From: Synechococcus sp. SynAce01
Lineage (GTDB): Bacteria; Cyanobacteriota; Cyanobacteriia; PCC-6307; Cyanobiaceae
Assembly: GCF_001885215.1 (NCBI RefSeq)
Contig: NZ_CP018091.1
Coordinates: 2,480,001 to 2,544,000, forward strand
Length of the DNA stretch: 64,000 nucleotides
Reading direction: 5' to 3'
Shown one piece after another: positions 1 through 64,000 of this stretch. The number at the start of each line of letters is the position of its first letter. Position 1 is the stretch's first letter. The notes below the pieces were generated by a model that saw nothing but the letters and a program-made list of their open reading frames with translations, was not told the origin of the DNA and did no database searches. Made by a program: the position numbers and the translations under genes.

Positions 1-524
1 GGGGCCATCCCCGGACCCTTTGGTGTGGTGCTGAACAGTGGGAACCAGCCCAGGGAGGCATGGAGAAAGTTGAGAAAGGGCCGAAGGATGGGCTCCATCA
101 CAAAGATGGCCCAAAGGCCAAGCACCACTGAGGGGATCGCAGCCAACAATTCCACCATCACCCCGATGATGTCGCGCCAGCGGGTTGGGATCAGATTTTC
201 GGTGATGAAAATTGCCGTGCCAACTCCCAGCGGAACCGCAATCAGCAGCGCCAACAACGACGACACCAAAGTCCCGTAGATCGCCGTGAAGGCCCCGTAC
301 TCACCGGTGACCGGGTTCCAGCTGGAGGTGGTCAGAAATGTCAGCCCGAAGGCCTTGATCGCGTCTTGGGCGCCTTGGAACACAACAAGAAAGATCCCCA
401 CCAGAACGATGGCGACGGTGGAGGCAAGCAGAATGGTGAGACTGCGAAAGCCACTGTCAATCCAGCGTTCTGAGGGCGGGCGACGCCTTAATTTGAAGCG
501 ATCCACAGGTGGCTCCGGTCTCAT
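1..524 (-). CDS. pstC: Phosphate ABC transporter permease PstC (N-terminal part, cut by window edge)
   Basis: Inner-membrane permease subunit of the high-affinity PstSCAB phosphate importer. Read on the minus strand from an ATG at 524, the frame gives about 174 residues with no stop before the window edge. A polar N-terminus (MRPEPPVDRFKLRRR) is followed by hydrophobic segments near residues 27-48, 77-100 and 118-140, in the order expected for PstC. Short stretches such as NPVTGEYGAFTAIYGTL and AAIPSVVLGLWAIFVMEPIL are typical of the family. The gene is incomplete, so pstA and pstB would lie outside the window. A weak -10-like TAGATT sits at 581-586, but I saw no convincing Pho box. Confidence 0.9.
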   Translation of the reverse strand, partial: MRPEPPVDRFKLRRRPPSERWIDSGFRSLTILLASTVAIVLVGIFLVVFQGAQDAIKAFGLTFLTTSSWNPVTGEYGAFTAIYGTLVSSLLALLIAVPLGVGTAIFITENLIPTRWRDIIGVMVELLAAIPSVVLGLWAIFVMEPILRPFLNFLHASLGWFPLFSTTPKGPGMA

Positions 525-746
525 CGCAGGAGCAGGGAAAAAGTACGCATCGTCAAAAGTTCAACACCTGAACTAGCGAAAATCTAGAACTGACCCCCCG
601 CTTCCATCCACTAAGAACGCGTTAATCCCCCAGTCTCCGCCTGATCCCCTCGGCCCTCGGCCGGCTGGAGGTGCGGGCGGCTCTGGCCGCTCCCCTCGGC
701 CACAGGCCTGAAGAGCCGGTAGTTTGGGTCTTCGATTTGGGGGTCC

Positions 747-2783
747 ATGGGGCGCATCGTTGGCATCGACTTGGGCACCACCAATTCGGTGGTGGCTGTG
801 CTGGAGGGTGGCAGGCCTCAGGTCATCGCCAATGCTGAAGGCAGCCGCACCACTCCTTCGGTGGTCGGTTACAGCCGGGAGCAGGAGCTGCTGGTTGGAC
901 AGCTGGCCCGGCGCCAGCTGGTGCTGAACCCCCGCAACAGCTTCGCCAATCTCAAGCGGTTCCTTGGTCGCAGCTGGGATGAGCTTGAGGAGAGCAGCCT
1001 CGCTGTTCCTTACACGATCCGGGCCAACGACCAGGGCAATGTGCGCGTGATCTGCCCCGTCACGGAACGGGAATATGCCCCCGAAGAACTGCTGGCCAGC
1101 ATCCTGCGCAAGCTGGTTGACGATGCCGCCACCTACCTCGGCGAGCCTGTGGAGGCGGCGGTGATCACCGTTCCCGCCTATTTCAACGATGCCCAGCGCC
1201 AGGCGACCAGGGATGCCGGTCGCCTGGCGGGGCTTTCCGTGGAGCGCATCCTCAATGAACCCACCGCCGCGGCGCTGGCCTACGGCTTCGATCGCAGTGC
1301 CGTGAAGCGGGTGCTGGTTTTCGATCTTGGCGGTGGCACCTTCGACGTTTCGGTGCTGCGTATCGCCAACGGTGTGTTCGATGTCAAAGCCACCAGCGGT
1401 GACACCCAGCTGGGTGGTAACGACTGGGATCGCCGCATCGTCGATTGGCTCGCTGAAAATTTCGAGCAGACCCATGCCATCGACCTTCGCCGCGATCGTC
1501 AGGCCCTGCAACGCCTCAACGAAGCGGCTGAAAAAGCCAAACAGGAGCTCTCCGGTGTTCAGAGCACCCCGGTGTCGTTGCCTTTCATTGCCACCGGCCC
1601 TGAGGGACCGCTTCACATCGAATGCAGCCTGGAGCGCCGTCGCTTTGAGTCCCTTTGCCCCGATCTGCTCGATCGCTTGCTCAGGCCCGTGCAGCGCGCC
1701 CTGCGGGATGCGGAACTGACGGCTGAAGAGATCGACGATGTGGTGTTGGTGGGCGGCGGCACCCGCATGCCGATGGTTCAGGAGATGGTCCGGACGCTGA
1801 TCCCGAGGGAGCCCTGCCAGTCGGTCAATCCCGATGAGGTGGTGGCGATTGGTGCCGCCGTTCAGGCCGGCATCCTCACCGGAGAGCTCCGGGACCTGAT
1901 GCTCAACGATGTGTCGCCTTTGTCTTTGGGCCTCGAAACGATCGGCGGGGTGATGAAGGTTCTGATTCCTCGCAACACGCCGATTCCTGTTCGTAAATCC
2001 GACGTGTTCAGCACCTCGGAGGCGAACCAGTCAGCGGTGGAACTGCATGTGCTGCAGGGTGAGCGGCAGATGGCGCCGGACAACAAGTCGCTGGGACGGT
2101 TCCGCCTCTCGGGGATCCCACCGGCACCGCGGGGGGTGCCGCAGGTGCAGGTCTCGTTCGACATCGATGCCAACGGCTTGCTGCAGGTCTCGGCCACGGA
2201 TCGAACCACCGGCCGTCAGCAGAGCGTCTCGATTCAGGGCGGCTCCAACCTCAGTGAGGAAGAGATCAGCCGCTTGCTTGAGGAGGCCACCCTCAAGGCG
2301 GCGGAGGATCGCCGCAAGCGCTCCGAGGTGGATCGCATCAACCGTGCCCAGACCCTGGTAGCCCAGGCCGAGCGTCGGTTGCGGGACGCGGCCCTGGAAC
2401 TGGGCCCCTATGGAGCGGAGCGCCAACAGCGGGCGGTGGAGCTTGCCCTGCGTGATGTGCAGGCCCTGCTCAGCGAAGACGATCCGGTGGAATTGGACCT
2501 GGCGGTCAGCCAGCTGCAGGAGGCCCTCTATGGCCTCAACCGTCGCCTTGTGACGGAGCGCAAATCCGAATCGGGGCCTCTTCAGGGCATCAAGAACACC
2601 CTTGGTTCGCTCAAGGATGATCTCTTCTCCGACGACGACTGGGATGACTGGGACCGGCCCGATGGCCGCAGGCGTAGTGGCCGTGACCCCTGGGAAGAGC
2701 CGGTGATGAGCCGGGGTGGGTACCAACCACCCCGCTATGAGCGCGGCGGTGGCGCCAATCGGGATCCCTGGGCTGAGGACTGA
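747..2783 (+). CDS. dnaK: Hsp70 chaperone DnaK
   Basis: ATP-dependent Hsp70 chaperone, 678 aa. The N-terminus carries the phosphate-binding loop GIDLGTTNS; DLGGGTFDVS and VGGGTRMP mark the rest of the ATPase domain, followed by a substrate-binding domain (about 390-540). Cyanobacteria carry several DnaK paralogues; the 7-nt gap to the J-protein gene at 2790 makes this the paralogue with a dedicated co-chaperone. The last 60 residues are odd: instead of the usual Gly/Met-rich tail there is an Asp/Trp/Arg-rich stretch (DDDWDDWDRPDGRRR) and two RDPW motifs. Family identity is certain; which numbered paralogue it is remains uncertain. Confidence 0.95.
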   Translation: MGRIVGIDLGTTNSVVAVLEGGRPQVIANAEGSRTTPSVVGYSREQELLVGQLARRQLVLNPRNSFANLKRFLGRSWDELEESSLAVPYTIRANDQGNVRVICPVTEREYAPEELLASILRKLVDDAATYLGEPVEAAVITVPAYFNDAQRQATRDAGRLAGLSVERILNEPTAAALAYGFDRSAVKRVLVFDLGGGTFDVSVLRIANGVFDVKATSGDTQLGGNDWDRRIVDWLAENFEQTHAIDLRRDRQALQRLNEAAEKAKQELSGVQSTPVSLPFIATGPEGPLHIECSLERRRFESLCPDLLDRLLRPVQRALRDAELTAEEIDDVVLVGGGTRMPMVQEMVRTLIPREPCQSVNPDEVVAIGAAVQAGILTGELRDLMLNDVSPLSLGLETIGGVMKVLIPRNTPIPVRKSDVFSTSEANQSAVELHVLQGERQMAPDNKSLGRFRLSGIPPAPRGVPQVQVSFDIDANGLLQVSATDRTTGRQQSVSIQGGSNLSEEEISRLLEEATLKAAEDRRKRSEVDRINRAQTLVAQAERRLRDAALELGPYGAERQQRAVELALRDVQALLSEDDPVELDLAVSQLQEALYGLNRRLVTERKSESGPLQGIKNTLGSLKDDLFSDDDWDDWDRPDGRRRSGRDPWEEPVMSRGGYQPPRYERGGGANRDPWAED

Positions 2784-2789
2784 CCCTCC

Positions 2790-3860
2790 GTGACCCGCAG
2801 CGCATCGCCTCCGCTCGAAACCGACTACTGGCAGGTTCTCGCCCTGTCCCCCGGCGCTGATGCCGCCAGCTTGAAGCGTGCCTTCCGCCAGCAGGCCCGC
2901 CGCTGGCATCCCGATCTCAATGGCAACGATCCCGTTGCCGAAGAGCGCTTCAAGTTGGTCAATGAGGCCTATGCGGTGCTCGGTGATCCGAAGCGACGGG
3001 CAGCCTGGGAAGCCGGCCTCGATCCGCTGGCCGCCCGCAACGCCGCCACTGATCCCTTTGCGGCAGGCTTCCCCGCTTTCGAGGACTACCTGGATGCTCT
3101 GTTTGGCCGTCGCCGCCGGTCAGAAGAGACGGCTGACTCTGAGCCCTTCGCCGGCGAGTCTGACGACGGCTCCGGAGACGGCTCAGCAGACAGTTTTGGA
3201 GGCGGTTTTGAGGATGGTTTAGGTGATGATTTTCGCGATGATCCAGGCGGCGCTTCTGGCCCCACCAGCGATTCGCAGTGGCAGCCGGATCCGCCTTCGG
3301 GAGGGGTCACCCACGCTCCACCGTCGCCGCCGCCTGTCCAGGCTGCAGCCGATCTGGAAACGATGGTTGAGCTCACGCCGGAGCAGGCCCTGGAGGGAAC
3401 CCGACTGGAATTGGAGTTGCCCGGTGGCACCGCGGTGGAATGCTGGACCCCGCCGATGGCCGGTGATGGCTGGCGACTGCGCCTCGCCGGCGTAGCCTCA
3501 GGTGGCGGCGATCACTTTCTGCAGCTGCGGGTGCGCACCGCAGACGGCCTGCGCGTCGAGGGTCTACGGGTGTCGTTCCAGCTTGAGTTGTCTCCTCCGG
3601 AGGCGGCCCTTGGCTGCCTTGTCGTGGTGCCGACCCTGCAGGGGCGCGTCCAGTTGCGGGTACCGCCCGGCTCGTCGAGCGGCCGATTGCTGCGGCTGCG
3701 TGGCCGTGGCCTGGCGCGTGGGGAGCAGCGGGGTGACCAGTTGGTGGAAGTGCGGATCATGGTTCCCGAGCAACTCAATGAAGCGGAAGAAGCCCTCTAC
3801 CGCCGCTTGGAGCAGCTCGCAATGCAGAGCCGGGAGGAACTGGGGGGCGGCGATCGATGA
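2790..3860 (+). CDS. J-domain co-chaperone with acidic linker (DnaJ, CbpA-like)
   Basis: Type II J-protein, 356 aa, GTG start 7 nt after dnaK. The J domain spans about residues 12-75 with an intact HPD (RRWHPDL), which stimulates the Hsp70 ATPase. There is no zinc-finger CxxCxGxG cluster, so it is CbpA/Hsp40 type II rather than canonical DnaJ. Residues about 109-190 are a low-complexity Asp/Gly/Ser/Pro linker. The C-terminal part (about 190-345) contains two beta-rich segments resembling DnaJ_C substrate-binding repeats, e.g. ALGCLVVVPTLQGRVQLRVP. Almost certainly co-transcribed with dnaK and its dedicated partner. Confidence 0.9.
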   Translation: MTRSASPPLETDYWQVLALSPGADAASLKRAFRQQARRWHPDLNGNDPVAEERFKLVNEAYAVLGDPKRRAAWEAGLDPLAARNAATDPFAAGFPAFEDYLDALFGRRRRSEETADSEPFAGESDDGSGDGSADSFGGGFEDGLGDDFRDDPGGASGPTSDSQWQPDPPSGGVTHAPPSPPPVQAAADLETMVELTPEQALEGTRLELELPGGTAVECWTPPMAGDGWRLRLAGVASGGGDHFLQLRVRTADGLRVEGLRVSFQLELSPPEAALGCLVVVPTLQGRVQLRVPPGSSSGRLLRLRGRGLARGEQRGDQLVEVRIMVPEQLNEAEEALYRRLEQLAMQSREELGGGDR

Positions 3861-3890
3861 GACACTGGCGCGGCGGCAATGTTTCGGTCG

Positions 3891-4307
3891 ATGGCTGTTC
3901 ATGTTCTGCTTTTTGATGCCGGTACCGAAAATGAAGGCATCCACTCCCTTGAGCTGAACGGCCACACCGTGGTGCTGCTGTTCGAAGAGCTCGATGATGC
4001 GGAGCGCTATGCCGGTCTGCTGGAGGCCCAGGATTTTCCGGTGCCCAGCGTCGAGGCTCTTGATCGCGAGGAGATGGAGCTGTTTTGTGTTCAGGCTGGC
4101 TACGAGGCCCGCTTTGTTCCCGCCGGCTTCCTGCCCCAGTCGCCCGAGGAGCGCCTGTTGATTGCTCCCCCTGAGCGCAACATGGATGTGAGCAGCTGGA
4201 AGGAGGGCCAACCCCAGGGTGACGCCGGAGGTGATGGCGACGGCGATGGGCCAGCGGAGAATGATGCGGTCGAGGCGTTCCGCCGCCGTCTGGAGGGGCT
4301 CCTATGA
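3891..4307 (+). CDS. DUF3110 domain protein
   Basis: Small cyanobacterial protein (138 aa from the ATG at 3891; an upstream ATG at 3879 adds four residues). The first 85 residues match the DUF3110 pattern as I know it: VHVLLFDAGTENEGIHSLEL followed by an alternating alpha/beta fold. Residues after about 95 form a Gly/Asp-rich hydrophilic tail (GDAGGDGDGDG). The function of the family is not established. The stop overlaps the murQ start by 4 nt (ATGA at 4304-4307), so translation is probably coupled. The family N-terminus MAVHVLLF favours the 3891 start. Confidence 0.8.
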   Translation: MAVHVLLFDAGTENEGIHSLELNGHTVVLLFEELDDAERYAGLLEAQDFPVPSVEALDREEMELFCVQAGYEARFVPAGFLPQSPEERLLIAPPERNMDVSSWKEGQPQGDAGGDGDGDGPAENDAVEAFRRRLEGLL

Positions 4308-5230
4308 CCTGCGCCGATCGCGGCAACCTGCTCACCGAGCAAGCGAATCCGGCCAGTGCCAGCCTGGATCAACTCAGCGTGCTCGAGCTCGTTCAACTGT
4401 TTTGCGAGGAAGACCTCCAACCGCAGCAGGCGGTGGCGGCGGCCGCCCCTGAGCTGGCCGCCGCCATCGCGGCCATCGGCGCTCGCCTTGAAGGCGGCGG
4501 CCGCCTCTTCTATCTCGGCGCTGGAACCTCAGGCCGGCTCGGCGTGCTGGATGCGGCGGAATGTCCGCCCACCTTCTGCACCCCCCCTGAGCTGGTTCAA
4601 GGCGTGCTCGCCGGTGGAGCTCCGGCCCTGCTGCGCAGCTCCGAAGGCCTGGAAGACCGCTTCGAGGCCGGAGCCAACGACCTGATCGCACGCGGGTTCG
4701 GCCCCGCCGATGCTCTCGTCGGTATTGCCGCCGGCGGCACCACCCCCTACGTGCTGGGTGGTCTCCGCCATGCCGGCAGCATCGGAGCGTTGGCGATCGC
4801 GATGAGTTGTGTGCCGCCGGCCCAGGCGCCCATGCCCTGCGCCATCGACATTCGCTTGCTCACGGGGCCAGAGCTGCTGACTGGCTCGACCCGGCTGAAG
4901 GCCGGCACCGCCACCAAGATGGCCCTCAACATTCTCTCCACCGGGGTGATGGTTCAGCTCGGCAAGGCCTACGGGAACCGGATGGTGGATGTGGCGGTCA
5001 CCAACACCAAGCTCGAAGACCGTGCCCTGCGCATCCTCTCGGACCTCGCCGGAGTGGACAGGATTCAAGGCGCTGCCTTACTGGCTGCCGCTGGAGGGTC
5101 AGTCAAGACGGCCCTGCTGATGGCCGCCATGGGCGGATCGGCCGATGACGCCCGCAAGGCTCTGGTGACAGCGAGCGGCAGACTCCGCCCTGCCCTCGAG
5201 CTGGCAGGCGCCTCCCTTCCACCCCGCTAA
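4304..5230 (+). CDS. murQ: N-acetylmuramic acid 6-phosphate etherase MurQ
   Basis: Cleaves the lactyl ether of MurNAc-6-P to give GlcNAc-6-P and D-lactate in peptidoglycan recycling. 308 aa, the usual MurQ length. It has the SIS fold with the sugar-phosphate loop GAGTSGRLGVLDAAE, the catalytic-Glu segment SSEGLEDR, GGTTPYVLGG, and the family signature NTKLEDRALRIL. Its start overlaps the DUF3110 stop by 4 nt. I see no anhMurNAc kinase gene (anmK) next to it in the window. Confidence 0.95.
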   Translation: MTCADRGNLLTEQANPASASLDQLSVLELVQLFCEEDLQPQQAVAAAAPELAAAIAAIGARLEGGGRLFYLGAGTSGRLGVLDAAECPPTFCTPPELVQGVLAGGAPALLRSSEGLEDRFEAGANDLIARGFGPADALVGIAAGGTTPYVLGGLRHAGSIGALAIAMSCVPPAQAPMPCAIDIRLLTGPELLTGSTRLKAGTATKMALNILSTGVMVQLGKAYGNRMVDVAVTNTKLEDRALRILSDLAGVDRIQGAALLAAAGGSVKTALLMAAMGGSADDARKALVTASGRLRPALELAGASLPPR

Positions 5231-5265
5231 GCCGGCCGATCGCTGACCCTTGCGGCGATCCCTGA

Positions 5266-6204
5266 TCAGTTTGTGGCGTTGCCGTTGAACGGGCCCCAGT
5301 AGGGGCTGGTGAGCAGGTCGAGGCGCTCACGGGTGTGGCCTGGCACATGCTCCTTGGGCGTCATCAGGGCACTGCGCAGGGCCGTGTGGCTGCTGCTCGA
5401 CGGCCTTTGAACAGCAATCCGCTCGGCAGCCATCGCCACGATCTGTTGGGCCAACGCGGCGTTGGCGCGGAGATTATCGAGCACCAGATCCACCGTCACC
5501 GAGGCGTGTTCGGCGTGCCAGCAGTCGTAGTCGGTGACCATGGCGAGGGTGGCGTAGGCCATCTCGGCTTCCCGGGCCAGGCGGGCCTCGCTGTGGTTGG
5601 TCATGCCGATCACCGAGCAACCCCAGCTGCGGTAGAGGTTGGATTCGGCCCGGGTCGAGAAGGCCGGCCCCTCCATGCAGAGATAGGTGCCGCTGCGGTG
5701 CAGCTGGCGGCCCGGTGGCATCAGGCTCTCGGCCACATCGCCCAGCAGGCGGCAGAGTGTGGGACAGAAGGGATCGGCGATGCCGACGTGCGCCACGGCC
5801 CCCTGGCCGAAAAAGCTGATCGGGCGCTGATGGGTGCGATCGATGAATTGATCGGGCACCAGCATGTCGAGCGGGCGCAACGGCTCCTGCAGCGAACCCA
5901 CGGCCGAGCAGGAGAGAATCCAGCGCACCCCGAGGGAGCGCAGCGCCCAGAGGTTGGCCCGGTAGGGCACTTCGCTGGGTGAATAGCTGTGGTGGCGGCC
6001 GTGGCGGGCCAGGAACACCACCTCCAGGTCGCCGATCCTGCCAAGTCGCAAGCGGTCGGAGGGCGCGCCGAAGGGGGTCTCGATTTCCAGCTCCTCGATC
6101 GCTTCGAGCCCTTCCATGGCGTAGAGGCCGCTGCCGCCGAGCACGCCGAGGCGGGCCTTGGCCAGATCCAGGCCGGCCTTGACGGAAGTGGTGGAGCTGC
6201 TCAT
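5266..6204 (-). CDS. mtnP: S-methyl-5'-thioadenosine phosphorylase
   Basis: Purine nucleoside phosphorylase family enzyme (312 aa) that splits 5'-methylthioadenosine with phosphate into adenine and methylthioribose-1-P, salvaging the by-product of polyamine synthesis. Family signatures: phosphate loop GVLGGSGLY, VFLARHGRHHSYSPSEVPYRAN, SAVGSLQE, and GMTNHSEARLAREAEMAYAT (MTAP usually reads MT-x-x-PEA here). The N-terminal 15 residues are extra. Convergent with murQ (35 nt apart) and divergent from the cyclophilin gene. Confidence 0.93.
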   Translation of the reverse strand: MSSSTTSVKAGLDLAKARLGVLGGSGLYAMEGLEAIEELEIETPFGAPSDRLRLGRIGDLEVVFLARHGRHHSYSPSEVPYRANLWALRSLGVRWILSCSAVGSLQEPLRPLDMLVPDQFIDRTHQRPISFFGQGAVAHVGIADPFCPTLCRLLGDVAESLMPPGRQLHRSGTYLCMEGPAFSTRAESNLYRSWGCSVIGMTNHSEARLAREAEMAYATLAMVTDYDCWHAEHASVTVDLVLDNLRANAALAQQIVAMAAERIAVQRPSSSSHTALRSALMTPKEHVPGHTRERLDLLTSPYWGPFNGNATN

Positions 6205-6379
6205 CGGCTGGGAGAAAAAAGAGGAGGGGAGCGGGAAGACGCCGCAGATTCAAGGCGCTGGCGGGGCGAGGCCCCAGGTTCAAGAACCAGGTTCGTGGCC
6301 TGTTCTAAGCGAGGCTGGCGAGGGGTGGACGGGGGGTGTCGATGGGGGGGTCGATACAGTCGGATTTTGCTGAACCAGC

Positions 6380-6838
6380 GTGACCCGAGCCTTCATGGAG
6401 ACCGATGCAGTCACCGCCCAGGGTCCTGTCACTGTGGAAATCGAGCTGTTCGAGGCCGATGCGCCCAAGACTGTGGCCAATTTTGTGAAACTGGTTGAGT
6501 CCGGTTTCTACGACGGACTGGCTTTCCACCGGGTGATCGACGGTTTCATGGCCCAGGGTGGTTGCCCCAACACCCGCGCCGGTGCGGGCGGCGCCCCCGG
6601 AACCGGTGGCCCCGGTTACAAGATTGACTGCGAAATCAACAGCCGCAAGCACCAGGCCGGCAGCTTGTCGATGGCCCATGCCGGTAAAAACACCGGCGGT
6701 AGCCAGTTCTTCCTCTGTCATGACGCCCAGCCCCACCTCGATGGGGTTCACACCGTTTTCGGTCAGGTCGCCGATGTGGCCGGGGTGCTGGCGATCAAGA
6801 AGGGCACCAAGATCAACAAGGTGACGATTCAGGCCTGA
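6380..6838 (+). CDS. Cyclophilin-type peptidyl-prolyl cis-trans isomerase
   Basis: Cytosolic cyclophilin, 152 aa from a GTG at 6380; an in-frame ATG at 6395 is an alternative. Catalytic and binding residues are present in [13 protein letters not shown] (active-site Arg), GSQFFLC and LDGVHTVFG. No signal peptide, so cytoplasmic. A -10-like TACAGT at 6355-6360 lies 20 nt before the GTG and 35 nt before the ATG. It catalyses proline isomerisation in folding proteins; the specific client is unknown. Confidence 0.93.
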
Positions 6839-6875
6839 CCTGTTGGCCCTGCCTGGGCTGTCAGAGCGATCGCTG

Positions 6876-8699
6876 TCACAGCCAGTGCAGAAATCCCCCG
6901 GGGCCCGGGGGCAACTGGGGGCTGCGTTGCCGCAGTTCCATCAGCGGGCGCCGCTCCGGCTCCAAGGTGGCGCTGGGGTGACCGCTGCGCTGGCTGTCGG
7001 GGGTGAGCAGCAGGCTGACCCCCATGGTGCCCGGCCACGCGGCCATCTGGGCCAGCACGGCCGTCAGGTCGGCTTCGGCCAGCCCATGGGCTGTGGTGGG
7101 CGAGAGCAGGATGGCGATCTCCGGTTGCTGCAGCAGGGCCAGCAGCCGGGGATGCTCCTCCAGCTTGAGGTCGAGATGGTGCTGCAGGGCCCACTGACGC
7201 AGGCTCGGCCAGTGCTCCGCCATGGCCCGCTCCGGTTGCATCCCATTGCCCCGCCAGGCCACAACGGCGCTTGGCCCTTTGGCTTCGTTGGCCGGGGTCT
7301 GCAGGAAATGGCCGAGCTTCAGCCGCTTGGTGGCCAGATAGGAGGCGTTGTACTGGCCGGGATCCATCATCAAGGGCACCCGGTCTTCGACCTGGAGGCC
7401 ATAGCCGCCCAGCCCGGCGATCTTGCGCGGGTTGTTGGTGATCAGCCGCAGTCGCCGCACCCCCAGATCGCTGAGGATCTGGGCGCCGACGCCGTAATTG
7501 CGCAGATCTGCCGCAAAGCCGAGCCGCTCGTTGGCTTCCACCGTGTCGAGGCCGCCGTCCTGGAGGCTGTAGGCCTTGAGCTTGTTGATCAGGCCGATGC
7601 CTCGCCCTTCCTGGCGGAGATAGACCACAACGCCCTCGCCGGCCGCTTCGATCATGCGCAGGGCCGCTTCGAGCTGGGGACGGCAGTCGCAGCGGAGCGA
7701 GCCGAAGGCATCGCCGGTGAGGCATTCGGAGTGCACCCGCACCAACACCGGGCCGGTGGCCTGGCCGGGGTTTCCCTTCACAATCGCCACGTGCTCGCTG
7801 CCATCGAGTTCGTTGCGATAGCCGATCGCCTGGAAGGTGCCGAAGGCGCTCGGCATCTGGGCTTCGGCGTGGCGACGGACAAACCGCTCGGTGTCCAGCC
7901 GGTAGCTGATCAGATCAGCAATGCTCAGCAGCCGCAGGCCGTGCCGCTCGGCGTAGCTGGCCAGTTGGGGGAGGCGCGCCATCGATCCATCCACGTTCTG
8001 GATCTCGCAGATCACCCCGGCTGGATAGAGCCCCGAGAGCCGGGAGAGATCCACGGCGGCCTCCGTATGGCCGGCTCGTTTGAGCACGCCGCCTTCCCGG
8101 GCCCGCAGCGGAAAGATGTGGCCCGGACGGCGCAGATCCTGGGGTTGGCTGCGGGGATGGATTGCCACCTGGATCGTGCGGGCCCGATCTTCAGCGGAGA
8201 TGCCGGTGCTGACCCCGTTCTCAGGTCCGGCATCCACGCTGACGGTGAAGGCGGTCTGGTTGCTGTCGGTGTTGCGATCCACCATCAGTGGCAGCTCAAG
8301 CGCATCGAGCCGCTCGCCCTCCATCGCCAGGCAGATCAGGCCCCGGGCTTCGGTGGCCATGAAGTTGATCTGCTCGGGGGTGGCGAACTGGCCGGCGCAG
8401 ATCAGGTCTCCTTCGTTTTCCCGGTTTTCATCGTCGACCACCACCACCATCTCGCCATTGCGGATGGCGGCGAGGCCGTCGGCCACGGAATCGAAGCGAA
8501 TCCGCTGATCGATTGCAGCGCTGGAACTGGCGGGGCTGCCGGGCCTGCCGGAGAGGGGGTCAGAGGAGAGGGCCGGGGCTGGGCTCAGCTTGGATCGGGG
8601 GGTCAGGGCGGTTCGGGCCAGGGCTGGCGCGGTGTTCTTTCCTTTATAGGGCCGTTGAGGATGGCCCCGGTACGATCTGCCCTTCCGAGGCACCGGCAT
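6876..8699 (-). CDS. ribBA: Bifunctional riboflavin enzyme RibBA (DHBP synthase / GTP cyclohydrolase II)
   Basis: Catalyses both entry steps of riboflavin synthesis. The N-terminal DHBP synthase half has VVVVDDENRENEGDLI and ATEARGLICLAM; the GTP cyclohydrolase II half has the zinc cysteines in CLTGDAFGSLRCDC and RQEGRGIGLINK. At 607 aa it is longer than the usual 400-560: about 65 low-complexity residues precede the first domain, and about 140 residues follow the last conserved helix (SYLATKRLKLGH). The only ATG before the conserved start is at 8699 (a GTG lies at 8693), so its 5' end touches the divergent argC start. A non-canonical later start cannot be excluded. Confidence 0.93.
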   Translation of the reverse strand: MPVPRKGRSYRGHPQRPYKGKNTAPALARTALTPRSKLSPAPALSSDPLSGRPGSPASSSAAIDQRIRFDSVADGLAAIRNGEMVVVVDDENRENEGDLICAGQFATPEQINFMATEARGLICLAMEGERLDALELPLMVDRNTDSNQTAFTVSVDAGPENGVSTGISAEDRARTIQVAIHPRSQPQDLRRPGHIFPLRAREGGVLKRAGHTEAAVDLSRLSGLYPAGVICEIQNVDGSMARLPQLASYAERHGLRLLSIADLISYRLDTERFVRRHAEAQMPSAFGTFQAIGYRNELDGSEHVAIVKGNPGQATGPVLVRVHSECLTGDAFGSLRCDCRPQLEAALRMIEAAGEGVVVYLRQEGRGIGLINKLKAYSLQDGGLDTVEANERLGFAADLRNYGVGAQILSDLGVRRLRLITNNPRKIAGLGGYGLQVEDRVPLMMDPGQYNASYLATKRLKLGHFLQTPANEAKGPSAVVAWRGNGMQPERAMAEHWPSLRQWALQHHLDLKLEEHPRLLALLQQPEIAILLSPTTAHGLAEADLTAVLAQMAAWPGTMGVSLLLTPDSQRSGHPSATLEPERRPLMELRQRSPQLPPGPGGFLHWL

Positions 8700-9774
8700 G
8701 TCCAGATCCGTCGCAGCCCAGCGGGTGGGGGTGATCGGTGCCAGCGGCTACGGTGGCCTGCAGACCCTGCGCCTTCTTCAGGGTCATCCCCACCTGGAGG
8801 TCACCTTTCTCGGCGGTGAGCGCAGCGCCGGCAAACGCTGGAGTGAACTCGCACCTTTCCTGCCGCTTCCAGGCGACCCGCTGGTGTCAGCCCCCACCCC
8901 CGATGCGATCGCAGCGGCCGCCGATTTCGTCGTGCTCAGCCTGCCGAGTGGGTTGGCCTCCACGCTCGTGCCCGGCCTCCTGGAGCGGGGGGTCCGGGTG
9001 GTCGATCTCTCCGCCGACTACCGCTACCGTTCCCTGGCGCTATGGCAGGCGGTCTACAGCAGCGAGGCGGTGCAATTCCCCCGCGTTGATGGAGCCCTCT
9101 GCGAGGAAGCCGTCTATGGCTTGCCGGAATGGGAGGAGGCGAGGCTTGGTCAGGCCCGTCTGGTGGCTGCGCCCGGTTGTTTCCCAACCGCTGGTTTGTT
9201 GCCGCTGCTGCCCTTCTTGCAGCAGGGTCTGATTGAAACGAAGGGCATCATCATCGATGCCAAAACCGGTTGCTCCGGAGGAGGCCGCGCCGCCAAGGAA
9301 CATCTACTGCTGGCTGAAGCCAGTGAGGCGGTGGTGCCCTACGGCGTGGTGGGGCACCGCCACACCAGTGAGATCGAGCAGGCCGCCAGCCTGGCGGTTG
9401 GCCAGCCGATCCAGCTCCAGTTCACGCCCCACCTGATGCCGATGGTGCGCGGCCTGTTGGCCACGGTCTATGGGCGCCTGCGCGATCCCGGCCTGACCGC
9501 CGAGGATTGCACCACCTTGCTCAGGGCGGCCTATCGCAACAGCCCCTGCGTGGAGGTGTTGCCGGTCGGCACCTATCCCTCCACCAAATGGGTGCGGCAA
9601 ACCAATCGGGCGCTGCTGTCGGTGCAGGTGGACAAGCGCACCGGTCAGCTGATTCTGCTCTGTGCCATCGACAACCTGGTCAAGGGCCAGGCGGGCCAGG
9701 GGGTGCAGTGCCTCAACCTGATGGCCGGCCTGCCGGCGGAAACCGGCCTGCCGCTGCTGCCCTTTTATCCCTGA
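8698..9774 (+). CDS. argC: N-acetyl-gamma-glutamyl-phosphate reductase
   Basis: NADPH-dependent reductase of arginine biosynthesis, converting N-acetylglutamyl-5-phosphate to the semialdehyde. 358 aa, usual length. Nucleotide-binding loop GVIGASGYGGLQTLRLL at the N-terminus, catalytic cysteine in AAPGCFPTAGLLPL, followed by DAKTGCSGGGRAAKEH and FTPHLMPMVRGLLATVY. A TACGAT hexamer at 8671-8676 is a possible -10. Divergent from ribBA with start codons interlocked in one CATG; convergent with purN, overlapping it by 10 bp. Confidence 0.95.
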   Translation: MSRSVAAQRVGVIGASGYGGLQTLRLLQGHPHLEVTFLGGERSAGKRWSELAPFLPLPGDPLVSAPTPDAIAAAADFVVLSLPSGLASTLVPGLLERGVRVVDLSADYRYRSLALWQAVYSSEAVQFPRVDGALCEEAVYGLPEWEEARLGQARLVAAPGCFPTAGLLPLLPFLQQGLIETKGIIIDAKTGCSGGGRAAKEHLLLAEASEAVVPYGVVGHRHTSEIEQAASLAVGQPIQLQFTPHLMPMVRGLLATVYGRLRDPGLTAEDCTTLLRAAYRNSPCVEVLPVGTYPSTKWVRQTNRALLSVQVDKRTGQLILLCAIDNLVKGQAGQGVQCLNLMAGLPAETGLPLLPFYP

Positions 9775-10457
9775 GCCTGTTTCCAGCGCTGAGCAGCCAG
9801 GGCGACGGCCAGCGGCAGGAGCCGATGTTCCTGGCGCTGGATGCGCTCCGCCAGGCTGCTGTGGCTGTCACCGTCCAGCACCGGCACAGCGGCCTGGGCC
9901 AGGATCGCTCCGCCATCGACCACCTCACTAACCAAGTGGGCGGTGCAGCCCGTCAGGGTCACCCCTGCCGCCAGGGCCTGGCCGACGGCGTCTTGCCCGC
10001 GGAAGCTGGGCAGCAGCGACGGGTGAATGTTCAAAAGCCTGGCTGGGAAGGCTTCGATCAGCCTGGGGGTGACGATCCGCATCCAGCCCGCCATCACCAC
10101 CAGGTCGATACGGGCTGCGGCGAAGGCCTCGATCAGGGCCTGATCGAGATCCTGCCGCTGGCGATACAGGCGGTGATCCAAGCTGACGCAGTCCACAGCA
10201 AGCCGCTCGGCCCGCCGCTGGGCGCCACAGCCCGGGTTGTTGACCACCAGCAGCTCCACCGACGCGTTCAGCGGTCCGTGCCGGCAGCTGGATACCAGCG
10301 CTTCGAAATTGGATCCATGGCCTGAGGCCATCACCCCCAGCCTCAGAAGGGGATGATCCAGTGGCCACGGCTGTGGCTGTGGCCATGGCTGTGGCAATGG
10401 CCACTGGATGGAATCTTGCCCCTCGCTAGGGTTTGGCTCAGCAGGCAACGGGCTCAT
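9765..10457 (-). CDS. purN: Phosphoribosylglycinamide formyltransferase (GART)
   Basis: Transfers a formyl group from 10-formyl-THF to GAR in purine synthesis. Core motifs: LGVMASGHGSNFEALV, VVMAGWMRIVTPRLIEAFPARLLNIHPSLLPSF (HPSLLP loop with catalytic His) and GCTAHLVSEVVDGGAILAQ. I chose the ATG at 10457 (230 aa); ATGs at 10472 and 10487 would extend it. Between the start and the first beta strand lies a low-complexity Gln/Pro/Trp stretch encoded by a GTGGC-type repeat inside a 12-bp inverted repeat. Its start codon shares a CATG with divergent ycf35. Confidence 0.93.
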   Translation of the reverse strand: MSPLPAEPNPSEGQDSIQWPLPQPWPQPQPWPLDHPLLRLGVMASGHGSNFEALVSSCRHGPLNASVELLVVNNPGCGAQRRAERLAVDCVSLDHRLYRQRQDLDQALIEAFAAARIDLVVMAGWMRIVTPRLIEAFPARLLNIHPSLLPSFRGQDAVGQALAAGVTLTGCTAHLVSEVVDGGAILAQAAVPVLDGDSHSSLAERIQRQEHRLLPLAVALAAQRWKQAQG

Positions 10458-10800
10458 GTCGCACCTCTCCATCCTGCCAACGGTCATTCGCGACGCGTCC
10501 CAGCTGGCCGCCAGCCTCGAAGATCTTGGCTTTCAACCCATTCTCGGCGGTGTGATCACCGGCTTTGCCGGGGAAGCGATTGCGGTGGAGCTGCGGGTAC
10601 TGGCGGACCGTGATCAGCCCCTCGGCTGGCAACGGCAAGCGGATGGTTCGCTCGGCCTGGTTGGAGATCTGCAACGGCTGAGCCGATCCCTGCCGTTGCA
10701 GCAGTTGATCGGCCAGATCACCCACCGCTATGCCCTGCGGATGGCCCTGAACGAGGCCATGGAGCACTTGCCGATGGCCACTCTTCACCCCGCCTCCTGA
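10456..10800 (+). CDS. ycf35: Ycf35 family protein (DUF1257)
   Basis: Conserved protein of cyanobacteria and red-lineage plastids, function not established. 114 aa. The N-terminus MSHLSILPTVIRDASQLAASLEDLGF follows the family pattern (MSHfs...iR....L..aL..LG), and the C-terminus (LPLQQLIGQITHRYALRMALNEA) carries the conserved helix with Y-A. Start at 10456 is set by this family N-terminus. Overlaps the divergent purN start codon; the leader upstream contains a 12-bp inverted repeat. Confidence 0.82.
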   Translation: MSHLSILPTVIRDASQLAASLEDLGFQPILGGVITGFAGEAIAVELRVLADRDQPLGWQRQADGSLGLVGDLQRLSRSLPLQQLIGQITHRYALRMALNEAMEHLPMATLHPAS

Positions 10801-10804
10801 ACGA

Positions 10805-12562
10805 TTGGCGCCAGTTGAGATCTCCCTGGATTTGCGCCTGGTCAGCCAGCACCTCATTGGAGTCCGTCTGCGCTTCACGCCGCGGCAACCATCCCTTTCC
10901 TTTCGCTTGCCCGCCTGGACTCCAGGCTCCTATTTGTTGCGGGATTACGTCCGCCACCTTGAATCCCTGGAGGTCTGGCAGGAGCATGGTTCTGGCGAGC
11001 CACCACCCATGCTTCCCAAACGCCTCGTGCCGCGGCGCGTTGGCCCGGCCAGCTGGCAGCTGGCCCTGGAGCAGCTCGGCCCGATCGAGATCCGTTATGC
11101 CGTGCTGGCCACCGAGCTCAGTGTGCGCACCTGCCATCTCGATACTGATCACGGTTTTCTGGCCCTGGCGGCCGTTGCTCTCCAGGTGGAAGGAGAGCGT
11201 TGGACGCCCCATCGGTTGACACTTCAGCTACCGGAAGCCTGGTCCCCCTTTGTGCCCTTGCCGGTTCACAGCGATGGCAGCTGGCTGGCTGAGCATTTCG
11301 ACCAGCTGATCGATACCCCGATCGAGGCCGGTCCCCATGGGTTCTCCCCTTTCGAGGTGCGCGGCGCGGCTCACCGTTGGGTGAGCTGGGAAGACGGCCC
11401 GGCCGATCAGGCCCGGCTCCTCTCTCGCTTCCCGTCACTGCTGCTGGATGTGGCCGCCGTCTGTGAGGCCTGCTGCGACCTGATGGGTGAAGCGGTGCCG
11501 GCGGCACCCGATTACCTCTTCATTCTCCATCTGCTGGAGCATGGTTACGGCGGGCTTGAGCACGACCGCTCCACGGTGTTGCAGTTCAGCCGTCAGGCCC
11601 TGGCCAAGCCGGATGGCTACCGGCGCCTGCTGCAGCTGATTGCCCACGAGTATCTCCACCAGTGGAATGTGCGCAGGCTGCGGCCCGCTGAGCTTACGCC
11701 GATCGATTACGACCGGCCCGTGATCGTGCCGACGCTCTGGTTCGCCGAGGGGGTCACCAGCTATTTCGATCAGTTCCTGCCCCTGCTGGCGGGACGCAGC
11801 AGCGAGCGCCAACTCTTTGAAGATCTTGGCGCCGATCTCAGCCGCTACCGGCTGACACCTGGACGCCTGCAGGGCCAGACCCTGCGCCAGAGCGGCGAGG
11901 AAGCCTGGGTGAAGTTGTATCGAAGAGATGCCTACAGCGATGATTCCCAGATCAGCTATTACCTGAAAGGTGCCGTGGTTTCCCTGGTCCTCGATCTTGC
12001 CTTGCGGCGCGCCGCCAGTTGCCTGGCCGAAGTCTTGCGTGACCTGTGGCGCAGCCTCGGTCGCTGTGGAAAGGGCTACAGCGAAGAACTTTTGGTTCAG
12101 ACTATTCTTGCCCGAGCGCCAGATCTGGCCGATGACCTGCCGCGATGGCTCGAAAGCTTCGATGATCCTGATCTTGACGCCTATCTCCACGATGTGGGAC
12201 TTCAGCTTCAGGCGGTGGTCAGCGCCGATCCATACACGGGCTTCCGTTGTGAACGGGAGCAGGCTGAATTGAAGGTGCAGCGGGTGCAGCGCCATGGCCC
12301 TGGGCAACAGGCCGGCCTGGTCGTGGGTGATGAGCTGATTGCCATCGATGGCCTGCGATTGCGGCGCCCTGACGACCTGCCCCCCCTGCTCGTCGCTGGC
12401 CGGCCTCAACAGCTGACGATCAGCCGCCGCGGCTGCCTGCGTCAGCTCAGCCTGCGTGCGTCCCCGGCCGAGGTGGAGCGATGGACGCTTGATCCCGATC
12501 CGAATGCCTCTCCCCAGGCCTTGCGGCGGCGGACCGAGTGGCTGGGGCTCCTGCCGTGTTGA
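10805..12562 (+). CDS. M61 family metallopeptidase with C-terminal PDZ domain
   Basis: 585 aa, TTG start 5 nt after ycf35. N-terminal beta-rich domain (LPAWTPGSYLLRDYVRHLE is typical of M61 glycyl aminopeptidases). The zinc motif HEYLH occurs in IAHEYLHQWNVRRLRP near residue 280, with the third ligand Glu in WFAEGVTSYFDQF about 35 residues on. A PDZ-like domain at about 480-560 contains GPGQQAGLVVGDELIAIDG. No signal peptide is apparent. Predicted activity is removal of N-terminal Gly/Ala residues; the substrate is unknown. Ends inside the next gene's start region (25-nt overlap from 12538). Confidence 0.9.
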   Translation: MAPVEISLDLRLVSQHLIGVRLRFTPRQPSLSFRLPAWTPGSYLLRDYVRHLESLEVWQEHGSGEPPPMLPKRLVPRRVGPASWQLALEQLGPIEIRYAVLATELSVRTCHLDTDHGFLALAAVALQVEGERWTPHRLTLQLPEAWSPFVPLPVHSDGSWLAEHFDQLIDTPIEAGPHGFSPFEVRGAAHRWVSWEDGPADQARLLSRFPSLLLDVAAVCEACCDLMGEAVPAAPDYLFILHLLEHGYGGLEHDRSTVLQFSRQALAKPDGYRRLLQLIAHEYLHQWNVRRLRPAELTPIDYDRPVIVPTLWFAEGVTSYFDQFLPLLAGRSSERQLFEDLGADLSRYRLTPGRLQGQTLRQSGEEAWVKLYRRDAYSDDSQISYYLKGAVVSLVLDLALRRAASCLAEVLRDLWRSLGRCGKGYSEELLVQTILARAPDLADDLPRWLESFDDPDLDAYLHDVGLQLQAVVSADPYTGFRCEREQAELKVQRVQRHGPGQQAGLVVGDELIAIDGLRLRRPDDLPPLLVAGRPQQLTISRRGCLRQLSLRASPAEVERWTLDPDPNASPQALRRRTEWLGLLPC

Positions 12563-13473
12563 GTGTGTTCCGCGTCTGGATCGCCTCGGCTCAGCGGTTC
12601 TCCCTGCAGCGGGGCGGCCTGGTGATGGTGGGGATTGCGGCGTTGGCGGGGATCGGCGGCCTGGGTTGGGTGGCCCGTGATGTCACCGCTGGAGCGGGGG
12701 AAGGTCAGCGACCGTCCTTGCTGCAGTTGCTGGAAAACGTCAATGGGCGTGAGAAGGCGCCGGCCGTCGAGCCGCCTCTCCGCGCCGCGCCGCTGCCTCC
12801 GAAAAGCCACCGTCCCTGGCTCAGCCCGATGGGCCGCCGCTGCACCACACCCAATCCAGGCGAGAACCTTCGACTCACCCAGATGCTCGCTGGTCTCCAA
12901 ACCAGCATGCGTCGTCTACGCATCGATCCCACCAATTTCGGCGTCCGTTACGACCGCGATGCTTTCGGCAACCCGATCGATCCCACGCCCCAGATGGTGG
13001 TGCTGCACGAAACTGTTTTTGGAATGGAATCGGCCGTGCAGACCTTCCAGACCCCCCATCCCCGAGACGAGGATCAGGTCAGTTATCACGTGATGATCGG
13101 TCTTGATGGCGAGGTGGTGGAGGCGCTTGAGCCCACTCGCCGGGCATTCGGTGCCGGAAATTCAGCTTTCAACGGTCAGTGGGTTGTCACCAATCCGGAT
13201 GTGGGCGGTTCGGTGAACAATTTCGCCCTGCATCTCAGCCTCGAAACCCCGATCGACGGCGAAGACAACGATCCGTCCCACAGCGGCTACAGCCCTGCCC
13301 AGTACGACGCAACGGCGGTGGTGCTGACCGATTGGATGCGCCGTTTCGACTTTCCCGCCAGTCACATCACCACCCACGCCTACGTTGATCTCGGCGGTGA
13401 GCGGGCCGATCCCCGCAGTTTTGACTGGGCTGCTTTGGAGTCGAGGCTCGCGGCCCTCGGGATGCTCTGCTGA
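12538..13473 (+). CDS. Peptidoglycan-recognition type N-acetylmuramoyl-L-alanine amidase
   Basis: 311 aa from a GTG at 12538 (GTG at 12556 is an alternative). One membrane anchor or signal segment near residues 25-47 (GGLVMVGIAALAGIGGLGWVA). The Amidase_2 fold is shown by MVVLHETVFGMESAVQTF (first zinc His), VSYHVMIGLDGEVVEAL and HITTHAYVDLGGERADPRSFDW (second His and GxRxDP-like end). Predicted to cut the amide between muramic acid and the stem peptide in the periplasm. Overlaps the M61 gene by 25 nt. Confidence 0.86.
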   Translation: MAGAPAVLSVFRVWIASAQRFSLQRGGLVMVGIAALAGIGGLGWVARDVTAGAGEGQRPSLLQLLENVNGREKAPAVEPPLRAAPLPPKSHRPWLSPMGRRCTTPNPGENLRLTQMLAGLQTSMRRLRIDPTNFGVRYDRDAFGNPIDPTPQMVVLHETVFGMESAVQTFQTPHPRDEDQVSYHVMIGLDGEVVEALEPTRRAFGAGNSAFNGQWVVTNPDVGGSVNNFALHLSLETPIDGEDNDPSHSGYSPAQYDATAVVLTDWMRRFDFPASHITTHAYVDLGGERADPRSFDWAALESRLAALGMLC

Positions 13474-13507
13474 GACTCGAACGGATCTGGGCCGACCCGA
13501 AAAAGAC

Positions 13508-14362
13508 CTAGATCACCGGCCAGATCGTTGGCCTGTAGGTGCTGTAGATGAGGGCATGCAAGGCGGGATCCTGCATGTAGCTGAGAATCCTGGCCGGATA
13601 GTCGAGCTTGCCGTTGTGCAGGTAGGCCAGGGTGGCCAGAGCCTTGGCATCGCGCGGGCTGGCACTGGCCTCCAGCAAGTGGTCGGTGGGGAAGCCGAGG
13701 TCGGTGGAGAGGCGAGCGAACTTGCCCACCAGCAAGGCCACATTGCTTTCTGGATCCAGCAGCTTTTCGCGGGCAGCGACCATTTCTGCCTCGCTGGCAT
13801 CGGGGCGCAGCAGGCCCTGATGAACCAGTTCACCCACCGAGAGCTGGGCGGGGCCATGGGTCTTGAACAGGCCGGACTGGGCGGCAATGGGCAGATCTTC
13901 GCCCGGTTTGGCCCGTTGCAGCTCATCAAAGAGCACAGCCGCCACCAGCATCGGGTTGACCCCCTGCTGTTTCGACTCCCTCAGGATGATCGGCTGCAGG
14001 TGCTCCAGGCGCTGGAAGGTGTGGGCCCGCAACGGCGTGAGCTGGTCGAGGCCCCGGGTGAGGAGTTGGGCCAGCTCTGGCTGGGGGCCATGGACGCCAA
14101 AGCGGCGTTGAAGCTCCTGGAGTTCCTCTGGGGTGAAATCAACGGGGTTCGGCCGCTGTCCCTCCAGGCTCAGGGCAGAGGCAGAGCTGCTGTCGCTGCT
14201 CACCACCGTTTCGTGCACCACGGTGGTGATCTGAAGGGGAAGGGGGCGGCTGCTGCCGATCAGCCCAATCATGGCAAGGCTGGCCACCGGTGCCAGCCTG
14301 GAAAAGGCATGGACCAAACGTTTTGTCCACTTGGTTGGAAATGAACAGACGGCTGGCGCCAC
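13508..14362 (-). CDS. Exported conserved hypothetical protein, possibly lysozyme-like
   Basis: 284 aa from a GTG at 14362. An N-terminal hydrophobic stretch (LAPVASLAMIGLIG, about residues 23-36) suggests a signal peptide or anchor. The middle has RESKQQGVNPMLVAAVLFDELQRAKPGE, reminiscent of the catalytic-Glu helix of lytic transglycosylase-like folds (xxxGVxPxLvaAvlxxE), followed by LSVGELVHQGLL and a helical repeat-rich end. I do not recognise a named family with certainty; the lysozyme-like reading is inference. Convergent with the amidase gene, which would suit a cell-wall role. Confidence 0.68.
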   Translation of the reverse strand: MAPAVCSFPTKWTKRLVHAFSRLAPVASLAMIGLIGSSRPLPLQITTVVHETVVSSDSSSASALSLEGQRPNPVDFTPEELQELQRRFGVHGPQPELAQLLTRGLDQLTPLRAHTFQRLEHLQPIILRESKQQGVNPMLVAAVLFDELQRAKPGEDLPIAAQSGLFKTHGPAQLSVGELVHQGLLRPDASEAEMVAAREKLLDPESNVALLVGKFARLSTDLGFPTDHLLEASASPRDAKALATLAYLHNGKLDYPARILSYMQDPALHALIYSTYRPTIWPVI

Positions 14363-14367
14363 GTCGT

Positions 14368-14386
14368 GAAGATTTCAGGAATCTTC
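14368..14386. promoter_or_regulatory. Perfect 7-bp inverted repeat in a divergent promoter region
   Basis: GAAGATT (14368-14374) and AATCTTC (14380-14386) with a 5-nt loop, in the 171-bp gap between the divergent exported-protein gene (start 14362) and pgi (start 14534). Could be an operator or a small RNA hairpin. No protein-coding frame in the gap is convincing. Confidence 0.35.
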
Positions 14387-14533
14387 ATCATTTTAGCGTT
14401 GATCTCTGGCTTGATCCAGTCCTGGGTCGTTTTAAGCGCTGTCCATTGCGCTGGGAGCTTTGGCTGGACGGGGCTTGGCCTAGATGGAGCTTGGCCTGGA
14501 AACGTTTACCGATAGGTTCAGCTTCAGACCCCG

Positions 14534-17264
<2,731 letters not shown>

Positions 17265-17265
<1 letters not shown>

Positions 17266-18131
17266 TGGACTCGCTTCCTGTTCTCAACAAGCTCAGTGAG
17301 ACTCGCAGCTTCGGCGGGTTGCATCAGCGTTACCGGCATCAATCGGCAGTGCTTGACTGTGCCATGACCCTGGCGGTGTATCTGCCGCCCCAGGCCCTCG
17401 CTGGAGCCCAGGTGCCGGCGCTGTACTGGCTTTCGGGTCTGACCTGCACCGATGAGAACTTCATGCAGAAGGCCGGGGCCCATCGCCTGGCCGCCAGCCT
17501 CGGTCTTGCCCTGATCGCCCCTGACACCAGCCCCCGGGGCCCCAAGGTTCCGGGGGATCCGGAGGGGGCCTGGGACTTCGGCCACGGGGCCGGCTTCTAT
17601 CTCAATGCCAGCGAGCCCCCCTGGGCACGCCACTACCGCATGCACGACTACGTGGTGCAGGAGTTGCCGGCGCTGCTGGAGCGGGAACTGCCCCTCAACG
17701 ACCGCCGCGGCATCAGTGGCCATTCGATGGGAGGGCACGGGGCCTTGGTGTGCGCCTTGCGCAATCCAGGGCGCTACAGCTCTGTCTCGGCATTCGCCCC
17801 AATCAGCCACCCCAGCCGCTGCCCCTGGGGCGAGAAGGCCTTCAGTCGTTACCTCGGCCCCGATCGCACCAGCTGGAGTGCCTGGGATGCGTGCGAGCTG
17901 ATCGCCTCAGCGCCGCAGCGGCTGCCGCTGCTAATCGACCAGGGACTCGACGATCCTTTCCTGGAGAGTCAGCTGCGGCCGCAGGATCTGGAAGAGGCGG
18001 CTCAAGCGGCCGGCCACCCACTGACGCTGAGGCGCCAGCCTGGCTACAACCACAGCTACTTCTTCATCGCTAGCTTCATCGACGACCACCTGCGCCATCA
18101 CGCTGTGGCCCTGCTTGCGTCTCCAGGTTGA
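17265..18131 (+). CDS. frmB: S-formylglutathione hydrolase
   Basis: Esterase-D type alpha/beta hydrolase that hydrolyses S-formylglutathione to formate and glutathione, completing formaldehyde detoxification. 288 aa from the ATG at 17265, which shares an A with the frmA stop. Nucleophile motif GHSMGGHGAL, oxyanion region LSGLTCTDENFMQKAGAHR, RGPKVPGDPEGAWDFGHGAGFY, and the catalytic His near the end in YNHSYFFIASFIDDHL. Convergent with leuS, 6 nt apart. Confidence 0.95.
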
Positions 18132-18137
18132 CGCGGC

Positions 18138-20813
18138 TTAAGGCACCAGGTTGACGAGCTTGCCGGGCACCACGATCACCCGGCGTGGGGCTTGGCCTTT
18201 CAGCCACTTGAGGGCGATCTCGCTCTCGAGGGCCAGACGCTCAAGGGTGGCGGCATCGGCATCGGCGGGCACCTCCAGCTGACCCCGCACCTTGCCTTTC
18301 ACCTGAATCACCAGTTGCACCGTGTCCTGGATCAGGGCGGTGGGATCGGCCACGGGCCAGCGCTGGCGGTGCACGCTGCCATTCCCACCCAGCCGTTGCC
18401 ACAGCTCCTCGGCCAGGTGGGGAGCGAAGGGGGCCAGCAGGATCACCAGGGCGCTCAAGGCTTCGATCGCCACAGGCTCGGCCGCCGCCTCCAGCTGGGC
18501 CGCCATGACGTTGCTGAGTTTCATCAGCTCCGAGACGGCGGTGTTGAACTGGTAGTGGCCGGGGGCCAGATCGTCGTCGATCGCGGCGATGGCGGCGTGG
18601 ACGGCCCGGCGCAGTTCCTTCTCAGCCGGGGTGCTGGCCGTTGCGGCGGCTCCTGGGGTGCTCGGCAGGCGCAGTCCGCGGGTTACAGCAGTTTCCACCA
18701 GCCGCCACAGTCGCTGCAGGAAGCGGAACTGCCCTTCCACATCGGCGTCATCCCACTCCAGATCTTTTTCCGGTGGCGCCTTGAACAGGATGAACATCCG
18801 GGCGGTGTCAGCCCCGTAGCGGTCGATCACCACGGCTGGATCGACGCCGTTGGACTTCGACTTGGACATCTTCTCGAAGAAGGTGTCGAGCCGCTCGCCA
18901 TCAATCGGATCGCGGGGATCGGCCGGATCGCCCACATCGGCCGGGGCCACGTATTTGCCGGTCTGCGGGTTCTTGTAGGTGATGGCCTGCACCATGCCCT
19001 GGGTGAGCAAGCGCTGGAAGGGTTCATCGAAGCTGAGCAGGCCCCTGTCGCGCAGCACCTTGGTGAAAAAGCGGGAATAGAGCAGGTGCAGAATCGCGTG
19101 CTCAATGCCGCCCACGTACTGGTCCACAGGCAACCAGCGGTCGGCGGCATGGCGTTCGAACGGCAGCTGGGTGTTGTGGGGATCGCTGTAGCGCAGGTAG
19201 TACCACGACGAGCAGATGAAGGTGTCCATCGTGTCGGTCTCGCGCCGGGCGGGCTGGCCGCAGCAGGGACAGGGCACGTTCACCCAGCTCTCCAGTTGGC
19301 TCAGGGGTGAGCCGCCCTTGCCGCTGAAGGCCAGATCCCTGGGCAGTTCCACCGGCAGCTGGTCGGCTGGCACCGCCACCAACCCACAGCTGTCGCAATG
19401 GATCATCGGGATGGGGCAGCCCCAGTAGCGCTGGCGTGAGATCAGCCAGTCGCGCAGGCGATAGCTCACCTTGCCCTCGCCCCAGCCCTTCGCCTCGGCC
19501 AGGGCCACGATCCCGGTGCGGGCCTCTGAGGCCTCAAGGCCATCAAAGGGCCCGGAGTGAACCAGCCGCCCGCCCGCGGTCCAGGCGCCGCCGTCGTAGG
19601 CCTCTTCGCTGGCACCCTCAGGCACGATCACCCGCTTGACGGGCAGCTCGTACTGGCGGGCAAAAACGAAATCGCGCTGGTCGTGGGCCGGAACCCCCAT
19701 CACCGCGCCGGTGCCGTACTCGGCCAGCACGTAATCGGCGATCCAGATCGGGATCAGCTCGCCGTTGAAAGGATTCAGCGCGCTTGAGCCCAGGGGCACC
19801 CCGCGTTTGGGGTGGTCCTCGGCCGTGCGGTCCTGTTCGCTCTGTTCGCTCACCAGATCACAGAAGGCCTCCACCGTCAGGCGTTGCTCAGGGGCGGTGA
19901 GACGGGCCACCAGCGGATGCTCCGGAGCCAGCACCAGGTAGCTCACCCCATAGATCGTGTCGGGGCGGGTGGTGAAGACCGTGATCGACTGCTCGCTGGC
20001 GGCTGCGTTGTCGGCTCCAGCCGGCGCCATGATCTGGAAGTGCAGCTGGGCGCCCACCGAGCGGCCGATCCAGTTGGCCTGCATCGTGCGCACCCGCTCG
20101 GGCCAGCCATCGAGCTGGTCGAGGTCATCGAGCAGAGCCTCGGCGTAGTCGGTGATGCGCAGGAACCATTGGCGCAGCTGCCGTTTCTCCACCTTGGCGC
20201 CGGAGCGCCAGGAGCGGCCCTCGCTATCCACCTGTTCATTGGCCAGCACCGTCTGATCGATCGGATCCCAGTTGACCGTGGCTTCTTTGCGGTAGGCCAG
20301 GCCCGCCTCGTGGAACTGAAGGAACAGCCACTGGGTCCAGCGGTAATAGTCGGCGTGGCAGGTGGCCACCTCCCGGTCCCAGTCGATCGAGAGACCGAGG
20401 CGCTGCAGCTGGGCCCGCATCTGGGCGATGTTGGCGTCGGTCCAGTCGCCGGGATCGATTCCTCGCTCGATCGCGGCGTTCTCCGCCGGCAGCCCGAAGG
20501 CGTCCCAGCCCATCGGCTGCAACACCTGCCGGCCACGCAACCGCTGGACCCGGGCGATCACATCGGTGATCACATAGTTGCGCACATGGCCCATGTGCAG
20601 GTTCCCCGAGGGATAGGGGAACATCGACAGGGCGTAGAAGGTGTCGGCCGCCGCTTCGCCGTCGCTCTCAGGAGTGGCGTTGAGGCCATCCTCCTGCCAG
20701 CGCGCCTGCCAGCGGGCCTCAATCTCGGCGGGGAGGTAACGATCCGGCTGTTCGATCTTGATGCCGGAAGTGGGCTTGCCGGCAGCGGCTGGAGTGTTTT
20801 CTGAGACGGCCAT
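18138..20813 (-). CDS. leuS: Leucyl-tRNA synthetase
   Basis: Class I synthetase charging tRNA-Leu; 891 aa. The HIGH-type motif is in [16 protein letters not shown], and the KMSKS loop in [15 protein letters not shown]. The editing (CP1) domain is present, e.g. [22 protein letters not shown] and [19 protein letters not shown] zinc-type cysteine set appears in [16 protein letters not shown] and [23 protein letters not shown] Thr/Ser/Ala-rich 20-residue N-terminal extension precedes the conserved start. Lies 81 nt downstream of hfq on the same strand. Confidence 0.97.
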
Positions 20814-20894
20814 GGCTTCAAAACGGCCGTTTCACTCAGCCACGCACTCTTGTGCTCGATCGTGCCACATGCCGCCCACGGCCCCCGCTCCGCT

Positions 20895-21116
20895 TCAGCC
20901 CAGCGGGCGAATCAGGGCCACAGCGCGGCGGCCCATCAGCAGCAACGGAGCCTCCGGGCTGGTTTTCAGGGCCAGAAATTCCGGGTCCTGCCAGTACAGG
21001 CAGCCGCCCAGGGCGGTGCCGTCGATGAGCTGCAGCTGGAGTGGGGTGCGCTCACGGATCCAGTCCTGGAGTTGGCGCACCCCGGGCAGACTGGGATCCA
21101 GGGCATGACTCTCCAT
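20895..21116 (-). CDS. hfq: Cyanobacterial Hfq-like protein
   Basis: 73 aa Sm-like protein. LPGVRQLQDWIRERTPLQLQLIDGT then GGCLYWQDPEFLAL matches the cyanobacterial Hfq pattern (LPSVRQvQ.lI...TP.ei.l..G....G...WQD...l), and the position divergent from dapF is the usual cyanobacterial location. Known cyanobacterial Hfq proteins form hexamers but bind RNA poorly; the Synechocystis one works with the type IV pilus motor in motility. The C-terminal Sm2 segment (MGRRAVALIRPL) lacks the YKHA-type motif of proteobacterial Hfq. Confidence 0.85.
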   Translation of the reverse strand: MESHALDPSLPGVRQLQDWIRERTPLQLQLIDGTALGGCLYWQDPEFLALKTSPEAPLLLMGRRAVALIRPLG

Positions 21117-21124
21117 AGGATCAA

Positions 21125-22264
21125 ATGTATGTGGATGGGGCGATGCCGATGCTGGCCTTCAGCAAATACCAAGGACTGGGCAATGATTTTCTTTTGCTCG
21201 ATGGCCGCGAAGCCGCCCAGGCCGACGAGACCCTGGGGCTGAGCCCGGAGACGGTGCAGCGGATCTGCGATCGCCGCTTCGGGGTGGGCGGTGACGGCGT
21301 GATCCTGGCCCTGCCGCCGCAACAGGGCGGCGAACTGCGCATGCGGATCTTCAATGCCGATGGCAGCGAGGCGGAGATGTGCGGCAACGGCATCCGCTGT
21401 CTGGCCCGCTTCCTCGCCGACAGCGATGGCGACACTCCGGGGCGGCGCTGGCAGGTGGAAACCCTGGCCGGCGCGATCGTGCCGGAACTGCTCGCCGACG
21501 GCAGCGTGCGCGTTGATATGGGCGAGCCCTTTCTGCAGCCAGCAGACGTGCCCACCACGCTGCAGGTCGGGCCGGCCGGCTTGCCCCAGGGCGAACTCGA
21601 AGCGGGTGGAGAAACCTTTGCCGTTGCGGCGGTGGGGATGGGCAATCCCCATCTCGTCATCCCGGTGGCCGCCGTTGAATACGTTGATCTCGAGCGCCTG
21701 GGTCCGCTCCTGGAGGTGGACCCGGCCTTCCCCGCCCGCGCCAATGTCCATTTCGTGGCCGTGCGGGCGGCTGACCACCTGGTGATGCGGGTGTGGGAGC
21801 GGGGCGCGGGCCCCACCCTGGCCTGCGGCACCGGAGCCTGTGCCGTGCTGGTGGCCTGCCATCGCCTGGGCCTGAGCGGGCCAGAGGCGCGGGTGGATCT
21901 GCCGGGTGGAACGCTGTGGATCCGCTGGGATCTACAAACCGGCCATCTGTTCATGGCCGGGCCGGCAGAACCGGCGTTTGATGGGGTGCTCGCCCCCGAG
22001 CTGCTGGGCCTGGAGCAGGCCCAGCCCGTTGCCGCTGAACCCTCTCTCCCAGCGGTGAGTGCCGAGCAGCCAGCGATCAACTGCTCCGTCGCTTGCGTTC
22101 AGGGCTGCCAGCAACCGGAGAACTGCCCCAGTGCTGAGGCCCGCGCCCGGGTCGACGCCCTGCTCAGCAGCCGTTCGCTCGATGATCTCGTTGCCATGGC
22201 CTCCGGATCGCTCGAATCCCGCAGCCGGGCCCGACTGGAGCGCGATGAGCCAGCCCAGGGTTGA
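21125..22264 (+). CDS. dapF: Diaminopimelate epimerase with Cys-rich C-terminal extension
   Basis: Converts LL- to meso-diaminopimelate for lysine and peptidoglycan. Numbered from ATG 21125 (379 aa; ATGs at 21143 and 21149 are alternatives, the last giving the family start MLAFSKYQGLGNDF). Catalytic cysteines lie in AEMCGNGIRC (about C86) and LACGTGACAV (about C234). The enzyme core ends near residue 287, normal for DapF. A further 90 residues include four cysteines spaced C-x3-C-x3-C-x5-C (residues 320-334) and an Arg/Ser-rich helix. The last 20 nt overlap the cysteine desulfurase gene. Confidence 0.94.
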   Translation: MYVDGAMPMLAFSKYQGLGNDFLLLDGREAAQADETLGLSPETVQRICDRRFGVGGDGVILALPPQQGGELRMRIFNADGSEAEMCGNGIRCLARFLADSDGDTPGRRWQVETLAGAIVPELLADGSVRVDMGEPFLQPADVPTTLQVGPAGLPQGELEAGGETFAVAAVGMGNPHLVIPVAAVEYVDLERLGPLLEVDPAFPARANVHFVAVRAADHLVMRVWERGAGPTLACGTGACAVLVACHRLGLSGPEARVDLPGGTLWIRWDLQTGHLFMAGPAEPAFDGVLAPELLGLEQAQPVAAEPSLPAVSAEQPAINCSVACVQGCQQPENCPSAEARARVDALLSSRSLDDLVAMASGSLESRSRARLERDEPAQG

Positions 22265-23426
22265 GCCGCCGCTCTATCTAGACGCCTGTGCGACGGCTCC
22301 GCCGGCTGAGGCGGTGCTGGCGGTGATGGCCCAGGCGCAGGAGTCGGCCTGGGCGAATCCCTCCAGCCTGCATGGCTTCGGCCTGGCGGCTGCCGACAGC
22401 CTCGAACGTAGCCGTCAGGCGGTCGCGGCCAGCCTTGGAGCCGACCCCAACGGCCTCATTTTCTGCTCCGGTGGCACCGAAGCGGCCCATCTGGCGTTGC
22501 AAGGCGCTGCCGCAGCCCTGCCGCCTGGCCGCCTGGTGATCTCGGCTGTGGAGCATCCGGCCGTGACGGCCGCCGCCGCCGCCCTGGAACGGCTGGGCTG
22601 GCAGGTGGCGGTCTGTCCGGTCGACGGCTTCGGCCGGGTGCAGTTGGAGCCGCTCGATGCGCTGCTGGCCCCACCCACCCGTCTGGTGTCGGTGATCTGG
22701 GGGCAGAGCGAAGTGGGAACGCTGCAACCGATCGAGGCGATCGGACGGCGCTGCCGCGCCGCTGGAGTGGTGTTTCACACCGATGCGGTTCAGGTGGTGG
22801 GCCACCAACCGATCCAGTTCGAGACGATGCCGGTTGACCTGCTCAGTTTCACCGCCCACAAGCTTCAAGGCCCACGGGGCATCGGTGTGCTGCTCTGCCG
22901 CCCCGACCTGGAGCTGCTGCCTTTGCTGGCTGGCGGCGGCCAGGAGGCGGGACGCAGGGCCGGAACCGAACCGGTGGTGCTGGCGGCGGGGCTGGCTGAG
23001 GCCTTGCGCCTCTGTGATCAGCGCCTGCTGGCCAATGGTGGCATCGACCCGATCCAGGCGCGGCGTGATCGCTTGGCTGCGGCCTTGCTGGCCCTGCCGG
23101 GGCTGAGCCTGAGCGGCTGCCCGCAGCGCAGGCTGCCCCACCACATCAGCCTCTTGGTGGCAGATGACCAGGGCCGCCCGTTGCCGGGACGGTCGCTGGT
23201 TCAAGCCCTCTGGCGGCAGGGATTGGCGGTGAGCAGTGGCACGGCCTGTCAGCAGGGGCAAGCCAGGGGCAGCGCGGTGCTGGCGGCCATGGGATACAGC
23301 CCCGAGCAGGCGTCGAGTGGCGTGCGGCTCAGCCTTGGGCCCTGGTTGAGCGACCAGGACCTGGCGGCTGTTCCGGCGGCCTTTGAACGGGCACAGCAGG
23401 CGATGGCCACAGATTTCAGCCGGTAG
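22245..23426 (+). CDS. Cysteine desulfurase (NifS/IscS-like, class V aminotransferase)
   Basis: PLP enzyme removing sulfur from cysteine for Fe-S clusters or thio-modification; 393 aa. Features: GGTEAAHLALQG, VEHPAVTAAA, FHTDAVQVVG (PLP Asp/Gln), the Schiff-base Lys in SFTAHKLQGPRGIG, RRAGTEP, and an active-site Cys in SSGTACQQGQ. The start at ATG 22245 is supported by GGAG at 22237-22240 and the family N-terminus PLYLDACATAP (family consensus YLD.nAtt). It overlaps dapF by 20 nt. More divergent from IscS than usual, so its exact acceptor is unknown. Confidence 0.9.
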   Translation: MSQPRVEPPLYLDACATAPPAEAVLAVMAQAQESAWANPSSLHGFGLAAADSLERSRQAVAASLGADPNGLIFCSGGTEAAHLALQGAAAALPPGRLVISAVEHPAVTAAAAALERLGWQVAVCPVDGFGRVQLEPLDALLAPPTRLVSVIWGQSEVGTLQPIEAIGRRCRAAGVVFHTDAVQVVGHQPIQFETMPVDLLSFTAHKLQGPRGIGVLLCRPDLELLPLLAGGGQEAGRRAGTEPVVLAAGLAEALRLCDQRLLANGGIDPIQARRDRLAAALLALPGLSLSGCPQRRLPHHISLLVADDQGRPLPGRSLVQALWRQGLAVSSGTACQQGQARGSAVLAAMGYSPEQASSGVRLSLGPWLSDQDLAAVPAAFERAQQAMATDFSR

Positions 23427-23452
23427 GGTCAAATCCCCGAGACCCCCCAGGC

Positions 23453-24181
23453 GTGCTTCCTTCCGACCTGCGCAGCGCTGAAGCTGAAAGCCTCTGCGCC
23501 CTGCAATCTGCGCTCGATGCCACCGCAGAGGGCGGCACGGCCAGCCGTTGGACGATCGAGTTTCGCTTCCAGGGTCTGAAGATCCTGCCTCTGGCCTTGC
23601 GCTTTGGGGCGGCGTTGCAGGAGCAAGGGCTGCCGATGCGCCTGCTGTTCACCGATGCCGGTGCCACGGCCCTGGCCAAGCGGGACGCCCCTGATCTGGC
23701 CGGCTCGATCGCCAGCCTCGGCGATCAGATCCGGCTGCAGAAGGCAGCTGACCCGGAGGCTGAGCCTGGGGCTGAGCTCGTCACAGAGTTGCTGGTGTTG
23801 GTGGCACCGGCCTTGGCTGAGTACGAAGATGTTGACACGATCTGCCAGCAGCACCGTGGAGCCGTGCTGCTGCTGAACGGCAATCTGGAGGATGCCGCCA
23901 TCGGCATCGGCAGTGTGGCCCGACAGCGCCGGCGGGGTTTCCTCTCCACCTGGAGTTGCGCCTATGCCCTGATCCCCCTGGCCGAGGCAGCCCTGCGGCG
24001 CTCGTTTCCCGATCCCTGGGGCCTCTACCGCCGGGATGCTGACGGCTATCGCTGGGTGGCGAACTTCGAACAGAAACCGGATGCCGAGCTTCAGGCCGAA
24101 GCCCTCAAACCGGGCCAGACCCCCTCAATGGCAGATGGTCTGAAGGCCCTCGATCGCTTTCTTGGCAGTCTCAGCAATTGA
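23453..24181 (+). CDS. DUF1995 family protein
   Basis: 242 aa from a GTG at 23453. Resembles the DUF1995 family of cyanobacteria and plastids: FRFQGLKILPLALRFGAALQEQGLPMRLLFTDAGATALAKRD is a family-like N-terminal half, and GAVLLLNGNLEDAAIGIGSVARQRRRGFLSTW the central signature. Plant members such as LPA3 help photosystem II assembly, but the role of bacterial members is not established. Follows the cysteine desulfurase by 26 nt and is probably in the same transcript. Confidence 0.82.
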   Translation: MLPSDLRSAEAESLCALQSALDATAEGGTASRWTIEFRFQGLKILPLALRFGAALQEQGLPMRLLFTDAGATALAKRDAPDLAGSIASLGDQIRLQKAADPEAEPGAELVTELLVLVAPALAEYEDVDTICQQHRGAVLLLNGNLEDAAIGIGSVARQRRRGFLSTWSCAYALIPLAEAALRRSFPDPWGLYRRDADGYRWVANFEQKPDAELQAEALKPGQTPSMADGLKALDRFLGSLSN

Positions 24182-24295
24182 GCTCCTTGTCTGCGGGATC
24201 GGCTCTGGTGGGACCGGTTCGGCTGCGATCGGATCGCGCCGGGGGGTGGTGGGCTGCGGAGAAGCTCCTTAAGCTTGCGTGTCTGCAGATTTTTG

Positions 24296-24823
24296 ATGGC
24301 CGCTGAGCTCAACAAACGCCGATGGTCCTGGAGCCTGATTGATCTCGGGGCCCTCACGGCGGTGTTGCTTGCCGTTGGCGGTGTGATCTGGAGCCCCAAG
24401 CTCAGTGGAGCTGTCGCCCAGGCCACCGGTGCCATGCAGCCCGTCCTGGTCACGGTGGATGTGCGCGGCGTGCCCGTTGCCGATCCAGCCGGGCTGATCG
24501 AGGCCGCCCGCGCGGAGGGCAAGGTCAACATCGTGATTCGCAACCAACCCCACGGCACGGTGAAGCTGAAGCAGATCTCTTCCCTGCAGCGCCGGCTTGT
24601 GGCTGTTCAGCCCGACGGCAGCGTCGTGACTGCCGTCGATCCGAACCAGGCGATGGTGGGATCCCTGGATGCCCGTTTTCTGCTGGAGGGACAGGGTCGT
24701 AAGACTGGCGGCGGCGTTGTGTTTGGCAACCAGAACCTGAAGATCGGCGCGCCGGTTGAGCTCGAAGGTGCCCAGTTCCGTGTCGGTGGCACGGTCAGCG
24801 GATTGCGTCTGGAGGACTCCTGA
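24296..24823 (+). CDS. DUF4330 family membrane-anchored protein
   Basis: 175 aa from ATG 24296 (ATG 24275 would add seven residues). The short N-terminus RRWSWSLIDLGALTAVLLAVGGVIWSPKL carries one transmembrane segment (about 14-32), followed by an extracytoplasmic beta-rich part (PVLVTVDVRGVPVADPAGLIEA, NIVIRNQPHGTVKL) typical of DUF4330. Function unknown. Sits 3 nt upstream of dacB, so a shared mRNA and an envelope role are likely, though the latter is inference. Confidence 0.82.
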   Translation: MAAELNKRRWSWSLIDLGALTAVLLAVGGVIWSPKLSGAVAQATGAMQPVLVTVDVRGVPVADPAGLIEAARAEGKVNIVIRNQPHGTVKLKQISSLQRRLVAVQPDGSVVTAVDPNQAMVGSLDARFLLEGQGRKTGGGVVFGNQNLKIGAPVELEGAQFRVGGTVSGLRLEDS

Positions 24824-24826
24824 ACC

Positions 24827-26119
24827 ATGGCCACTTCCATCCGACGATCCGCCTCGCGCTCCCTGGGGATAGGCCTGGGGCTTGGCTTTTCCCTGCTGCC
24901 GCTCGCTCCACTGCGGGCGTTGCCTGTCTCGCCTGTTTCAGCTCTGCCGGTGGTCAGTCCGCAGGTCGGACTAACCCAGCTCCAGAACCAGGTCAGCTGT
25001 CCGGCCCTGCAGTCCAGGGTACTGGGCATCCTGGGTGGGCAGGCCAGCGTCTGGAGCGTGACGGTGGCCGACGGTTCCGGTCGGCTGCTGGCCGATGTCA
25101 ATGGGCAGCGACCCCGGGTTCCAGCCTCGAATCAGAAACTGGTCAGTACCGCCTTCGCCCTCGATCAGCTCGGGCCTGATTACCGGCTGAGCACCAGGCT
25201 CTGGCGACTACCGAATGGCAACCTGCGACTCACTGGTGAGGGCGACCCCGACCTGGCCGTACCCCAGCTGCAGCGCATCGCCAAGCTGGCGCTCGGATCG
25301 GGCGGTGGCCCCGGCCAGGCGCAGGGCCCGGTGCGCCTGGAGCTCGCCGAGGAACCGGCCCAGGCCTGGTGGCCTCCTGGCTGGCACCAGGGCGATCGGG
25401 CCTTTGCCTATGGCGCCCCGATCACCCGGTTGGCGATTACCAGCAACGCCATTGAGATGGCCGTGGCCAATCCGCCGGGCCGGCTGCAGCGGCTGTTGGC
25501 CAATGAGCTCACCCGCCAAGGTGGCCAGGCCACCCAGCTGGCCGTTGTCCCGGCCCAAAGCCCCCTCCCCGAAGACTCTCAGCTGCTGCATGTGGAGCCA
25601 TCGGCGCCGATGCACAACCTGCTCAGCCTGGCCAATTCAGAGAGTCACAACTTCACCTCCGAGGTGCTCTTACGCCAGGCCGGCGGCAGCTGGAACCTTC
25701 CCCAGAGCCGCAACGCCGCCAGCCAGTGGCTCGGCCAGCAGGGCTTGCCGATGCAGGGGGTCGTTCTCGTGGATGGCAGCGGTCTTGACCGCGGCAACCG
25801 TCTGACCAGCCGGTTTGTGGCGGCTCTGTTGCTGCGCATGGCCGAGCATCCTTTCGCTTCCCGTTACTGGGCGTCGATGGCGGTGGCGGGCAAGCGGGGC
25901 AGCCTGCGCAACCTCTACAAGGGCACCAGCCTCGATGGCCGTTTCTATGGCAAGACCGGAACCCTCACCGGGGTGCGTTCGATCAGTGGGGTACTCAATA
26001 CCAGTGACGGCCCCCGTTACGTGAGCCTGATCTCCAACGGTGCCGGGTCACCCAACACCACGATCGGCCAGGTGCTGCGTCAGGTGCAGATCGTCAGCCT
26101 CTGCCAGCCGCCTGCTTGA
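24827..26119 (+). CDS. dacB: D-alanyl-D-alanine carboxypeptidase/endopeptidase (PBP4 family)
   Basis: Periplasmic class C penicillin-binding protein cutting D-Ala-D-Ala and peptide cross-links; 430 aa. A signal peptide covers about residues 1-30 (ASRSLGIGLGLGFSLLPLAPLRAL). The three penicillin-binding motifs are SxxK in ASNQKLVSTAFALDQ, SxN in SESHNFTSEVLLRQ and KTG in YGKTGTLTGVRSISG. A PBP4-like insert domain lies between the first two. The 3' end overlaps the convergent coiled-coil gene by 26 nt. Confidence 0.93.
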   Translation: MATSIRRSASRSLGIGLGLGFSLLPLAPLRALPVSPVSALPVVSPQVGLTQLQNQVSCPALQSRVLGILGGQASVWSVTVADGSGRLLADVNGQRPRVPASNQKLVSTAFALDQLGPDYRLSTRLWRLPNGNLRLTGEGDPDLAVPQLQRIAKLALGSGGGPGQAQGPVRLELAEEPAQAWWPPGWHQGDRAFAYGAPITRLAITSNAIEMAVANPPGRLQRLLANELTRQGGQATQLAVVPAQSPLPEDSQLLHVEPSAPMHNLLSLANSESHNFTSEVLLRQAGGSWNLPQSRNAASQWLGQQGLPMQGVVLVDGSGLDRGNRLTSRFVAALLLRMAEHPFASRYWASMAVAGKRGSLRNLYKGTSLDGRFYGKTGTLTGVRSISGVLNTSDGPRYVSLISNGAGSPNTTIGQVLRQVQIVSLCQPPA

Positions 26120-27023
26120 GGCGTGAGGCGGCACGGCGGGCTCGGCTCATGGGAGCCTCAGACGAGGTTTTCTGGTCCAGCTCTGCCGATGGCGTCTCGT
26201 TCGTCTGAATCCGACCGAGTTCGCGGCGGCCGGCCAATACCACCTTGCTGAGGTCGCCGAGGCGCGTTTCGAGTTCGCCGAGCACCTGCTCGGCATAGTG
26301 ATTGGCCCCGTCCTGGACGGCACCGGCTTCCTGGCGGCTGCGGCTGATTAAGGCCTCGCACTGCTGTTGGGTCTGCTGGCGGAACTGGAGGGCATCATTC
26401 TGGAGCCGTTCGGCCTCTGACTGGCTCTCGCGCTGGATGCGCAGGCCCTCGACGCGAATCTGTTCGAGTTCCTGCAGGCTCTGCTGGCGGGCGCGGTCAT
26501 GCTGCTCGCCCAGTTGCCGCTTCACTTCCACGTACTCGGAATCGAGCTGTTGTCGGCGTTGCATCGCCTCCTGTTCCAGTTGCTGGCGACGGCTGCTGAA
26601 CTGCTGTTCCGTCTGGGCCAGGCGGGTCTGGTGCTCTTGCTCGGCCTGGGCCACCTGCTGGCGCGTGCTCAGCAGCATCTGTTCGCATTGCTGGCGGGCC
26701 TGCTCGCGCATGTCCGCCACCTGGCGTTCAGCTTCCTGACGGATGGCCGCCGAATTGATCAGCTCCTCCCGTTCCTTCTGGGCCTGGGAGAGGAGTTCCT
26801 CGGCCTGCAGTCGGGTTTTGGCAATGAAGCTTTCCCGCTGCTTGAGCAGCTCCTCAGCCTGGGTGAGCTGGACCGGAATGGCATCCCGTACGGCATCCAT
26901 CAACTCGATGGCGTCCTGCTCATTGACCAGACGGCCACCGCTGAAAGGAATGCGGCTGCCCTCAAGCACGATCTCCTCGAGTTGATCGAGTTGATCCAGC
27001 ACGCTGATCCGGGGTTCAGCCAT
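26094..27023 (-). CDS. Long coiled-coil protein, DivIVA-like
   Basis: 309 aa, almost entirely helical and Gln/Glu/Arg-rich. Residues about 20-60 (RIPFSGGRLVNEQDAIELMDAVRDAIPVQL) form a conserved N-terminal module; about 65-260 are heptad-like coiled coil (EELLSQAQKEREEL, RRQQLEQEAMQRRQQL). The C-terminal 30 residues are basic. The arrangement resembles DivIVA/ATP synthase b-like proteins often encoded beside coaD in cyanobacteria. A role in cell division or polarity is inference. Starts 18 nt after coaD on the same strand. Confidence 0.78.
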   Translation of the reverse strand: MAEPRISVLDQLDQLEEIVLEGSRIPFSGGRLVNEQDAIELMDAVRDAIPVQLTQAEELLKQRESFIAKTRLQAEELLSQAQKEREELINSAAIRQEAERQVADMREQARQQCEQMLLSTRQQVAQAEQEHQTRLAQTEQQFSSRRQQLEQEAMQRRQQLDSEYVEVKRQLGEQHDRARQQSLQELEQIRVEGLRIQRESQSEAERLQNDALQFRQQTQQQCEALISRSRQEAGAVQDGANHYAEQVLGELETRLGDLSKVVLAGRRELGRIQTNETPSAELDQKTSSEAPMSRARRAASRLKQAAGRG

Positions 27024-27041
27024 GGGAAGAGTGTGGAGTGA

Positions 27042-27521
27042 TTACCGATTAAAGAGCCTGGTGAGATCCTCTGCCACTCCGGTGGGCACCATGTGACGCA
27101 CGTCGCCGCCGAAACGGGCCACTTCCTTCACCACACTGCTGCTCAGAAAGCTGTGGTGGGCTGCAGTGGCAAGGAAAAGCGTCTCGACTTCCGTCGCCAG
27201 GCTCCGATTCGTGTGGGCGATCTGCAGTTCGAACTCGAAATCGGTCATGGCCCTCAGACCACGCAGGATGACGGCGGAGCCGGACTGCCGGGCGTAGTCG
27301 ACGGTGAGGCCATCGAAGCTGCTGACTTCCACCGCACCGAGATGGAGCGTGGCCCGGCGGATCTGTTCAAGCCGTTGCTCAAGCGGGAAGCTGGCTTGCT
27401 TGGCCGGGTTGCGCAACACCGCCACCACCAGGCCATCGAAGAGGCGATCGGCCCGCTCGATCAAGTCGAGATGGCCCAGGGTGAGGGGGTCGAAGCTGCC
27501 GGGGTAGAGGGCCTTCATCAA
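27042..27521 (-). CDS. coaD: Pantetheine-phosphate adenylyltransferase
   Basis: Adenylates 4'-phosphopantetheine to dephospho-CoA. 159 aa, the usual bacterial CoaD length. Nucleotidyltransferase motif [17 protein letters not shown] (TxGH), [22 protein letters not shown], and the ISS-type end [20 protein letters not shown]. Two ATGs (27521, 27518) are adjacent. Upstream of the DivIVA-like gene, probably in one operon. Confidence 0.96.
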
Positions 27522-27634
27522 GCGTGGGCGGCAGGGCGGTGTGGCTGAAGCAACGCCCTGCCACTGGGCCGGATCCTATGGGCCCGATTGATGGGCTCCA
27601 CTTCACTGGCCCGGATGGCTAGGTGGAGGTTCCC

Positions 27635-27640
27635 TAGAGT
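27635..27640 (+). promoter_or_regulatory. Probable -10 element (TAGAGT) of the flavin reductase gene
   Basis: TAGAGT lies 30 nt before the ATG at 27670. It supports the 27670 start, since the earlier in-frame start at 27640 would touch the -10 element. No clear -35 was seen. Confidence 0.35.
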
Positions 27641-27669
27641 TGTCTGACATTCCTGTTCAGATTTTTCCG

Positions 27670-28188
27670 ATGGCTCCAGACACCAGCTCCGCCTCTGCCG
27701 CCGGCCTCGCTCTTGATGCGGCGGCCAAGAAAACCCTGTTGCGCAAGATTCCGCACGGCGTGTTCATCTGCGGTGTGGCCGAAGGGGAAGAGGTGAACGG
27801 CTTCACCGCCAGCTGGGTCACCCAGGGCTCCTTTGAGCCGCCGTTGGTGGTGATGGCCGTGCGGGCTGATTCCAGCAGCAACGGCATCATTCAGCGCACC
27901 GGTCGTTTCTCGCTCAACGTGCTCTCCGCTGACCAGAAAGACCTGGCAGCCGTGTTCTTCAAGCCCCAGAAGGGCATCGGCGGCCGCTTCGATGCCGCGC
28001 CGTTCAGCCTCGGTGCCCTCGGCCTGCCGATCCTCAACGAAGCCCTCGGCGCTCTTGAGTGCGTCCTGGTGGGTCAGGTGGCCCATGGCGACCACACGGT
28101 GTTCGTGGCCGAGGTGAAAACAGCGGTGCTGCATCGCGATGGTGCGGCCCTGGAGCTGGCCAGCACCGGTTGGCAATACGGCGGTTGA
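27670..28188 (+). CDS. Flavin reductase-like domain protein
   Basis: 172 aa from ATG 27670. Single FMN-binding split-barrel domain: [39 protein letters not shown] is the family's N-terminal pattern, and [18 protein letters not shown] and [20 protein letters not shown] follow. Family members reduce FMN/FAD with NAD(P)H, and some act beside flavodiiron proteins; I see no such partner next to it. Its stop overlaps the TTG start of uvrC by 3 nt. Confidence 0.88.
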
Positions 28189-30161
28189 TCACGGCGGCGC
28201 CCCTGCGCAAAGACCCTGCCCGGCTGGAGCAGCGCCTCAAAGAGCTGCCAGCCGAACCGGGCTGTTACCTGTTGCGCGATGCCGAAGATCGCATCCTCTA
28301 CATCGGCAAGTCGAAGAGTCTGCGCAGCCGCGTGCGCAGCTACTTCCGCGACTCCCACGAGCTGAGCCCTCGCATCAGCCTGATGGTGCGCCAGATCTGT
28401 GAGATCGAGTTCATCGTCACCGACAGCGAAGCCGAGGCGCTGGCGCTGGAATCTAACTTGATCAAGGCCCACCAGCCGCACTTCAACGTGCTGCTCAAGG
28501 ACGACAAGAAATACCCCTATCTCTGCATCACCTGGAGCGAGCCCTACCCGCGCATCTTCATCACCCGGCGGCGGCGGCTGCGCAGCCCCCTGGACCGCTT
28601 CTACGGCCCCTACGTGGATGTGGGCCTGTTGCGCCGCACCCTGTTTCTGGTCAAACGGGTGTTCCCGCTGCGCCAAAGGCCCCAGCCCCTCTACCGCGAG
28701 CGCACCTGCCTGAATTTCGACATCGGCCGTTGTCCGGGCGTCTGCCAGGAGAAGATCAGCTCAGAGGATTACCAGCGCACCCTGCGCAAGGTGGCGATGG
28801 TGTTCCAGGGCCGCAGCGACGAACTTCAGCAGTTGCTGCGCGCCCAGATGGAAAAGGTGGCTGAACGGCTCGATTTCGAGCAGGCCGCCCGCATCCGCGA
28901 CCAGCTGGTGGGCCTCGAGCAGCTCACCGCCGACCAGAAGATGACCCTGGCCGATGGCTCGGTGTCGCGCGACGTGCTCGCCCTCGCCGCCGATCAACGC
29001 GTGGCGGCCGTGCAGTTGTTCCAGATGCGGGCCGGCAAGTTGGTGGGCCGGCTGGGGTACACCGCCGACGCCAGCATCGCCTCCCCCGGCGAGATCCTGC
29101 AACGGGTGCTTGAAGAGCACTACAGCCAGGTGGAGCCGGTTGAAATCCCTCCCGAGGTGCTGGTGCAACACCAGCTGCCCCGCCAGGAGTTGGTCGAAGA
29201 CTGGCTGAGCGAGCGGAGGGGCCACAAGGTGCGACTGCTGCAGCCAAGGCGGCAGCAGAAGGCCGAACTGATCGAACTGGTGGAACGCAACGCCGCCTTC
29301 GAGCTGGCCCGCGCCCAGCGCACCGCCGAGCAGCATGCGCTGGCCACCGAAGATCTGGCCCAGCTGCTCGATCTGCCCGAGCCCCCTCGCCGCATCGAGG
29401 GTTTCGACATCAGCCACATCCAGGGCAGCGACGCGGTCGCCTCCCAGGTGGTGTTTGTTGATGGCCTGCCGGCCAAGCAGCACTACCGCAAGTACCGGAT
29501 CCAGAGCAGCAGCATCACGGCCGGCCACTCCGACGACTTCATGGCGATGGCTGAGATCATGCGTCGCCGTTTTCGGCGCTGGTCCCAGGTGAAGGCCGAA
29601 GGGGCGAACCTGGCCGAGCTGCGGCGCCAGGCGAACACCCCGCTCCACACCGATGGTCTCGGCGACTGGCCCGACGTGGTGATGATCGATGGGGGCAAGG
29701 GCCAGCTCTCGGCGGTGATGGAGGCCCTGCGTGAGCTCGACTTGCACGAGGAGCTGGTGGTCTGCTCCCTGGCCAAGCAGCGCGAAGAGGTGTTTCTGCC
29801 CGGGGCGAGTACGCCGTTGGAGAGCGAACCCGAGCAGTTGGGCCTGCAGTTGCTGCGCCGCCTGCGCGACGAAGCCCATCGCTTTGCGGTCAGTTTCCAC
29901 CGCCAGCAGCGGGGTGAGCGGATGAAACGCTCCCGCCTCTCCGACATCCCCGGCCTGGGCCCGAAGCGGGTGAAGGAACTGCTCGGCCATTTCCGCTCGA
30001 TCGACGCCATCCAGCTGGCCAGTCCCGAGCAGATCGCTGCGGCGCCGGGTGTCGGTCCGGCCCTGGCGCGCCAGGTGTGGAGTTACTTCCATCCCGATGA
30101 CCTCGAGCAGGCCGCCGAAGCTGAATCGACCAGCCCAGTGCTTGCCGGACACCTGGAGTGA
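28185..30161 (+). CDS. uvrC: UvrABC excinuclease subunit C
   Basis: Makes the dual incisions in nucleotide excision repair. 658 aa from a TTG at 28185 overlapping the previous stop (TTGA). Domains in order: GIY-YIG endonuclease ([24 protein letters not shown]) at about 20-105, UVR motif for UvrB binding ([20 protein letters not shown]) near 225-245, RNase H-like nuclease ([34 protein letters not shown]), and C-terminal HhH pair ([29 protein letters not shown]). No upstream in-frame ATG fits the family N-terminus, so TTG is preferred. Confidence 0.95.
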
Positions 30162-30203
30162 AGGAACTCTCCTTTAGCGTGAAGTTCCTTTCCCCTGGCC
30201 TTG

Positions 30204-30794
30204 ATGACGCTGCCGGCCCTGCCACCGGAGGCCTATCTCTGGTTCAAAACCCTGCACATCGTCGGGGTCGTGGTCTGGTTTGCAGGTCTGTTTTATCTGG
30301 TGCGTCTGTTCATCTACCACGTGGAGGCGGACAGCCTTGAGGAGCCTGTGCGGGCCGCTTTCAAGGCCCAGTACGCCCTGATGGAGCAGCGTCTGGCCAA
30401 CATCATCACCACGCCAGGCATGGTGGTGGCGGTGCTGATGGCGGTGGGCTTGCTGATCGCCCAGCCGCTCTGGTTGAAACAGGGCTGGATGCACGCCAAG
30501 CTCGCCGTGGTTCTGGCCTTGCTTGCCTACCACTGGTTCTGCTACCGGCTGATGGGTCATCTACGCCAGGGGACCTGCGCCTGGAGTGGCCGGCAACTGC
30601 GGGCCCTCAATGAACTCCCCACCCTGATGCTGGTGTTGGTGGTGATGCTGGTGGTGTTCAAGGGCCAGTTCCCCACCGGGGCGGCCACCTGGTTCCTGGT
30701 GGCCCTGGTGGTGGCCATGGCCGGCTCCATCCAGTTCTATGCGCGCTGGAGGCGCTTGCGAGGGGAGCGGGAGGCCCTGGCCAGTGGTGGATGA
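30204..30794 (+). CDS. hemJ: Protoporphyrinogen IX oxidase HemJ (CopD-like membrane protein)
   Basis: 196 aa integral membrane protein with four to five hydrophobic segments. AYLWFKTLHIVGVVVWFAGLFYLVRLFIYHVEA carries the invariant His and Trp of the HemJ/TIGR00701 family, and GWMHAKLAVVLALLAYHW and RALNELPTLMLVLVVMLVV follow. Cyanobacterial HemJ oxidises protoporphyrinogen IX to protoporphyrin IX, the branch-point precursor of haem and chlorophyll. Start at ATG 30204; a TTG at 30201 directly precedes it. Overlaps the PHP gene. Confidence 0.87.
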   Translation: MTLPALPPEAYLWFKTLHIVGVVVWFAGLFYLVRLFIYHVEADSLEEPVRAAFKAQYALMEQRLANIITTPGMVVAVLMAVGLLIAQPLWLKQGWMHAKLAVVLALLAYHWFCYRLMGHLRQGTCAWSGRQLRALNELPTLMLVLVVMLVVFKGQFPTGAATWFLVALVVAMAGSIQFYARWRRLRGEREALASGG

Positions 30795-31461
30795 AGTGGC
30801 GGTCGCAGGCTCTGCGGAGCATCCGCTTGTGGCCGTGTTGCGCGGCGTGGAGCCCTCAAGTTGCCCCGGCCGGCTGAATTTTCACTGTCACACCATCTGC
30901 AGCGACGGCAGCCTCGCTCCCGAGATTTTGGCGGACCAGGCGATTGAGCTGGGGCTGGAGCATTTTGCCGTCACCGATCACCACAGCAGCCAGGCCCTGG
31001 CGCCGATGCGGCGTCACCTGGATCGGCGTCGTCAGGCTGGAGAGACCGTCCCCATCCTTTGGAGCGGCGTCGAGATCAGCTGCCTGTTGGAGGGGTGTCT
31101 GGTGCATGTGCTCGGGCTTGGTTTCGACCCTGGCCATGCGGCGCTCGCTCCTTACCTGGCTGGCCGCGCGGTGGTTGGCGTGGCCCTGCAGGCCGGTGCG
31201 GTTGTCGAAGCGATCCACGCCTCGGCCGGTCTGGCTCTGCTGGCCCACCCGGCCCGCTATCGCCGCCCTTACCAGCAGTTGATCCGTGCCGCTGCCAGCC
31301 TTGGATTTGACGGAGCCGAAGCCTTTTACGACTACGAGCAGTCTCCCCGCTGGGCCGCCTCTCCACTGGTCTGCGCAGCGATCGCCGGTCAACTTGCCGA
31401 CCTCGGCCTGCTGCACAGTTGCGGTACAGATACCCATGGGTTGAAGCTCTACGGCCGCTAG
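30784..31461 (+). CDS. PHP-domain phosphoesterase
   Basis: About 225 aa, GTG start at 30784, 30787 or 30796, overlapping the hemJ stop. Metal ligands of the PHP fold are visible: FHCHTICSDGSLAPE, FAVTDHHSSQAL, WSGVEISC, LALLAHPARYRR and CGTDTHGLK. It resembles the TrpH/RNase AM-type group that dephosphorylates or trims nucleotides (3',5'-nucleoside bisphosphates, short RNAs); the precise substrate cannot be told from sequence. Confidence 0.85.
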   Translation: MVDEVAVAGSAEHPLVAVLRGVEPSSCPGRLNFHCHTICSDGSLAPEILADQAIELGLEHFAVTDHHSSQALAPMRRHLDRRRQAGETVPILWSGVEISCLLEGCLVHVLGLGFDPGHAALAPYLAGRAVVGVALQAGAVVEAIHASAGLALLAHPARYRRPYQQLIRAAASLGFDGAEAFYDYEQSPRWAASPLVCAAIAGQLADLGLLHSCGTDTHGLKLYGR

Positions 31462-31464
31462 ACT
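31459..31464 (+). promoter_or_regulatory. Probable -10 element (TAGACT) of the 180-aa unknown gene
   Basis: TAGACT overlaps the stop codon of the PHP gene and lies 27 nt before the ATG at 31491. A TAGACT hexamer also precedes metH at 36884-36889. Confidence 0.35.
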
Positions 31465-31490
31465 CGGGTCAATATTTTGATCTCCTCACC

Positions 31491-32033
31491 ATGGGCTTAC
31501 TCGATCGTCTGCTTGGAAAAGGCGGTGATGGTGGAGTCTTTTCTTCGAAACCCGCTAAGCCCAAACAGGAAAAGGCTGCCAAGAAAGAAGGCAGCTTCTT
31601 CCTTGATGCCGATTCCTCAGGCACCCTCGGCAATGTCAACTACATGCGCACGCCGAATACGATCCGCCATACTTTTCCTGGCAATGTTGAAAGTCCTGGC
31701 AATAAGGAAATCATCCAGCAGGTGGATTCGATGCAAGCCAGGATCGAATCCAGTAATGCTGAAACTGAAGTCAAAAGCAGTGTCAGACCTTCCCAGGGTT
31801 ACAACGATGGTGTCCCCAAGAAGGTCAAGAAAACCTTCGTGGAGAGGATGAGCAGCGCCGAGTTGGACCGCCGCCTGCGTGGTTCGGCCGTTTCAGGGGT
31901 GAACACTCCTGGTGGGATCAGCCCCCGTCCAGCCGGCTCGGCGTCAGCCGAGTCCTCGACCAGCCAACAGCAGGGCGAGAAGCCCGGCGCGATCGATCCG
32001 TTCAAGGCGATGGCCAGAGAGATCAACAGCTGA
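31491..32033 (+). CDS. Conserved hypothetical protein, hydrophilic
   Basis: 180 aa from ATG 31491 (MGLLDRLLGKGGDGG). No signal peptide or membrane span. The N-terminus is an amphipathic LLDRLLGK motif, then a Lys/Ser-rich segment, SSGTLGNVNYMRTPNTIRHTFPGN (the most structured-looking part), and VPKKVKKTFVERMSSAELDRRLRG. The C-terminal 50 residues are Ser/Gly/Pro-rich and end PFKAMAREINS. I do not recognise a family. The coding sequence looks less GC-rich than its neighbours. Convergent with cobN, 3 nt apart. Confidence 0.7.
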   Translation: MGLLDRLLGKGGDGGVFSSKPAKPKQEKAAKKEGSFFLDADSSGTLGNVNYMRTPNTIRHTFPGNVESPGNKEIIQQVDSMQARIESSNAETEVKSSVRPSQGYNDGVPKKVKKTFVERMSSAELDRRLRGSAVSGVNTPGGISPRPAGSASAESSTSQQQGEKPGAIDPFKAMAREINS

Positions 32034-32036
32034 CGT

Positions 32037-35000
32037 TCAGGTTTCAACCAGGCTTTCACTGCTGAGCACCAACTGGCGCAGGTGCTCCAATTGGTACTCG
32101 CTGGCTCCCTGCCAAAAGCCCCGGTTGTGGGCTTCAAGCAGCCGTTCGCCCATGTCGCGCAGTGCCCAGGGATTGGCCTGGCGTAGGAACTTCAAGGTGT
32201 CCTCTGACTGCAGCCATTGCTCGCAGATGGCTCCATAACTCCAGTCCGGCACCCGGCCGGTGCTGGCGTCATAGGCAAACAGGTAGTCGAGGCTGGCGGC
32301 CAGCTCGAATCCTCCCTTGTAGCCGTGGGCCTTCATCCCCTCAATCCAGCGTGGGTTGAGCACCCGGGAGCGCAAAACCTTGTCGAGCTCGCGTTCCAAG
32401 CGGTGCAGCCGTGGCCTCTGGTGACGGGAATGGTCGCCGAACCAGAGGGCTGGAGCTGTGCCCCGCACCCGCTCGGTGGCCGCGCTCAGCCCTCCCTGGA
32501 ACTGGTAGTAGTCGTCTGAATCGAGCAGGTCGTGCTCCCTGTTGTCCTGGTTGTGCAACACCACCTCCACCTGTTGGAGGCGTTGCTCCAGGCCGGCCCG
32601 ATCGGGCACAGCCTCACAGCTTCCTCCTCCCCGGCTTTCGTAGCGCCAACCGCTCCAGTTCAGGTAGGCCTCGCCCAGGTCGGTGCGCTGCTCCCATTGG
32701 CCGCTGTCGATCAGGCCCTGCAGGCCAGCGCCGTAGGCCCCAGGCGCTGAGCCGTAGATCCGGGCGGCGTGCCCCTCGCGGCGGGCCGAGGCGGCCAGGG
32801 GATTCTCCTGCTCCGGTTCATCCAGCGCTGCGACCAGTGCCGTCGCCTGGTTCATCCAGCCAATCAATTGAGGAAAGGCATCGCGGAACAGGCCGGAGAT
32901 GCGCAGGGTGACATCCACCCGCGGCCGTTGCAGCAGGCTGAGCGGGATCACCTCAAGCCCCACCATGCGCCGGGTGGGCCCGTCCCAGACGGGCCGGACC
33001 CCCATCAACGCCAGGGCCTGGCCGATGTCTTCGCCGCCATTGCGCATCGTGGCCGTGCCCCACACCGAGAGGGCCAGATGGGCGAGGTCGTCGCCCTGCT
33101 CCTGCAGGTGCAGTTCCAGCAGAAGTTCAGCGCTGCGGCGCCCCAGGTCCCAGGCGGCTTCGGTGGGCAGGCCGCGCAGGTCGACGCTGTAGAAGTTGCG
33201 CCCGGTGGGCAGCAGGTCTGGGCGGCCGCGGGTGGGGGCACCGGCTGGGCCGGCGGCAATCCGCTCCCCAGCCACGCCGGCGACGAAGGCCTGTCGTTCG
33301 GCTTCGCCACAGGCCAGCAGCCGCGGCAGCAGGGTTGTGGCGACCCGCTCGAGCACGGCGGCTGTGGCAGGCCCGGGGGTGGCGGGTTTTTTTGTGGCAG
33401 GCCCGGTCAGTGGGTCCCTGCCGGGTGCCGACGGCTGCTCCAGCAGTAGCTCTTTCAGCAGGCCGAGGGCCCGCTGCTCCAGCAGCTCAACCGCGTCGCC
33501 GCAGCAGCGCAAGCCAGACGCTGGGCGGCCATGGGCCGTGGCGGGCAGAGCAACGGTGTCGATCAGGGCTGCCAGCTTGTGCCGGTCGCTGGCGTCCAAT
33601 GGGTCTTGCTCCAGATCCGCCCAGGGATCGAGAGCAAGACCCAGATCAGTGGCGAGCGCCTGGGTCAGACCGGCCCCTTCCGCCAGGGGCGGGCGAGCCA
33701 GGCAGAGCAGCAGTTCGGCCAGGGGCTCGGCGGCCGGCAGGGTGCCGTAGATGTGCAGCCCGGTGCGGATCTGGGCTTCTTTGAGTTCGCAGAGGTAGCC
33801 GTCGGCGGCCTCGAGGCGGGAATCGAGGCTGGCTTGCTGATCAGGCCGATCGCCGTCCTGGCTGGGGCCTGCCGGTAAGGCCATGGCGTCAAGCTGCTCG
33901 GCCAGGCGCTGGCGCAGGGTTTCCACCCGGGCCGCACCGAGCTGGCGGGCCTCCCAGTATTCGTCGAGCAGGGTTTCGAGCCGTTGCTGCGGTCCATGCA
34001 GCCCGGCCCGGCCAAGGGGCGGGGTGAGGTGATCGAGGATCACGGCCTGGGCACGCCGTTTGGCCTGGGAACCCTCACCGGGATCGTTGACGATGAAGGG
34101 GTAGAGATGGGGCATCGGCCCCAGCGCCCATTCCGGAAAGCAGTCGCTGGAGAGTCCGAGGCCCTTGCCCGGCAGCCATTCCAGGTTGCCGTGCTTGCCC
34201 ACATGCACCACCAGCTGGCTGGCGGCCACCTGCCGCATCCAGAGATAGAGGGCCAGGTAGGCGTGGGTGGGTGGCAGGTCTGGAGAGTGATAGCTAAGGC
34301 TCGGGTCGCGGTCGTAGCCGCGCTCGGGCTGAATCAGCACCATCACAGCCCCGTAGCGCAGGCCGCGGATGGCAAAACCGGTTCCGCCGGCCGTGCGCTC
34401 CAGCCCGGCATCGTGCTCGGGTGGCCCCCAGCGGGCCTCCAGAACCGCCCGGCCCCGGGCCGGCAGGGTGGCGTACCAGGCCTGGTAGGTGGCTAGGGGC
34501 AGATGGTCGAGGGCAGGGCGGTGGCTGCTTTCCGGATCATTGCTGCGGCCGGCCAGCAGCAGCTGGATCAGGGCATCGCCGCTCTCGGGCAGGGGGCCTG
34601 CTCCGAGGTTGTGGCCGGCCTCCTGAAGCCAGCTCAGCATCAGGGCCGTGCTGGCCGGGGTGTCGAGCCCCACCCCATTGGCCACCCGACTGTTGCGGTT
34701 GGGGTAGTTGGCGAGTACCAGGGCCACCCTTTTCTGCGCCGGCGGCGTCTGGCGCAGCTCCACCCAGGCCCGCAGCAGCTGGGCGATCCAGTCGAGCCGC
34801 TCGGGATCGGGCCGGTAGCCGTAGAGCGCCGTGGTCAGCCCCTGATCGGCGCGCAGCAGCTCTTTGAAGGCCCCAACCCGCGTGGTGATGCGGCCATCGA
34901 GTTCGGGTAGGGCCACCTGCAGGCTGAGGTCGAGAGGGCCCAGGCCGATGCTGTTGCGTTGCCACTGGTCACGGCCCTGGGTGCTGCAGAGCAGTTGCAA

Positions 35001-35840
35001 CACCGGCACGTTCAGGGCCTCCCAAAGCGGAGCCCCAAGTCCGGCCTCCTCGAACTGCACCGAAGCGAAGGAGGTTCCGCACAGCACCACCTCCACTTGC
35101 TCCCGGCCGAGCAGATCGGCCACGCCCCGTTGCACGGCCGGATCCCTCAAGCCGCTCACCCAAAGGGCCCTGGGGCAGAGGCCCTGGCCCCGCAAGGCCA
35201 GCAGAGTGGCTTCAACCAGGGCCGTGTCGCCGGCCTGCCACAGGGCCCGGTAGAGCACCAGGCCCACTCTCGGCCCGGGGTCCTGGCGCCAGTCATGGGC
35301 CAGGGGGTCGGCGAGGGGGACCACCGCGGGAGGTTCCACCGTTAGCCCGGCCATCAGGGCGCCAAGGGCGATCAACACCTGGCGCAGATTGTCGCGGCCA
35401 CCCTCCCGCAGGCCGTGGCCGATGGCGAGGCTGAGCCCCGGCTCCACCGTCCCGAGGCTGGCCAGGGCCACTTCCTCTTCGGCGGTGCCGGCCACCACCA
35501 GCAGCTGTCGTTTCGGGCCCGCAGCCGCCCAGTCCCCCAGTCGCTCCAACCCGTAGCTCCAGTGCCCCCGCCCGCCCAGCAGGCGCACCAGCACCACCTC
35601 GGTGCTGGCCAGGCTGGTGCTGAGGTAGTGATCGATCGCGGCGGGATGGAGCAAGGCCGAAAGGTTCAGGCCTCGCACCCCCCGCGGCATCAGGGCGGGT
35701 TCGCTGGCGAGCAGGTCCGCCAGGCTCTGCAGATCGCTGTCGGCGCTGCTGAGCACCAATAACGGTGCGGAGGGCTGCTCAACAAGCAGCGGGCCCTCCT
35801 CTTGATCGGAGAGGCCTGGAACGGAGGCAAGCCGGTGCAT
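32037..35840 (-). CDS. cobN: Cobaltochelatase CobN subunit
   Basis: Large subunit (1267 aa) of the ATP-dependent cobalt chelatase family related to magnesium chelatase ChlH/BchH. Features: LVVHVGKHGNLEWLPGKGLGLS (metal/porphyrin site region), YPFIVNDPGEGSQAKRRAQAVILDHLTPPL, SVWGTATMRNGGEDIGQAL, DVTLRISGLFRDAFPQLI and HGYKGGFELAASLDYLFAYDA near the C-terminus. Catalyses cobalt insertion for (pseudo)cobalamin. The N-terminal 40 residues vary. The divergent ilvE and the metH beyond it make a vitamin B12 production/use neighbourhood. No CobS or CobT lies nearby; ChlI/ChlD may supply the motor, as proposed for cyanobacteria. Confidence 0.93.
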   Translation of the reverse strand: MHRLASVPGLSDQEEGPLLVEQPSAPLLVLSSADSDLQSLADLLASEPALMPRGVRGLNLSALLHPAAIDHYLSTSLASTEVVLVRLLGGRGHWSYGLERLGDWAAAGPKRQLLVVAGTAEEEVALASLGTVEPGLSLAIGHGLREGGRDNLRQVLIALGALMAGLTVEPPAVVPLADPLAHDWRQDPGPRVGLVLYRALWQAGDTALVEATLLALRGQGLCPRALWVSGLRDPAVQRGVADLLGREQVEVVLCGTSFASVQFEEAGLGAPLWEALNVPVLQLLCSTQGRDQWQRNSIGLGPLDLSLQVALPELDGRITTRVGAFKELLRADQGLTTALYGYRPDPERLDWIAQLLRAWVELRQTPPAQKRVALVLANYPNRNSRVANGVGLDTPASTALMLSWLQEAGHNLGAGPLPESGDALIQLLLAGRSNDPESSHRPALDHLPLATYQAWYATLPARGRAVLEARWGPPEHDAGLERTAGGTGFAIRGLRYGAVMVLIQPERGYDRDPSLSYHSPDLPPTHAYLALYLWMRQVAASQLVVHVGKHGNLEWLPGKGLGLSSDCFPEWALGPMPHLYPFIVNDPGEGSQAKRRAQAVILDHLTPPLGRAGLHGPQQRLETLLDEYWEARQLGAARVETLRQRLAEQLDAMALPAGPSQDGDRPDQQASLDSRLEAADGYLCELKEAQIRTGLHIYGTLPAAEPLAELLLCLARPPLAEGAGLTQALATDLGLALDPWADLEQDPLDASDRHKLAALIDTVALPATAHGRPASGLRCCGDAVELLEQRALGLLKELLLEQPSAPGRDPLTGPATKKPATPGPATAAVLERVATTLLPRLLACGEAERQAFVAGVAGERIAAGPAGAPTRGRPDLLPTGRNFYSVDLRGLPTEAAWDLGRRSAELLLELHLQEQGDDLAHLALSVWGTATMRNGGEDIGQALALMGVRPVWDGPTRRMVGLEVIPLSLLQRPRVDVTLRISGLFRDAFPQLIGWMNQATALVAALDEPEQENPLAASARREGHAARIYGSAPGAYGAGLQGLIDSGQWEQRTDLGEAYLNWSGWRYESRGGGSCEAVPDRAGLEQRLQQVEVVLHNQDNREHDLLDSDDYYQFQGGLSAATERVRGTAPALWFGDHSRHQRPRLHRLERELDKVLRSRVLNPRWIEGMKAHGYKGGFELAASLDYLFAYDASTGRVPDWSYGAICEQWLQSEDTLKFLRQANPWALRDMGERLLEAHNRGFWQGASEYQLEHLRQLVLSSESLVET

Positions 35841-35929
35841 CGCCCCATCCTCGGCCCTGGCGGTGAGAAGATCGGGGCAGCGCGTCTCGTCGACGCCACT
35901 CGCTCCGCCTCCTCACGACGCGAACCTGC

Positions 35930-36847
35930 ATGCAAGAGTTTCTGCCCTACGCCTGGTTCGGGGGGCGCTGCGTTCCTTTCGCGGAAGCCACGATCTCCGT
36001 GGCCACCCACGCCCTCCACTACGGCACCGGGGCCTTCGGCGGCATGCGCGCCCTGCCCAATCCCGCCGACCCCAACGAAATCCTGCTGTTTCGGGCCGAT
36101 CGCCATGCCCGCCGCCTCAGCCAGAGCGCCAGGCTGCTGTTTGCTGAACTGAAGGAAGAAACGATCCTTGATGCGATCGTTCAGTTTCTGCGGGCGAATC
36201 GCCCCACCACACCGATCTACCTGCGGCCGTTTGTGTACACCAGCGATCTCGGCATCGCGCCGAGGCTGCACGACATCGAAACCGACTTCCTGATCTACGG
36301 CATCGAGCTCGGCGACTACCTCTCCCCCGACGGGGTGAGCTGCCGCTTCAGCAGCTGGTGTCGCCAGGAAGACCGTTCCCTGCCCCTGCGCGGCAAGATC
36401 AGTGGCGCTTACATCACCAGCTCCCTCGCCAAAACCGAAGCCGTCACCAGTGGCTTCGATGAGGCCCTGCTGCTCAACAGCCGCGGCAAGGTGAGTGAAG
36501 CCAGCGGCATGAATCTGTTCATCGTCCGCGATGGCCAGCTGATCACCCCGGGGGTGGATCAGGACATCCTCGAGGGCATCACCCGCGCCAGCATCCTCGA
36601 GTTGGCCCAGGATATGGGCATCCCCACCCTGGAGCGGGCGGTCGACAAAACCGAGCTGTTCATCGCCGATGAGGTGTTCCTCAGCGGCACCGCCGCCCGG
36701 GTCACGCCGGTGCGGCGGATCGAAAGCACCGAGATGCCCGCCGATCGGCCGGTGATGGAGCAGCTCCGCCTGCGGCTCACGGCAATCACCCAGGGCCAGG
36801 ACCCCGCCTACGACCGCTGGGTGACGCGAATCCGCCTTGAAGAGTGA
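35930..36847 (+). CDS. ilvE: Branched-chain amino acid aminotransferase
   Basis: Fold-type IV PLP aminotransferase for Val, Leu and Ile; 305 aa. VATHALHYGTGAFGGMRAL, YLRPFVYTSDLGI, the PLP-binding Lys in RGKISGAYITSSLAKTEA, EASGMNLFIVRDGQLITPGVDQDILEGITR and VFLSGTAARVTPV are all typical of the IlvE class. Divergent from cobN; 63 nt upstream of metH. Confidence 0.94.
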   Translation: MQEFLPYAWFGGRCVPFAEATISVATHALHYGTGAFGGMRALPNPADPNEILLFRADRHARRLSQSARLLFAELKEETILDAIVQFLRANRPTTPIYLRPFVYTSDLGIAPRLHDIETDFLIYGIELGDYLSPDGVSCRFSSWCRQEDRSLPLRGKISGAYITSSLAKTEAVTSGFDEALLLNSRGKVSEASGMNLFIVRDGQLITPGVDQDILEGITRASILELAQDMGIPTLERAVDKTELFIADEVFLSGTAARVTPVRRIESTEMPADRPVMEQLRLRLTAITQGQDPAYDRWVTRIRLEE

Positions 36848-36873
36848 ACGTTTCGCCCCGGTTCCAAAGCCAA

Positions 36874-36897
36874 GGGCGATTTCTAGACTGATCGCCC
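36874..36897 (+). promoter_or_regulatory. Inverted repeat around a -10-like element before metH
   Basis: GGGCGAT (36874-36880) and ATCGCCC (36891-36897) are perfect 7-bp arms with a 10-nt spacer holding TAGACT (36884-36889). The site ends 13 nt before the metH ATG. It may be a promoter-overlapping operator or a leader hairpin. No cobalamin riboswitch box fits in the 63-nt gap. Confidence 0.4.
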
Positions 36898-36910
36898 AGA
36901 AACTGCTGGC

Positions 36911-39900
36911 ATGACGACATTGGTGGCTCCGATTGCAACCCCAGCGGCCCGGACGATGGGGTTCATCGAGAGGCTGCATGCACCGGAGCGGCCGGTGCTG
37001 GTCTTCGACGGTGCCACCGGCACTTCCCTGCAGCAGATGGATCTCAGCGCCGCTGATTTCGGCGGCGCTGCCTTGGAAGGTTGCAACGAAAATCTGGTTT
37101 TCACCCGCCCCGACGCGGTACAGGCGGTGCATCGCCAGTTTCTGGCGGCCGGTTGTGATGTGATCGAAACCGACACTTTCGGGGCGGCCTCGATCGTGCT
37201 GGTGGAGTACGGCCTGGAGGATCGGGCCTTTGCAATCAACCAACGGGCTGCGGAACTGGCCAGGGAGGTGGCACTCGAATTCAGCACTGCCGATCAGCCC
37301 CGCTATGTGGCGGGCTCGATCGGGCCCACCACGAAGCTGCCCACCCTGGGGCACATCGACTTCGATGCGATGAAGGCGTCGTTCCAGGAGCAGGCGGAGG
37401 GATTGATCGCCGGGGATGTGGATCTGCTGCTGGTGGAAACCTGCCAGGACGTGCTGCAGATCAAGGCGGCTCTGCAGGGCATCGAGGCCGCCTTCAGCTC
37501 TACCGGCCAACGACGGCCCTTGATGGTGTCGGTCACCATGGAAACAACCGGCACCATGCTGGTGGGTTCAGATATCGCTGCTGTGGTGGCGATTCTTGAG
37601 CCTTTCCCGATTGACATTCTCGGCCTCAACTGCGCCACCGGCCCTGAGCAGATGAAGGAGCATGTGCGCTACTTGAGTGCGCACAGTCCGTTTGTGGTGA
37701 GCTGCATTCCCAATGCCGGCTTGCCCGAAAATGTGGGCGGCGTTGCCCACTACCGGTTGACGCCCCTGGAGATGAAGATGCAGCTGATGCACTTCGTGGA
37801 AGATCTCGGGGTTCAGGTGATCGGCGGCTGCTGTGGCACCACACCAGCCCATATCGGCGCCCTGGCGGAATTGGCCCAGGATCTTCATCCCAAACCACGG
37901 CAGGTGAGGCTGCCGGAACAGCAACTCAGCCGCCCGGCCCTGCAGAGCGAACCTGCAGCGTCCTCGATCTATGGCATCACGCCCTATCAACAGGACAATT
38001 CCTTCTTGATCATTGGCGAGCGACTCAACGCCAGCGGTTCCAAGAAGGTGCGTGAACTGCTCAATCAGGAAGACTGGGATGGCCTGGTTGCCCTGGCTCG
38101 CGGCCAGGTGAAGGAGAATGCCCATGTTCTCGATGTCAATGTCGATTATGTCGGCAGGGATGGCGAGAAAGATATGCACGATCTGGTCAAACGGCTGGTC
38201 ACCAATGTGAATCTGCCGTTGATGCTTGATTCCACCGAGTGGCAGAAGATGGAGGCCGGCCTCAAGGTGGCTGGTGGCAAGTGCATCCTCAATTCCACCA
38301 ACTACGAAGATGGCAATGAGCGCTTCTTCAAGGTACTGGAGCTGGCGAAGCGCTACGGGGCTGCGGTGGTGGTGGGAACGATTGATGAAGTGGGCATGGC
38401 GCGCACGGCAGAAGGCAAGTTCGCCATTGCCCAGCGGGCCTATCGCGACGCCCTTGAATTCGGCATTCCTGCCCACGAAATTTTCTACGACCCGCTCGCC
38501 CTGCCGATCTCCACCGGTATCGAGGAAGACCGGGGCAATGGTGCCGCCACGATCGAGGCGATCCGGCGGATCCGGGCCCAGCTTCCCGGCGTTCATGTGG
38601 TGCTGGGGGTGAGCAACATCAGTTTTGGTCTCTCTCCAGCCACCCGAATCGTGCTCAATTCGGTGTTTCTGCACGAGTGCTGCAGCGCCGGTCTTGATGC
38701 GGCGATCATCAGCCCCGCCAAGATTCTGCCTCTGGCCAAAATCAATGACGACACCAAGCAGGTTTGTCTGGATCTGATCAACGATGCCCGCCGTTTTGAT
38801 GGGGACGTCTGCACCTACGACCCCCTGGCAGAACTCACCAAGATGTTCGAGGGGGTGAGTGCCCGGGAGGCCCGCGAATCGGGCCCATCCCTGGCGGATC
38901 TGCCGGTGGACAAACGCTTGAGCCAGCACATCATTGATGGCGAGCGCATCGGCCTGGAGGTCGCCCTCAACGAAGCACTCACGGGCTACCCGCCGTTGCA
39001 GATCATCAACACCTTCCTGCTGGATGGCATGAAAGTGGTGGGTGAGCTGTTTGGCTCCGGCCAGATGCAATTGCCGTTTGTGCTGCAGAGCGCTGAAACG
39101 ATGAAAGCGGCGGTGGCTTTTCTTGAGCCTCATATGGAGAAGACGGAAGGGGAGCGGCGGGCCAAGGCCAAATTCCTGATCGCCACGGTGAAAGGCGATG
39201 TGCACGATATCGGCAAGAATCTAGTTGATATTATCCTCACCAATAATGGTTATGAGGTGATCAATCTGGGCATCAAGCAGCCTGTTGAGGCGATCATCGA
39301 AGCCCAGCAACTGCACCAGGCTGATTGTATTGCCATGAGTGGGCTGCTGGTCAAATCGACCGCTTTCATGAAGGACAATCTTCAGGCCTTCAACCAGGCT
39401 GGCATTGCCGTGCCGGTGATCCTCGGTGGTGCCGCTTTGACGCCTCGCTTCGTCAACAAAGACTGCCGCAGTGTCTACAAGGGTCAGGTGATCTATGGCC
39501 GTGATGCCTTCTCGGATCTGCGCTTCATGGATGCCCTGGCCGAAGCCAAACAGGCCGGCCACTGGGACGACCTGCAGGGATTTCTCGCCGGCATTCCTGA
39601 AGGTCTGGGCCTGGGCAGCGAGCCTGAACCTGCCAGCGACGAGCAGACGTCAGAGACCAGCACCTCTGCAGAGGGCTCCCCAGAGAACGGCCTCTCCGCC
39701 GAAGCGGCAGCTGAGCGGCCCGAAGGCGCCAGTGCAGCCGGTTCGCTGCAGTCTCACCTGGAGCAAAACTTGGAGCGCTCCGAGGCCGTTCCCGAGGAGC
39801 CGGCGATCAGGCCGCCCTTTCTGGGCAGCCGCGTGCTGGATGAAGCGCAGATTCCCTTGGCTGAGGTGTTCGCCTACCTCGATCGCAATGCCCTCTTCGC

Positions 39901-40609
39901 CGGCCAGTGGCAGTTGCGCAAGACGAAACAGCAGAGCCGGGACGACTACGAGCAGATGCTGGCCGAGAAAGCCGAACCCATCCTGACCGGCTGGATCGAG
40001 CGCTGCCTCCAGGAATCCCTGCTGACCCCCCGGGTGGCCTACGGCTATTTCCCCTGCGGTCGGGAGGGCAACAGCGTTGTGGTGTTTGATCCGGCCAATC
40101 CTGGCGTGGAGCTGGGCCGCTTTGTGCTGCCCAGGCAGCGCGCTGGCAACCGCTATTGCGTCGCCGACTTCTACCGGGATCTCGACGATGGCCGCCCCAC
40201 CGACTTACTGCCGATGCAGGCCGTGACCATGGGTGAGGGGGCCAGTGCCTTTGCCCGGGAGTTGTTTGCCGCCGACCGCTACACCGACTACCTCTACTTC
40301 CATGGTCTGGGCGTGCAGATGGCCGAGGCCCTCGCCGAATGGGTCCACGCCCGCATCCGCCTGGAGCTGGGGTTCGGCAGCGAGGAACCTGCCCTCCTGC
40401 GCGACGTGCTGGCCCAGCGCTATCGCGGCAGCCGCTACTCCTTTGGCTACCCGGCCTGCCCGAACGTGGCCGATTCACGCCCCCAGCTCGACTGGCTGGG
40501 GGCGGAGCGCATCGGCCTCTCGATGGATGAGAGCGACCAGCTGGAGCCCGAACAGAGCACCACCGCCCTGGTGGCTCTCCATTCCCAGGCCCGCTACTTC
40601 AGTGCCTGA
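36911..40609 (+). CDS. metH: Cobalamin-dependent methionine synthase
   Basis: Transfers methyl from methyl-THF via cobalamin to homocysteine; 1232 aa. Domain order: Hcy-binding barrel ([14 protein letters not shown]; zinc cysteines in [11 protein letters not shown] and [12 protein letters not shown]), pterin-binding barrel ([31 protein letters not shown]), B12 cap, B12-binding domain with [21 protein letters not shown] (cobalt-ligating His), and SAM-dependent reactivation domain ([31 protein letters not shown]). About 70 residues (895-965) between the B12 and activation domains are a Ser/Glu/Ala-rich linker not normally so long. Confidence 0.97.
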
Positions 40610-40662
40610 GAAGCAATCAGCAGGGGGAGTGGCAGGCTGAGGAGGTGTCTTCCTGTTCTGTG

Positions 40663-40935
40663 ATGGCGATGGCCGGTCCTGATGGCGTTGATGCGGCGAT
40701 CGCCGCTGGAGTTGATCTCGATGGAAGCCCCATTCCCGCTGAGATGCTCAGCCTTTACAACGAGGTGATGGCGCTGGAGGCCCAGCGGGCCCGCAGCGGG
40801 GTGCGCAAATCAATGCGCAACAGGGTGGTGAAGACCGGCGCCAAGCATTTTGATCAAGCCAGCCTGAATGCCCGGCTTCGTTCAGCCGGCTGGGATGGCC
40901 TCAAGGACAAAGAAATCGCCTTCTTCTACAGCTGA
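40663..40935 (+). CDS. Small conserved hypothetical protein
   Basis: 90 aa from ATG 40663 (ATGs at 40645 and 40669 are alternatives). The C-terminal half (SLYNEVMALEAQRARSGVRKSMRNRVVKTGAKHFDQASLNARL) is basic and helical, ending RSAGWDGLKDKEIAFFYS. No membrane span or known motif. Looks like a real small protein from its codon usage and position 53 nt after metH. Function not recognised. Confidence 0.62.
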   Translation: MAMAGPDGVDAAIAAGVDLDGSPIPAEMLSLYNEVMALEAQRARSGVRKSMRNRVVKTGAKHFDQASLNARLRSAGWDGLKDKEIAFFYS

Positions 40936-40963
40936 GATCCAGGTCACCGGGGGCCTTAAGGCC

Positions 40964-41185
40964 TCAAAGGTCCTGGAGGCTGTCGATGACCGTTTGCTGA
41001 AAAGCCTGCAGGTTGGTGGAATCGCTCAGATCCAAGCCCTCGCCGGCGGCGTTCTGGCTGAGCTCCTGGAAGTGGAAGGCGCCTTCCCCATGGGCAAGGA
41101 ACTCCATGGCGGATGTTTCACCGCTCTCCTTGAAGGCGTCGTGCAGGGCCATGAAGGCCGCATCCTCGGTGAAATCCCAGCTCAT
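40964..41185 (-). CDS. Small acidic hypothetical protein
   Basis: 73 aa, ATG at 41185, on the strand opposite its neighbours. MSWDFTEDAAFMALHDAFKE then ESGETSAMEFLAHGEGAFHF and LDLSDSTNLQAFQQTVIDSL give a helical, acidic protein without cysteines or membrane span. Convergent with the 90-aa gene (28 nt). A tandem 3 x 15 bp repeat lies just upstream of its start. I do not recognise the family, and a non-coding alternative cannot be excluded. Confidence 0.5.
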   Translation of the reverse strand: MSWDFTEDAAFMALHDAFKESGETSAMEFLAHGEGAFHFQELSQNAAGEGLDLSDSTNLQAFQQTVIDSLQDL

Positions 41186-41193
41186 GAAGGTGT

Positions 41194-41238
41194 CAAGGAA
41201 AGACGGTTCAAGGAAAAGCGGTTCAAGTAAAGACGGTG
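41194..41238. repeat. Tandem repeat, three 15-bp units
   Basis: Units at 41194-41208, 41209-41223 and 41224-41238 read CAAGGAAAGACGGTT, CAAGGAAAAGCGGTT and CAAGTAAAGACGGTG. They lie 8 nt upstream of the ATG of the minus-strand 73-aa gene, in the 92-nt gap to the DUF2237 gene. On the minus strand each unit carries a CTTGAACC-like or CTTGACAC-like motif, so they could be repeated regulator sites. Confidence 0.6.
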
Positions 41239-41277
41239 GGGCAAGAGGAAGAGAGTCTTCTTTAGCAGCTCCACTGC

Positions 41278-41781
41278 ATGACCTTTACTGCCTTCCCCCC
41301 CGACTTCGTCAACCTCTCGGCGGCGATTCGTGGGCTCTCCCAGTCAGAATTCCATTCAGCAGCACCTTTTCGATTGGATCCCTCTCCCCTTCCCACCAGC
41401 CCGAATCCCGCTGGCGAACAGGCTTTGAGCGTGCTTGGAGAGCCCCTGGAGATCTGCAGCTGCCAGCCCCTCACCGGTTGGCGCCGTGACGGACGCTGCC
41501 GCACCGACAGCAGCGACCTGGGTCAGCACACGGTTTGCTGCGTGGTCACCGAAAATTTTCTGAGCTACAGCCGCTCCCAGGGCAACGACCTCAGCACACC
41601 GATGCCGGCCTATGGCTTCCCTGGCCTCAAGCCAGGAGATCACTGGTGCGTCTGCGCTGCTCGCTGGCTGGAGGCCCATCAAGATGGCGTCGCTCCACCG
41701 GTGTGCCTGGAAGCCACCGAACAGTCGGCCCTGCAGATCATTCCGCTCGAATTGCTGCGCCAGACGGCCGTGAAGGCGTAA
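41278..41781 (+). CDS. DUF2237 family protein
   Basis: 167 aa from ATG 41278; the family domain begins near residue 49 (LSVLGEPLEICSCQPLTGWRRDG), so a later non-ATG start is possible. Strong family signatures: CRTDSSDLGQHTVCCVVTENFL, SRSQGNDLSTPMPAYGFPGLKPGDHWCVCA and RWLEAHQDGVAPPVCLEAT. The conserved cysteines are all present. Function unknown. The first 48 residues are low-complexity and not conserved as far as I can judge. Confidence 0.85.
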   Translation: MTFTAFPPDFVNLSAAIRGLSQSEFHSAAPFRLDPSPLPTSPNPAGEQALSVLGEPLEICSCQPLTGWRRDGRCRTDSSDLGQHTVCCVVTENFLSYSRSQGNDLSTPMPAYGFPGLKPGDHWCVCAARWLEAHQDGVAPPVCLEATEQSALQIIPLELLRQTAVKA

Positions 41782-41813
41782 GAGCCAAGGCCTAGGCGGC
41801 TGGCCTGGCCTGC

Positions 41814-42596
41814 TCACCAGGGAATCTCGGCCCCGTTCCAAGCCAGGAATCGCCCGCTCTGCTCCGGTCCCTGCACCTCCAGCACGTCCAGCAGCTGGCT
41901 GGCGGCCCGTTCCGGGCTGAACAGCCGCTCGGACGGTACCGAAGCCCGGAACGGCGCCGAGAGCGGCGTTTCCGTGGTGCCGGGATGGAGCAGCGACACA
42001 CAGGCCAGAGGAAGCCGCCGCTGCCACTCCAGCGCGAGGCAACGCAGGAACTGGTTCTGGGCCGCCTTGGCTGCGCGGTAGCCATACCAGCCGCCGAGCT
42101 GGTTGTCACCGATGCTGCCCACCCGGGCCGAGAGGCTGGCGAACAGCACCGGCTCGCTGCGGCTCAGCAGCGGCTCGATCGCCTTTGCCAGCAGCAGGGG
42201 CCCGTAGGCATTGACGGCAAACAGCTGCTCAAGGGCCTGGCGGTTCACCTGGCGCAGGCGTTTCTCCGGCTGCAGGCCGCTTTGATGCAACAGGCCTGCG
42301 GTGTTGATCACCAGTCGCAACGAGGAGCGCAGCGGCTCGAGCGCCAGAGCGAACCGCTCCAGGCTGGAGTCATCAGTCAGGTCGAGCGCCACGCTGCGCA
42401 CGCCTGTGGCGGGGTCGTCCGGGCCTGGGCACCAACCCTGACGGCTGGCGGCCCAGAGCGTCAGGCCGGGGGCCCGGCGGCCCAGTTCAGCCAGCAGGGC
42501 CCGACCGATGCCGCCGCAGCCGACCACCAGGGCGTCGCCCCGCCAATGCCGAAGGCCGTGGGCCCCGTCGGCACTGGGGTTCAGGGCTGAGGCCAT
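41814..42596 (-). CDS. Short-chain dehydrogenase/reductase (SDR)
   Basis: 260 aa from ATG 42596. Rossmann nucleotide loop DALVVGCGGIGRALLAEL (GxGGIG instead of the usual GxxxGIG), NTAGLLHQSG, and the catalytic pair in GWYGYRAAKAAQNQFLRCLALE (YxxxK) preceded by SLSARVG. Related to the csgA-type SDRs of cyanobacteria. Substrate unknown. Divergent from gpsA, 37 nt between starts. Confidence 0.87.
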   Translation of the reverse strand: MASALNPSADGAHGLRHWRGDALVVGCGGIGRALLAELGRRAPGLTLWAASRQGWCPGPDDPATGVRSVALDLTDDSSLERFALALEPLRSSLRLVINTAGLLHQSGLQPEKRLRQVNRQALEQLFAVNAYGPLLLAKAIEPLLSRSEPVLFASLSARVGSIGDNQLGGWYGYRAAKAAQNQFLRCLALEWQRRLPLACVSLLHPGTTETPLSAPFRASVPSERLFSPERAASQLLDVLEVQGPEQSGRFLAWNGAEIPW

Positions 42597-42633
42597 GACC
42601 AATTCCCGCTCTTGGATGTCGCATGATGGCGGG

Positions 42634-43551
42634 ATGGCGATGCGGATCGGCGTTCTGGGACAGGGTGCATGGGGCCGAACCCTCTCCGGTTTGTTCGAGC
42701 AACAGGGCCATCGGGTGCAGCGCTGGTCCCGCACGCATCGAACCGACCCGGCCAGCCTGCTAGGGGGCCAGGACCTGATCATCTGTGCCGTGGCCATGGC
42801 CGGTGTTCCCTCGCTCGCTCGCCAGCTGGAGCCGGCCTGGCCGGATGGTCTGCCGCTGTTGAGTGGCACCAAGGGCATCGACCTGGAGCAACAACTCACC
42901 GCCTCCCAGGTCTGGCAGCAGAACCTGCCGAGTATGCGCAGTGTGGTGCTGAGCGGACCGAATCTGGCCACCGAGCTGGAGCAGGGCCTACCGGCCGCCA
43001 GTGTTTTGGCTTCCTCCCATGCCGCCCTTGCCGCTGAACTCCAGCGTGAGCTCAGTAGTGATTCGTTTCGCCTCTACACCAACAGCGATCCGGTGGGCAC
43101 CGAGTTGGCTGGAGCCCTGAAGAACGTGATGGCGGTGGCGGCCGGAATCTGCGATGGGCTCGACCTGGGCACGAACGCCAAGGCCTCCTTGCTCACACGG
43201 GGTCTGGCCGAGATGGGCCGTCTGCTGGTGGCCATGGGCGGTGCCCCCGCCACCCTCTACGGATTGGCCGGGTTGGGCGATCTCCTGGCCACAGCCAACA
43301 GCTCCTTGAGCCGCAACTACCGCTTCGGTCGCCTGATGGCGCAGGGGGTGAGCGCAGCCGAGGCCAGGGAGACCCTCCAGGCCACCGTGGAGGGGCCGAT
43401 GACTGCCAAGGCGGCCATGGCGCTGGCCCGCCAGCACGATCTGAGTCTGCCGATCTGTGAACAGGTGGTGGCCTTCGTCGAGGGGCTATCCACGGCCGAT
43501 CAGGTGCTCAGAATCCTGATGGAGCGGGAGCTCGGCCAGGAGAAGCGATGA
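42634..43551 (+). CDS. gpsA: Glycerol-3-phosphate dehydrogenase [NAD(P)+]
   Basis: Reduces dihydroxyacetone phosphate to sn-glycerol-3-P for phospholipids. 305 aa from ATG 42634. NAD loop MRIGVLGQGAWGRTLSGLF, LLSGTKGIDLE, VVLSGPNLATELEQGLPAASVLAS, the catalytic Lys in GTELAGALKNVMAVAAGICDGL, and TLYGLAGLGDLLATANSSLSRNYRFG. The stop overlaps the PhzF-like start by 4 nt. Confidence 0.95.
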   Translation: MAMRIGVLGQGAWGRTLSGLFEQQGHRVQRWSRTHRTDPASLLGGQDLIICAVAMAGVPSLARQLEPAWPDGLPLLSGTKGIDLEQQLTASQVWQQNLPSMRSVVLSGPNLATELEQGLPAASVLASSHAALAAELQRELSSDSFRLYTNSDPVGTELAGALKNVMAVAAGICDGLDLGTNAKASLLTRGLAEMGRLLVAMGGAPATLYGLAGLGDLLATANSSLSRNYRFGRLMAQGVSAAEARETLQATVEGPMTAKAAMALARQHDLSLPICEQVVAFVEGLSTADQVLRILMERELGQEKR

Positions 43552-44543
43552 GAGGCCTTCCAGACGGGGCCACTCCGCCGGCCGTGCTGATCAACGCGTT
43601 CGCCGAAACCCTGGAGCAGGGCAATGGGGCGGCGGTGGTACTGCTCGACAAACCGGCCTCAGCAGCCTGGATGCAGTCGGTGGCCTCCTGTTTCAAGCAA
43701 TCAGAAACGGCCTTCCTGCTTCCCATGGCCGCCCTAGAGATCCCTGGCCCGGGCCAGGACCCTGCCCCAAACCCTGATCAGCCGGCGTGGGCCCTGCGCT
43801 GGTTCACGCCGAGCTGTGAGGTGCCGCTCTGCGGCCATGCCACCCTCGCCGCCACCTTGGCGTTGGCCCACTGGAAGCGATTGGCTCGGGGATCGGCCAG
43901 CTGTTTTCAGACCCGCAGTGGCGGCCTGACGGTGCGTTGCCACCCCGACCACCCCGAGGGCGAGGGCCTGACCAGCAGATCCAGTGCTGGTTCCGCCGAT
44001 CTGGTCTTGCCTGCATCGCCCCTGGAGGCCTGCCCCTTGCCCCAGGATCTCTCTGCTTTTCTCGGGGTTTCCCTGCAGGCCAGCTGGCGGTCCGACCTGG
44101 GCTATTGGGTCGCCCTGCTGGCTGAAGCCGCCGACCTCGCGAGCTTGGATGGCCAGGCCTTTGCGCTGGCTCTGGCCGGTGAGCTGCGCGCCGGCCTTGT
44201 ATTGATGCAAGGCTGCCCGAGTGGCGAAGGACGGCCGCTGGTGATGGGGAAGCCAGCCGACTACCAACTCCGCTTCTTCGCGCCTGGCCTGGGCATCAGC
44301 GAGGATCCGGTCACCGGCTCAGCCCATGCCCTGGTGGCCCCGTGGTGGTGCGCCCAACGGCAACGCCGCCAGGTGGTGGGCTGGCAGGCGTCGAGCCAGG
44401 GGGGCGGAATGCTCTGCGAACGGCTGTCTTCAGGCATGATCCAGTTGACAGGCTCGGGGCGATTAATTTGGGATGGCGTCCTGATAACTGGCTGCGCCGC
44501 TGGCGCGACCGCCGAATGGCGGCGGTGCCTTCCAGGCAGCTGA
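43548..44543 (+). CDS. PhzF family isomerase-like protein
   Basis: 331 aa, two-domain DapF/PhzF fold. Signatures: INAFAETLEQGNGAAVVLLD, SETAFLLP (family catalytic Glu in SET), WFTPSCEVPLCGHATLAAT and FAPGLGISEDPVTGSAHALVAPWW (family: GI.EDPaTGSA). Members include epimerases and the phenazine isomerase PhzF; here the substrate is unknown and no phenazine genes lie near. Overlaps gpsA by 4 nt and the SpoIID-like gene by 28 nt. Confidence 0.9.
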   Translation: MRGLPDGATPPAVLINAFAETLEQGNGAAVVLLDKPASAAWMQSVASCFKQSETAFLLPMAALEIPGPGQDPAPNPDQPAWALRWFTPSCEVPLCGHATLAATLALAHWKRLARGSASCFQTRSGGLTVRCHPDHPEGEGLTSRSSAGSADLVLPASPLEACPLPQDLSAFLGVSLQASWRSDLGYWVALLAEAADLASLDGQAFALALAGELRAGLVLMQGCPSGEGRPLVMGKPADYQLRFFAPGLGISEDPVTGSAHALVAPWWCAQRQRRQVVGWQASSQGGGMLCERLSSGMIQLTGSGRLIWDGVLITGCAAGATAEWRRCLPGS

Positions 44544-45517
44544 AGCAATTTTTACTGGGCGCTCCCCTGGGCGTGTGTGCCATTGGTGTGGGCTTCCTGG
44601 CCCAATCGTTCCGCCCTGCCCCGCCAATTCCCGACGACCGCGTCCTTGATGCGCTGCTGCCGGCCGTCACCGAACCTGCCAAAGATCAGGCCGTCGAAGA
44701 GCGCCGCCTCGAAGCCATCGAGGCCCGCCGCGCCGAGCCGGCTCCTTCTGCTCCCGGCCTGCCAGATGGTGCAGCAACCCTGGTGGAGCCGGCCCCCGGT
44801 CAGTCCGTTGCCCTGGAGATCCGCGTGGCGCTGTTGCGGCAGGTCGGCCAGCCCAGTCTCACGGCCACCGGTCCTTGGACGCTGCGCAGCAGTGACGGAG
44901 ACGTTCTGCTCCAGGGAGCCGCCCAGACACCGCTGGCACTCGCGGCCCTGCCAGCGGGGGCCAACGGCCTCTGGCTCTCCACCACTGCTGGCTCTGCCCT
45001 GCTGGTCAACGGCCAGGCCTACGAGGGCCGGATTCGCTTGCTTCGCACGGGCGATGGCCTGACTCCGGTGAACCATCTTCCTCTGGAGCGCTATTTGATG
45101 TCGGTGGTGGGAGCGGAAATGCCTAGCTCCTGGTCGATCCAGGCCCTCAAGGCCCAGGCGGTGGCGGCCCGCTCCTACGCCCTGGCGCATATGGCCAGAC
45201 CTGCCGACCCCCACTGGCATCTGGGGGACACCACCCGCTGGCAGGCCTACCGGGGCTTGGCTTCGGTCACGGACCGCACGGCCGAAGCGGTCAGGCGCAC
45301 CGATGGGCTCATCCTCAGCTACCAGGGGGGAATTGTTGAAAGCCTCTACGCGGCCAACAGCCAGATCACCGTGGAGGCCCATGGTCATCTGGGCGCCAGC
45401 ATGAGCCAGGAAGGCGCGCAAGAACTGGCCCTCAGTGGCCTGACCTACAACCAGATTCTCGGCCGTTACTACCAGGGAGCCTCCCTGGCCAGGCTCCAGA
45501 TCGGTGCCAAGAACTGA
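44516..45517 (+). CDS. SpoIID/LytB domain protein
   Basis: 333 aa from ATG 44516. A signal or anchor segment near residues 10-30 (FLLGAPLGVCAIGVGFLAQSF), then a Pro/Ala/Glu-rich spacer, and the SpoIID domain at about 180-330: NHLPLERYLMSVVGAEMPSSW, LKAQAVAARSYALAHM, WQAYRGLASVTDRTAEAVRRTDG, ILSYQGGIVESLYAANS. SpoIID proteins are peptidoglycan lytic transglycosylases acting on denuded glycan; cyanobacterial homologues are not sporulation factors. Overlaps the next gene by 14 nt. Confidence 0.87.
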   Translation: MAAVPSRQLKQFLLGAPLGVCAIGVGFLAQSFRPAPPIPDDRVLDALLPAVTEPAKDQAVEERRLEAIEARRAEPAPSAPGLPDGAATLVEPAPGQSVALEIRVALLRQVGQPSLTATGPWTLRSSDGDVLLQGAAQTPLALAALPAGANGLWLSTTAGSALLVNGQAYEGRIRLLRTGDGLTPVNHLPLERYLMSVVGAEMPSSWSIQALKAQAVAARSYALAHMARPADPHWHLGDTTRWQAYRGLASVTDRTAEAVRRTDGLILSYQGGIVESLYAANSQITVEAHGHLGASMSQEGAQELALSGLTYNQILGRYYQGASLARLQIGAKN

Positions 45518-46337
45518 GCGCCTCTGGCAGGCGGCCCTGGAGCGCAGCGACCAGGCTTGCCGCCAGGGCAGTTTAGTCCCCCTGATCACCCGCCTCGTCA
45601 GCCCAGAGGGCTGGGCTCCGTTTCAGTTGCGTCGCCTCTGCTCCGCCACGCCGAAACATCTCAGGGCAGCAGGTCCCCGCGCCAATCCCTTCCTGCCCTG
45701 GGAACCCCCGCTGGAAGTGGAGCGCCTGGGCGAAAGCCATGTGCTTCTGCTGAACAAGTATCCGGTCCAGGCGGGACACGTGCTGCTGATCACCCAGAGG
45801 TGGGCTGCGCAGAACGACTGGCTGGAGGCGGCCGACTGGCGGTCTGTGCTGGCCGTGGATCAAGACACCACCGGGCTGTGGTTCTTCAACAGTTCTGCCC
45901 AGGCTGGAGCCAGCCAACCCCACCGTCACCTTCAGCTCTTGCCCCGCCACAGGGGGGAGCCTTCCTGCCCGCTGGAGCCTGCCCTTCGCGCCCAGCTTCG
46001 CGGTGATGCGGCGCCCTGGCCCTGGCTGTATCAGCTCAGGGCCAGGGCAGCGGGGGAGACCGCCTCTGACCTGGCGACCCACTACCGCGAAGGGGCGATC
46101 GCCCTGGGCCTGGGGGATCCCGCCGCCGCCGGAACCCCTCCGCCCCCCTACAACCTGCTGTTCTGCCGTGAGTGGTTCCTGATGATTCGGCGGCGCCAGG
46201 AGCATGTGGCCGGCTTCAGCATCAATGCGCTCGGCTTTGCCGGTTATCTGTTGTTGACCGAGCACTCCAATCTGGACTGGTTGAAGGCCCATGGACCCTG
46301 GGCCCTGCTTGAAGCGGTGGCCACCAAGGTTCCGTGA
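45504..46337 (+). CDS. Ap4A phosphorylase / ATP adenylyltransferase-like protein
   Basis: 277 aa HIT-superfamily enzyme. NPFLPWEPPLEVERLGESHVLLLNKYPVQAGHVLLIT is the Ap4A phosphorylase-type N-terminal part, and the histidine triad-like active site is in ASQPHRHLQLLP. The DUF4922-like C-terminal part includes YNLLFCREWFLMIRRRQEHVAGFSINALGFAGYLL. Predicted to degrade diadenosine tetraphosphate, a stress nucleotide, by phosphorolysis. Overlaps the SpoIID-like gene by 14 nt and is 36 nt before the sigma-factor gene. Confidence 0.88.
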   Translation: MPRTERLWQAALERSDQACRQGSLVPLITRLVSPEGWAPFQLRRLCSATPKHLRAAGPRANPFLPWEPPLEVERLGESHVLLLNKYPVQAGHVLLITQRWAAQNDWLEAADWRSVLAVDQDTTGLWFFNSSAQAGASQPHRHLQLLPRHRGEPSCPLEPALRAQLRGDAAPWPWLYQLRARAAGETASDLATHYREGAIALGLGDPAAAGTPPPPYNLLFCREWFLMIRRRQEHVAGFSINALGFAGYLLLTEHSNLDWLKAHGPWALLEAVATKVP

Positions 46338-46373
46338 TTTCACGGTTGCCAGATCGAAGCGACGGGGATCTTT

Positions 46374-47222
46374 GTGGAAAAGGAAGCGGCGTCCAGCGCC
46401 CTCCCCAGTTCCCATCCCATTGATCGATTGCTCCGCTCCCTTATGTCCCACCCCATCGCTGTGGATTTCGGCAAGACCGACTCGGTCGCTGCCGAGAAGC
46501 TCAACCAACGCAATCGCCGCGTGGCCAGCTATCGCGAGTTGGTCCGGCCCATTGCCCTTCACTACAGCGCTCTGAGCCCCGAGTGCGCCGACGACCTTAT
46601 CCAGGTTGGCCTGCTTGGTTTGATCCGGGCCGCTGAGCTTTTTCTACCCAGCCTGGGGACGCCGTTTTCAGCCTTTGCCCGGCAGCACATCCGCGGTGCC
46701 ATCCTTCATTACTTGCGAGATCAGGCGGCGCCGATCCGGTTACCCAGGCGCCAGCAGGAACTCGAAGACCGCTTGCGCCAACTGAAGCGGACCTGGCCCA
46801 TGCAGGCCGGCCGCGAACCCAACGCCACGGAGATCTGCGCCGCCTTGGGCTTGGGCCTGACCCAGTGGCAACGGTTTGAGCAGCTTCGCGGCCTGGCCAG
46901 ACCGGTGTCTCTTGATCTCCACGGGATTGAGTTGGCCGCTCCAGACCAGCCCGCAAGCGCTGGCTCAGGGGCTGAGGAAGGAAGGGCCATGGCGGTTCTC
47001 GAGGGGCTCGATCCCGGCCTGCAAGCGGTGGTCAGGCGGGTGGTCCTGGAGGGCTGCAGTCTCCGGCAGGCCGCCAAAGCGATGAATGTCAGTCCGATGA
47101 CCGTTCACCGCCGCCTGCGCACGGCTCTCGTCGAGCTCAGGAGCCGACTGAAGGAATCAAGCCAGGATCTTAGTTCTGAGTTGAGGGTCCATCCCGGTGC
47201 ATCTGTTGCTCCAGCGTGTTGA
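46374..47222 (+). CDS. Sigma-70 family RNA polymerase sigma factor (alternative, SigF-like)
   Basis: 282 aa from a GTG at 46374; an ATG at 46443 would remove 23 residues. Region 2 is SPECADDLIQVGLLGLIRAAELFLPS then SAFARQHIRGAILHYLRD; region 3 is ELEDRLRQLKRTWPMQAGREPNATEICAALGL; region 4 has the helix-turn-helix CSLRQAAKAMNVSPMTVHRRLRTAL. No region 1.1 or 1.2, so a group 3 type. The last 30 residues are extra. The 3' end overlaps the convergent 64-aa gene by 53 nt, so antisense interaction is possible. Confidence 0.9.
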   Translation: MEKEAASSALPSSHPIDRLLRSLMSHPIAVDFGKTDSVAAEKLNQRNRRVASYRELVRPIALHYSALSPECADDLIQVGLLGLIRAAELFLPSLGTPFSAFARQHIRGAILHYLRDQAAPIRLPRRQQELEDRLRQLKRTWPMQAGREPNATEICAALGLGLTQWQRFEQLRGLARPVSLDLHGIELAAPDQPASAGSGAEEGRAMAVLEGLDPGLQAVVRRVVLEGCSLRQAAKAMNVSPMTVHRRLRTALVELRSRLKESSQDLSSELRVHPGASVAPAC

Positions 47223-47364
47223 TGGCCGCGCTGACAGCCGCCAACTGCCGTTCCACACCGTCGCGCCAGAAGGTGAGCATGCGCAGCTTGCGCTCCTGGT
47301 AGGCACGGCGACTGGCCTCGGGGTCACTGTTGCTGCCGGAGCAACAGCCGAAGGAGGGGAACAT
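47170..47364 (-). CDS. Small hypothetical protein overlapping the sigma-factor 3' end
   Basis: 64 aa, ATG at 47364. MFPSFGCCSGSNSDPEASRR is followed by a helical part (AYQERKLRMLTFWRDGVERQLAAVSAAINTLEQQM) that reads as a short coiled coil. No known family. Overlaps the last 53 nt of the convergent sigma gene. A vicinal Cys pair near the N-terminus is the only distinctive feature. Confidence 0.55.
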   Translation of the reverse strand: MFPSFGCCSGSNSDPEASRRAYQERKLRMLTFWRDGVERQLAAVSAAINTLEQQMHRDGPSTQN

Positions 47365-47523
47365 GGAAAAATGGTTCAGGACCAGACGGTTCTAGCGACC
47401 GTTCAGCGGTTGCGGTGAAGGCTTGAATCGACCTGTGCCATTATCAACCGCTAGTGAGATCCCCTGTCTGCGCGCAGCCAGATCAGTACAGCCGGATCGA
47501 TCAGCACAGAACCAGTCTTTCGG

Positions 47524-49266
47524 TTGTTGGATCGCTTGAATTTCAGAAACGACTTTGCCGTCTCCAGGGGATGCGTTCTTTCCCTCACCGTGGCCCTCTC
47601 CGGCGCCGCCGTTCTTCAGGTCGCTCCGGCCCAGGCCTATGTCTCGCTGATGGCGGGCCAGTCTGCCCGCCCCCTCAATGGCACCTTCAACAAGGTGCCC
47701 GTGCTCCACTCCAATCAGCCGGAGGAGGTGTTCGGACCCGGCATCTTGATCAACACCGCACCGGGTTCCGCCTGGGCCCGGGAGACCGGCCAACGGCTCG
47801 ACAATGCCACCTTCACCTTCAACGGTGAATTTGGCCTGCATGCCCATCACAAGTATTTCCCTGAAGATGCCAGCCGCCTGGGCGGACGCTATGTGCGCGG
47901 CAAGCTGACGATTGCCACCATCGTGATCAATCCGGGGGCGAAGCCTGTCGCCCTGGAGTTCGACCGTGGTGCTGTTCGCAACAGTTTCGAGGCTCCCTAT
48001 TTAGGCAACCACCTGATGGGAGTGAAGCCGTTGGGGCCGCGGCCCTGGAACACCGGACCGGGTGATGCCACAGCCGTGATCATGCTGCGCAATCAACTGG
48101 ATTCGAAGATGCCTGCAAGCTTCGTGATCCCTCCCAAGAGCCGGGCCGTTCTCTTCCACACCCGGCTGCCGGCCCGTGGCATTGCCAACGGCCTGTTGCG
48201 GGGGCGCAGCGACGGACCGTTCCAGATGGCGGTCATCGCTGCGGAGGATCCCAAGACCGATGCCGACCTGATTGCCGTCCTTGATCAGGGTGTGCTTGCT
48301 CCAGGCCGCACCTATCTAGATATGTTGCCCAAAATCAATGATGGCAGGGTGTTCTCCCGGGTCGGTGGTGTGGCCCTCGGTGATGCCTATGAGGCCCGTC
48401 TCAGCCACGATCTCAGCAGCGGTCCACTGCATGTGCCGCTCACCAGCACCCCTCGCCACAATTTCGGAACCCGTGACGTCCAGGTGAATCAGCTGGCCAG
48501 CCGCATGCTGGATTCGGCTCTCGACAACATCGGCACCTACGGCGTGCGTTTTGATGTCAATCTCGATCTCAAAGGCAGCGGGCCCTACGAGTTGGTTCTC
48601 AGCCATCCGACAGCTCCTGGCAAGCAATTCACCGCCTTTCGCGGTTCGATCGGCATCGAAACCAGCGAGGGCTACCGCGAAGTTCACGTGGGCATGCAAT
48701 CCGGGGAAAGCCTTTCCCTGGGTTCACTCAACATCTCCCCCGGGGTGAACAATCCGCTGAGGGTGAGCCTGGTTTATCCGGCTGATGCCACGCCTGGCCA
48801 CTTACTCAGTGTTGTTCCGGCCTCTCAGCTCGCCCAGCTGCGTCAGCGCGAGCGCCAGGTGGAGGTTGCCCGCGCCGAAGCGGCAGCAGCAGCAGCGAGA
48901 AAAAGGACAGCTCCTCCAGCTCCCCCGGCCGTGGCCGGCACCGCCAGACCGCCTGTCGTGGCCCCTGCCCCCGCACCCGCGCCGGCGGCCAACAGGCCAG
49001 TCAGGCCAGCCACACCCAGGGTCAATCCCTCCCCGGCAACTCCCAGGCCTCCCCTCCTGCCTCTGGGCCGTCCGGCCGTGATCCCCGCCTGGATGCAGCC
49101 CTTACCACCCTTACCCTTGCCCCGGCTGAACCGTGGCCTGCCTCAAACAACTCCAGGCCTCCCAGGCAACCGGGACACTCCCCAGGTCACCCAGTCGTTG
49201 CTGGATCGCTATCAGCAGGCCGCCACTGCCCAGCAGGATTTTCTCAACCAGATGATGGAGCGCTAG
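47524..49266 (+). CDS. DUF3370 family exported protein
   Basis: 580 aa from a TTG at 47524 (TTG 47527 is an alternative). Signal peptide at about 15-38 (SLTVALSGAAVLQVAPAQAY, cleavage after AQA). The DUF3370 body covers about 40-430: LNGTFNKVPVLHSNQPEEVFGPGILINTAPGS, NGEFGLHAHHKYFPE, LGGRYVRGKLTIATIVINPG and FVIPPKSRAVLFHTRLPARG. After an Ala-rich stretch (about 445-460) comes a 100-residue Pro/Ala/Arg-rich tail and a short helix. Function unknown; the tail suggests wall or envelope spanning. Confidence 0.85.
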   Translation: MLDRLNFRNDFAVSRGCVLSLTVALSGAAVLQVAPAQAYVSLMAGQSARPLNGTFNKVPVLHSNQPEEVFGPGILINTAPGSAWARETGQRLDNATFTFNGEFGLHAHHKYFPEDASRLGGRYVRGKLTIATIVINPGAKPVALEFDRGAVRNSFEAPYLGNHLMGVKPLGPRPWNTGPGDATAVIMLRNQLDSKMPASFVIPPKSRAVLFHTRLPARGIANGLLRGRSDGPFQMAVIAAEDPKTDADLIAVLDQGVLAPGRTYLDMLPKINDGRVFSRVGGVALGDAYEARLSHDLSSGPLHVPLTSTPRHNFGTRDVQVNQLASRMLDSALDNIGTYGVRFDVNLDLKGSGPYELVLSHPTAPGKQFTAFRGSIGIETSEGYREVHVGMQSGESLSLGSLNISPGVNNPLRVSLVYPADATPGHLLSVVPASQLAQLRQRERQVEVARAEAAAAAARKRTAPPAPPAVAGTARPPVVAPAPAPAPAANRPVRPATPRVNPSPATPRPPLLPLGRPAVIPAWMQPLPPLPLPRLNRGLPQTTPGLPGNRDTPQVTQSLLDRYQQAATAQQDFLNQMMER

Positions 49267-49301
49267 ATCTGCGCCGCCGGTGAGCAGAGGTAGGAGCAGT
49301 C

Positions 49302-50342
49302 GTGGCTGAAGCTGAACGACCGATACGAAAGCGCTTCAGCCTCGATCTGCCATTGGATCGTCTTGCGCAGTTTGATCAGCTCTGCAGCGAGTGGGGGTAT
49401 CGCAAACGGGGCGATGCACTGGAGCGACTTCTCAACCATCTGTTCAGCAGTGAGGAAGATCTCGAGACTGAAGACGACAACCAAGAAGCGCTCGTCTTGC
49501 ATGAGAATGGTTCTCTCGTGCTCCTGGCCAACAGTCACCAAGCCGAACTGGTGTTCGACTTCGAAGCGGCTAGCACTCCGCTAGGTGCTGAGGGCTTGCT
49601 AGCTCCGGAGACCACGCGAGCCGCTGATCCGCAGCCTCCTGCAGGATCACGGGGCAGAGGCTCAGGAATCGATCTGCCCGGATTTGTCAAGCAGAAATCC
49701 GACCGCTTGCGGCAGAGCCTGCATCCCCGAGCGACAGGGTCGGTGCGGAGCCAGGAACCGCTGCCGCCGTTGGCCCCGATCGATCTGGATCAAGCCTTGC
49801 TGGCTACAAGGGAGCATTGGCTCAGTCTTTATGGCACCGAGGCCAATGCGGCGGTGCTGGAGGCCTCCATGATCTGGCTGGCCCAGGAGATCTGGCCCCA
49901 GTCCGACCAATCCGATGGCCGCCCGTTCACCTGGTCGTTGGCTGAGCAGTGGATTCTCGGTGTCATTCCCGCCTGGCCTGCAGGGCCGGCCAGTTTCGAT
50001 CGGGTGATGGTGGCTGCCGGATTGCTGGAGGATCCCTTCAGCACCGAAACCCTGACGCTGCGGATCCCCACCTTGATCCGTCGTTTTGTGCACCGCTTCC
50101 GCCGCCGGCATCGCGGCACCTCCTTCCAGACCCTGGAGCACACCATGACGCTGCAGGGGGCCCTGCGTCAGCTGAACCTGCCCACCCAGACCGGGCATCG
50201 CCTCAGTCTCAATCAGATCAGAGAGGCTTACCGCGAGCAGGCCTTGAATCACCATCCCGACGCCGGCGGCAGCGCCGATGCGATGCGCCGCCTTAACGAG
50301 GCCTACCAGTTGCTGAAGGAGCTCTATCGCGCTAAGGCCTGA
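49302..50342 (+). CDS. Protein with C-terminal J domain and possible N-terminal ribbon-helix-helix-like segment
   Basis: 346 aa from GTG 49302. The C-terminal 50 residues hold a J domain (LSLNQIREAYREQALNHHPDAGGSADAMRRLNEAYQLLKELY) with HPD, so it can engage an Hsp70. The N-terminus (RPIRKRFSLDLPLDRLAQFDQLCSEWGYRKRGDALERLLNHLF) has a beta strand plus two helices resembling a ribbon-helix-helix DNA-binding unit; that part is inference. The middle (about 150-280) is Trp-rich and helical (WLAQEIWPQSDQ, ILGVIPAWPAGPASFDRVMV). Last gene before the low-GC island. Confidence 0.8.
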   Translation: MAEAERPIRKRFSLDLPLDRLAQFDQLCSEWGYRKRGDALERLLNHLFSSEEDLETEDDNQEALVLHENGSLVLLANSHQAELVFDFEAASTPLGAEGLLAPETTRAADPQPPAGSRGRGSGIDLPGFVKQKSDRLRQSLHPRATGSVRSQEPLPPLAPIDLDQALLATREHWLSLYGTEANAAVLEASMIWLAQEIWPQSDQSDGRPFTWSLAEQWILGVIPAWPAGPASFDRVMVAAGLLEDPFSTETLTLRIPTLIRRFVHRFRRRHRGTSFQTLEHTMTLQGALRQLNLPTQTGHRLSLNQIREAYREQALNHHPDAGGSADAMRRLNEAYQLLKELYRAKA

Positions 50343-50728
50343 GTGCCTCATGGTTCGCATCTTGGTCTTATGTCTAGTCTTGACCTGAGTCTTGGTTGAG
50401 TTCGGTGATCTAGCGATTGGGCCCTTGCGTTCTTATTCGCTCTCGCCCTGGCCTGCAGCCTTCAACTAGCTGGTTTCAGGTTGCAGGCCTTCGCCAAGTT
50501 TCGGGTTTTGGTCATTGGGTGAGGTGGATGGCTTTTGGTTGCTGGTCCCTGGTTTCTGCCCAGCGGATTTGCTGTCCAATCCGGTCGTTGGCCACTGTCC
50601 AGTACTAACGAGCCCTTCCCTAAACCTTTGCCAGGACTGGATTGCCTGTTCTTGCGTACCTGCTTAAAAAGCAGGTACGCAAGCTGATGAGCGCCTTCGC
50701 CGTGCTCTCTTTATGGTCCAGCACGCGA
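50343..50728. other. 386-bp non-coding flank of the low-GC island
   Basis: No convincing gene. Noticeably T/G-rich compared with neighbouring coding DNA. It holds an imperfect hairpin (arms 50452-50466 and 50473-50487, 12 of 15 pairs), a 17-nt sequence at 50377-50393 that recurs with 15/17 identity at 53810-53826, and the perfect palindrome at 50651-50683. Confidence 0.55.
50651..50683. repeat. Perfect 33-bp palindromic hairpin downstream of ppx
   Basis: Arms CTTGCGTACCTGCTT (50651-50665) and AAGCAGGTACGCAAG (50669-50683) are exact complements with a 3-nt loop. It begins 46 nt past the stop codon of the minus-strand ppx gene. A transcript stem of 15 bp would be very stable. There is no following T-run on either strand, so it is not a classic intrinsic terminator; it may be a 3' stabiliser or a relic of a mobile repeat. 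Confidence 0.75.
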
Positions 50729-52279
50729 TCAGGACGAGGGGAAACAGGGAAGTTGGTGAAACTCAATGTTGCGATCGAGGGCTTTGGCCAGCACCTGGCG
50801 ATCGCGCCGGGCGGCCCAAAGTTCCAGATCAAGGTTGCCAGTGCCTAAGACTCCGATCTTCATCGTGTTTTCTGATAGCTGACAAGACAAGGACTGAACG
50901 CGCCCGGTCTTGGTTTTGTCCAGACTGATTGCGACTCGAAGTAGACCTGAGAGAACTCGAATCATCTGGCGATGTGCTTTTGACAACTTCTTGAAGCGTT
51001 TATGCCGTTTGGTTGGAGCCGCTTTGCAGTGGTAACGCATCAAAATGGCGATCAATGACGTTTCTTCATCGGTAAAGCCCCGTGGAATTGTCCGCTTAAT
51101 AATATCTCGCGAGTTTTTGTGGTGTTTCCGGAAAGATATGTACATGCCGATATCATGAAGTAGGGCGGAAAATCGCAGCAGATTGCGCTCGAATAGGGTG
51201 TAGGAATGAAGCTTTTGGGTTTGGTCGAAAAGCTGTAATGCCAAGCTGGAAACGTGTTCATTTCTCTGCCAATCGGAATCATATTTCAGGGCCAGTTGAG
51301 CCACCTTCCGATCGCGTAGATTCGTATAAGCCGGAAAGGATGTGACCCTGTGCGTGTGTTGCTCAAGATAGTTTAAAATCATTCCCTCACGCAGAGACGC
51401 ATCGCAAAGGGTGATTTCTTGGGCGCCAACCATGTTCAACAACTGCATGAGTAAGACGCCGCCCAGTTGGATAGCATCGGCTCGTTTCTCGCTAATTCCA
51501 TCGAACTTGGCGCGATCTGCTGCTTTGATTTTCAGCAATTCATGCGTCAGGCGTTCGATGTCTTTGAGTTGAACTGTTTCGGCATTCACCGATTGCCAAG
51601 AATCGCCGCCGGCCAGAAGATTGGCTGCCTCTCCTAGCGTACGAATGGAGCCCGAGGTACCAATCACCCGGTCGAAACCGATGACTCGAATCTGGTCGAT
51701 TGTCTGCTGGGCCAAAGCCTGGATGTGTGCTTCAAGAAGGTGGCAAGCCTCACTACCTACGGGACCTTGATCTTCAAACATATCGAGTAGGCGAAGCACT
51801 CCCAACTGCAGGCTCTTGCTGAAAAGCAGGTTTTGCCGATCACCAATCACAGCTTCCGTGCTGCCGCCACCGATATCAAAGATGAGGGCTTTATCCACGC
51901 CAAGTGCGATTGAATTACGAACGGCCAAGAGAATCAGACGGGCTTCCTCTTTGCCGGAAATCATCCGGGGAGTCAGCCCACTGCGGCTCTCCACATCGCT
52001 TAAAAAGGCTTCACCATTCTGCGCTTCGCGTATGGCGCTGGTTGCGGCGGTTATCACCTGATCAACGCCAACCTGTTCAGCGAACCGCACATAGCGCTTG
52101 ATCACGTCTAAGCCAGTTTCAAAGGCGCGATCGCCGATTTGCCTGGTTGCGAAAACCCCACTCCCCAGCTTGACCATCTCTTTTTCGCGCTCAATCACTT
52201 TGAAATTCCGCTCGGCGATCGCCTCCACGATGATCATGTGAATGGAGTTCGTCCCAATATCGATCGCGGCGAGTTTCAT
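50729..52279 (-). CDS. ppx: Ppx/GppA family phosphatase with HD domain (exopolyphosphatase)
   Basis: 516 aa. Actin-like ATPase fold: AAIDIGTNSIHMIIVEA (phosphate 1), ITAATSAIREAQNGEAFL, ALIFDIGGGSTEAVI (phosphate 2) and RVIGTSGSIRTLGEAANLL. The C-terminal part from about 310 is an HD-type domain (LLRFSALLHDIGMYISFRKHHKNS) as in long Ppx proteins. Predicted to hydrolyse polyphosphate and/or pppGpp. Two 60-base samples in the gene (51001-51060, 52201-52260) are each 50% G+C, against 70% in a core-gene sample, suggesting transfer. It nevertheless holds two HIP1 octamers (50798, 52215). Its upstream region is interrupted by an IS3 element. Confidence 0.92.
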   Translation of the reverse strand: MKLAAIDIGTNSIHMIIVEAIAERNFKVIEREKEMVKLGSGVFATRQIGDRAFETGLDVIKRYVRFAEQVGVDQVITAATSAIREAQNGEAFLSDVESRSGLTPRMISGKEEARLILLAVRNSIALGVDKALIFDIGGGSTEAVIGDRQNLLFSKSLQLGVLRLLDMFEDQGPVGSEACHLLEAHIQALAQQTIDQIRVIGFDRVIGTSGSIRTLGEAANLLAGGDSWQSVNAETVQLKDIERLTHELLKIKAADRAKFDGISEKRADAIQLGGVLLMQLLNMVGAQEITLCDASLREGMILNYLEQHTHRVTSFPAYTNLRDRKVAQLALKYDSDWQRNEHVSSLALQLFDQTQKLHSYTLFERNLLRFSALLHDIGMYISFRKHHKNSRDIIKRTIPRGFTDEETSLIAILMRYHCKAAPTKRHKRFKKLSKAHRQMIRVLSGLLRVAISLDKTKTGRVQSLSCQLSENTMKIGVLGTGNLDLELWAARRDRQVLAKALDRNIEFHQLPCFPSS

Positions 52280-52281
52280 CG

Positions 52282-52323
52282 ATCAGCCAGACGTCAGTTT
52301 CGATCATCATGACGTCATTTTCG
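52282..52323. promoter_or_regulatory. Two tandem 21-bp repeats with GACGTCA cores before ppx
   Basis: Copies at 52282-52302 and 52303-52323 agree at 17 of 21 positions, begin two bases upstream of the ppx ATG (52279-52277 on the minus strand) and each contain GACGTCA; the distal one is the perfect palindrome TGACGTCA (52310-52317). The spacing of 21 bp puts the cores on the same DNA face, as expected for cooperative binding of a regulator. The bound factor is unknown. Confidence 0.55.
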
Positions 52324-52330
52324 TTTGATG

Positions 52331-52334
52331 GAGC
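52331..52334. repeat. Left target-site duplication of the IS element (GAGC)
   Basis: GAGC immediately precedes the left IS end at 52335 and is repeated at 53572-53575 right after the other end. A 4-bp duplication fits the IS3 family. Confidence 0.8.
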
Positions 52335-52375
52335 TGACGTGGACCCTAAAAACTGAACCAGTCCTTATGAGAGCT
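52335..52375 (+). repeat. Left terminal inverted repeat of IS3 element
   Basis: Starts TGACGTGGACCC and ends TGAGAGCT; pairs with the right end with one single-base gap. Confidence 0.8.
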
Positions 52376-52409
52376 TCCCTATTGGCCAGACTTGGCCAGG
52401 AGAAGCCCA

Positions 52410-52688
52410 ATGAAACGCAAGCGCCACAACCCAGAGCAGATCATCCGCAAGCTTCGGCAGGCCGAGCAGCTGCTCAACCAAGGTCAGACTGTCGCCGATG
52501 TCTGTCGGGCCTTGGAGGTCTCGGCTCCCACGTACCACCGCTGGCAGCAGCTCTACGGAGGAATGAAATCCAGCGAGGCCAAGAGACTCAAGGAGCTGGA
52601 GCACGAGAATACTCAGCTCAAACGATTGTTGGCCAACGCAGAGCTCGACAAGGCCATGTTCAAGGAGCTTGCCGAGGGAAACTTCTAA
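52410..52688 (+). CDS. IS3-family transposase OrfA
   Basis: 92 aa from ATG 52410 (MKRKRHNPEQIIRKLRQAEQ). An N-terminal helix-turn-helix of the transposase_8 type (NQGQTVADVCRALEVSAPTYHRWQQLYG) is followed by a leucine-zipper-like helix (AKRLKELEHENTQLKRLLAN). It ends at TAA 52686-52688 just after the slippery heptamer, and in IS3 elements acts as the DNA-binding regulator. Confidence 0.93.
   Translation: MKRKRHNPEQIIRKLRQAEQLLNQGQTVADVCRALEVSAPTYHRWQQLYGGMKSSEAKRLKELEHENTQLKRLLANAELDKAMFKELAEGNF
52676..52682 (+). promoter_or_regulatory. Programmed -1 ribosomal frameshift heptamer GGGAAAC
   Basis: In the OrfA frame the site reads G GGA AAC, the canonical X-XXY-YYZ pattern, two codons before the OrfA stop. 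Slipping one base back joins OrfA in frame to OrfB (CTT CTA AGC), giving the OrfAB transposase. Most IS3 elements use A-rich slips, so this heptamer is less usual. Confidence 0.8.
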
Positions 52689-53521
52689 GCCCGGAACGAC
52701 GCCGCAGAGCCGTTGTGGTTCTGCAGGATCGATTCCGGGTTTCGCAGCGGCGCGCCTGCCGTCTGACAGGACAGAACCGCACCACCCAACGCCGACCAGC
52801 ACGCGTTGTTGATCTTGAGGAGCACAAGCTTCGGCAGAGCATCCTGGCGTTGGCACGTCGCCATGTGCGCTGGGGACGGCGCTTGGTCTATCGGCGCCTG
52901 CTCCTGGATGGCTGGAGCGTGAACCACAAGCGGGTGCAACGGATCTGGCGGGAGGAAGGGTTACAGCGGCCTCTGCCCCGCAAGAGGAAGCGCTCGAGAG
53001 CGGCAAACGGATCGAGAGAGCTTCTGAGGGCCGAGTACCCACATCACGTATGGGCGATTGATTTCCAGTTTGATCAGACTATGAATGGCAGAAATCTCAA
53101 GTTCTTGAATGTCGTGGAAGAATTCAGTCGCGTCTGTCTGGCCATTCGGGTGGGCCGGCGCTGCAAGGCTGTGGATGTGATCGACACGATTGAGGAGCTA
53201 CTCAAACAGCATCCAGCACCCACCCACTTGAGGATGGACAATGGACCAGAGTTTATTGCCCATGCCCTGCAGGAATGGTGCACAGGAAGTGGCACTGGCG
53301 TCGCCTATATCCCACCAGGATCACCCTGGGAGAATCCATTCGTTGAATCCTTCAATGGCAGGCTCAGGGATGAATTCCTAAATATTGAACTCTTCTCATC
53401 GGTCAATGAAGCCAAGATCTTGGCGGAAAGGCACAGAATGGAGTACAACACATACAGACCGCATTCGGCTCTCCAAGGGCGTACGCCCTTGGAAGTCCTC
53501 CAGCAATGGAGAGCGGCATGA
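52682..53521 (+). CDS. IS3-family transposase OrfB (catalytic part of the OrfAB fusion)
   Basis: 279 codons continuing OrfA after the -1 shift. The DDE integrase core is complete: VWAIDFQFDQTMNG (first Asp), HLRMDNGPEFIAHAL (second Asp) and NPFVESFNGRLRDEFLN (Glu). The N-terminal part is RRRRAVVVLQDRFRVSQRRACRLTGQNRTT. No good independent start is seen, so it is likely made only as OrfAB. A 20-bp perfect palindrome lies near its end (53473-53492). Confidence 0.92.
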   Translation, partial: LLSPERRRRAVVVLQDRFRVSQRRACRLTGQNRTTQRRPARVVDLEEHKLRQSILALARRHVRWGRRLVYRRLLLDGWSVNHKRVQRIWREEGLQRPLPRKRKRSRAANGSRELLRAEYPHHVWAIDFQFDQTMNGRNLKFLNVVEEFSRVCLAIRVGRRCKAVDVIDTIEELLKQHPAPTHLRMDNGPEFIAHALQEWCTGSGTGVAYIPPGSPWENPFVESFNGRLRDEFLNIELFSSVNEAKILAERHRMEYNTYRPHSALQGRTPLEVLQQWRAA

Positions 53522-53531
53522 CAACCCCACC

Positions 53532-53571
53532 AGCTCTCACTGGAACTGGACCACTGATGGGGGTCACGTCA
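53532..53571 (-). repeat. Right terminal inverted repeat of IS3 element
   Basis: Reverse complement begins TGACGTGACCCC and ends GTGAGAGCT; followed by the GAGC duplication at 53572-53575. Confidence 0.8.
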
Positions 53572-53575
53572 GAGC
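53572..53575. repeat. Right target-site duplication of the IS element (GAGC)
   Basis: Copy of the GAGC at 52331-52334. Joined without the element, the original site reads GAGC-C-GCTC, a small palindrome. Confidence 0.8.
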
Positions 53576-54339
53576 CGCTCGGTGATGACCGCAGTCATCG
53601 CCAACCGTCGCTTGCAGCTGGATTGAGCTTGGACTTGATGCACCCCTCATTGTGTCGATGCCAAGTTGGGCTCTCTCGCGGCCCGCTCTTGTTCTGGCGG
53701 CATCGCGGCGGATTCACTTTGGCAGCGAAAATTCGGGTCGTACTGCTGGTGGCTTGATTGGAACTGTCTGCTTCAGGCTCCTGTGAGTCTCATCCAAGTC
53801 CTGTTCTCGGTCTTGAAATGAGTCTTAAGCTACTCTAAGGTGTCTCATACAATTCTCTTGAAGAGTCTTCTTGCTTGACTCATCTACGTCAGTTGAGTCA
53901 TCGCGCTTGCATGGTTTTGCTGGTTCACGTGATCCTCAGCGCGTGTGTTATTGGCTGCGTTCTTCCGTCGCAAGCCCGCTGAAGTGAATGTATCAGACAT
54001 CCCAATCAGGACTTATGGCTAGTCCCATTCAAAGACCATTTCTAGAGTGAAGGCTTTGACGCGACTGTTCTGCGCTATCGCTTGTCTCGCAGAAGAGTTG
54101 CGCTTGTCTCGAATGAGAAGTGAAATGGGTCCAATACTGAATCCAGAGCTGGATTCGCGAGTAAGTTCGTCCAGTCCGCAGCGGCCTGGGGCCCTGTTCC
54201 GCTCCCCTATTGGGCAAAGACCCTCTTGAGGGCAGACCCTTTTGGGCGCCACAAAACGCCTGCCTGCGCGAAGAACCTCGGCAGGTAGCCGTCACCCCTG
54301 AGCAAAGGGTGCTGACGGGGCGGAGTTCCAGCTGGAGTT
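53576..54339. other. 764-bp non-coding stretch with dense small palindromes
   Basis: No gene I can support. Contents: an inverted repeat at 53581-53602 (arms 8/9, 4-nt loop) that before IS insertion lay about 60-80 bp upstream of the ppx start; five GAGTC/GACTC words in 115 bp (53785-53899); the palindrome GAAGAGTCTTC at 53860-53870; the inverted pair TGACTCA (53876-53882)/TGAGTCA (53894-53900); and a hairpin GAATCCA-gagc-TGGATTC at 54139-54156. It could hold a small RNA or eroded DNA. Confidence 0.5.
54252..54286 (-). terminator. Possible terminator of apcD
   Basis: On the minus strand, about 55 nt after the apcD stop, CCTGCC (54285-54280) pairs with GGCAGG (54264-54259), followed by CGTTTTG. 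The loop is long (15 nt) and the T-run short, so the call is weak. Confidence 0.3.
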
Positions 54340-54834
54340 TTAGACCGAGGTCTGCATTCCCTGGATCAGGAAGTCGAAATAGGGCGCGGCAACGGCGGCG
54401 TCTTCAGTGCCGAGCAGCACCAGGGAAGCGGCTTTCAGGCTGCGCATCCCCTGCACCATGCCCGCCATCGGAACGCCCAGGCTGTTGTACATCTCCCTGG
54501 CACCGACCAGACCGATCTCCTGGATTTTTTCAGTGCTGCCGGCCATCACGCCATAGGTGACCAGGCGCAGGTACCAACTGAAATCACGCAGGCACTGGGC
54601 CCGCTGCCGCTGACCGTAGGCATTGCCACCTTGGGCGACGTAGTCGGGCTTGAGTTCGAACAGCTGTCTGGCCGATTCACTGACAATTTTTTTCTCGTTT
54701 TCGCTCAGCACCCGGGCAATCCTGATGCGCTGGTTACCGCCCGAGAGGAACTGCGCCATCGAACGCAACTCACCGCCGCTTGGATAGCGGAGCTGATCAT
54801 CGGCTTGCAGGATCAGATCCCGGACAACGCTCAT
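54340..54834 (-). CDS. apcD: Allophycocyanin-B alpha subunit (terminal emitter)
   Basis: Phycobilisome core biliprotein that passes excitation energy to chlorophyll; 164 aa. [70 protein letters not shown] (bilin-binding Cys), [31 protein letters not shown] and [10 protein letters not shown] follow the ApcD pattern rather than ApcA or ApcF. It stands alone on the minus strand, away from any apcABC cluster, as is common for apcD. A TAGGAT hexamer at 54857-54862 (minus strand) may be its -10. Confidence 0.93.
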
Positions 54835-54985
54835 TCACTCGACCACGCGCCCAGGCATCCTATCGACCCTTTGGCCCAGGGGAGCCCCAAGGGAGCCATG
54901 TGTAATGCCCCTTTGCATCTAGGGTCAAAGTTCGTTTCTGCTGGGCCGAACCCGGTGCTGGGGTCTTGCTGATGGGGTGCTGTTA

Positions 54986-56377
54986 ATGGTCTCTAGCTTG
55001 CCGGCAACAGGCATCGAACTGGAGCTGTGCATCCACGGCCTCAACCACGAGGGACAGGGTGTGGCCCGTACGGCTGATTCCGCAGAAGGTGAGTCTGGTC
55101 TGGTGGTTTTCGTGCCCAATGCCCTCCCTGGCGAGAACGTGCGCGTGCGTGTTCAGCACCGGGCCCAGCGCCATCTGGTGGCCGAGCTGATCACACGCCA
55201 CAACGATTCTGCCGATCGCCGCAAACCGCCCTGCATCCTCGCTAACGACTGTGGTGGCTGCAGTGTTCAGCACCTTGAAGACCAGGCCCAGGCGCTCTGG
55301 AAGCAGACGTTGGTCCAGGAAACCCTGCGCCGCATTGGCGGGCTGAGCATCGAAAGCGAGCCGATCATTCCGGCCCAGGCTCCCACCGATTACAGGAACC
55401 GGGCGGTGATTCCCCTCGAGCGCACCCCTGAGGGGCGCTTGCGAGCTGGCTTTTACCGCAGTGGCAGCCACCGGATCGTGAACATGAACCGCTGTCCGGT
55501 GCTCGATCCCCGCCTGGATCGCCTGATCGCTCCGCTCAAACACGATCTGGAGGTCAGTGACTGGCCGGTGGACGTGAACCTCAGTGAAGGCGGTGGGCTG
55601 CGCCATCTGGCCCTGCGGCTGGGCCATCACACCGGCGACGTGCTCCTCACCCTGATCAGCAGCCATGACGACCTCCCCGATCTGGCGATCCAGGCCGCGA
55701 TCTGGATGGAGCGCTGGCCTGAGCTGGTCGGGGTGTGCCTCAACCTCCAGCCCCGGCCCAACAACACCCTGATGGGCCCGACCACCCGCTGCATCGCCGG
55801 TCGTCCCTGGTTGATCGAGCGTTTCGCCGGCCTTCAATATCAGATCGGTCCCGATACTTTTTTCCAGGTCAACACCGCCCAGGCAGAGCAACTGCTGCCC
55901 TTGCTGTTGCAGGCCCTGCAGCCCTCGCCTGATCGCAGAATTGTCGATGCTTACTGCGGCATCGGCACCTTCACCCTGCCGCTGGCGGCTGCCGGCGCCC
56001 AGGTCCTGGGCCTTGAACAACAGGCCGGCAGTGTGGAGCAGGCCCGCATCAATGCCGCCCTCAACGGCTTGAACAACGTCGAACTGGAGGTCGCCGATGT
56101 GGCGATTGGCCTGCCCGAAGCCCTGCGCCACGCCGATGCCCTGCTGCTCGACCCGCCCCGCAAGGGCCTGCCGCACAAGGTCTGCGAGGCCATCGTGGCT
56201 GACCCTCCCGCTCGGGTGGCTTACCTCAGCTGTAACCCGGCCAGCCTGGCGCGGGATCTGGCCAGGCTGAGTGCCGATGGCCGCCTGGTCGTGCGCAGCA
56301 TCCAACCGCTCGACTTCTTCCCCCAGACCAGCCATGTCGAGGCGTTGGCCGTGCTTGAGCGGGTGATCAGCTCCTGA
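54986..56377 (+). CDS. rlmD: 23S rRNA (uracil-5-)-methyltransferase, RlmD/RumA type
   Basis: SAM-dependent m5U methyltransferase, 463 aa from ATG 54986 (GTG 54977 possible). Domains: N-terminal TRAM (IELELCIHGLNHEGQGVARTA), 4Fe-4S cysteines in CILANDCGGCSVQHLEDQ plus CPVLDPRLDR, SAM-binding VDAYCGIGTFTLPLAAAGAQVLGLE, DALLLDPPRKGLPHKV and the catalytic Cys in VAYLSCNPASLARDLARL. Cyanobacteria have one or two such paralogues, so the exact rRNA target is inferred. Its 3' end overlaps convergent pheT by 11 nt. Confidence 0.92.
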   Translation: MVSSLPATGIELELCIHGLNHEGQGVARTADSAEGESGLVVFVPNALPGENVRVRVQHRAQRHLVAELITRHNDSADRRKPPCILANDCGGCSVQHLEDQAQALWKQTLVQETLRRIGGLSIESEPIIPAQAPTDYRNRAVIPLERTPEGRLRAGFYRSGSHRIVNMNRCPVLDPRLDRLIAPLKHDLEVSDWPVDVNLSEGGGLRHLALRLGHHTGDVLLTLISSHDDLPDLAIQAAIWMERWPELVGVCLNLQPRPNNTLMGPTTRCIAGRPWLIERFAGLQYQIGPDTFFQVNTAQAEQLLPLLLQALQPSPDRRIVDAYCGIGTFTLPLAAAGAQVLGLEQQAGSVEQARINAALNGLNNVELEVADVAIGLPEALRHADALLLDPPRKGLPHKVCEAIVADPPARVAYLSCNPASLARDLARLSADGRLVVRSIQPLDFFPQTSHVEALAVLERVISS

Positions 56378-58826
56378 GCTGGGCGCCGAACTGCTTGGCC
56401 AGGGCGTCACGAATCGCGCTGTGGCTCGGCTCCACATCGGCTTCAGTCAGGCTGCGTCGGGGATCGCGGTAGCGCAGGCGGAAAGCCTGGCTGACGGCTC
56501 CGGCGCCGACCTGATCACCGGCATAGCGGTCGATCAACTCAGCGGACTCGAGCATCGGTTGACCAGCTTTGCGAATCGCAGCCAGCAGTTCGCCTGCTGT
56601 GACCGTGGCTGGCACTACGAGCGCCAGATCTCTCTCCGAGGCCGGCACGGTCGCGTAGGGGGCATAGCTGGGCTGCCAGCGGTTGCGCCGTGTGGCCGCC
56701 GTGAGCAAGGGGGCGAGAGCCAGCTGAAACAGATAGGTGGCTTCTGGCAGGTCGAGGCTTTCGGCCCGAGCGGGATGGAGTTGGCCGAACCAGCCGGCCA
56801 CCTGGCCCTCGACCACTAACTCGGCGGCCCGGCCGGGATGCAGCAGTAACGGGTCACCGAGATGGCGATCGACGCAAGGAATGGCCAGGCTGGTCAGCGC
56901 CTGTTGCAAGATCCCGCGCGCCTGGAAATAATCGGGGTGGCTGGGCTTACCGCCATTGCTCCAGAGCTCACTGCGCCGCTCAGCGCAGATAATTCCGGCG
57001 AGTTCGAGATGCTCCCTGGGAACCTCGTTCCCATCGGCGGGAGGGCGGAACACGGTGCCGATTTCGAAGCCCCAGAAACCGGCTCGCGACGCCTGCAGAT
57101 TGCGGCGAGCCGCCTGCAGCATCTCTTCGATCAGGTTGTCGCGCAGGTGGCTGTAATTGGCGAGCAAGGGGTTGGCCAGGGGCACCCGCAGCGCCGTGCC
57201 GAGGCTGGATTCCGCCGGCACCAGGGAAAGGGCGCAGAGTTCCTGCAAGCCAGCTGAACAGAGGGCCTGACGCAGCCGTCGCTCCGCCCGTTGGACTGGC
57301 TCCAGGCCCCCTGGGCAGATCGGATCAGGCAAGTGGCTGGCGAACTGGTCGTAGCCGACCAGGCGGGCCACCTCTTCGATCAGATCGACTTCCCGTTGCA
57401 GGTCCATCGCCCGCGATGGGGGCACCGTCACGGTCCAGCCCCCGTCACCCGCTTCGAGCCGGCAGCCGAGGGCTTCGAGGGTGCCGGTGATCCGTTGATC
57501 GTCCAGATCCACTTCGGCGCCGTCCACCAGCACCGGACCGAGCAGCTGATGCAGGGCGTTGCGGCGCAGTTCCAGGGGCGGCGGCGGCGGGCCAGGTCGT
57601 TGATGCAGCCAGCGTTCGCCCACCTGGGCGCCAGCGATCTCCTGCAGGAGCGCGACGGCTCGATCCGCTGCCGCCAGGGTCACCTGCCGCGGCAGGCCCT
57701 TTTCAAAGCGCAGGCTGGCGTCTGTGCGTAATCCGACGCTGCGGGCGCTGCGTCGCACCGCCTGGGGCGCGAAGACGGCGGCCTCCAGCCAGAGGTTGGT
57801 GGTGGCCGGCTGTACGCAGCTGTTCGCCCCGCCGATCAGCCCGGCCAGGGCCACAGGTGTGCCGGCATAGGTCACCACCAGGGCCTCGCTGCTGAGGCGA
57901 TGCTCCAAGCCATCGAGGCTGGTGAAGGCTTCATCGCTGCGCGCCTGGCGCAGGCCAATCCGCTGCGCCGTTGCCTCGCCGCCGCCAAGCCCGGCCAGGC
58001 GGTCGGAATCAAAGGCGTGGAGGGGTTGGCCGGTTTCGAGCATCACCAGGTTGGTGACATCGACAACGTTGTTGATCGGCCGCAGGCCGGCATGCTCCAG
58101 GCGTTGCTGCAGCCACTTGGGGGAGGCCGCCACAGTCACCCTGTTGAGGGCGGTGAGGCTGAACAGGCCACCGGCTTCGATCGCCTGCTGATCGGCGGCG
58201 GCCACCGCCAGAGGTTGCGCCTCGATCGCCCGTGCGGGGACGCTGGACTGCAGGGGGGCTCCGGTCAGGGCGGCGACCTCCCGGGCAATGCCCAGCATCG
58301 ACAGACCATCGGGGCGGTTGGCGGTGATGGACAGCTCCAGCACCTGGTCGTCGAGGCCCAGGCTGGGCCCGACGGGGCTGCCGAGCGCTGGCACCGTTTC
58401 CAGCAGCGCATCGAGCACGGCAATGCCGCTGGAGTCGTCAGCCAGGCCCAGCTCCTTGAGGGAACAGATCATGCCGCTGCTGGCCACGCCCCTGAGCTCA
58501 GCAGGCTTGATCGTCAGGGCGACGGCCTGCAGGTGGGCACCCACGAGGGCGACCGGCACCTTCTGGCCAGCCTGCACATTGGCAGCGCCGCAAACAATCT
58601 GAAGCGGGCTTTCTGCGCCGACGTCAACGCGGCAGACATTGAGCTTGTCGGCGTTGGGGTGGGGAGTCTTCTCCAGCACCTGACCCACCACCACGCCTGC
58701 GGCGCTGGCGGCGAGATCCTCGATCTGCTCGACTTCGAAACCGGCGATCGAGAGCCGATCGGCAAGCTCCGTCACCGGTCCATCCCAGGCCACGAGTTCC
58801 CGCAGCCATTGGAGCGAGACCCGCAT
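56367..58826 (-). CDS. pheT: Phenylalanyl-tRNA synthetase beta subunit
   Basis: 819 aa. Domains in order: B1 with the EMAP/tRNA-binding fold (about 40-150: [46 protein letters not shown]), B3/4 editing core (about 200-400), B5 ([33 protein letters not shown]), the B6-B7 catalytic-like core, and the C-terminal anticodon-binding FDX-ACB domain ([32 protein letters not shown]). The alpha subunit pheS is not in the window. Confidence 0.96.
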
Positions 58827-58936
58827 CCGCCTTGAACCATCAAAGACTTGCCAATCTTAAGGAGAGGGGGTGGGGGGCTCTGCAGGTAAGATCAGATGTT
58901 GTCAGTTCGCATCGCACAAGCGGCGCACGTCCTTAC

Positions 58937-59131
58937 ATGGCTAAAAACAAGGGCGTCCGGCTCGTGATCACTCTTGAGTGCACGGAATGCCGGTCCAATC
59001 CCGCCAAGCGGTCTCCCGGGGTGTCTCGTTACACCTCCCAGAAGAACCGCCGTAACACCACCGAACGGCTTGAGTTGAAGAAGTTCTGCACTCACTGCAA
59101 CAAAAGCACGATCCACAAAGAGATCAAGTGA
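58937..59131 (+). CDS. rpmG: 50S ribosomal protein L33
   Basis: 64 aa from ATG 58937 ([18 protein letters not shown]). The two CxxC zinc-ribbon pairs are present (CTEC and CTHC), so it is the zinc-binding form. SKNRRNT-like [18 protein letters not shown] is the family centre. A TAAGAT at 58887-58892 is a possible -10. First gene of an rpmG-rpsR-rnb cluster; rpl33-rps18 adjacency is conserved from cyanobacteria to plastids. Confidence 0.97.
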
Positions 59132-59220
59132 GCTCGGCGCTGAAGTGATTGATCGATCGTTCGTTCAATCTCCAGTGCTCTGCCAGTCAACCTTTCTTCC
59201 ACCCTGCCTGTTTCGATTTC

Positions 59221-59442
59221 ATGGCCAGTTCTTTTTTCAAAAAGCGTCTTTCACCGATCAAGCCCGGTGATCCGATCGACTACAAAGACGTCGATCTTCT
59301 CAAGAAATTCATCACTGAGCGTGGCAAAATCCTGCCCCGCCGCCTCACAGGTCTTACGGCCAAGCAGCAGCGTGATCTCACCAACTCGGTGAAGCGCGCT
59401 CGCATCCTGGCCCTGCTCCCCTTTGTGAATCCTGAAGGCTGA
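59221..59442 (+). CDS. rpsR: 30S ribosomal protein S18
   Basis: 73 aa from ATG 59221. Family signature: [50 protein letters not shown]. Sits 89 nt after rpmG and 8 nt before the RNase gene, consistent with a single operon. Confidence 0.97.
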
Positions 59443-59450
59443 GTAGCGCC

Positions 59451-61469
59451 TTGGCCCTGCAAACGGGGGATTTGGTTGGCCTGATCGGTCCGAAGGGACC
59501 GGAACTGGCTGTGTTGGTGGCGCTCAACGGCTCCAAGGCCAGCCTCTGCGTTGGCTGGTCGGGGCGCTCTCAGCAGCTCCCGCTGCGTCAGCTTGATCCA
59601 ATCGCTTCTTCCCCTGACAGCCAGGCGAAGGCTGGCCGGATCGACCGAGCTCCTTGGCAGCTTTCGGAACCTGCCCTTCTCGCCCTCGATCCCGGCCCCA
59701 AGGATCTGGCGGCCGCTTGGATGTTACTTGGCGATCAGGCCTGCACGCTCGAGGATTTTGTGGAGCTGGTGGCCAGCGCCGATACCCCGGCGGCTCGCGC
59801 GGCCTGTTGGTTGGCCTTGCAACAGGGCAACCAGCTCTTTTTCCGTTGGCGCAACGCTGAGATCCAGCCCCGCTCGCTCAAGGATCTGAGGCAGTTGCGG
59901 CGCGAGCGGCGCCTTGCTCGCCTCGCCGACCAACGCCGCGACGCCTGGTTCGAGCTGCTGCGTCAGCGCCTTCCAATTGAGCCGGCAGCTCTGGCGGCCC
60001 CGCAGCGCGATGAGCTTGAGCTCCTGCTTTCGCTCGCTGCGGGCTCCAGCGATGTCAGCTTGTCCCCGGAGCTGCGCCGTGGCTTGCAGCAGGCCGGTTG
60101 CGCGGCGGAACCCGGTCCGATCCGCCATCTGTTGGTGGATCTGGGCCAATGGGAGCCCCATGGCCTCCCCTCGATGCGCCGCAGTGTCTGGGAGCGGGGC
60201 TTCAGTGCCGAACTGCTCGAGGAGGCCGGCCGGCTCATGGCCAGCGCCGACCAGGAGACCGCCAGCGACCAAGGCCGCTGTGATCTCACCGGCCTGCGCA
60301 CCTACAGCCTCGATGACGCCGAAACCGAGGAGATTGACGACGCCCTTTCCCTCGAAACCCTCCCAGATGGCCGCTGCCGGATCTGGGTCCATATCGCTGA
60401 TCCGGGCCGGCTGGTGCCGGCCGGTTCACCCCTGGATCTTGAGGCGCGGCAACGGGCCTCCAGCCTCTACCTAGCGGCGCAGGTTGTGCCGATGTTCCCC
60501 TTCGCGCTGGCCTCAGGGCCGTTCAGCCTGCGCCAGGGTCAGCGCTGCCCTGCCTGGAGCACGTCGATCGAACTGGCCGCCGATGGCGCTGTCGCGAACT
60601 ATGCGATCAAGCGCAGCTGGGTGCGCCCCACCTACCGGCTCACCTACAGCGATGGTGATGACCTGATCGAGCTGGCCCCACCCCAGGACGCCGACCTGGC
60701 CCAGTTGCATCTGCTGTTGCAGCAGCGCCGGCAGTGGCGACTGCAGCAGGGAGCCCTGCAGATGGAGCAGCCGGAGGGGCGGATCCGCACCGACGGCCAG
60801 CGGGCGGAGCTGGAGATCACCGAACCGACAGCGGCGCGGGCCCTGGTGGCCGAAGCCATGATCCTCAACGGAGCTGTGCTGGCCGAACACGGCGCCAGGC
60901 AGGGCCTGGCTTTGCCCTATCGCGGCCAGCCCGCTGCTGAGTTGCCAGCGGAGGCCGAGCTGCTGGCGCTACCTCCGGGGCCCGTGCGTCATGCAGCCCT
61001 GCGCCGCTGCCTGGCGCGCGGCAGCAGTGGCGTTCGCCCCTCAGCGCACTTCAGCCTTGGCCTGCCGGCCTATGTCCAGGCCACCTCTCCGATCCGCCGC
61101 TACGGTGATCTGGTGGTCCAGCGCCAGCTGGCGGCCCTTGCTTCAGGAGAGGAGCCGCTGGGCGAAGACGCCCTGGCTGAGGTGCTCAACGAGCTTGATC
61201 CGGTGTTGCGTGAGGGCATCCAGATCAGCCGCGAAGATCAGCGCCACTGGCAGCAGGTTTGGTTCGAGCAGCATCGCAGCGAGCATTGGCAAGGGTTGTT
61301 TCTGCGCTGGCTCCGCCCCCAGGACCGGCTCGGTTTGGTCCATCTCGAGGCGCTGGCCATGGATCAGGCGATGCGCTGCCCGGACTCTGCTGCCCCCGGT
61401 GATGGCTTCACTGTCACGGTGCAGCAGGTGGATTCTCTCTCTGACCTGCTCCGACTGGAAGCGCGCTGA
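59451..61469 (+). CDS. rnb: RNase II/RNase R family 3'-5' exoribonuclease
   Basis: 672 aa from a TTG at 59451. The catalytic RNB domain (about 280-600) has RTYSLDDAETEEIDDALSLE with the metal-binding Asp cluster, WVHIADPGRLVPAGSPLDLEA, AEAMILNGAVLAEHG and YVQATSPIRRYGDLVVQRQL (Arg pair). The N-terminal 280 residues are helical and lack clear cold-shock domains. No C-terminal S1 domain is evident, as in the RNase II-like proteins of cyanobacteria and chloroplasts. Degrades RNA processively. Convergent with the FAD gene, one base apart. Confidence 0.9.
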   Translation: MALQTGDLVGLIGPKGPELAVLVALNGSKASLCVGWSGRSQQLPLRQLDPIASSPDSQAKAGRIDRAPWQLSEPALLALDPGPKDLAAAWMLLGDQACTLEDFVELVASADTPAARAACWLALQQGNQLFFRWRNAEIQPRSLKDLRQLRRERRLARLADQRRDAWFELLRQRLPIEPAALAAPQRDELELLLSLAAGSSDVSLSPELRRGLQQAGCAAEPGPIRHLLVDLGQWEPHGLPSMRRSVWERGFSAELLEEAGRLMASADQETASDQGRCDLTGLRTYSLDDAETEEIDDALSLETLPDGRCRIWVHIADPGRLVPAGSPLDLEARQRASSLYLAAQVVPMFPFALASGPFSLRQGQRCPAWSTSIELAADGAVANYAIKRSWVRPTYRLTYSDGDDLIELAPPQDADLAQLHLLLQQRRQWRLQQGALQMEQPEGRIRTDGQRAELEITEPTAARALVAEAMILNGAVLAEHGARQGLALPYRGQPAAELPAEAELLALPPGPVRHAALRRCLARGSSGVRPSAHFSLGLPAYVQATSPIRRYGDLVVQRQLAALASGEEPLGEDALAEVLNELDPVLREGIQISREDQRHWQQVWFEQHRSEHWQGLFLRWLRPQDRLGLVHLEALAMDQAMRCPDSAAPGDGFTVTVQQVDSLSDLLRLEAR

Positions 61470-61470
61470 G

Positions 61471-63243
61471 TCAATCCGCCAATCGGGAGGCCCGCAACCA
61501 CGGTCCCCAGGGATTCGCCACGGCAATCAAGGCAACCTGGCAGGGACCCTGCTGGGCTTCCAGCCAGCTGGCCAAGACAGGCTCAAGCGTGATGACGGGC
61601 CAGCTGGCTGAGTTTGTGTCCAGCCTGTAGCCGCCTGCGCCATCAGGGTGCAGGTGGCCGCTGAACCTTTGGGCCTGGGCCTCTTGCGGTGGCGCCATCG
61701 CGGCGCTCCCCGCTGGCCCACACCAGCGACCTGCCGCTGAGATCAGGCTTGGATCGGCCAACGCTGCGTGCTGGCGCCGAGCGCGATCGGGATGGTGCCA
61801 GGGGGTATCCCAGAGCGGCACGGGGCTGGCCGGTGCCTTGGGATCATTGATCAGGGCCTGTTGCAGTGGCCGCAGCGGCAGAGCGACCGGGGGCACACCC
61901 AGGCGCACTGCCAGGGCGGCCGCCGCTCCTGCTGCCTGGCCGATGTTGAGGATCAGCGGCTGCAGCCGGGTGGCGCCGTTGGCCATGTGGCTGCTGCTGA
62001 AGCACTTGTCGGCCGTCAACAGGTTGTCAACCGCCGCACTCACCAGGGCGCCGTAGGGAATGCAGAAGGGGGTGCCGCTCCAGCGGCCGCCCCAGCGGCA
62101 GCTCTTGGCGGCCAGGGTCCAGTCTTCGCCGGGATAGTGGTGATCGTTGGCGTAGTTGCCGACGGCAATCGATTGCACGGCCTGGGGTCCAATCGACGCG
62201 CCATCAAAAGGAAGCGGCGCGATCGAGGCTCCCGGGCCGCTCGGCAGCAGATCCTGCTCTTTCACCGTGATCTGCCCCAACAGCCTCCTGCCCTCTCGCC
62301 AGTAGGGCATCAGGGCGAGGGCAGAGCGGCCGGTTGTGGCCGGATCGCCTGCCTCAGGGAACACCGAGCCCAGCTGCATCCAACCGTCGGTGGCCTCCAC
62401 GCAGGCGGCGGCAAAAGCGAGGCTATGGGCACGCATCTGGCCGTAGAGGTGGCTTTCAGCGACGGGATCGCCGCTGAAAGCTCCGCCGAGATCTCCGTGC
62501 CAGTCGTTGCCATGCAGCGGCCAGTTCAACATCACCTGACCGCCAGGCAGGCGCCCGTAGGTGATGGTCCGCTCCAAGCCGAAGTGGCTGCTGGCCTGCT
62601 CAAAGGGCGCCGCCAGCCGCCGCCCGTCCGGGCAGCCGCCCTCTCCCAGCTGGCCCATCACCACCCAGGTGGGGGATTGCAGCCGTTGGCGCTGGAAAAA
62701 TGGCTCCGCCTCCAGTCGCGCGCGCAGCGGGGCACTGGGTTCATTCCATTCCTCGCGGGCTTCCCAGCCCAGCCGGAACGGCACGCCTGCTAGTGGCAGC
62801 AGATCGCCCCGGTCGCTGCCATCGACCAGCACCTCGAAGGGGAGCCGCAGCAGCTGGCCGCCCCGCTCCACGGTCAGGGCTAGCAGGCGCGAGCCCAGGC
62901 ACTCCACGTCCCGGAGGCGGCAGTTACTCCACCAGCGGGCGCGGGGTTCTGCTGCCAGCCAGCGCCGCAAGATGGTTTCTGCCGTGGCTGGCCGCCAGCC
63001 GAAGCAACTCACCCAGTTCTGATCGAGCCCTTCGGGTTCCTCTTGCTGCAACTGGCGCAGCAAGGCTCCCCACAGTCCCGTCTGCCAGGGCGAGAGCTCG
63101 TTGCCATCGGGAGCGCAGACCCCGGCAGCGCTCACCATTCCCCCCAACCAGGAGCCCGGGGTGAGCAAGAGTGTGGACGCTCCGCTGCGGGCCGCCTGCA
63201 GCGCCGCCGCCACACCACCGCTGCCGCCTCCCCACACCACCAC
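61471..63243 (-). CDS. FAD-dependent oxidoreductase (FAD_oxidored family)
   Basis: 590 aa from a GTG at 63243. N-terminal dinucleotide loop VVWGGGSGGVAAALQAARSGASTLLL (GxGxxG), then LGGMVSAAGVCAPDGNELSP. FEVLVDGSDRGDLLPLAGVPFRLG is the second FAD motif, and IPYGALVSAAVDNLLTADKCFSSSHMANGATRLQP with NIGQAAGAAAALAVRLG the C-terminal FAD-binding part. This pattern fits the PF12831 group (xanthan lyase-like FAD proteins). No signal peptide in this frame. Substrate unknown. Confidence 0.85.
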   Translation of the reverse strand: MVVWGGGSGGVAAALQAARSGASTLLLTPGSWLGGMVSAAGVCAPDGNELSPWQTGLWGALLRQLQQEEPEGLDQNWVSCFGWRPATAETILRRWLAAEPRARWWSNCRLRDVECLGSRLLALTVERGGQLLRLPFEVLVDGSDRGDLLPLAGVPFRLGWEAREEWNEPSAPLRARLEAEPFFQRQRLQSPTWVVMGQLGEGGCPDGRRLAAPFEQASSHFGLERTITYGRLPGGQVMLNWPLHGNDWHGDLGGAFSGDPVAESHLYGQMRAHSLAFAAACVEATDGWMQLGSVFPEAGDPATTGRSALALMPYWREGRRLLGQITVKEQDLLPSGPGASIAPLPFDGASIGPQAVQSIAVGNYANDHHYPGEDWTLAAKSCRWGGRWSGTPFCIPYGALVSAAVDNLLTADKCFSSSHMANGATRLQPLILNIGQAAGAAAALAVRLGVPPVALPLRPLQQALINDPKAPASPVPLWDTPWHHPDRARRQHAALADPSLISAAGRWCGPAGSAAMAPPQEAQAQRFSGHLHPDGAGGYRLDTNSASWPVITLEPVLASWLEAQQGPCQVALIAVANPWGPWLRASRLAD

Positions 63244-63332
63244 CTCAGCGCCGTCTTCGATCCTGTTGATAGCGACTCCCGGCGAACGGCCGGATTCTGA
63301 AGGAGCGGCAGCGATGGGTAAGATCCGGCTCC

Positions 63333-64000
63333 ATGACCTACACCCTCACCACCCCGCTTTATTACGTCAACGACAAGCCGCACCTTGGCAGTGCGTACAC
63401 CACCCTGGCCTGTGATGCCCAGGCCCGTTTCCAGCGTTTGAAGGGCGAGCCGGTGTTGTTCATCACCGGATGTGATGAACATGGCCTCAAAATTCAACGC
63501 ACGGCAGAAGCCAGCGGTGTCAGCCCCCAGGCCCACTGCGATCAGGTCAGCGAAACGTACGAGAAGCTCTGGCAACGCTGGACGATCAGCAACGATCGCT
63601 TCATCCGCACCACCGATCCTCGCCACAGGCAGATTGTCGAGCAGTTCTACCGACGGGTTGAGGCTTCAGGCGATGTGGTGGAAGGCCGCCAGCAGGGCTG
63701 GTACTGCGTGGCTTGCGAAGAGTTCAAGGATGATGCCCTCGGGGCTGAGGATCCGGAGTGCTCGATTCACCGCCGGCCGCTGGAGTGGCGCGATGAGCTC
63801 AACCTGTTTTTCCGCCTGTCGCGTTATCAGGCTCAGATCGAAGCTTTGGTGAGCCAGCCGGGCTTCATCGCACCAGCCAGCCGGCGCCGCGAGGTGGAGA
63901 ACTTCGTGGCCCAGGGGCTACGCGATTTCTCGATCTCCCGCCTGCACCTGCCCTGGGGGATCCCCGTTCCCGGCCATGCCGATCACACTTTCTATGTGTG
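63333..64000 (+). CDS. metG: Methionyl-tRNA synthetase (N-terminal part, cut by window edge)
   Basis: Class I synthetase; about 222 residues before the window ends. MTYTLTTPLYYVNDKPHLGSAYTT carries the HIGH-type motif HLGS; ITGCDEHGLKIQRTAEASGVSPQ and GWYCVACEEFKDDALGAEDPECSIH (a short CxxC zinc knuckle) follow. This matches the bacterial MetG2/type with a single knuckle. The KMSKS loop lies outside the window. Confidence 0.95.
   Translation, partial: MTYTLTTPLYYVNDKPHLGSAYTTLACDAQARFQRLKGEPVLFITGCDEHGLKIQRTAEASGVSPQAHCDQVSETYEKLWQRWTISNDRFIRTTDPRHRQIVEQFYRRVEASGDVVEGRQQGWYCVACEEFKDDALGAEDPECSIHRRPLEWRDELNLFFRLSRYQAQIEALVSQPGFIAPASRRREVENFVAQGLRDFSISRLHLPWGIPVPGHADHTFYV

Follow-up and report, generated by a model that had tools for sequence, protein, structure and literature searches.

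The DNA directly upstream of ppx2, a second exopolyphosphatase gene of Synechococcus sp. SynAce01, contains an inverted repeat, GACGTCA-N13-TGACGTC, which occurs in exact form at no other place in the genome. The repeat is embedded in two tandem 21-bp copies, is conserved before orthologous genes of the Nodosilinea group, and is followed upstream by an insertion sequence (IS). (The label ppx2 was coined in this analysis for the ppx gene of the window, the whole 64,000-nucleotide stretch of DNA that was analyzed and to which positions refer unless another sequence is named.) We favor, at slightly less than an even chance, the reading that this dyad is a private, operator-like site over the -10/+1 region in the compact promoter of an acquired gene. 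The tandem repeats would then be part of the promoter, with two mirror-image half-sites flanking a -10-like hexamer, CATGAT, and the putative transcription start. A dimeric regulator would most likely bind both arms, and the bound regulator would repress ppx2 by blocking RNA polymerase, like a classical operator over -10/+1.

The repeats before ppx2

Two adjoining 21-bp copies, the same at 17 of 21 positions, lie 2 bases from the ppx2 start, just as the first-pass annotation had described. Copy 1, nearest the start codon, occupies 52282-52302 on the plus strand (ATCAGCCAGACGTCAGTTTCG), and copy 2, which carries the core TGACGTCA, occupies 52303-52323 (ATCATCATGACGTCATTTTCG, plus strand). The gap to the start codon, which is the complement of 52277-52279, consists of 52280-52281. 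In the output of Tandem Repeats Finder, the array spans 52279-52323, with a period of 21, 2.1 copies, and a score of 62, which ranks it 4 among the 49 rows for the window. A lag scan of the window (periods 15-30, match of at least 80%) yields 9 arrays, and the ppx2 array is the one with a period of 21; 30 dinucleotide shuffles of the window give a mean of 1.7 arrays (largest 4) and a mean of 0.0 at period 21. The core TGACGTCA, at 52310-52317, is found at a single place in the window and is by itself unremarkable (0.51 expected).

The ppx2 gene and its origin

The ppx2 open reading frame (50729..52279, minus strand) encodes an exopolyphosphatase/GppA-type phosphatase of 516 residues, with Pfam matches to Ppx-GppA (8.7e-54), Ppx-GppA_III (7.4e-28), and HD (1.9e-6). 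The other ppx in the genome (G000:C1:616078-617598) is 34% identical to it. Close relatives of ppx2 are rare in the same family, being present in 2 of 400 genomes at E <= 1e-90, one of which is the genome itself and the other G001. At the class level, relatives are present in 13 of 388 genomes at E <= 1e-120, again counting the genome itself, and the family of G636 has them in 10 of its 63 genomes. The named relatives are those of Nodosilinea sp. LEGE 07298, Nodosilinea nodulosa PCC 7104, the filamentous cyanobacterium CCP3, and the metagenome-assembled genome (MAG) bin.51, together with two Leptolyngbya and one MAG labelled Flammeovirgaceae. The bin.51 gene is on the same contig as G001:C38, as their leaders agree.

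In the tree, the window ppx2 pairs with bin.51 (support 100/98), and this pair joins the three Nodosilinea-group genes (support 100/99), well apart from the remaining ppx copies in the tree; one row of the tree, G002_can, is a wrong reading frame and is to be ignored. Because close relatives are rare and the gene is placed with Nodosilinea-group genes, ppx2 was probably acquired horizontally, and its source lineage appears to be Nodosilinea-like. The syntenic place in G001 (contig C53), whose flanks have 84% and 89% DNA identity, retains about 57 bp resembling the 3' end of ppx2 (window 50729-50785, L096 1622-1678), with the rest of the gene missing. This remnant suggests that ppx2 was probably at its present locus before the window and G001 lineages parted and was then lost in G001. 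The intact ppx2 of G001 is on a different, short contig, C38, which may represent a further copy or a binning error. In G002, the syntenic interval has no match to ppx2.

A close viral relative of ppx2 was considered and rejected: none of the 4 pattern-matching stretches in a collection of viral contigs encodes a relative, ppx2 itself was not found in that collection, and its sole match to the core pattern (L072) is without the second arm. Among 95 plasmid records, all matches to ppx2 are below 60% identity. Downstream of ppx2, at 50650-50683, is a hairpin, GCGTACCTGCTTAAAAAGCAGGTACGC, that is matched in the corresponding interval of both G001 and G002; it is possibly a terminator that predates ppx2 at this locus.

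Conservation of the 45-bp leader

The repeats fall within a candidate promoter/leader element of 45 bp (52280..52324, minus strand; -1 to -45) that is conserved in three Nodosilinea-group orthologues. The leader set has 16 rows, two of which duplicate others with identical leaders (L043 = L035 and L045 = L036), leaving 14 distinct orthologues. Identity to the window leader is 36/45 in LEGE 07298, 32/45 in PCC 7104, and 32/45 in CCP3, and each of these values is above all 300 letter shuffles. In contrast, the fourfold-degenerate sites of the same genes match the window at levels of 0.42, 0.40, and 0.43, respectively. Since a noncoding stretch is more alike than neutral codon sites, these comparisons point to selection on the 45 bp, as expected for a cis-element specific to ppx2. 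The leader of bin.51 has 28/45 identities, a level reached by 25 of 300 shuffles, and that of Leptolyngbya LEGE 11479 has 29/45 (21 of 300); the remaining nine leaders are at shuffle level versus the window. Farther upstream, from -46 to -180 with the IS left out, the window resembles the three relatives no more, or hardly more, than shuffled sequence does (z -1.3 to 1.7). When the relatives are compared with each other, a single pair, PCC 7104/CCP3, retains a z of 2.6 at -46 to -90.

A leader peptide, suggested by ATGATG... frames that end at ATGA in some orthologues, was also considered and rejected. The differences among leaders are not concentrated at third positions, numbering 20, 18, and 14 at codon positions 1, 2, and 3 (pairwise, over seven codons in five leaders). 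Judged by title and the opening lines of the abstract, no paper listed in the literature searches treats this motif or a similar ppx promoter.

The inverted dyad

Read on the ppx2 strand, the dyad (52290..52316, minus strand) is GACGTCA-TGATGATCGAAAC-TGACGTC, with arms at 52310-52316 and 52290-52296 whose centers are 20 bp apart, or about two helical turns. Its counterparts are GGCGTCA-N13-TGACGCC in PCC 7104, GGCGTCA-N13-GGACGCC in LEGE 07298, and CGCGTCA-N13-TGACGCC in CCP3. Thus, the arms pair at 7/7 positions in the window and in PCC 7104, and at 6/7 in LEGE 07298 and CCP3. The dyad was not found in the sister gene of bin.51 nor in ten more distant orthologues.

Taken leader by leader, a 7/7 dyad anywhere in 48 bp arises in 2.5% of shuffles for the window and 4.3% for PCC 7104, and a 6/7 dyad like those of LEGE 07298 and CCP3 is reached in 39-45%. 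Pair counting over five leaders, bin.51 included, finds 82.9% of cells paired versus 22.9-47.1% for slid versions. One double change keeps the symmetry, an A-T pair in the window that is G-C in the other three dyad-bearing leaders. However, three arm pairs vary among the four leaders that carry the dyad, and in two of these the variation breaks the pair; the covariation score, reached by 191 of 500 shuffles, is not above chance.

Possible promoter signals

The putative -10 hexamer, CATGAT (52306..52311, minus strand), lies inside the dyad and overlaps its upstream arm. It is in the same place in two orthologues, and several orthologues have CATGAT, TATGAT, CATGAG, or CATCAT at this spot. Transcription would begin near 52299. 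A scan of the ppx2 upstream DNA with a sigma-70-type consensus promoter passes no site, and no -35 box is seen before the gene. The Leptolyngbya LEGE 11479 leader carries a perfect inverted repeat of another sequence, GATGAGT-AAA-ACTCATC (L035 2974-2990), which overlaps a TATGAT hexamer.

These signals could by themselves account for the conservation. The leader might be simply a core promoter and translation start region (-10, start site, and ribosome-binding context) whose symmetry is incidental, sharpened in this lineage by two point differences, through which both cores read GACGTC. This is a possible account, though a somewhat unlikely one. It agrees with the high conservation of TCAT and of the -10-like hexamer and with a covariation of the arms at chance level, and 11 of the 14 orthologues are without the dyad, yet several of them carry a -10-like hexamer in the matching position. 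However, four leaders keep both arms, one of which lies downstream of the presumed start, and for this downstream arm no role in a core promoter is known.

The arms could instead act in RNA. Within a transcript that begins farther upstream, GACGUCA and UGACGUC would pair into a stem of 7 bp, roughly 10 nt ahead of the start codon, that tunes translation or decay. Predicted folds of the window, LEGE 07298, PCC 7104, and CCP3 leaders do contain a stem of 6-7 pairs from the arms, while the bin.51 and Leptolyngbya LEGE 11479 leaders show other stems. However, the fold z is unremarkable in the window (-0.52), LEGE 07298 (-0.20), PCC 7104 (-1.82), and CCP3 (-0.21), as it is in bin.51 (-1.33). The leader that does stand out, that of Leptolyngbya LEGE 11479 (z -3.59, 0 of 200 shuffles), has a different stem. 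In addition, the covariation, with its one double change, is not significant, and if transcription began 6-7 nt after CATGAT, one arm would be missing from the transcript. An RNA hairpin is thus quite improbable.

Inverted or direct repeats

The first-pass annotation took the two copies to be helically phased tandem sites and proposed autoregulation or a specific repressor. Two direct 21-bp sites, side by side on one DNA face, would suit a protein of the AraC or response-regulator type. Considered by itself, the window does have a direct repeat that is statistically stronger than its dyad, and so does PCC 7104: identity at a lag of 21 is 17/21 and 12/21, respectively, and 0 of 400 shuffles reach either value. 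In contrast, it falls to 9/21 in LEGE 07298 and 7/21 in CCP3, the other two leaders that keep the element, levels reached by 8% and 41% of shuffles. Furthermore, seven patterns of known sites (NtcA, HLR1, LexA, Crp, two Pho half-sites, and HIP1) have no match in the 110 bp upstream. We consider true tandem sites improbable, slightly more so than the RNA stem.

The two descriptions overlap in the window because GACGTC is its own reverse complement, so that the inverted pair also reads as a tandem one. The relatives suggest that the inverted dyad, without being proven, is the better-kept arrangement. Consequently, the tandem geometry of the first-pass annotation gives way, while a cis-regulatory element private to ppx2 is retained: the 45 bp are kept in 3 of 14 orthologues above the level of neutral codon sites. 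The annotation had also held that absence of the repeats upstream of orthologues would count against it. The outcome is mixed: PCC 7104 is the one other leader whose tandem repeat is significant, and three orthologues have the inverted element where 11 lack it. Autoregulation by the ppx2 product is unlikely on family grounds; the protein is an enzyme (Ppx-GppA plus HD), and its Pfam matches at E <= 0.001 include no DNA-binding domain.

The insertion sequence upstream

A complete IS3-family element of 1237 bp occupies 52335..53571 (plus strand), with ends TGACGTGGACCC / GGGGGTCACGTCA and a 4-bp target duplication, GAGC, at 52331-52334 and 53572-53575. It contains orfA (52410..52688, plus strand; HTH_Tnp_1, Pfam 4.1e-18) and orfB (52685..53521, plus strand), which has a DDE integrase core (rve_3 8.5e-23, rve 2.2e-15) and HTH_21. 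Full-length relatives match positions 1-1237 in other genomes. The element is single copy in its own genome and has matches in 69 of 300 family genomes at E <= 1e-30, a count that takes in partial copies and the genome itself. A 4-bp duplication is seen in 5 (L074, L075, L080, L082, and L083) of the 11 other copies whose two ends and flanks are resolved. Like other IS3-family insertion sequences, it has orfA and orfB with HTH_Tnp_1 and rve, TG...CA ends, and a 4-bp duplication. Nothing about it is unusual, and it is a neighbor, not the source, of the leader element.

The repeats are 11 bp from the IS, whose end provides another TGACGT, the third, at 25 bp from the second core; this is, as far as can be told, a coincidence. 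That the TGACGT cores derive from, or attracted, an IS whose ends (TGACGTGGACCC and GGTCACGTCA) begin with TGACGT is very improbable and largely refuted, given that the three element-bearing orthologues have no such IS end in the upstream DNA examined, and that GACGTC, TGACGT, and ACGTCA are absent from all 25 of the 30-bp flanks examined (12 left, 13 right) around 14 further IS loci.

Since the insertion, 55 bp of the original upstream DNA remain in front of ppx2, and the gene would therefore now depend on the short element or on an IS promoter. Beyond the IS, in DNA that formerly adjoined the ppx2 promoter, there is a small inverted repeat, GATGAC-CGCA-GTCATC, at 53584-53599.

Further sites and a regulator

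In a genome-wide search for the 21-bp motif, the copies are specific to the ppx2 locus, and the genome offers no further good sites. With up to 3 mismatches the motif has 6 places (the control pattern has 1 per strand), and with at most 1 mismatch its only places are the two copies before ppx2. A regulon in the own genome is thus rejected, as the dyad, too, has no other good site there. Across 8 genomes, exact matches to GRCGTCA-N13-TGACGYC are confined to the ppx2 genes of G000, the genome itself, and G636. In G646 and G700, the site at ppx2 departs from this pattern by one mismatch.

With at most 1 mismatch, the dyad has 60 matches per strand in the 8 genomes versus 55 for the reversed control pattern (summed columns). 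In the three Nodosilinea-genus genomes (G636, G646, and G700) the count is 27 versus 9 for the control, whose CTGCAG-like cores may be rare for other reasons. This excess would speak for a possible wider set of weak sites in those genomes. Leaving out the four ppx2 places, 56 one-mismatch sites remain, of which 20 were inspected (11 of 11 in G636, 2 of 2 in G000, 5 of 8 in G700, 2 of 5 in G646, and none of the 30 in the remaining four genomes). Every one of the 20 lies in a stop-to-stop open frame of at least 147 codons, 19 of them at least 244, and they were taken to be coding. They include 18 of the 24 non-ppx2 sites in G636, G646, and G700, all in long open frames.

No regulator gene was recognized by eye among the translated neighbors of ppx2; a search with the family library covered four proteins of the window. 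A broader scenario, which we regard as rather doubtful, is that ppx2 moved between filamentous and unicellular cyanobacteria together with its 45-bp element, which would be read by a regulator common to both hosts. Polyphosphate breakdown by the second Ppx would thereby have stayed under specific control despite the displacement of its upstream DNA by the IS.

Comparison with known systems

On sequence alone, the ppx2 leader would be one conserved promoter element. If it is an operator, it offers a short, defined DNA bait for a regulator of cyanobacterial polyphosphate breakdown, and it shows a gene gained by horizontal transfer that has been retained along with a minimal promoter. It also illustrates how a self-palindromic half-site can make an inverted site look like a tandem repeat.

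A Pho box, composed of SphR/PhoB direct repeats, would suit a polyphosphate gene, but its half-sites, CTTAA[CT] and CTGTCAT, are absent from either strand of the 110 bp upstream of ppx2. The CIRCE/HrcA-type element, TTAGCACTC-N9-GAGTGCTAA, is similar in being a 27-bp inverted repeat near a gene start that can be read as a DNA operator or as an RNA stem. The ppx2 dyad differs from it in half-sites, arms, and spacing, and its gene does not encode a chaperone. Classical repressor operators are inverted repeats over the -10/+1 region of a single promoter. The ppx2 dyad, by comparison, is known from its sequence, and none of the seven regulator patterns compared fits its half-site, GRCGTCA. Nevertheless, it resembles these operators in its 7-bp arms, in centers that are two helical turns apart, and in its position over the putative -10 and start of one gene.
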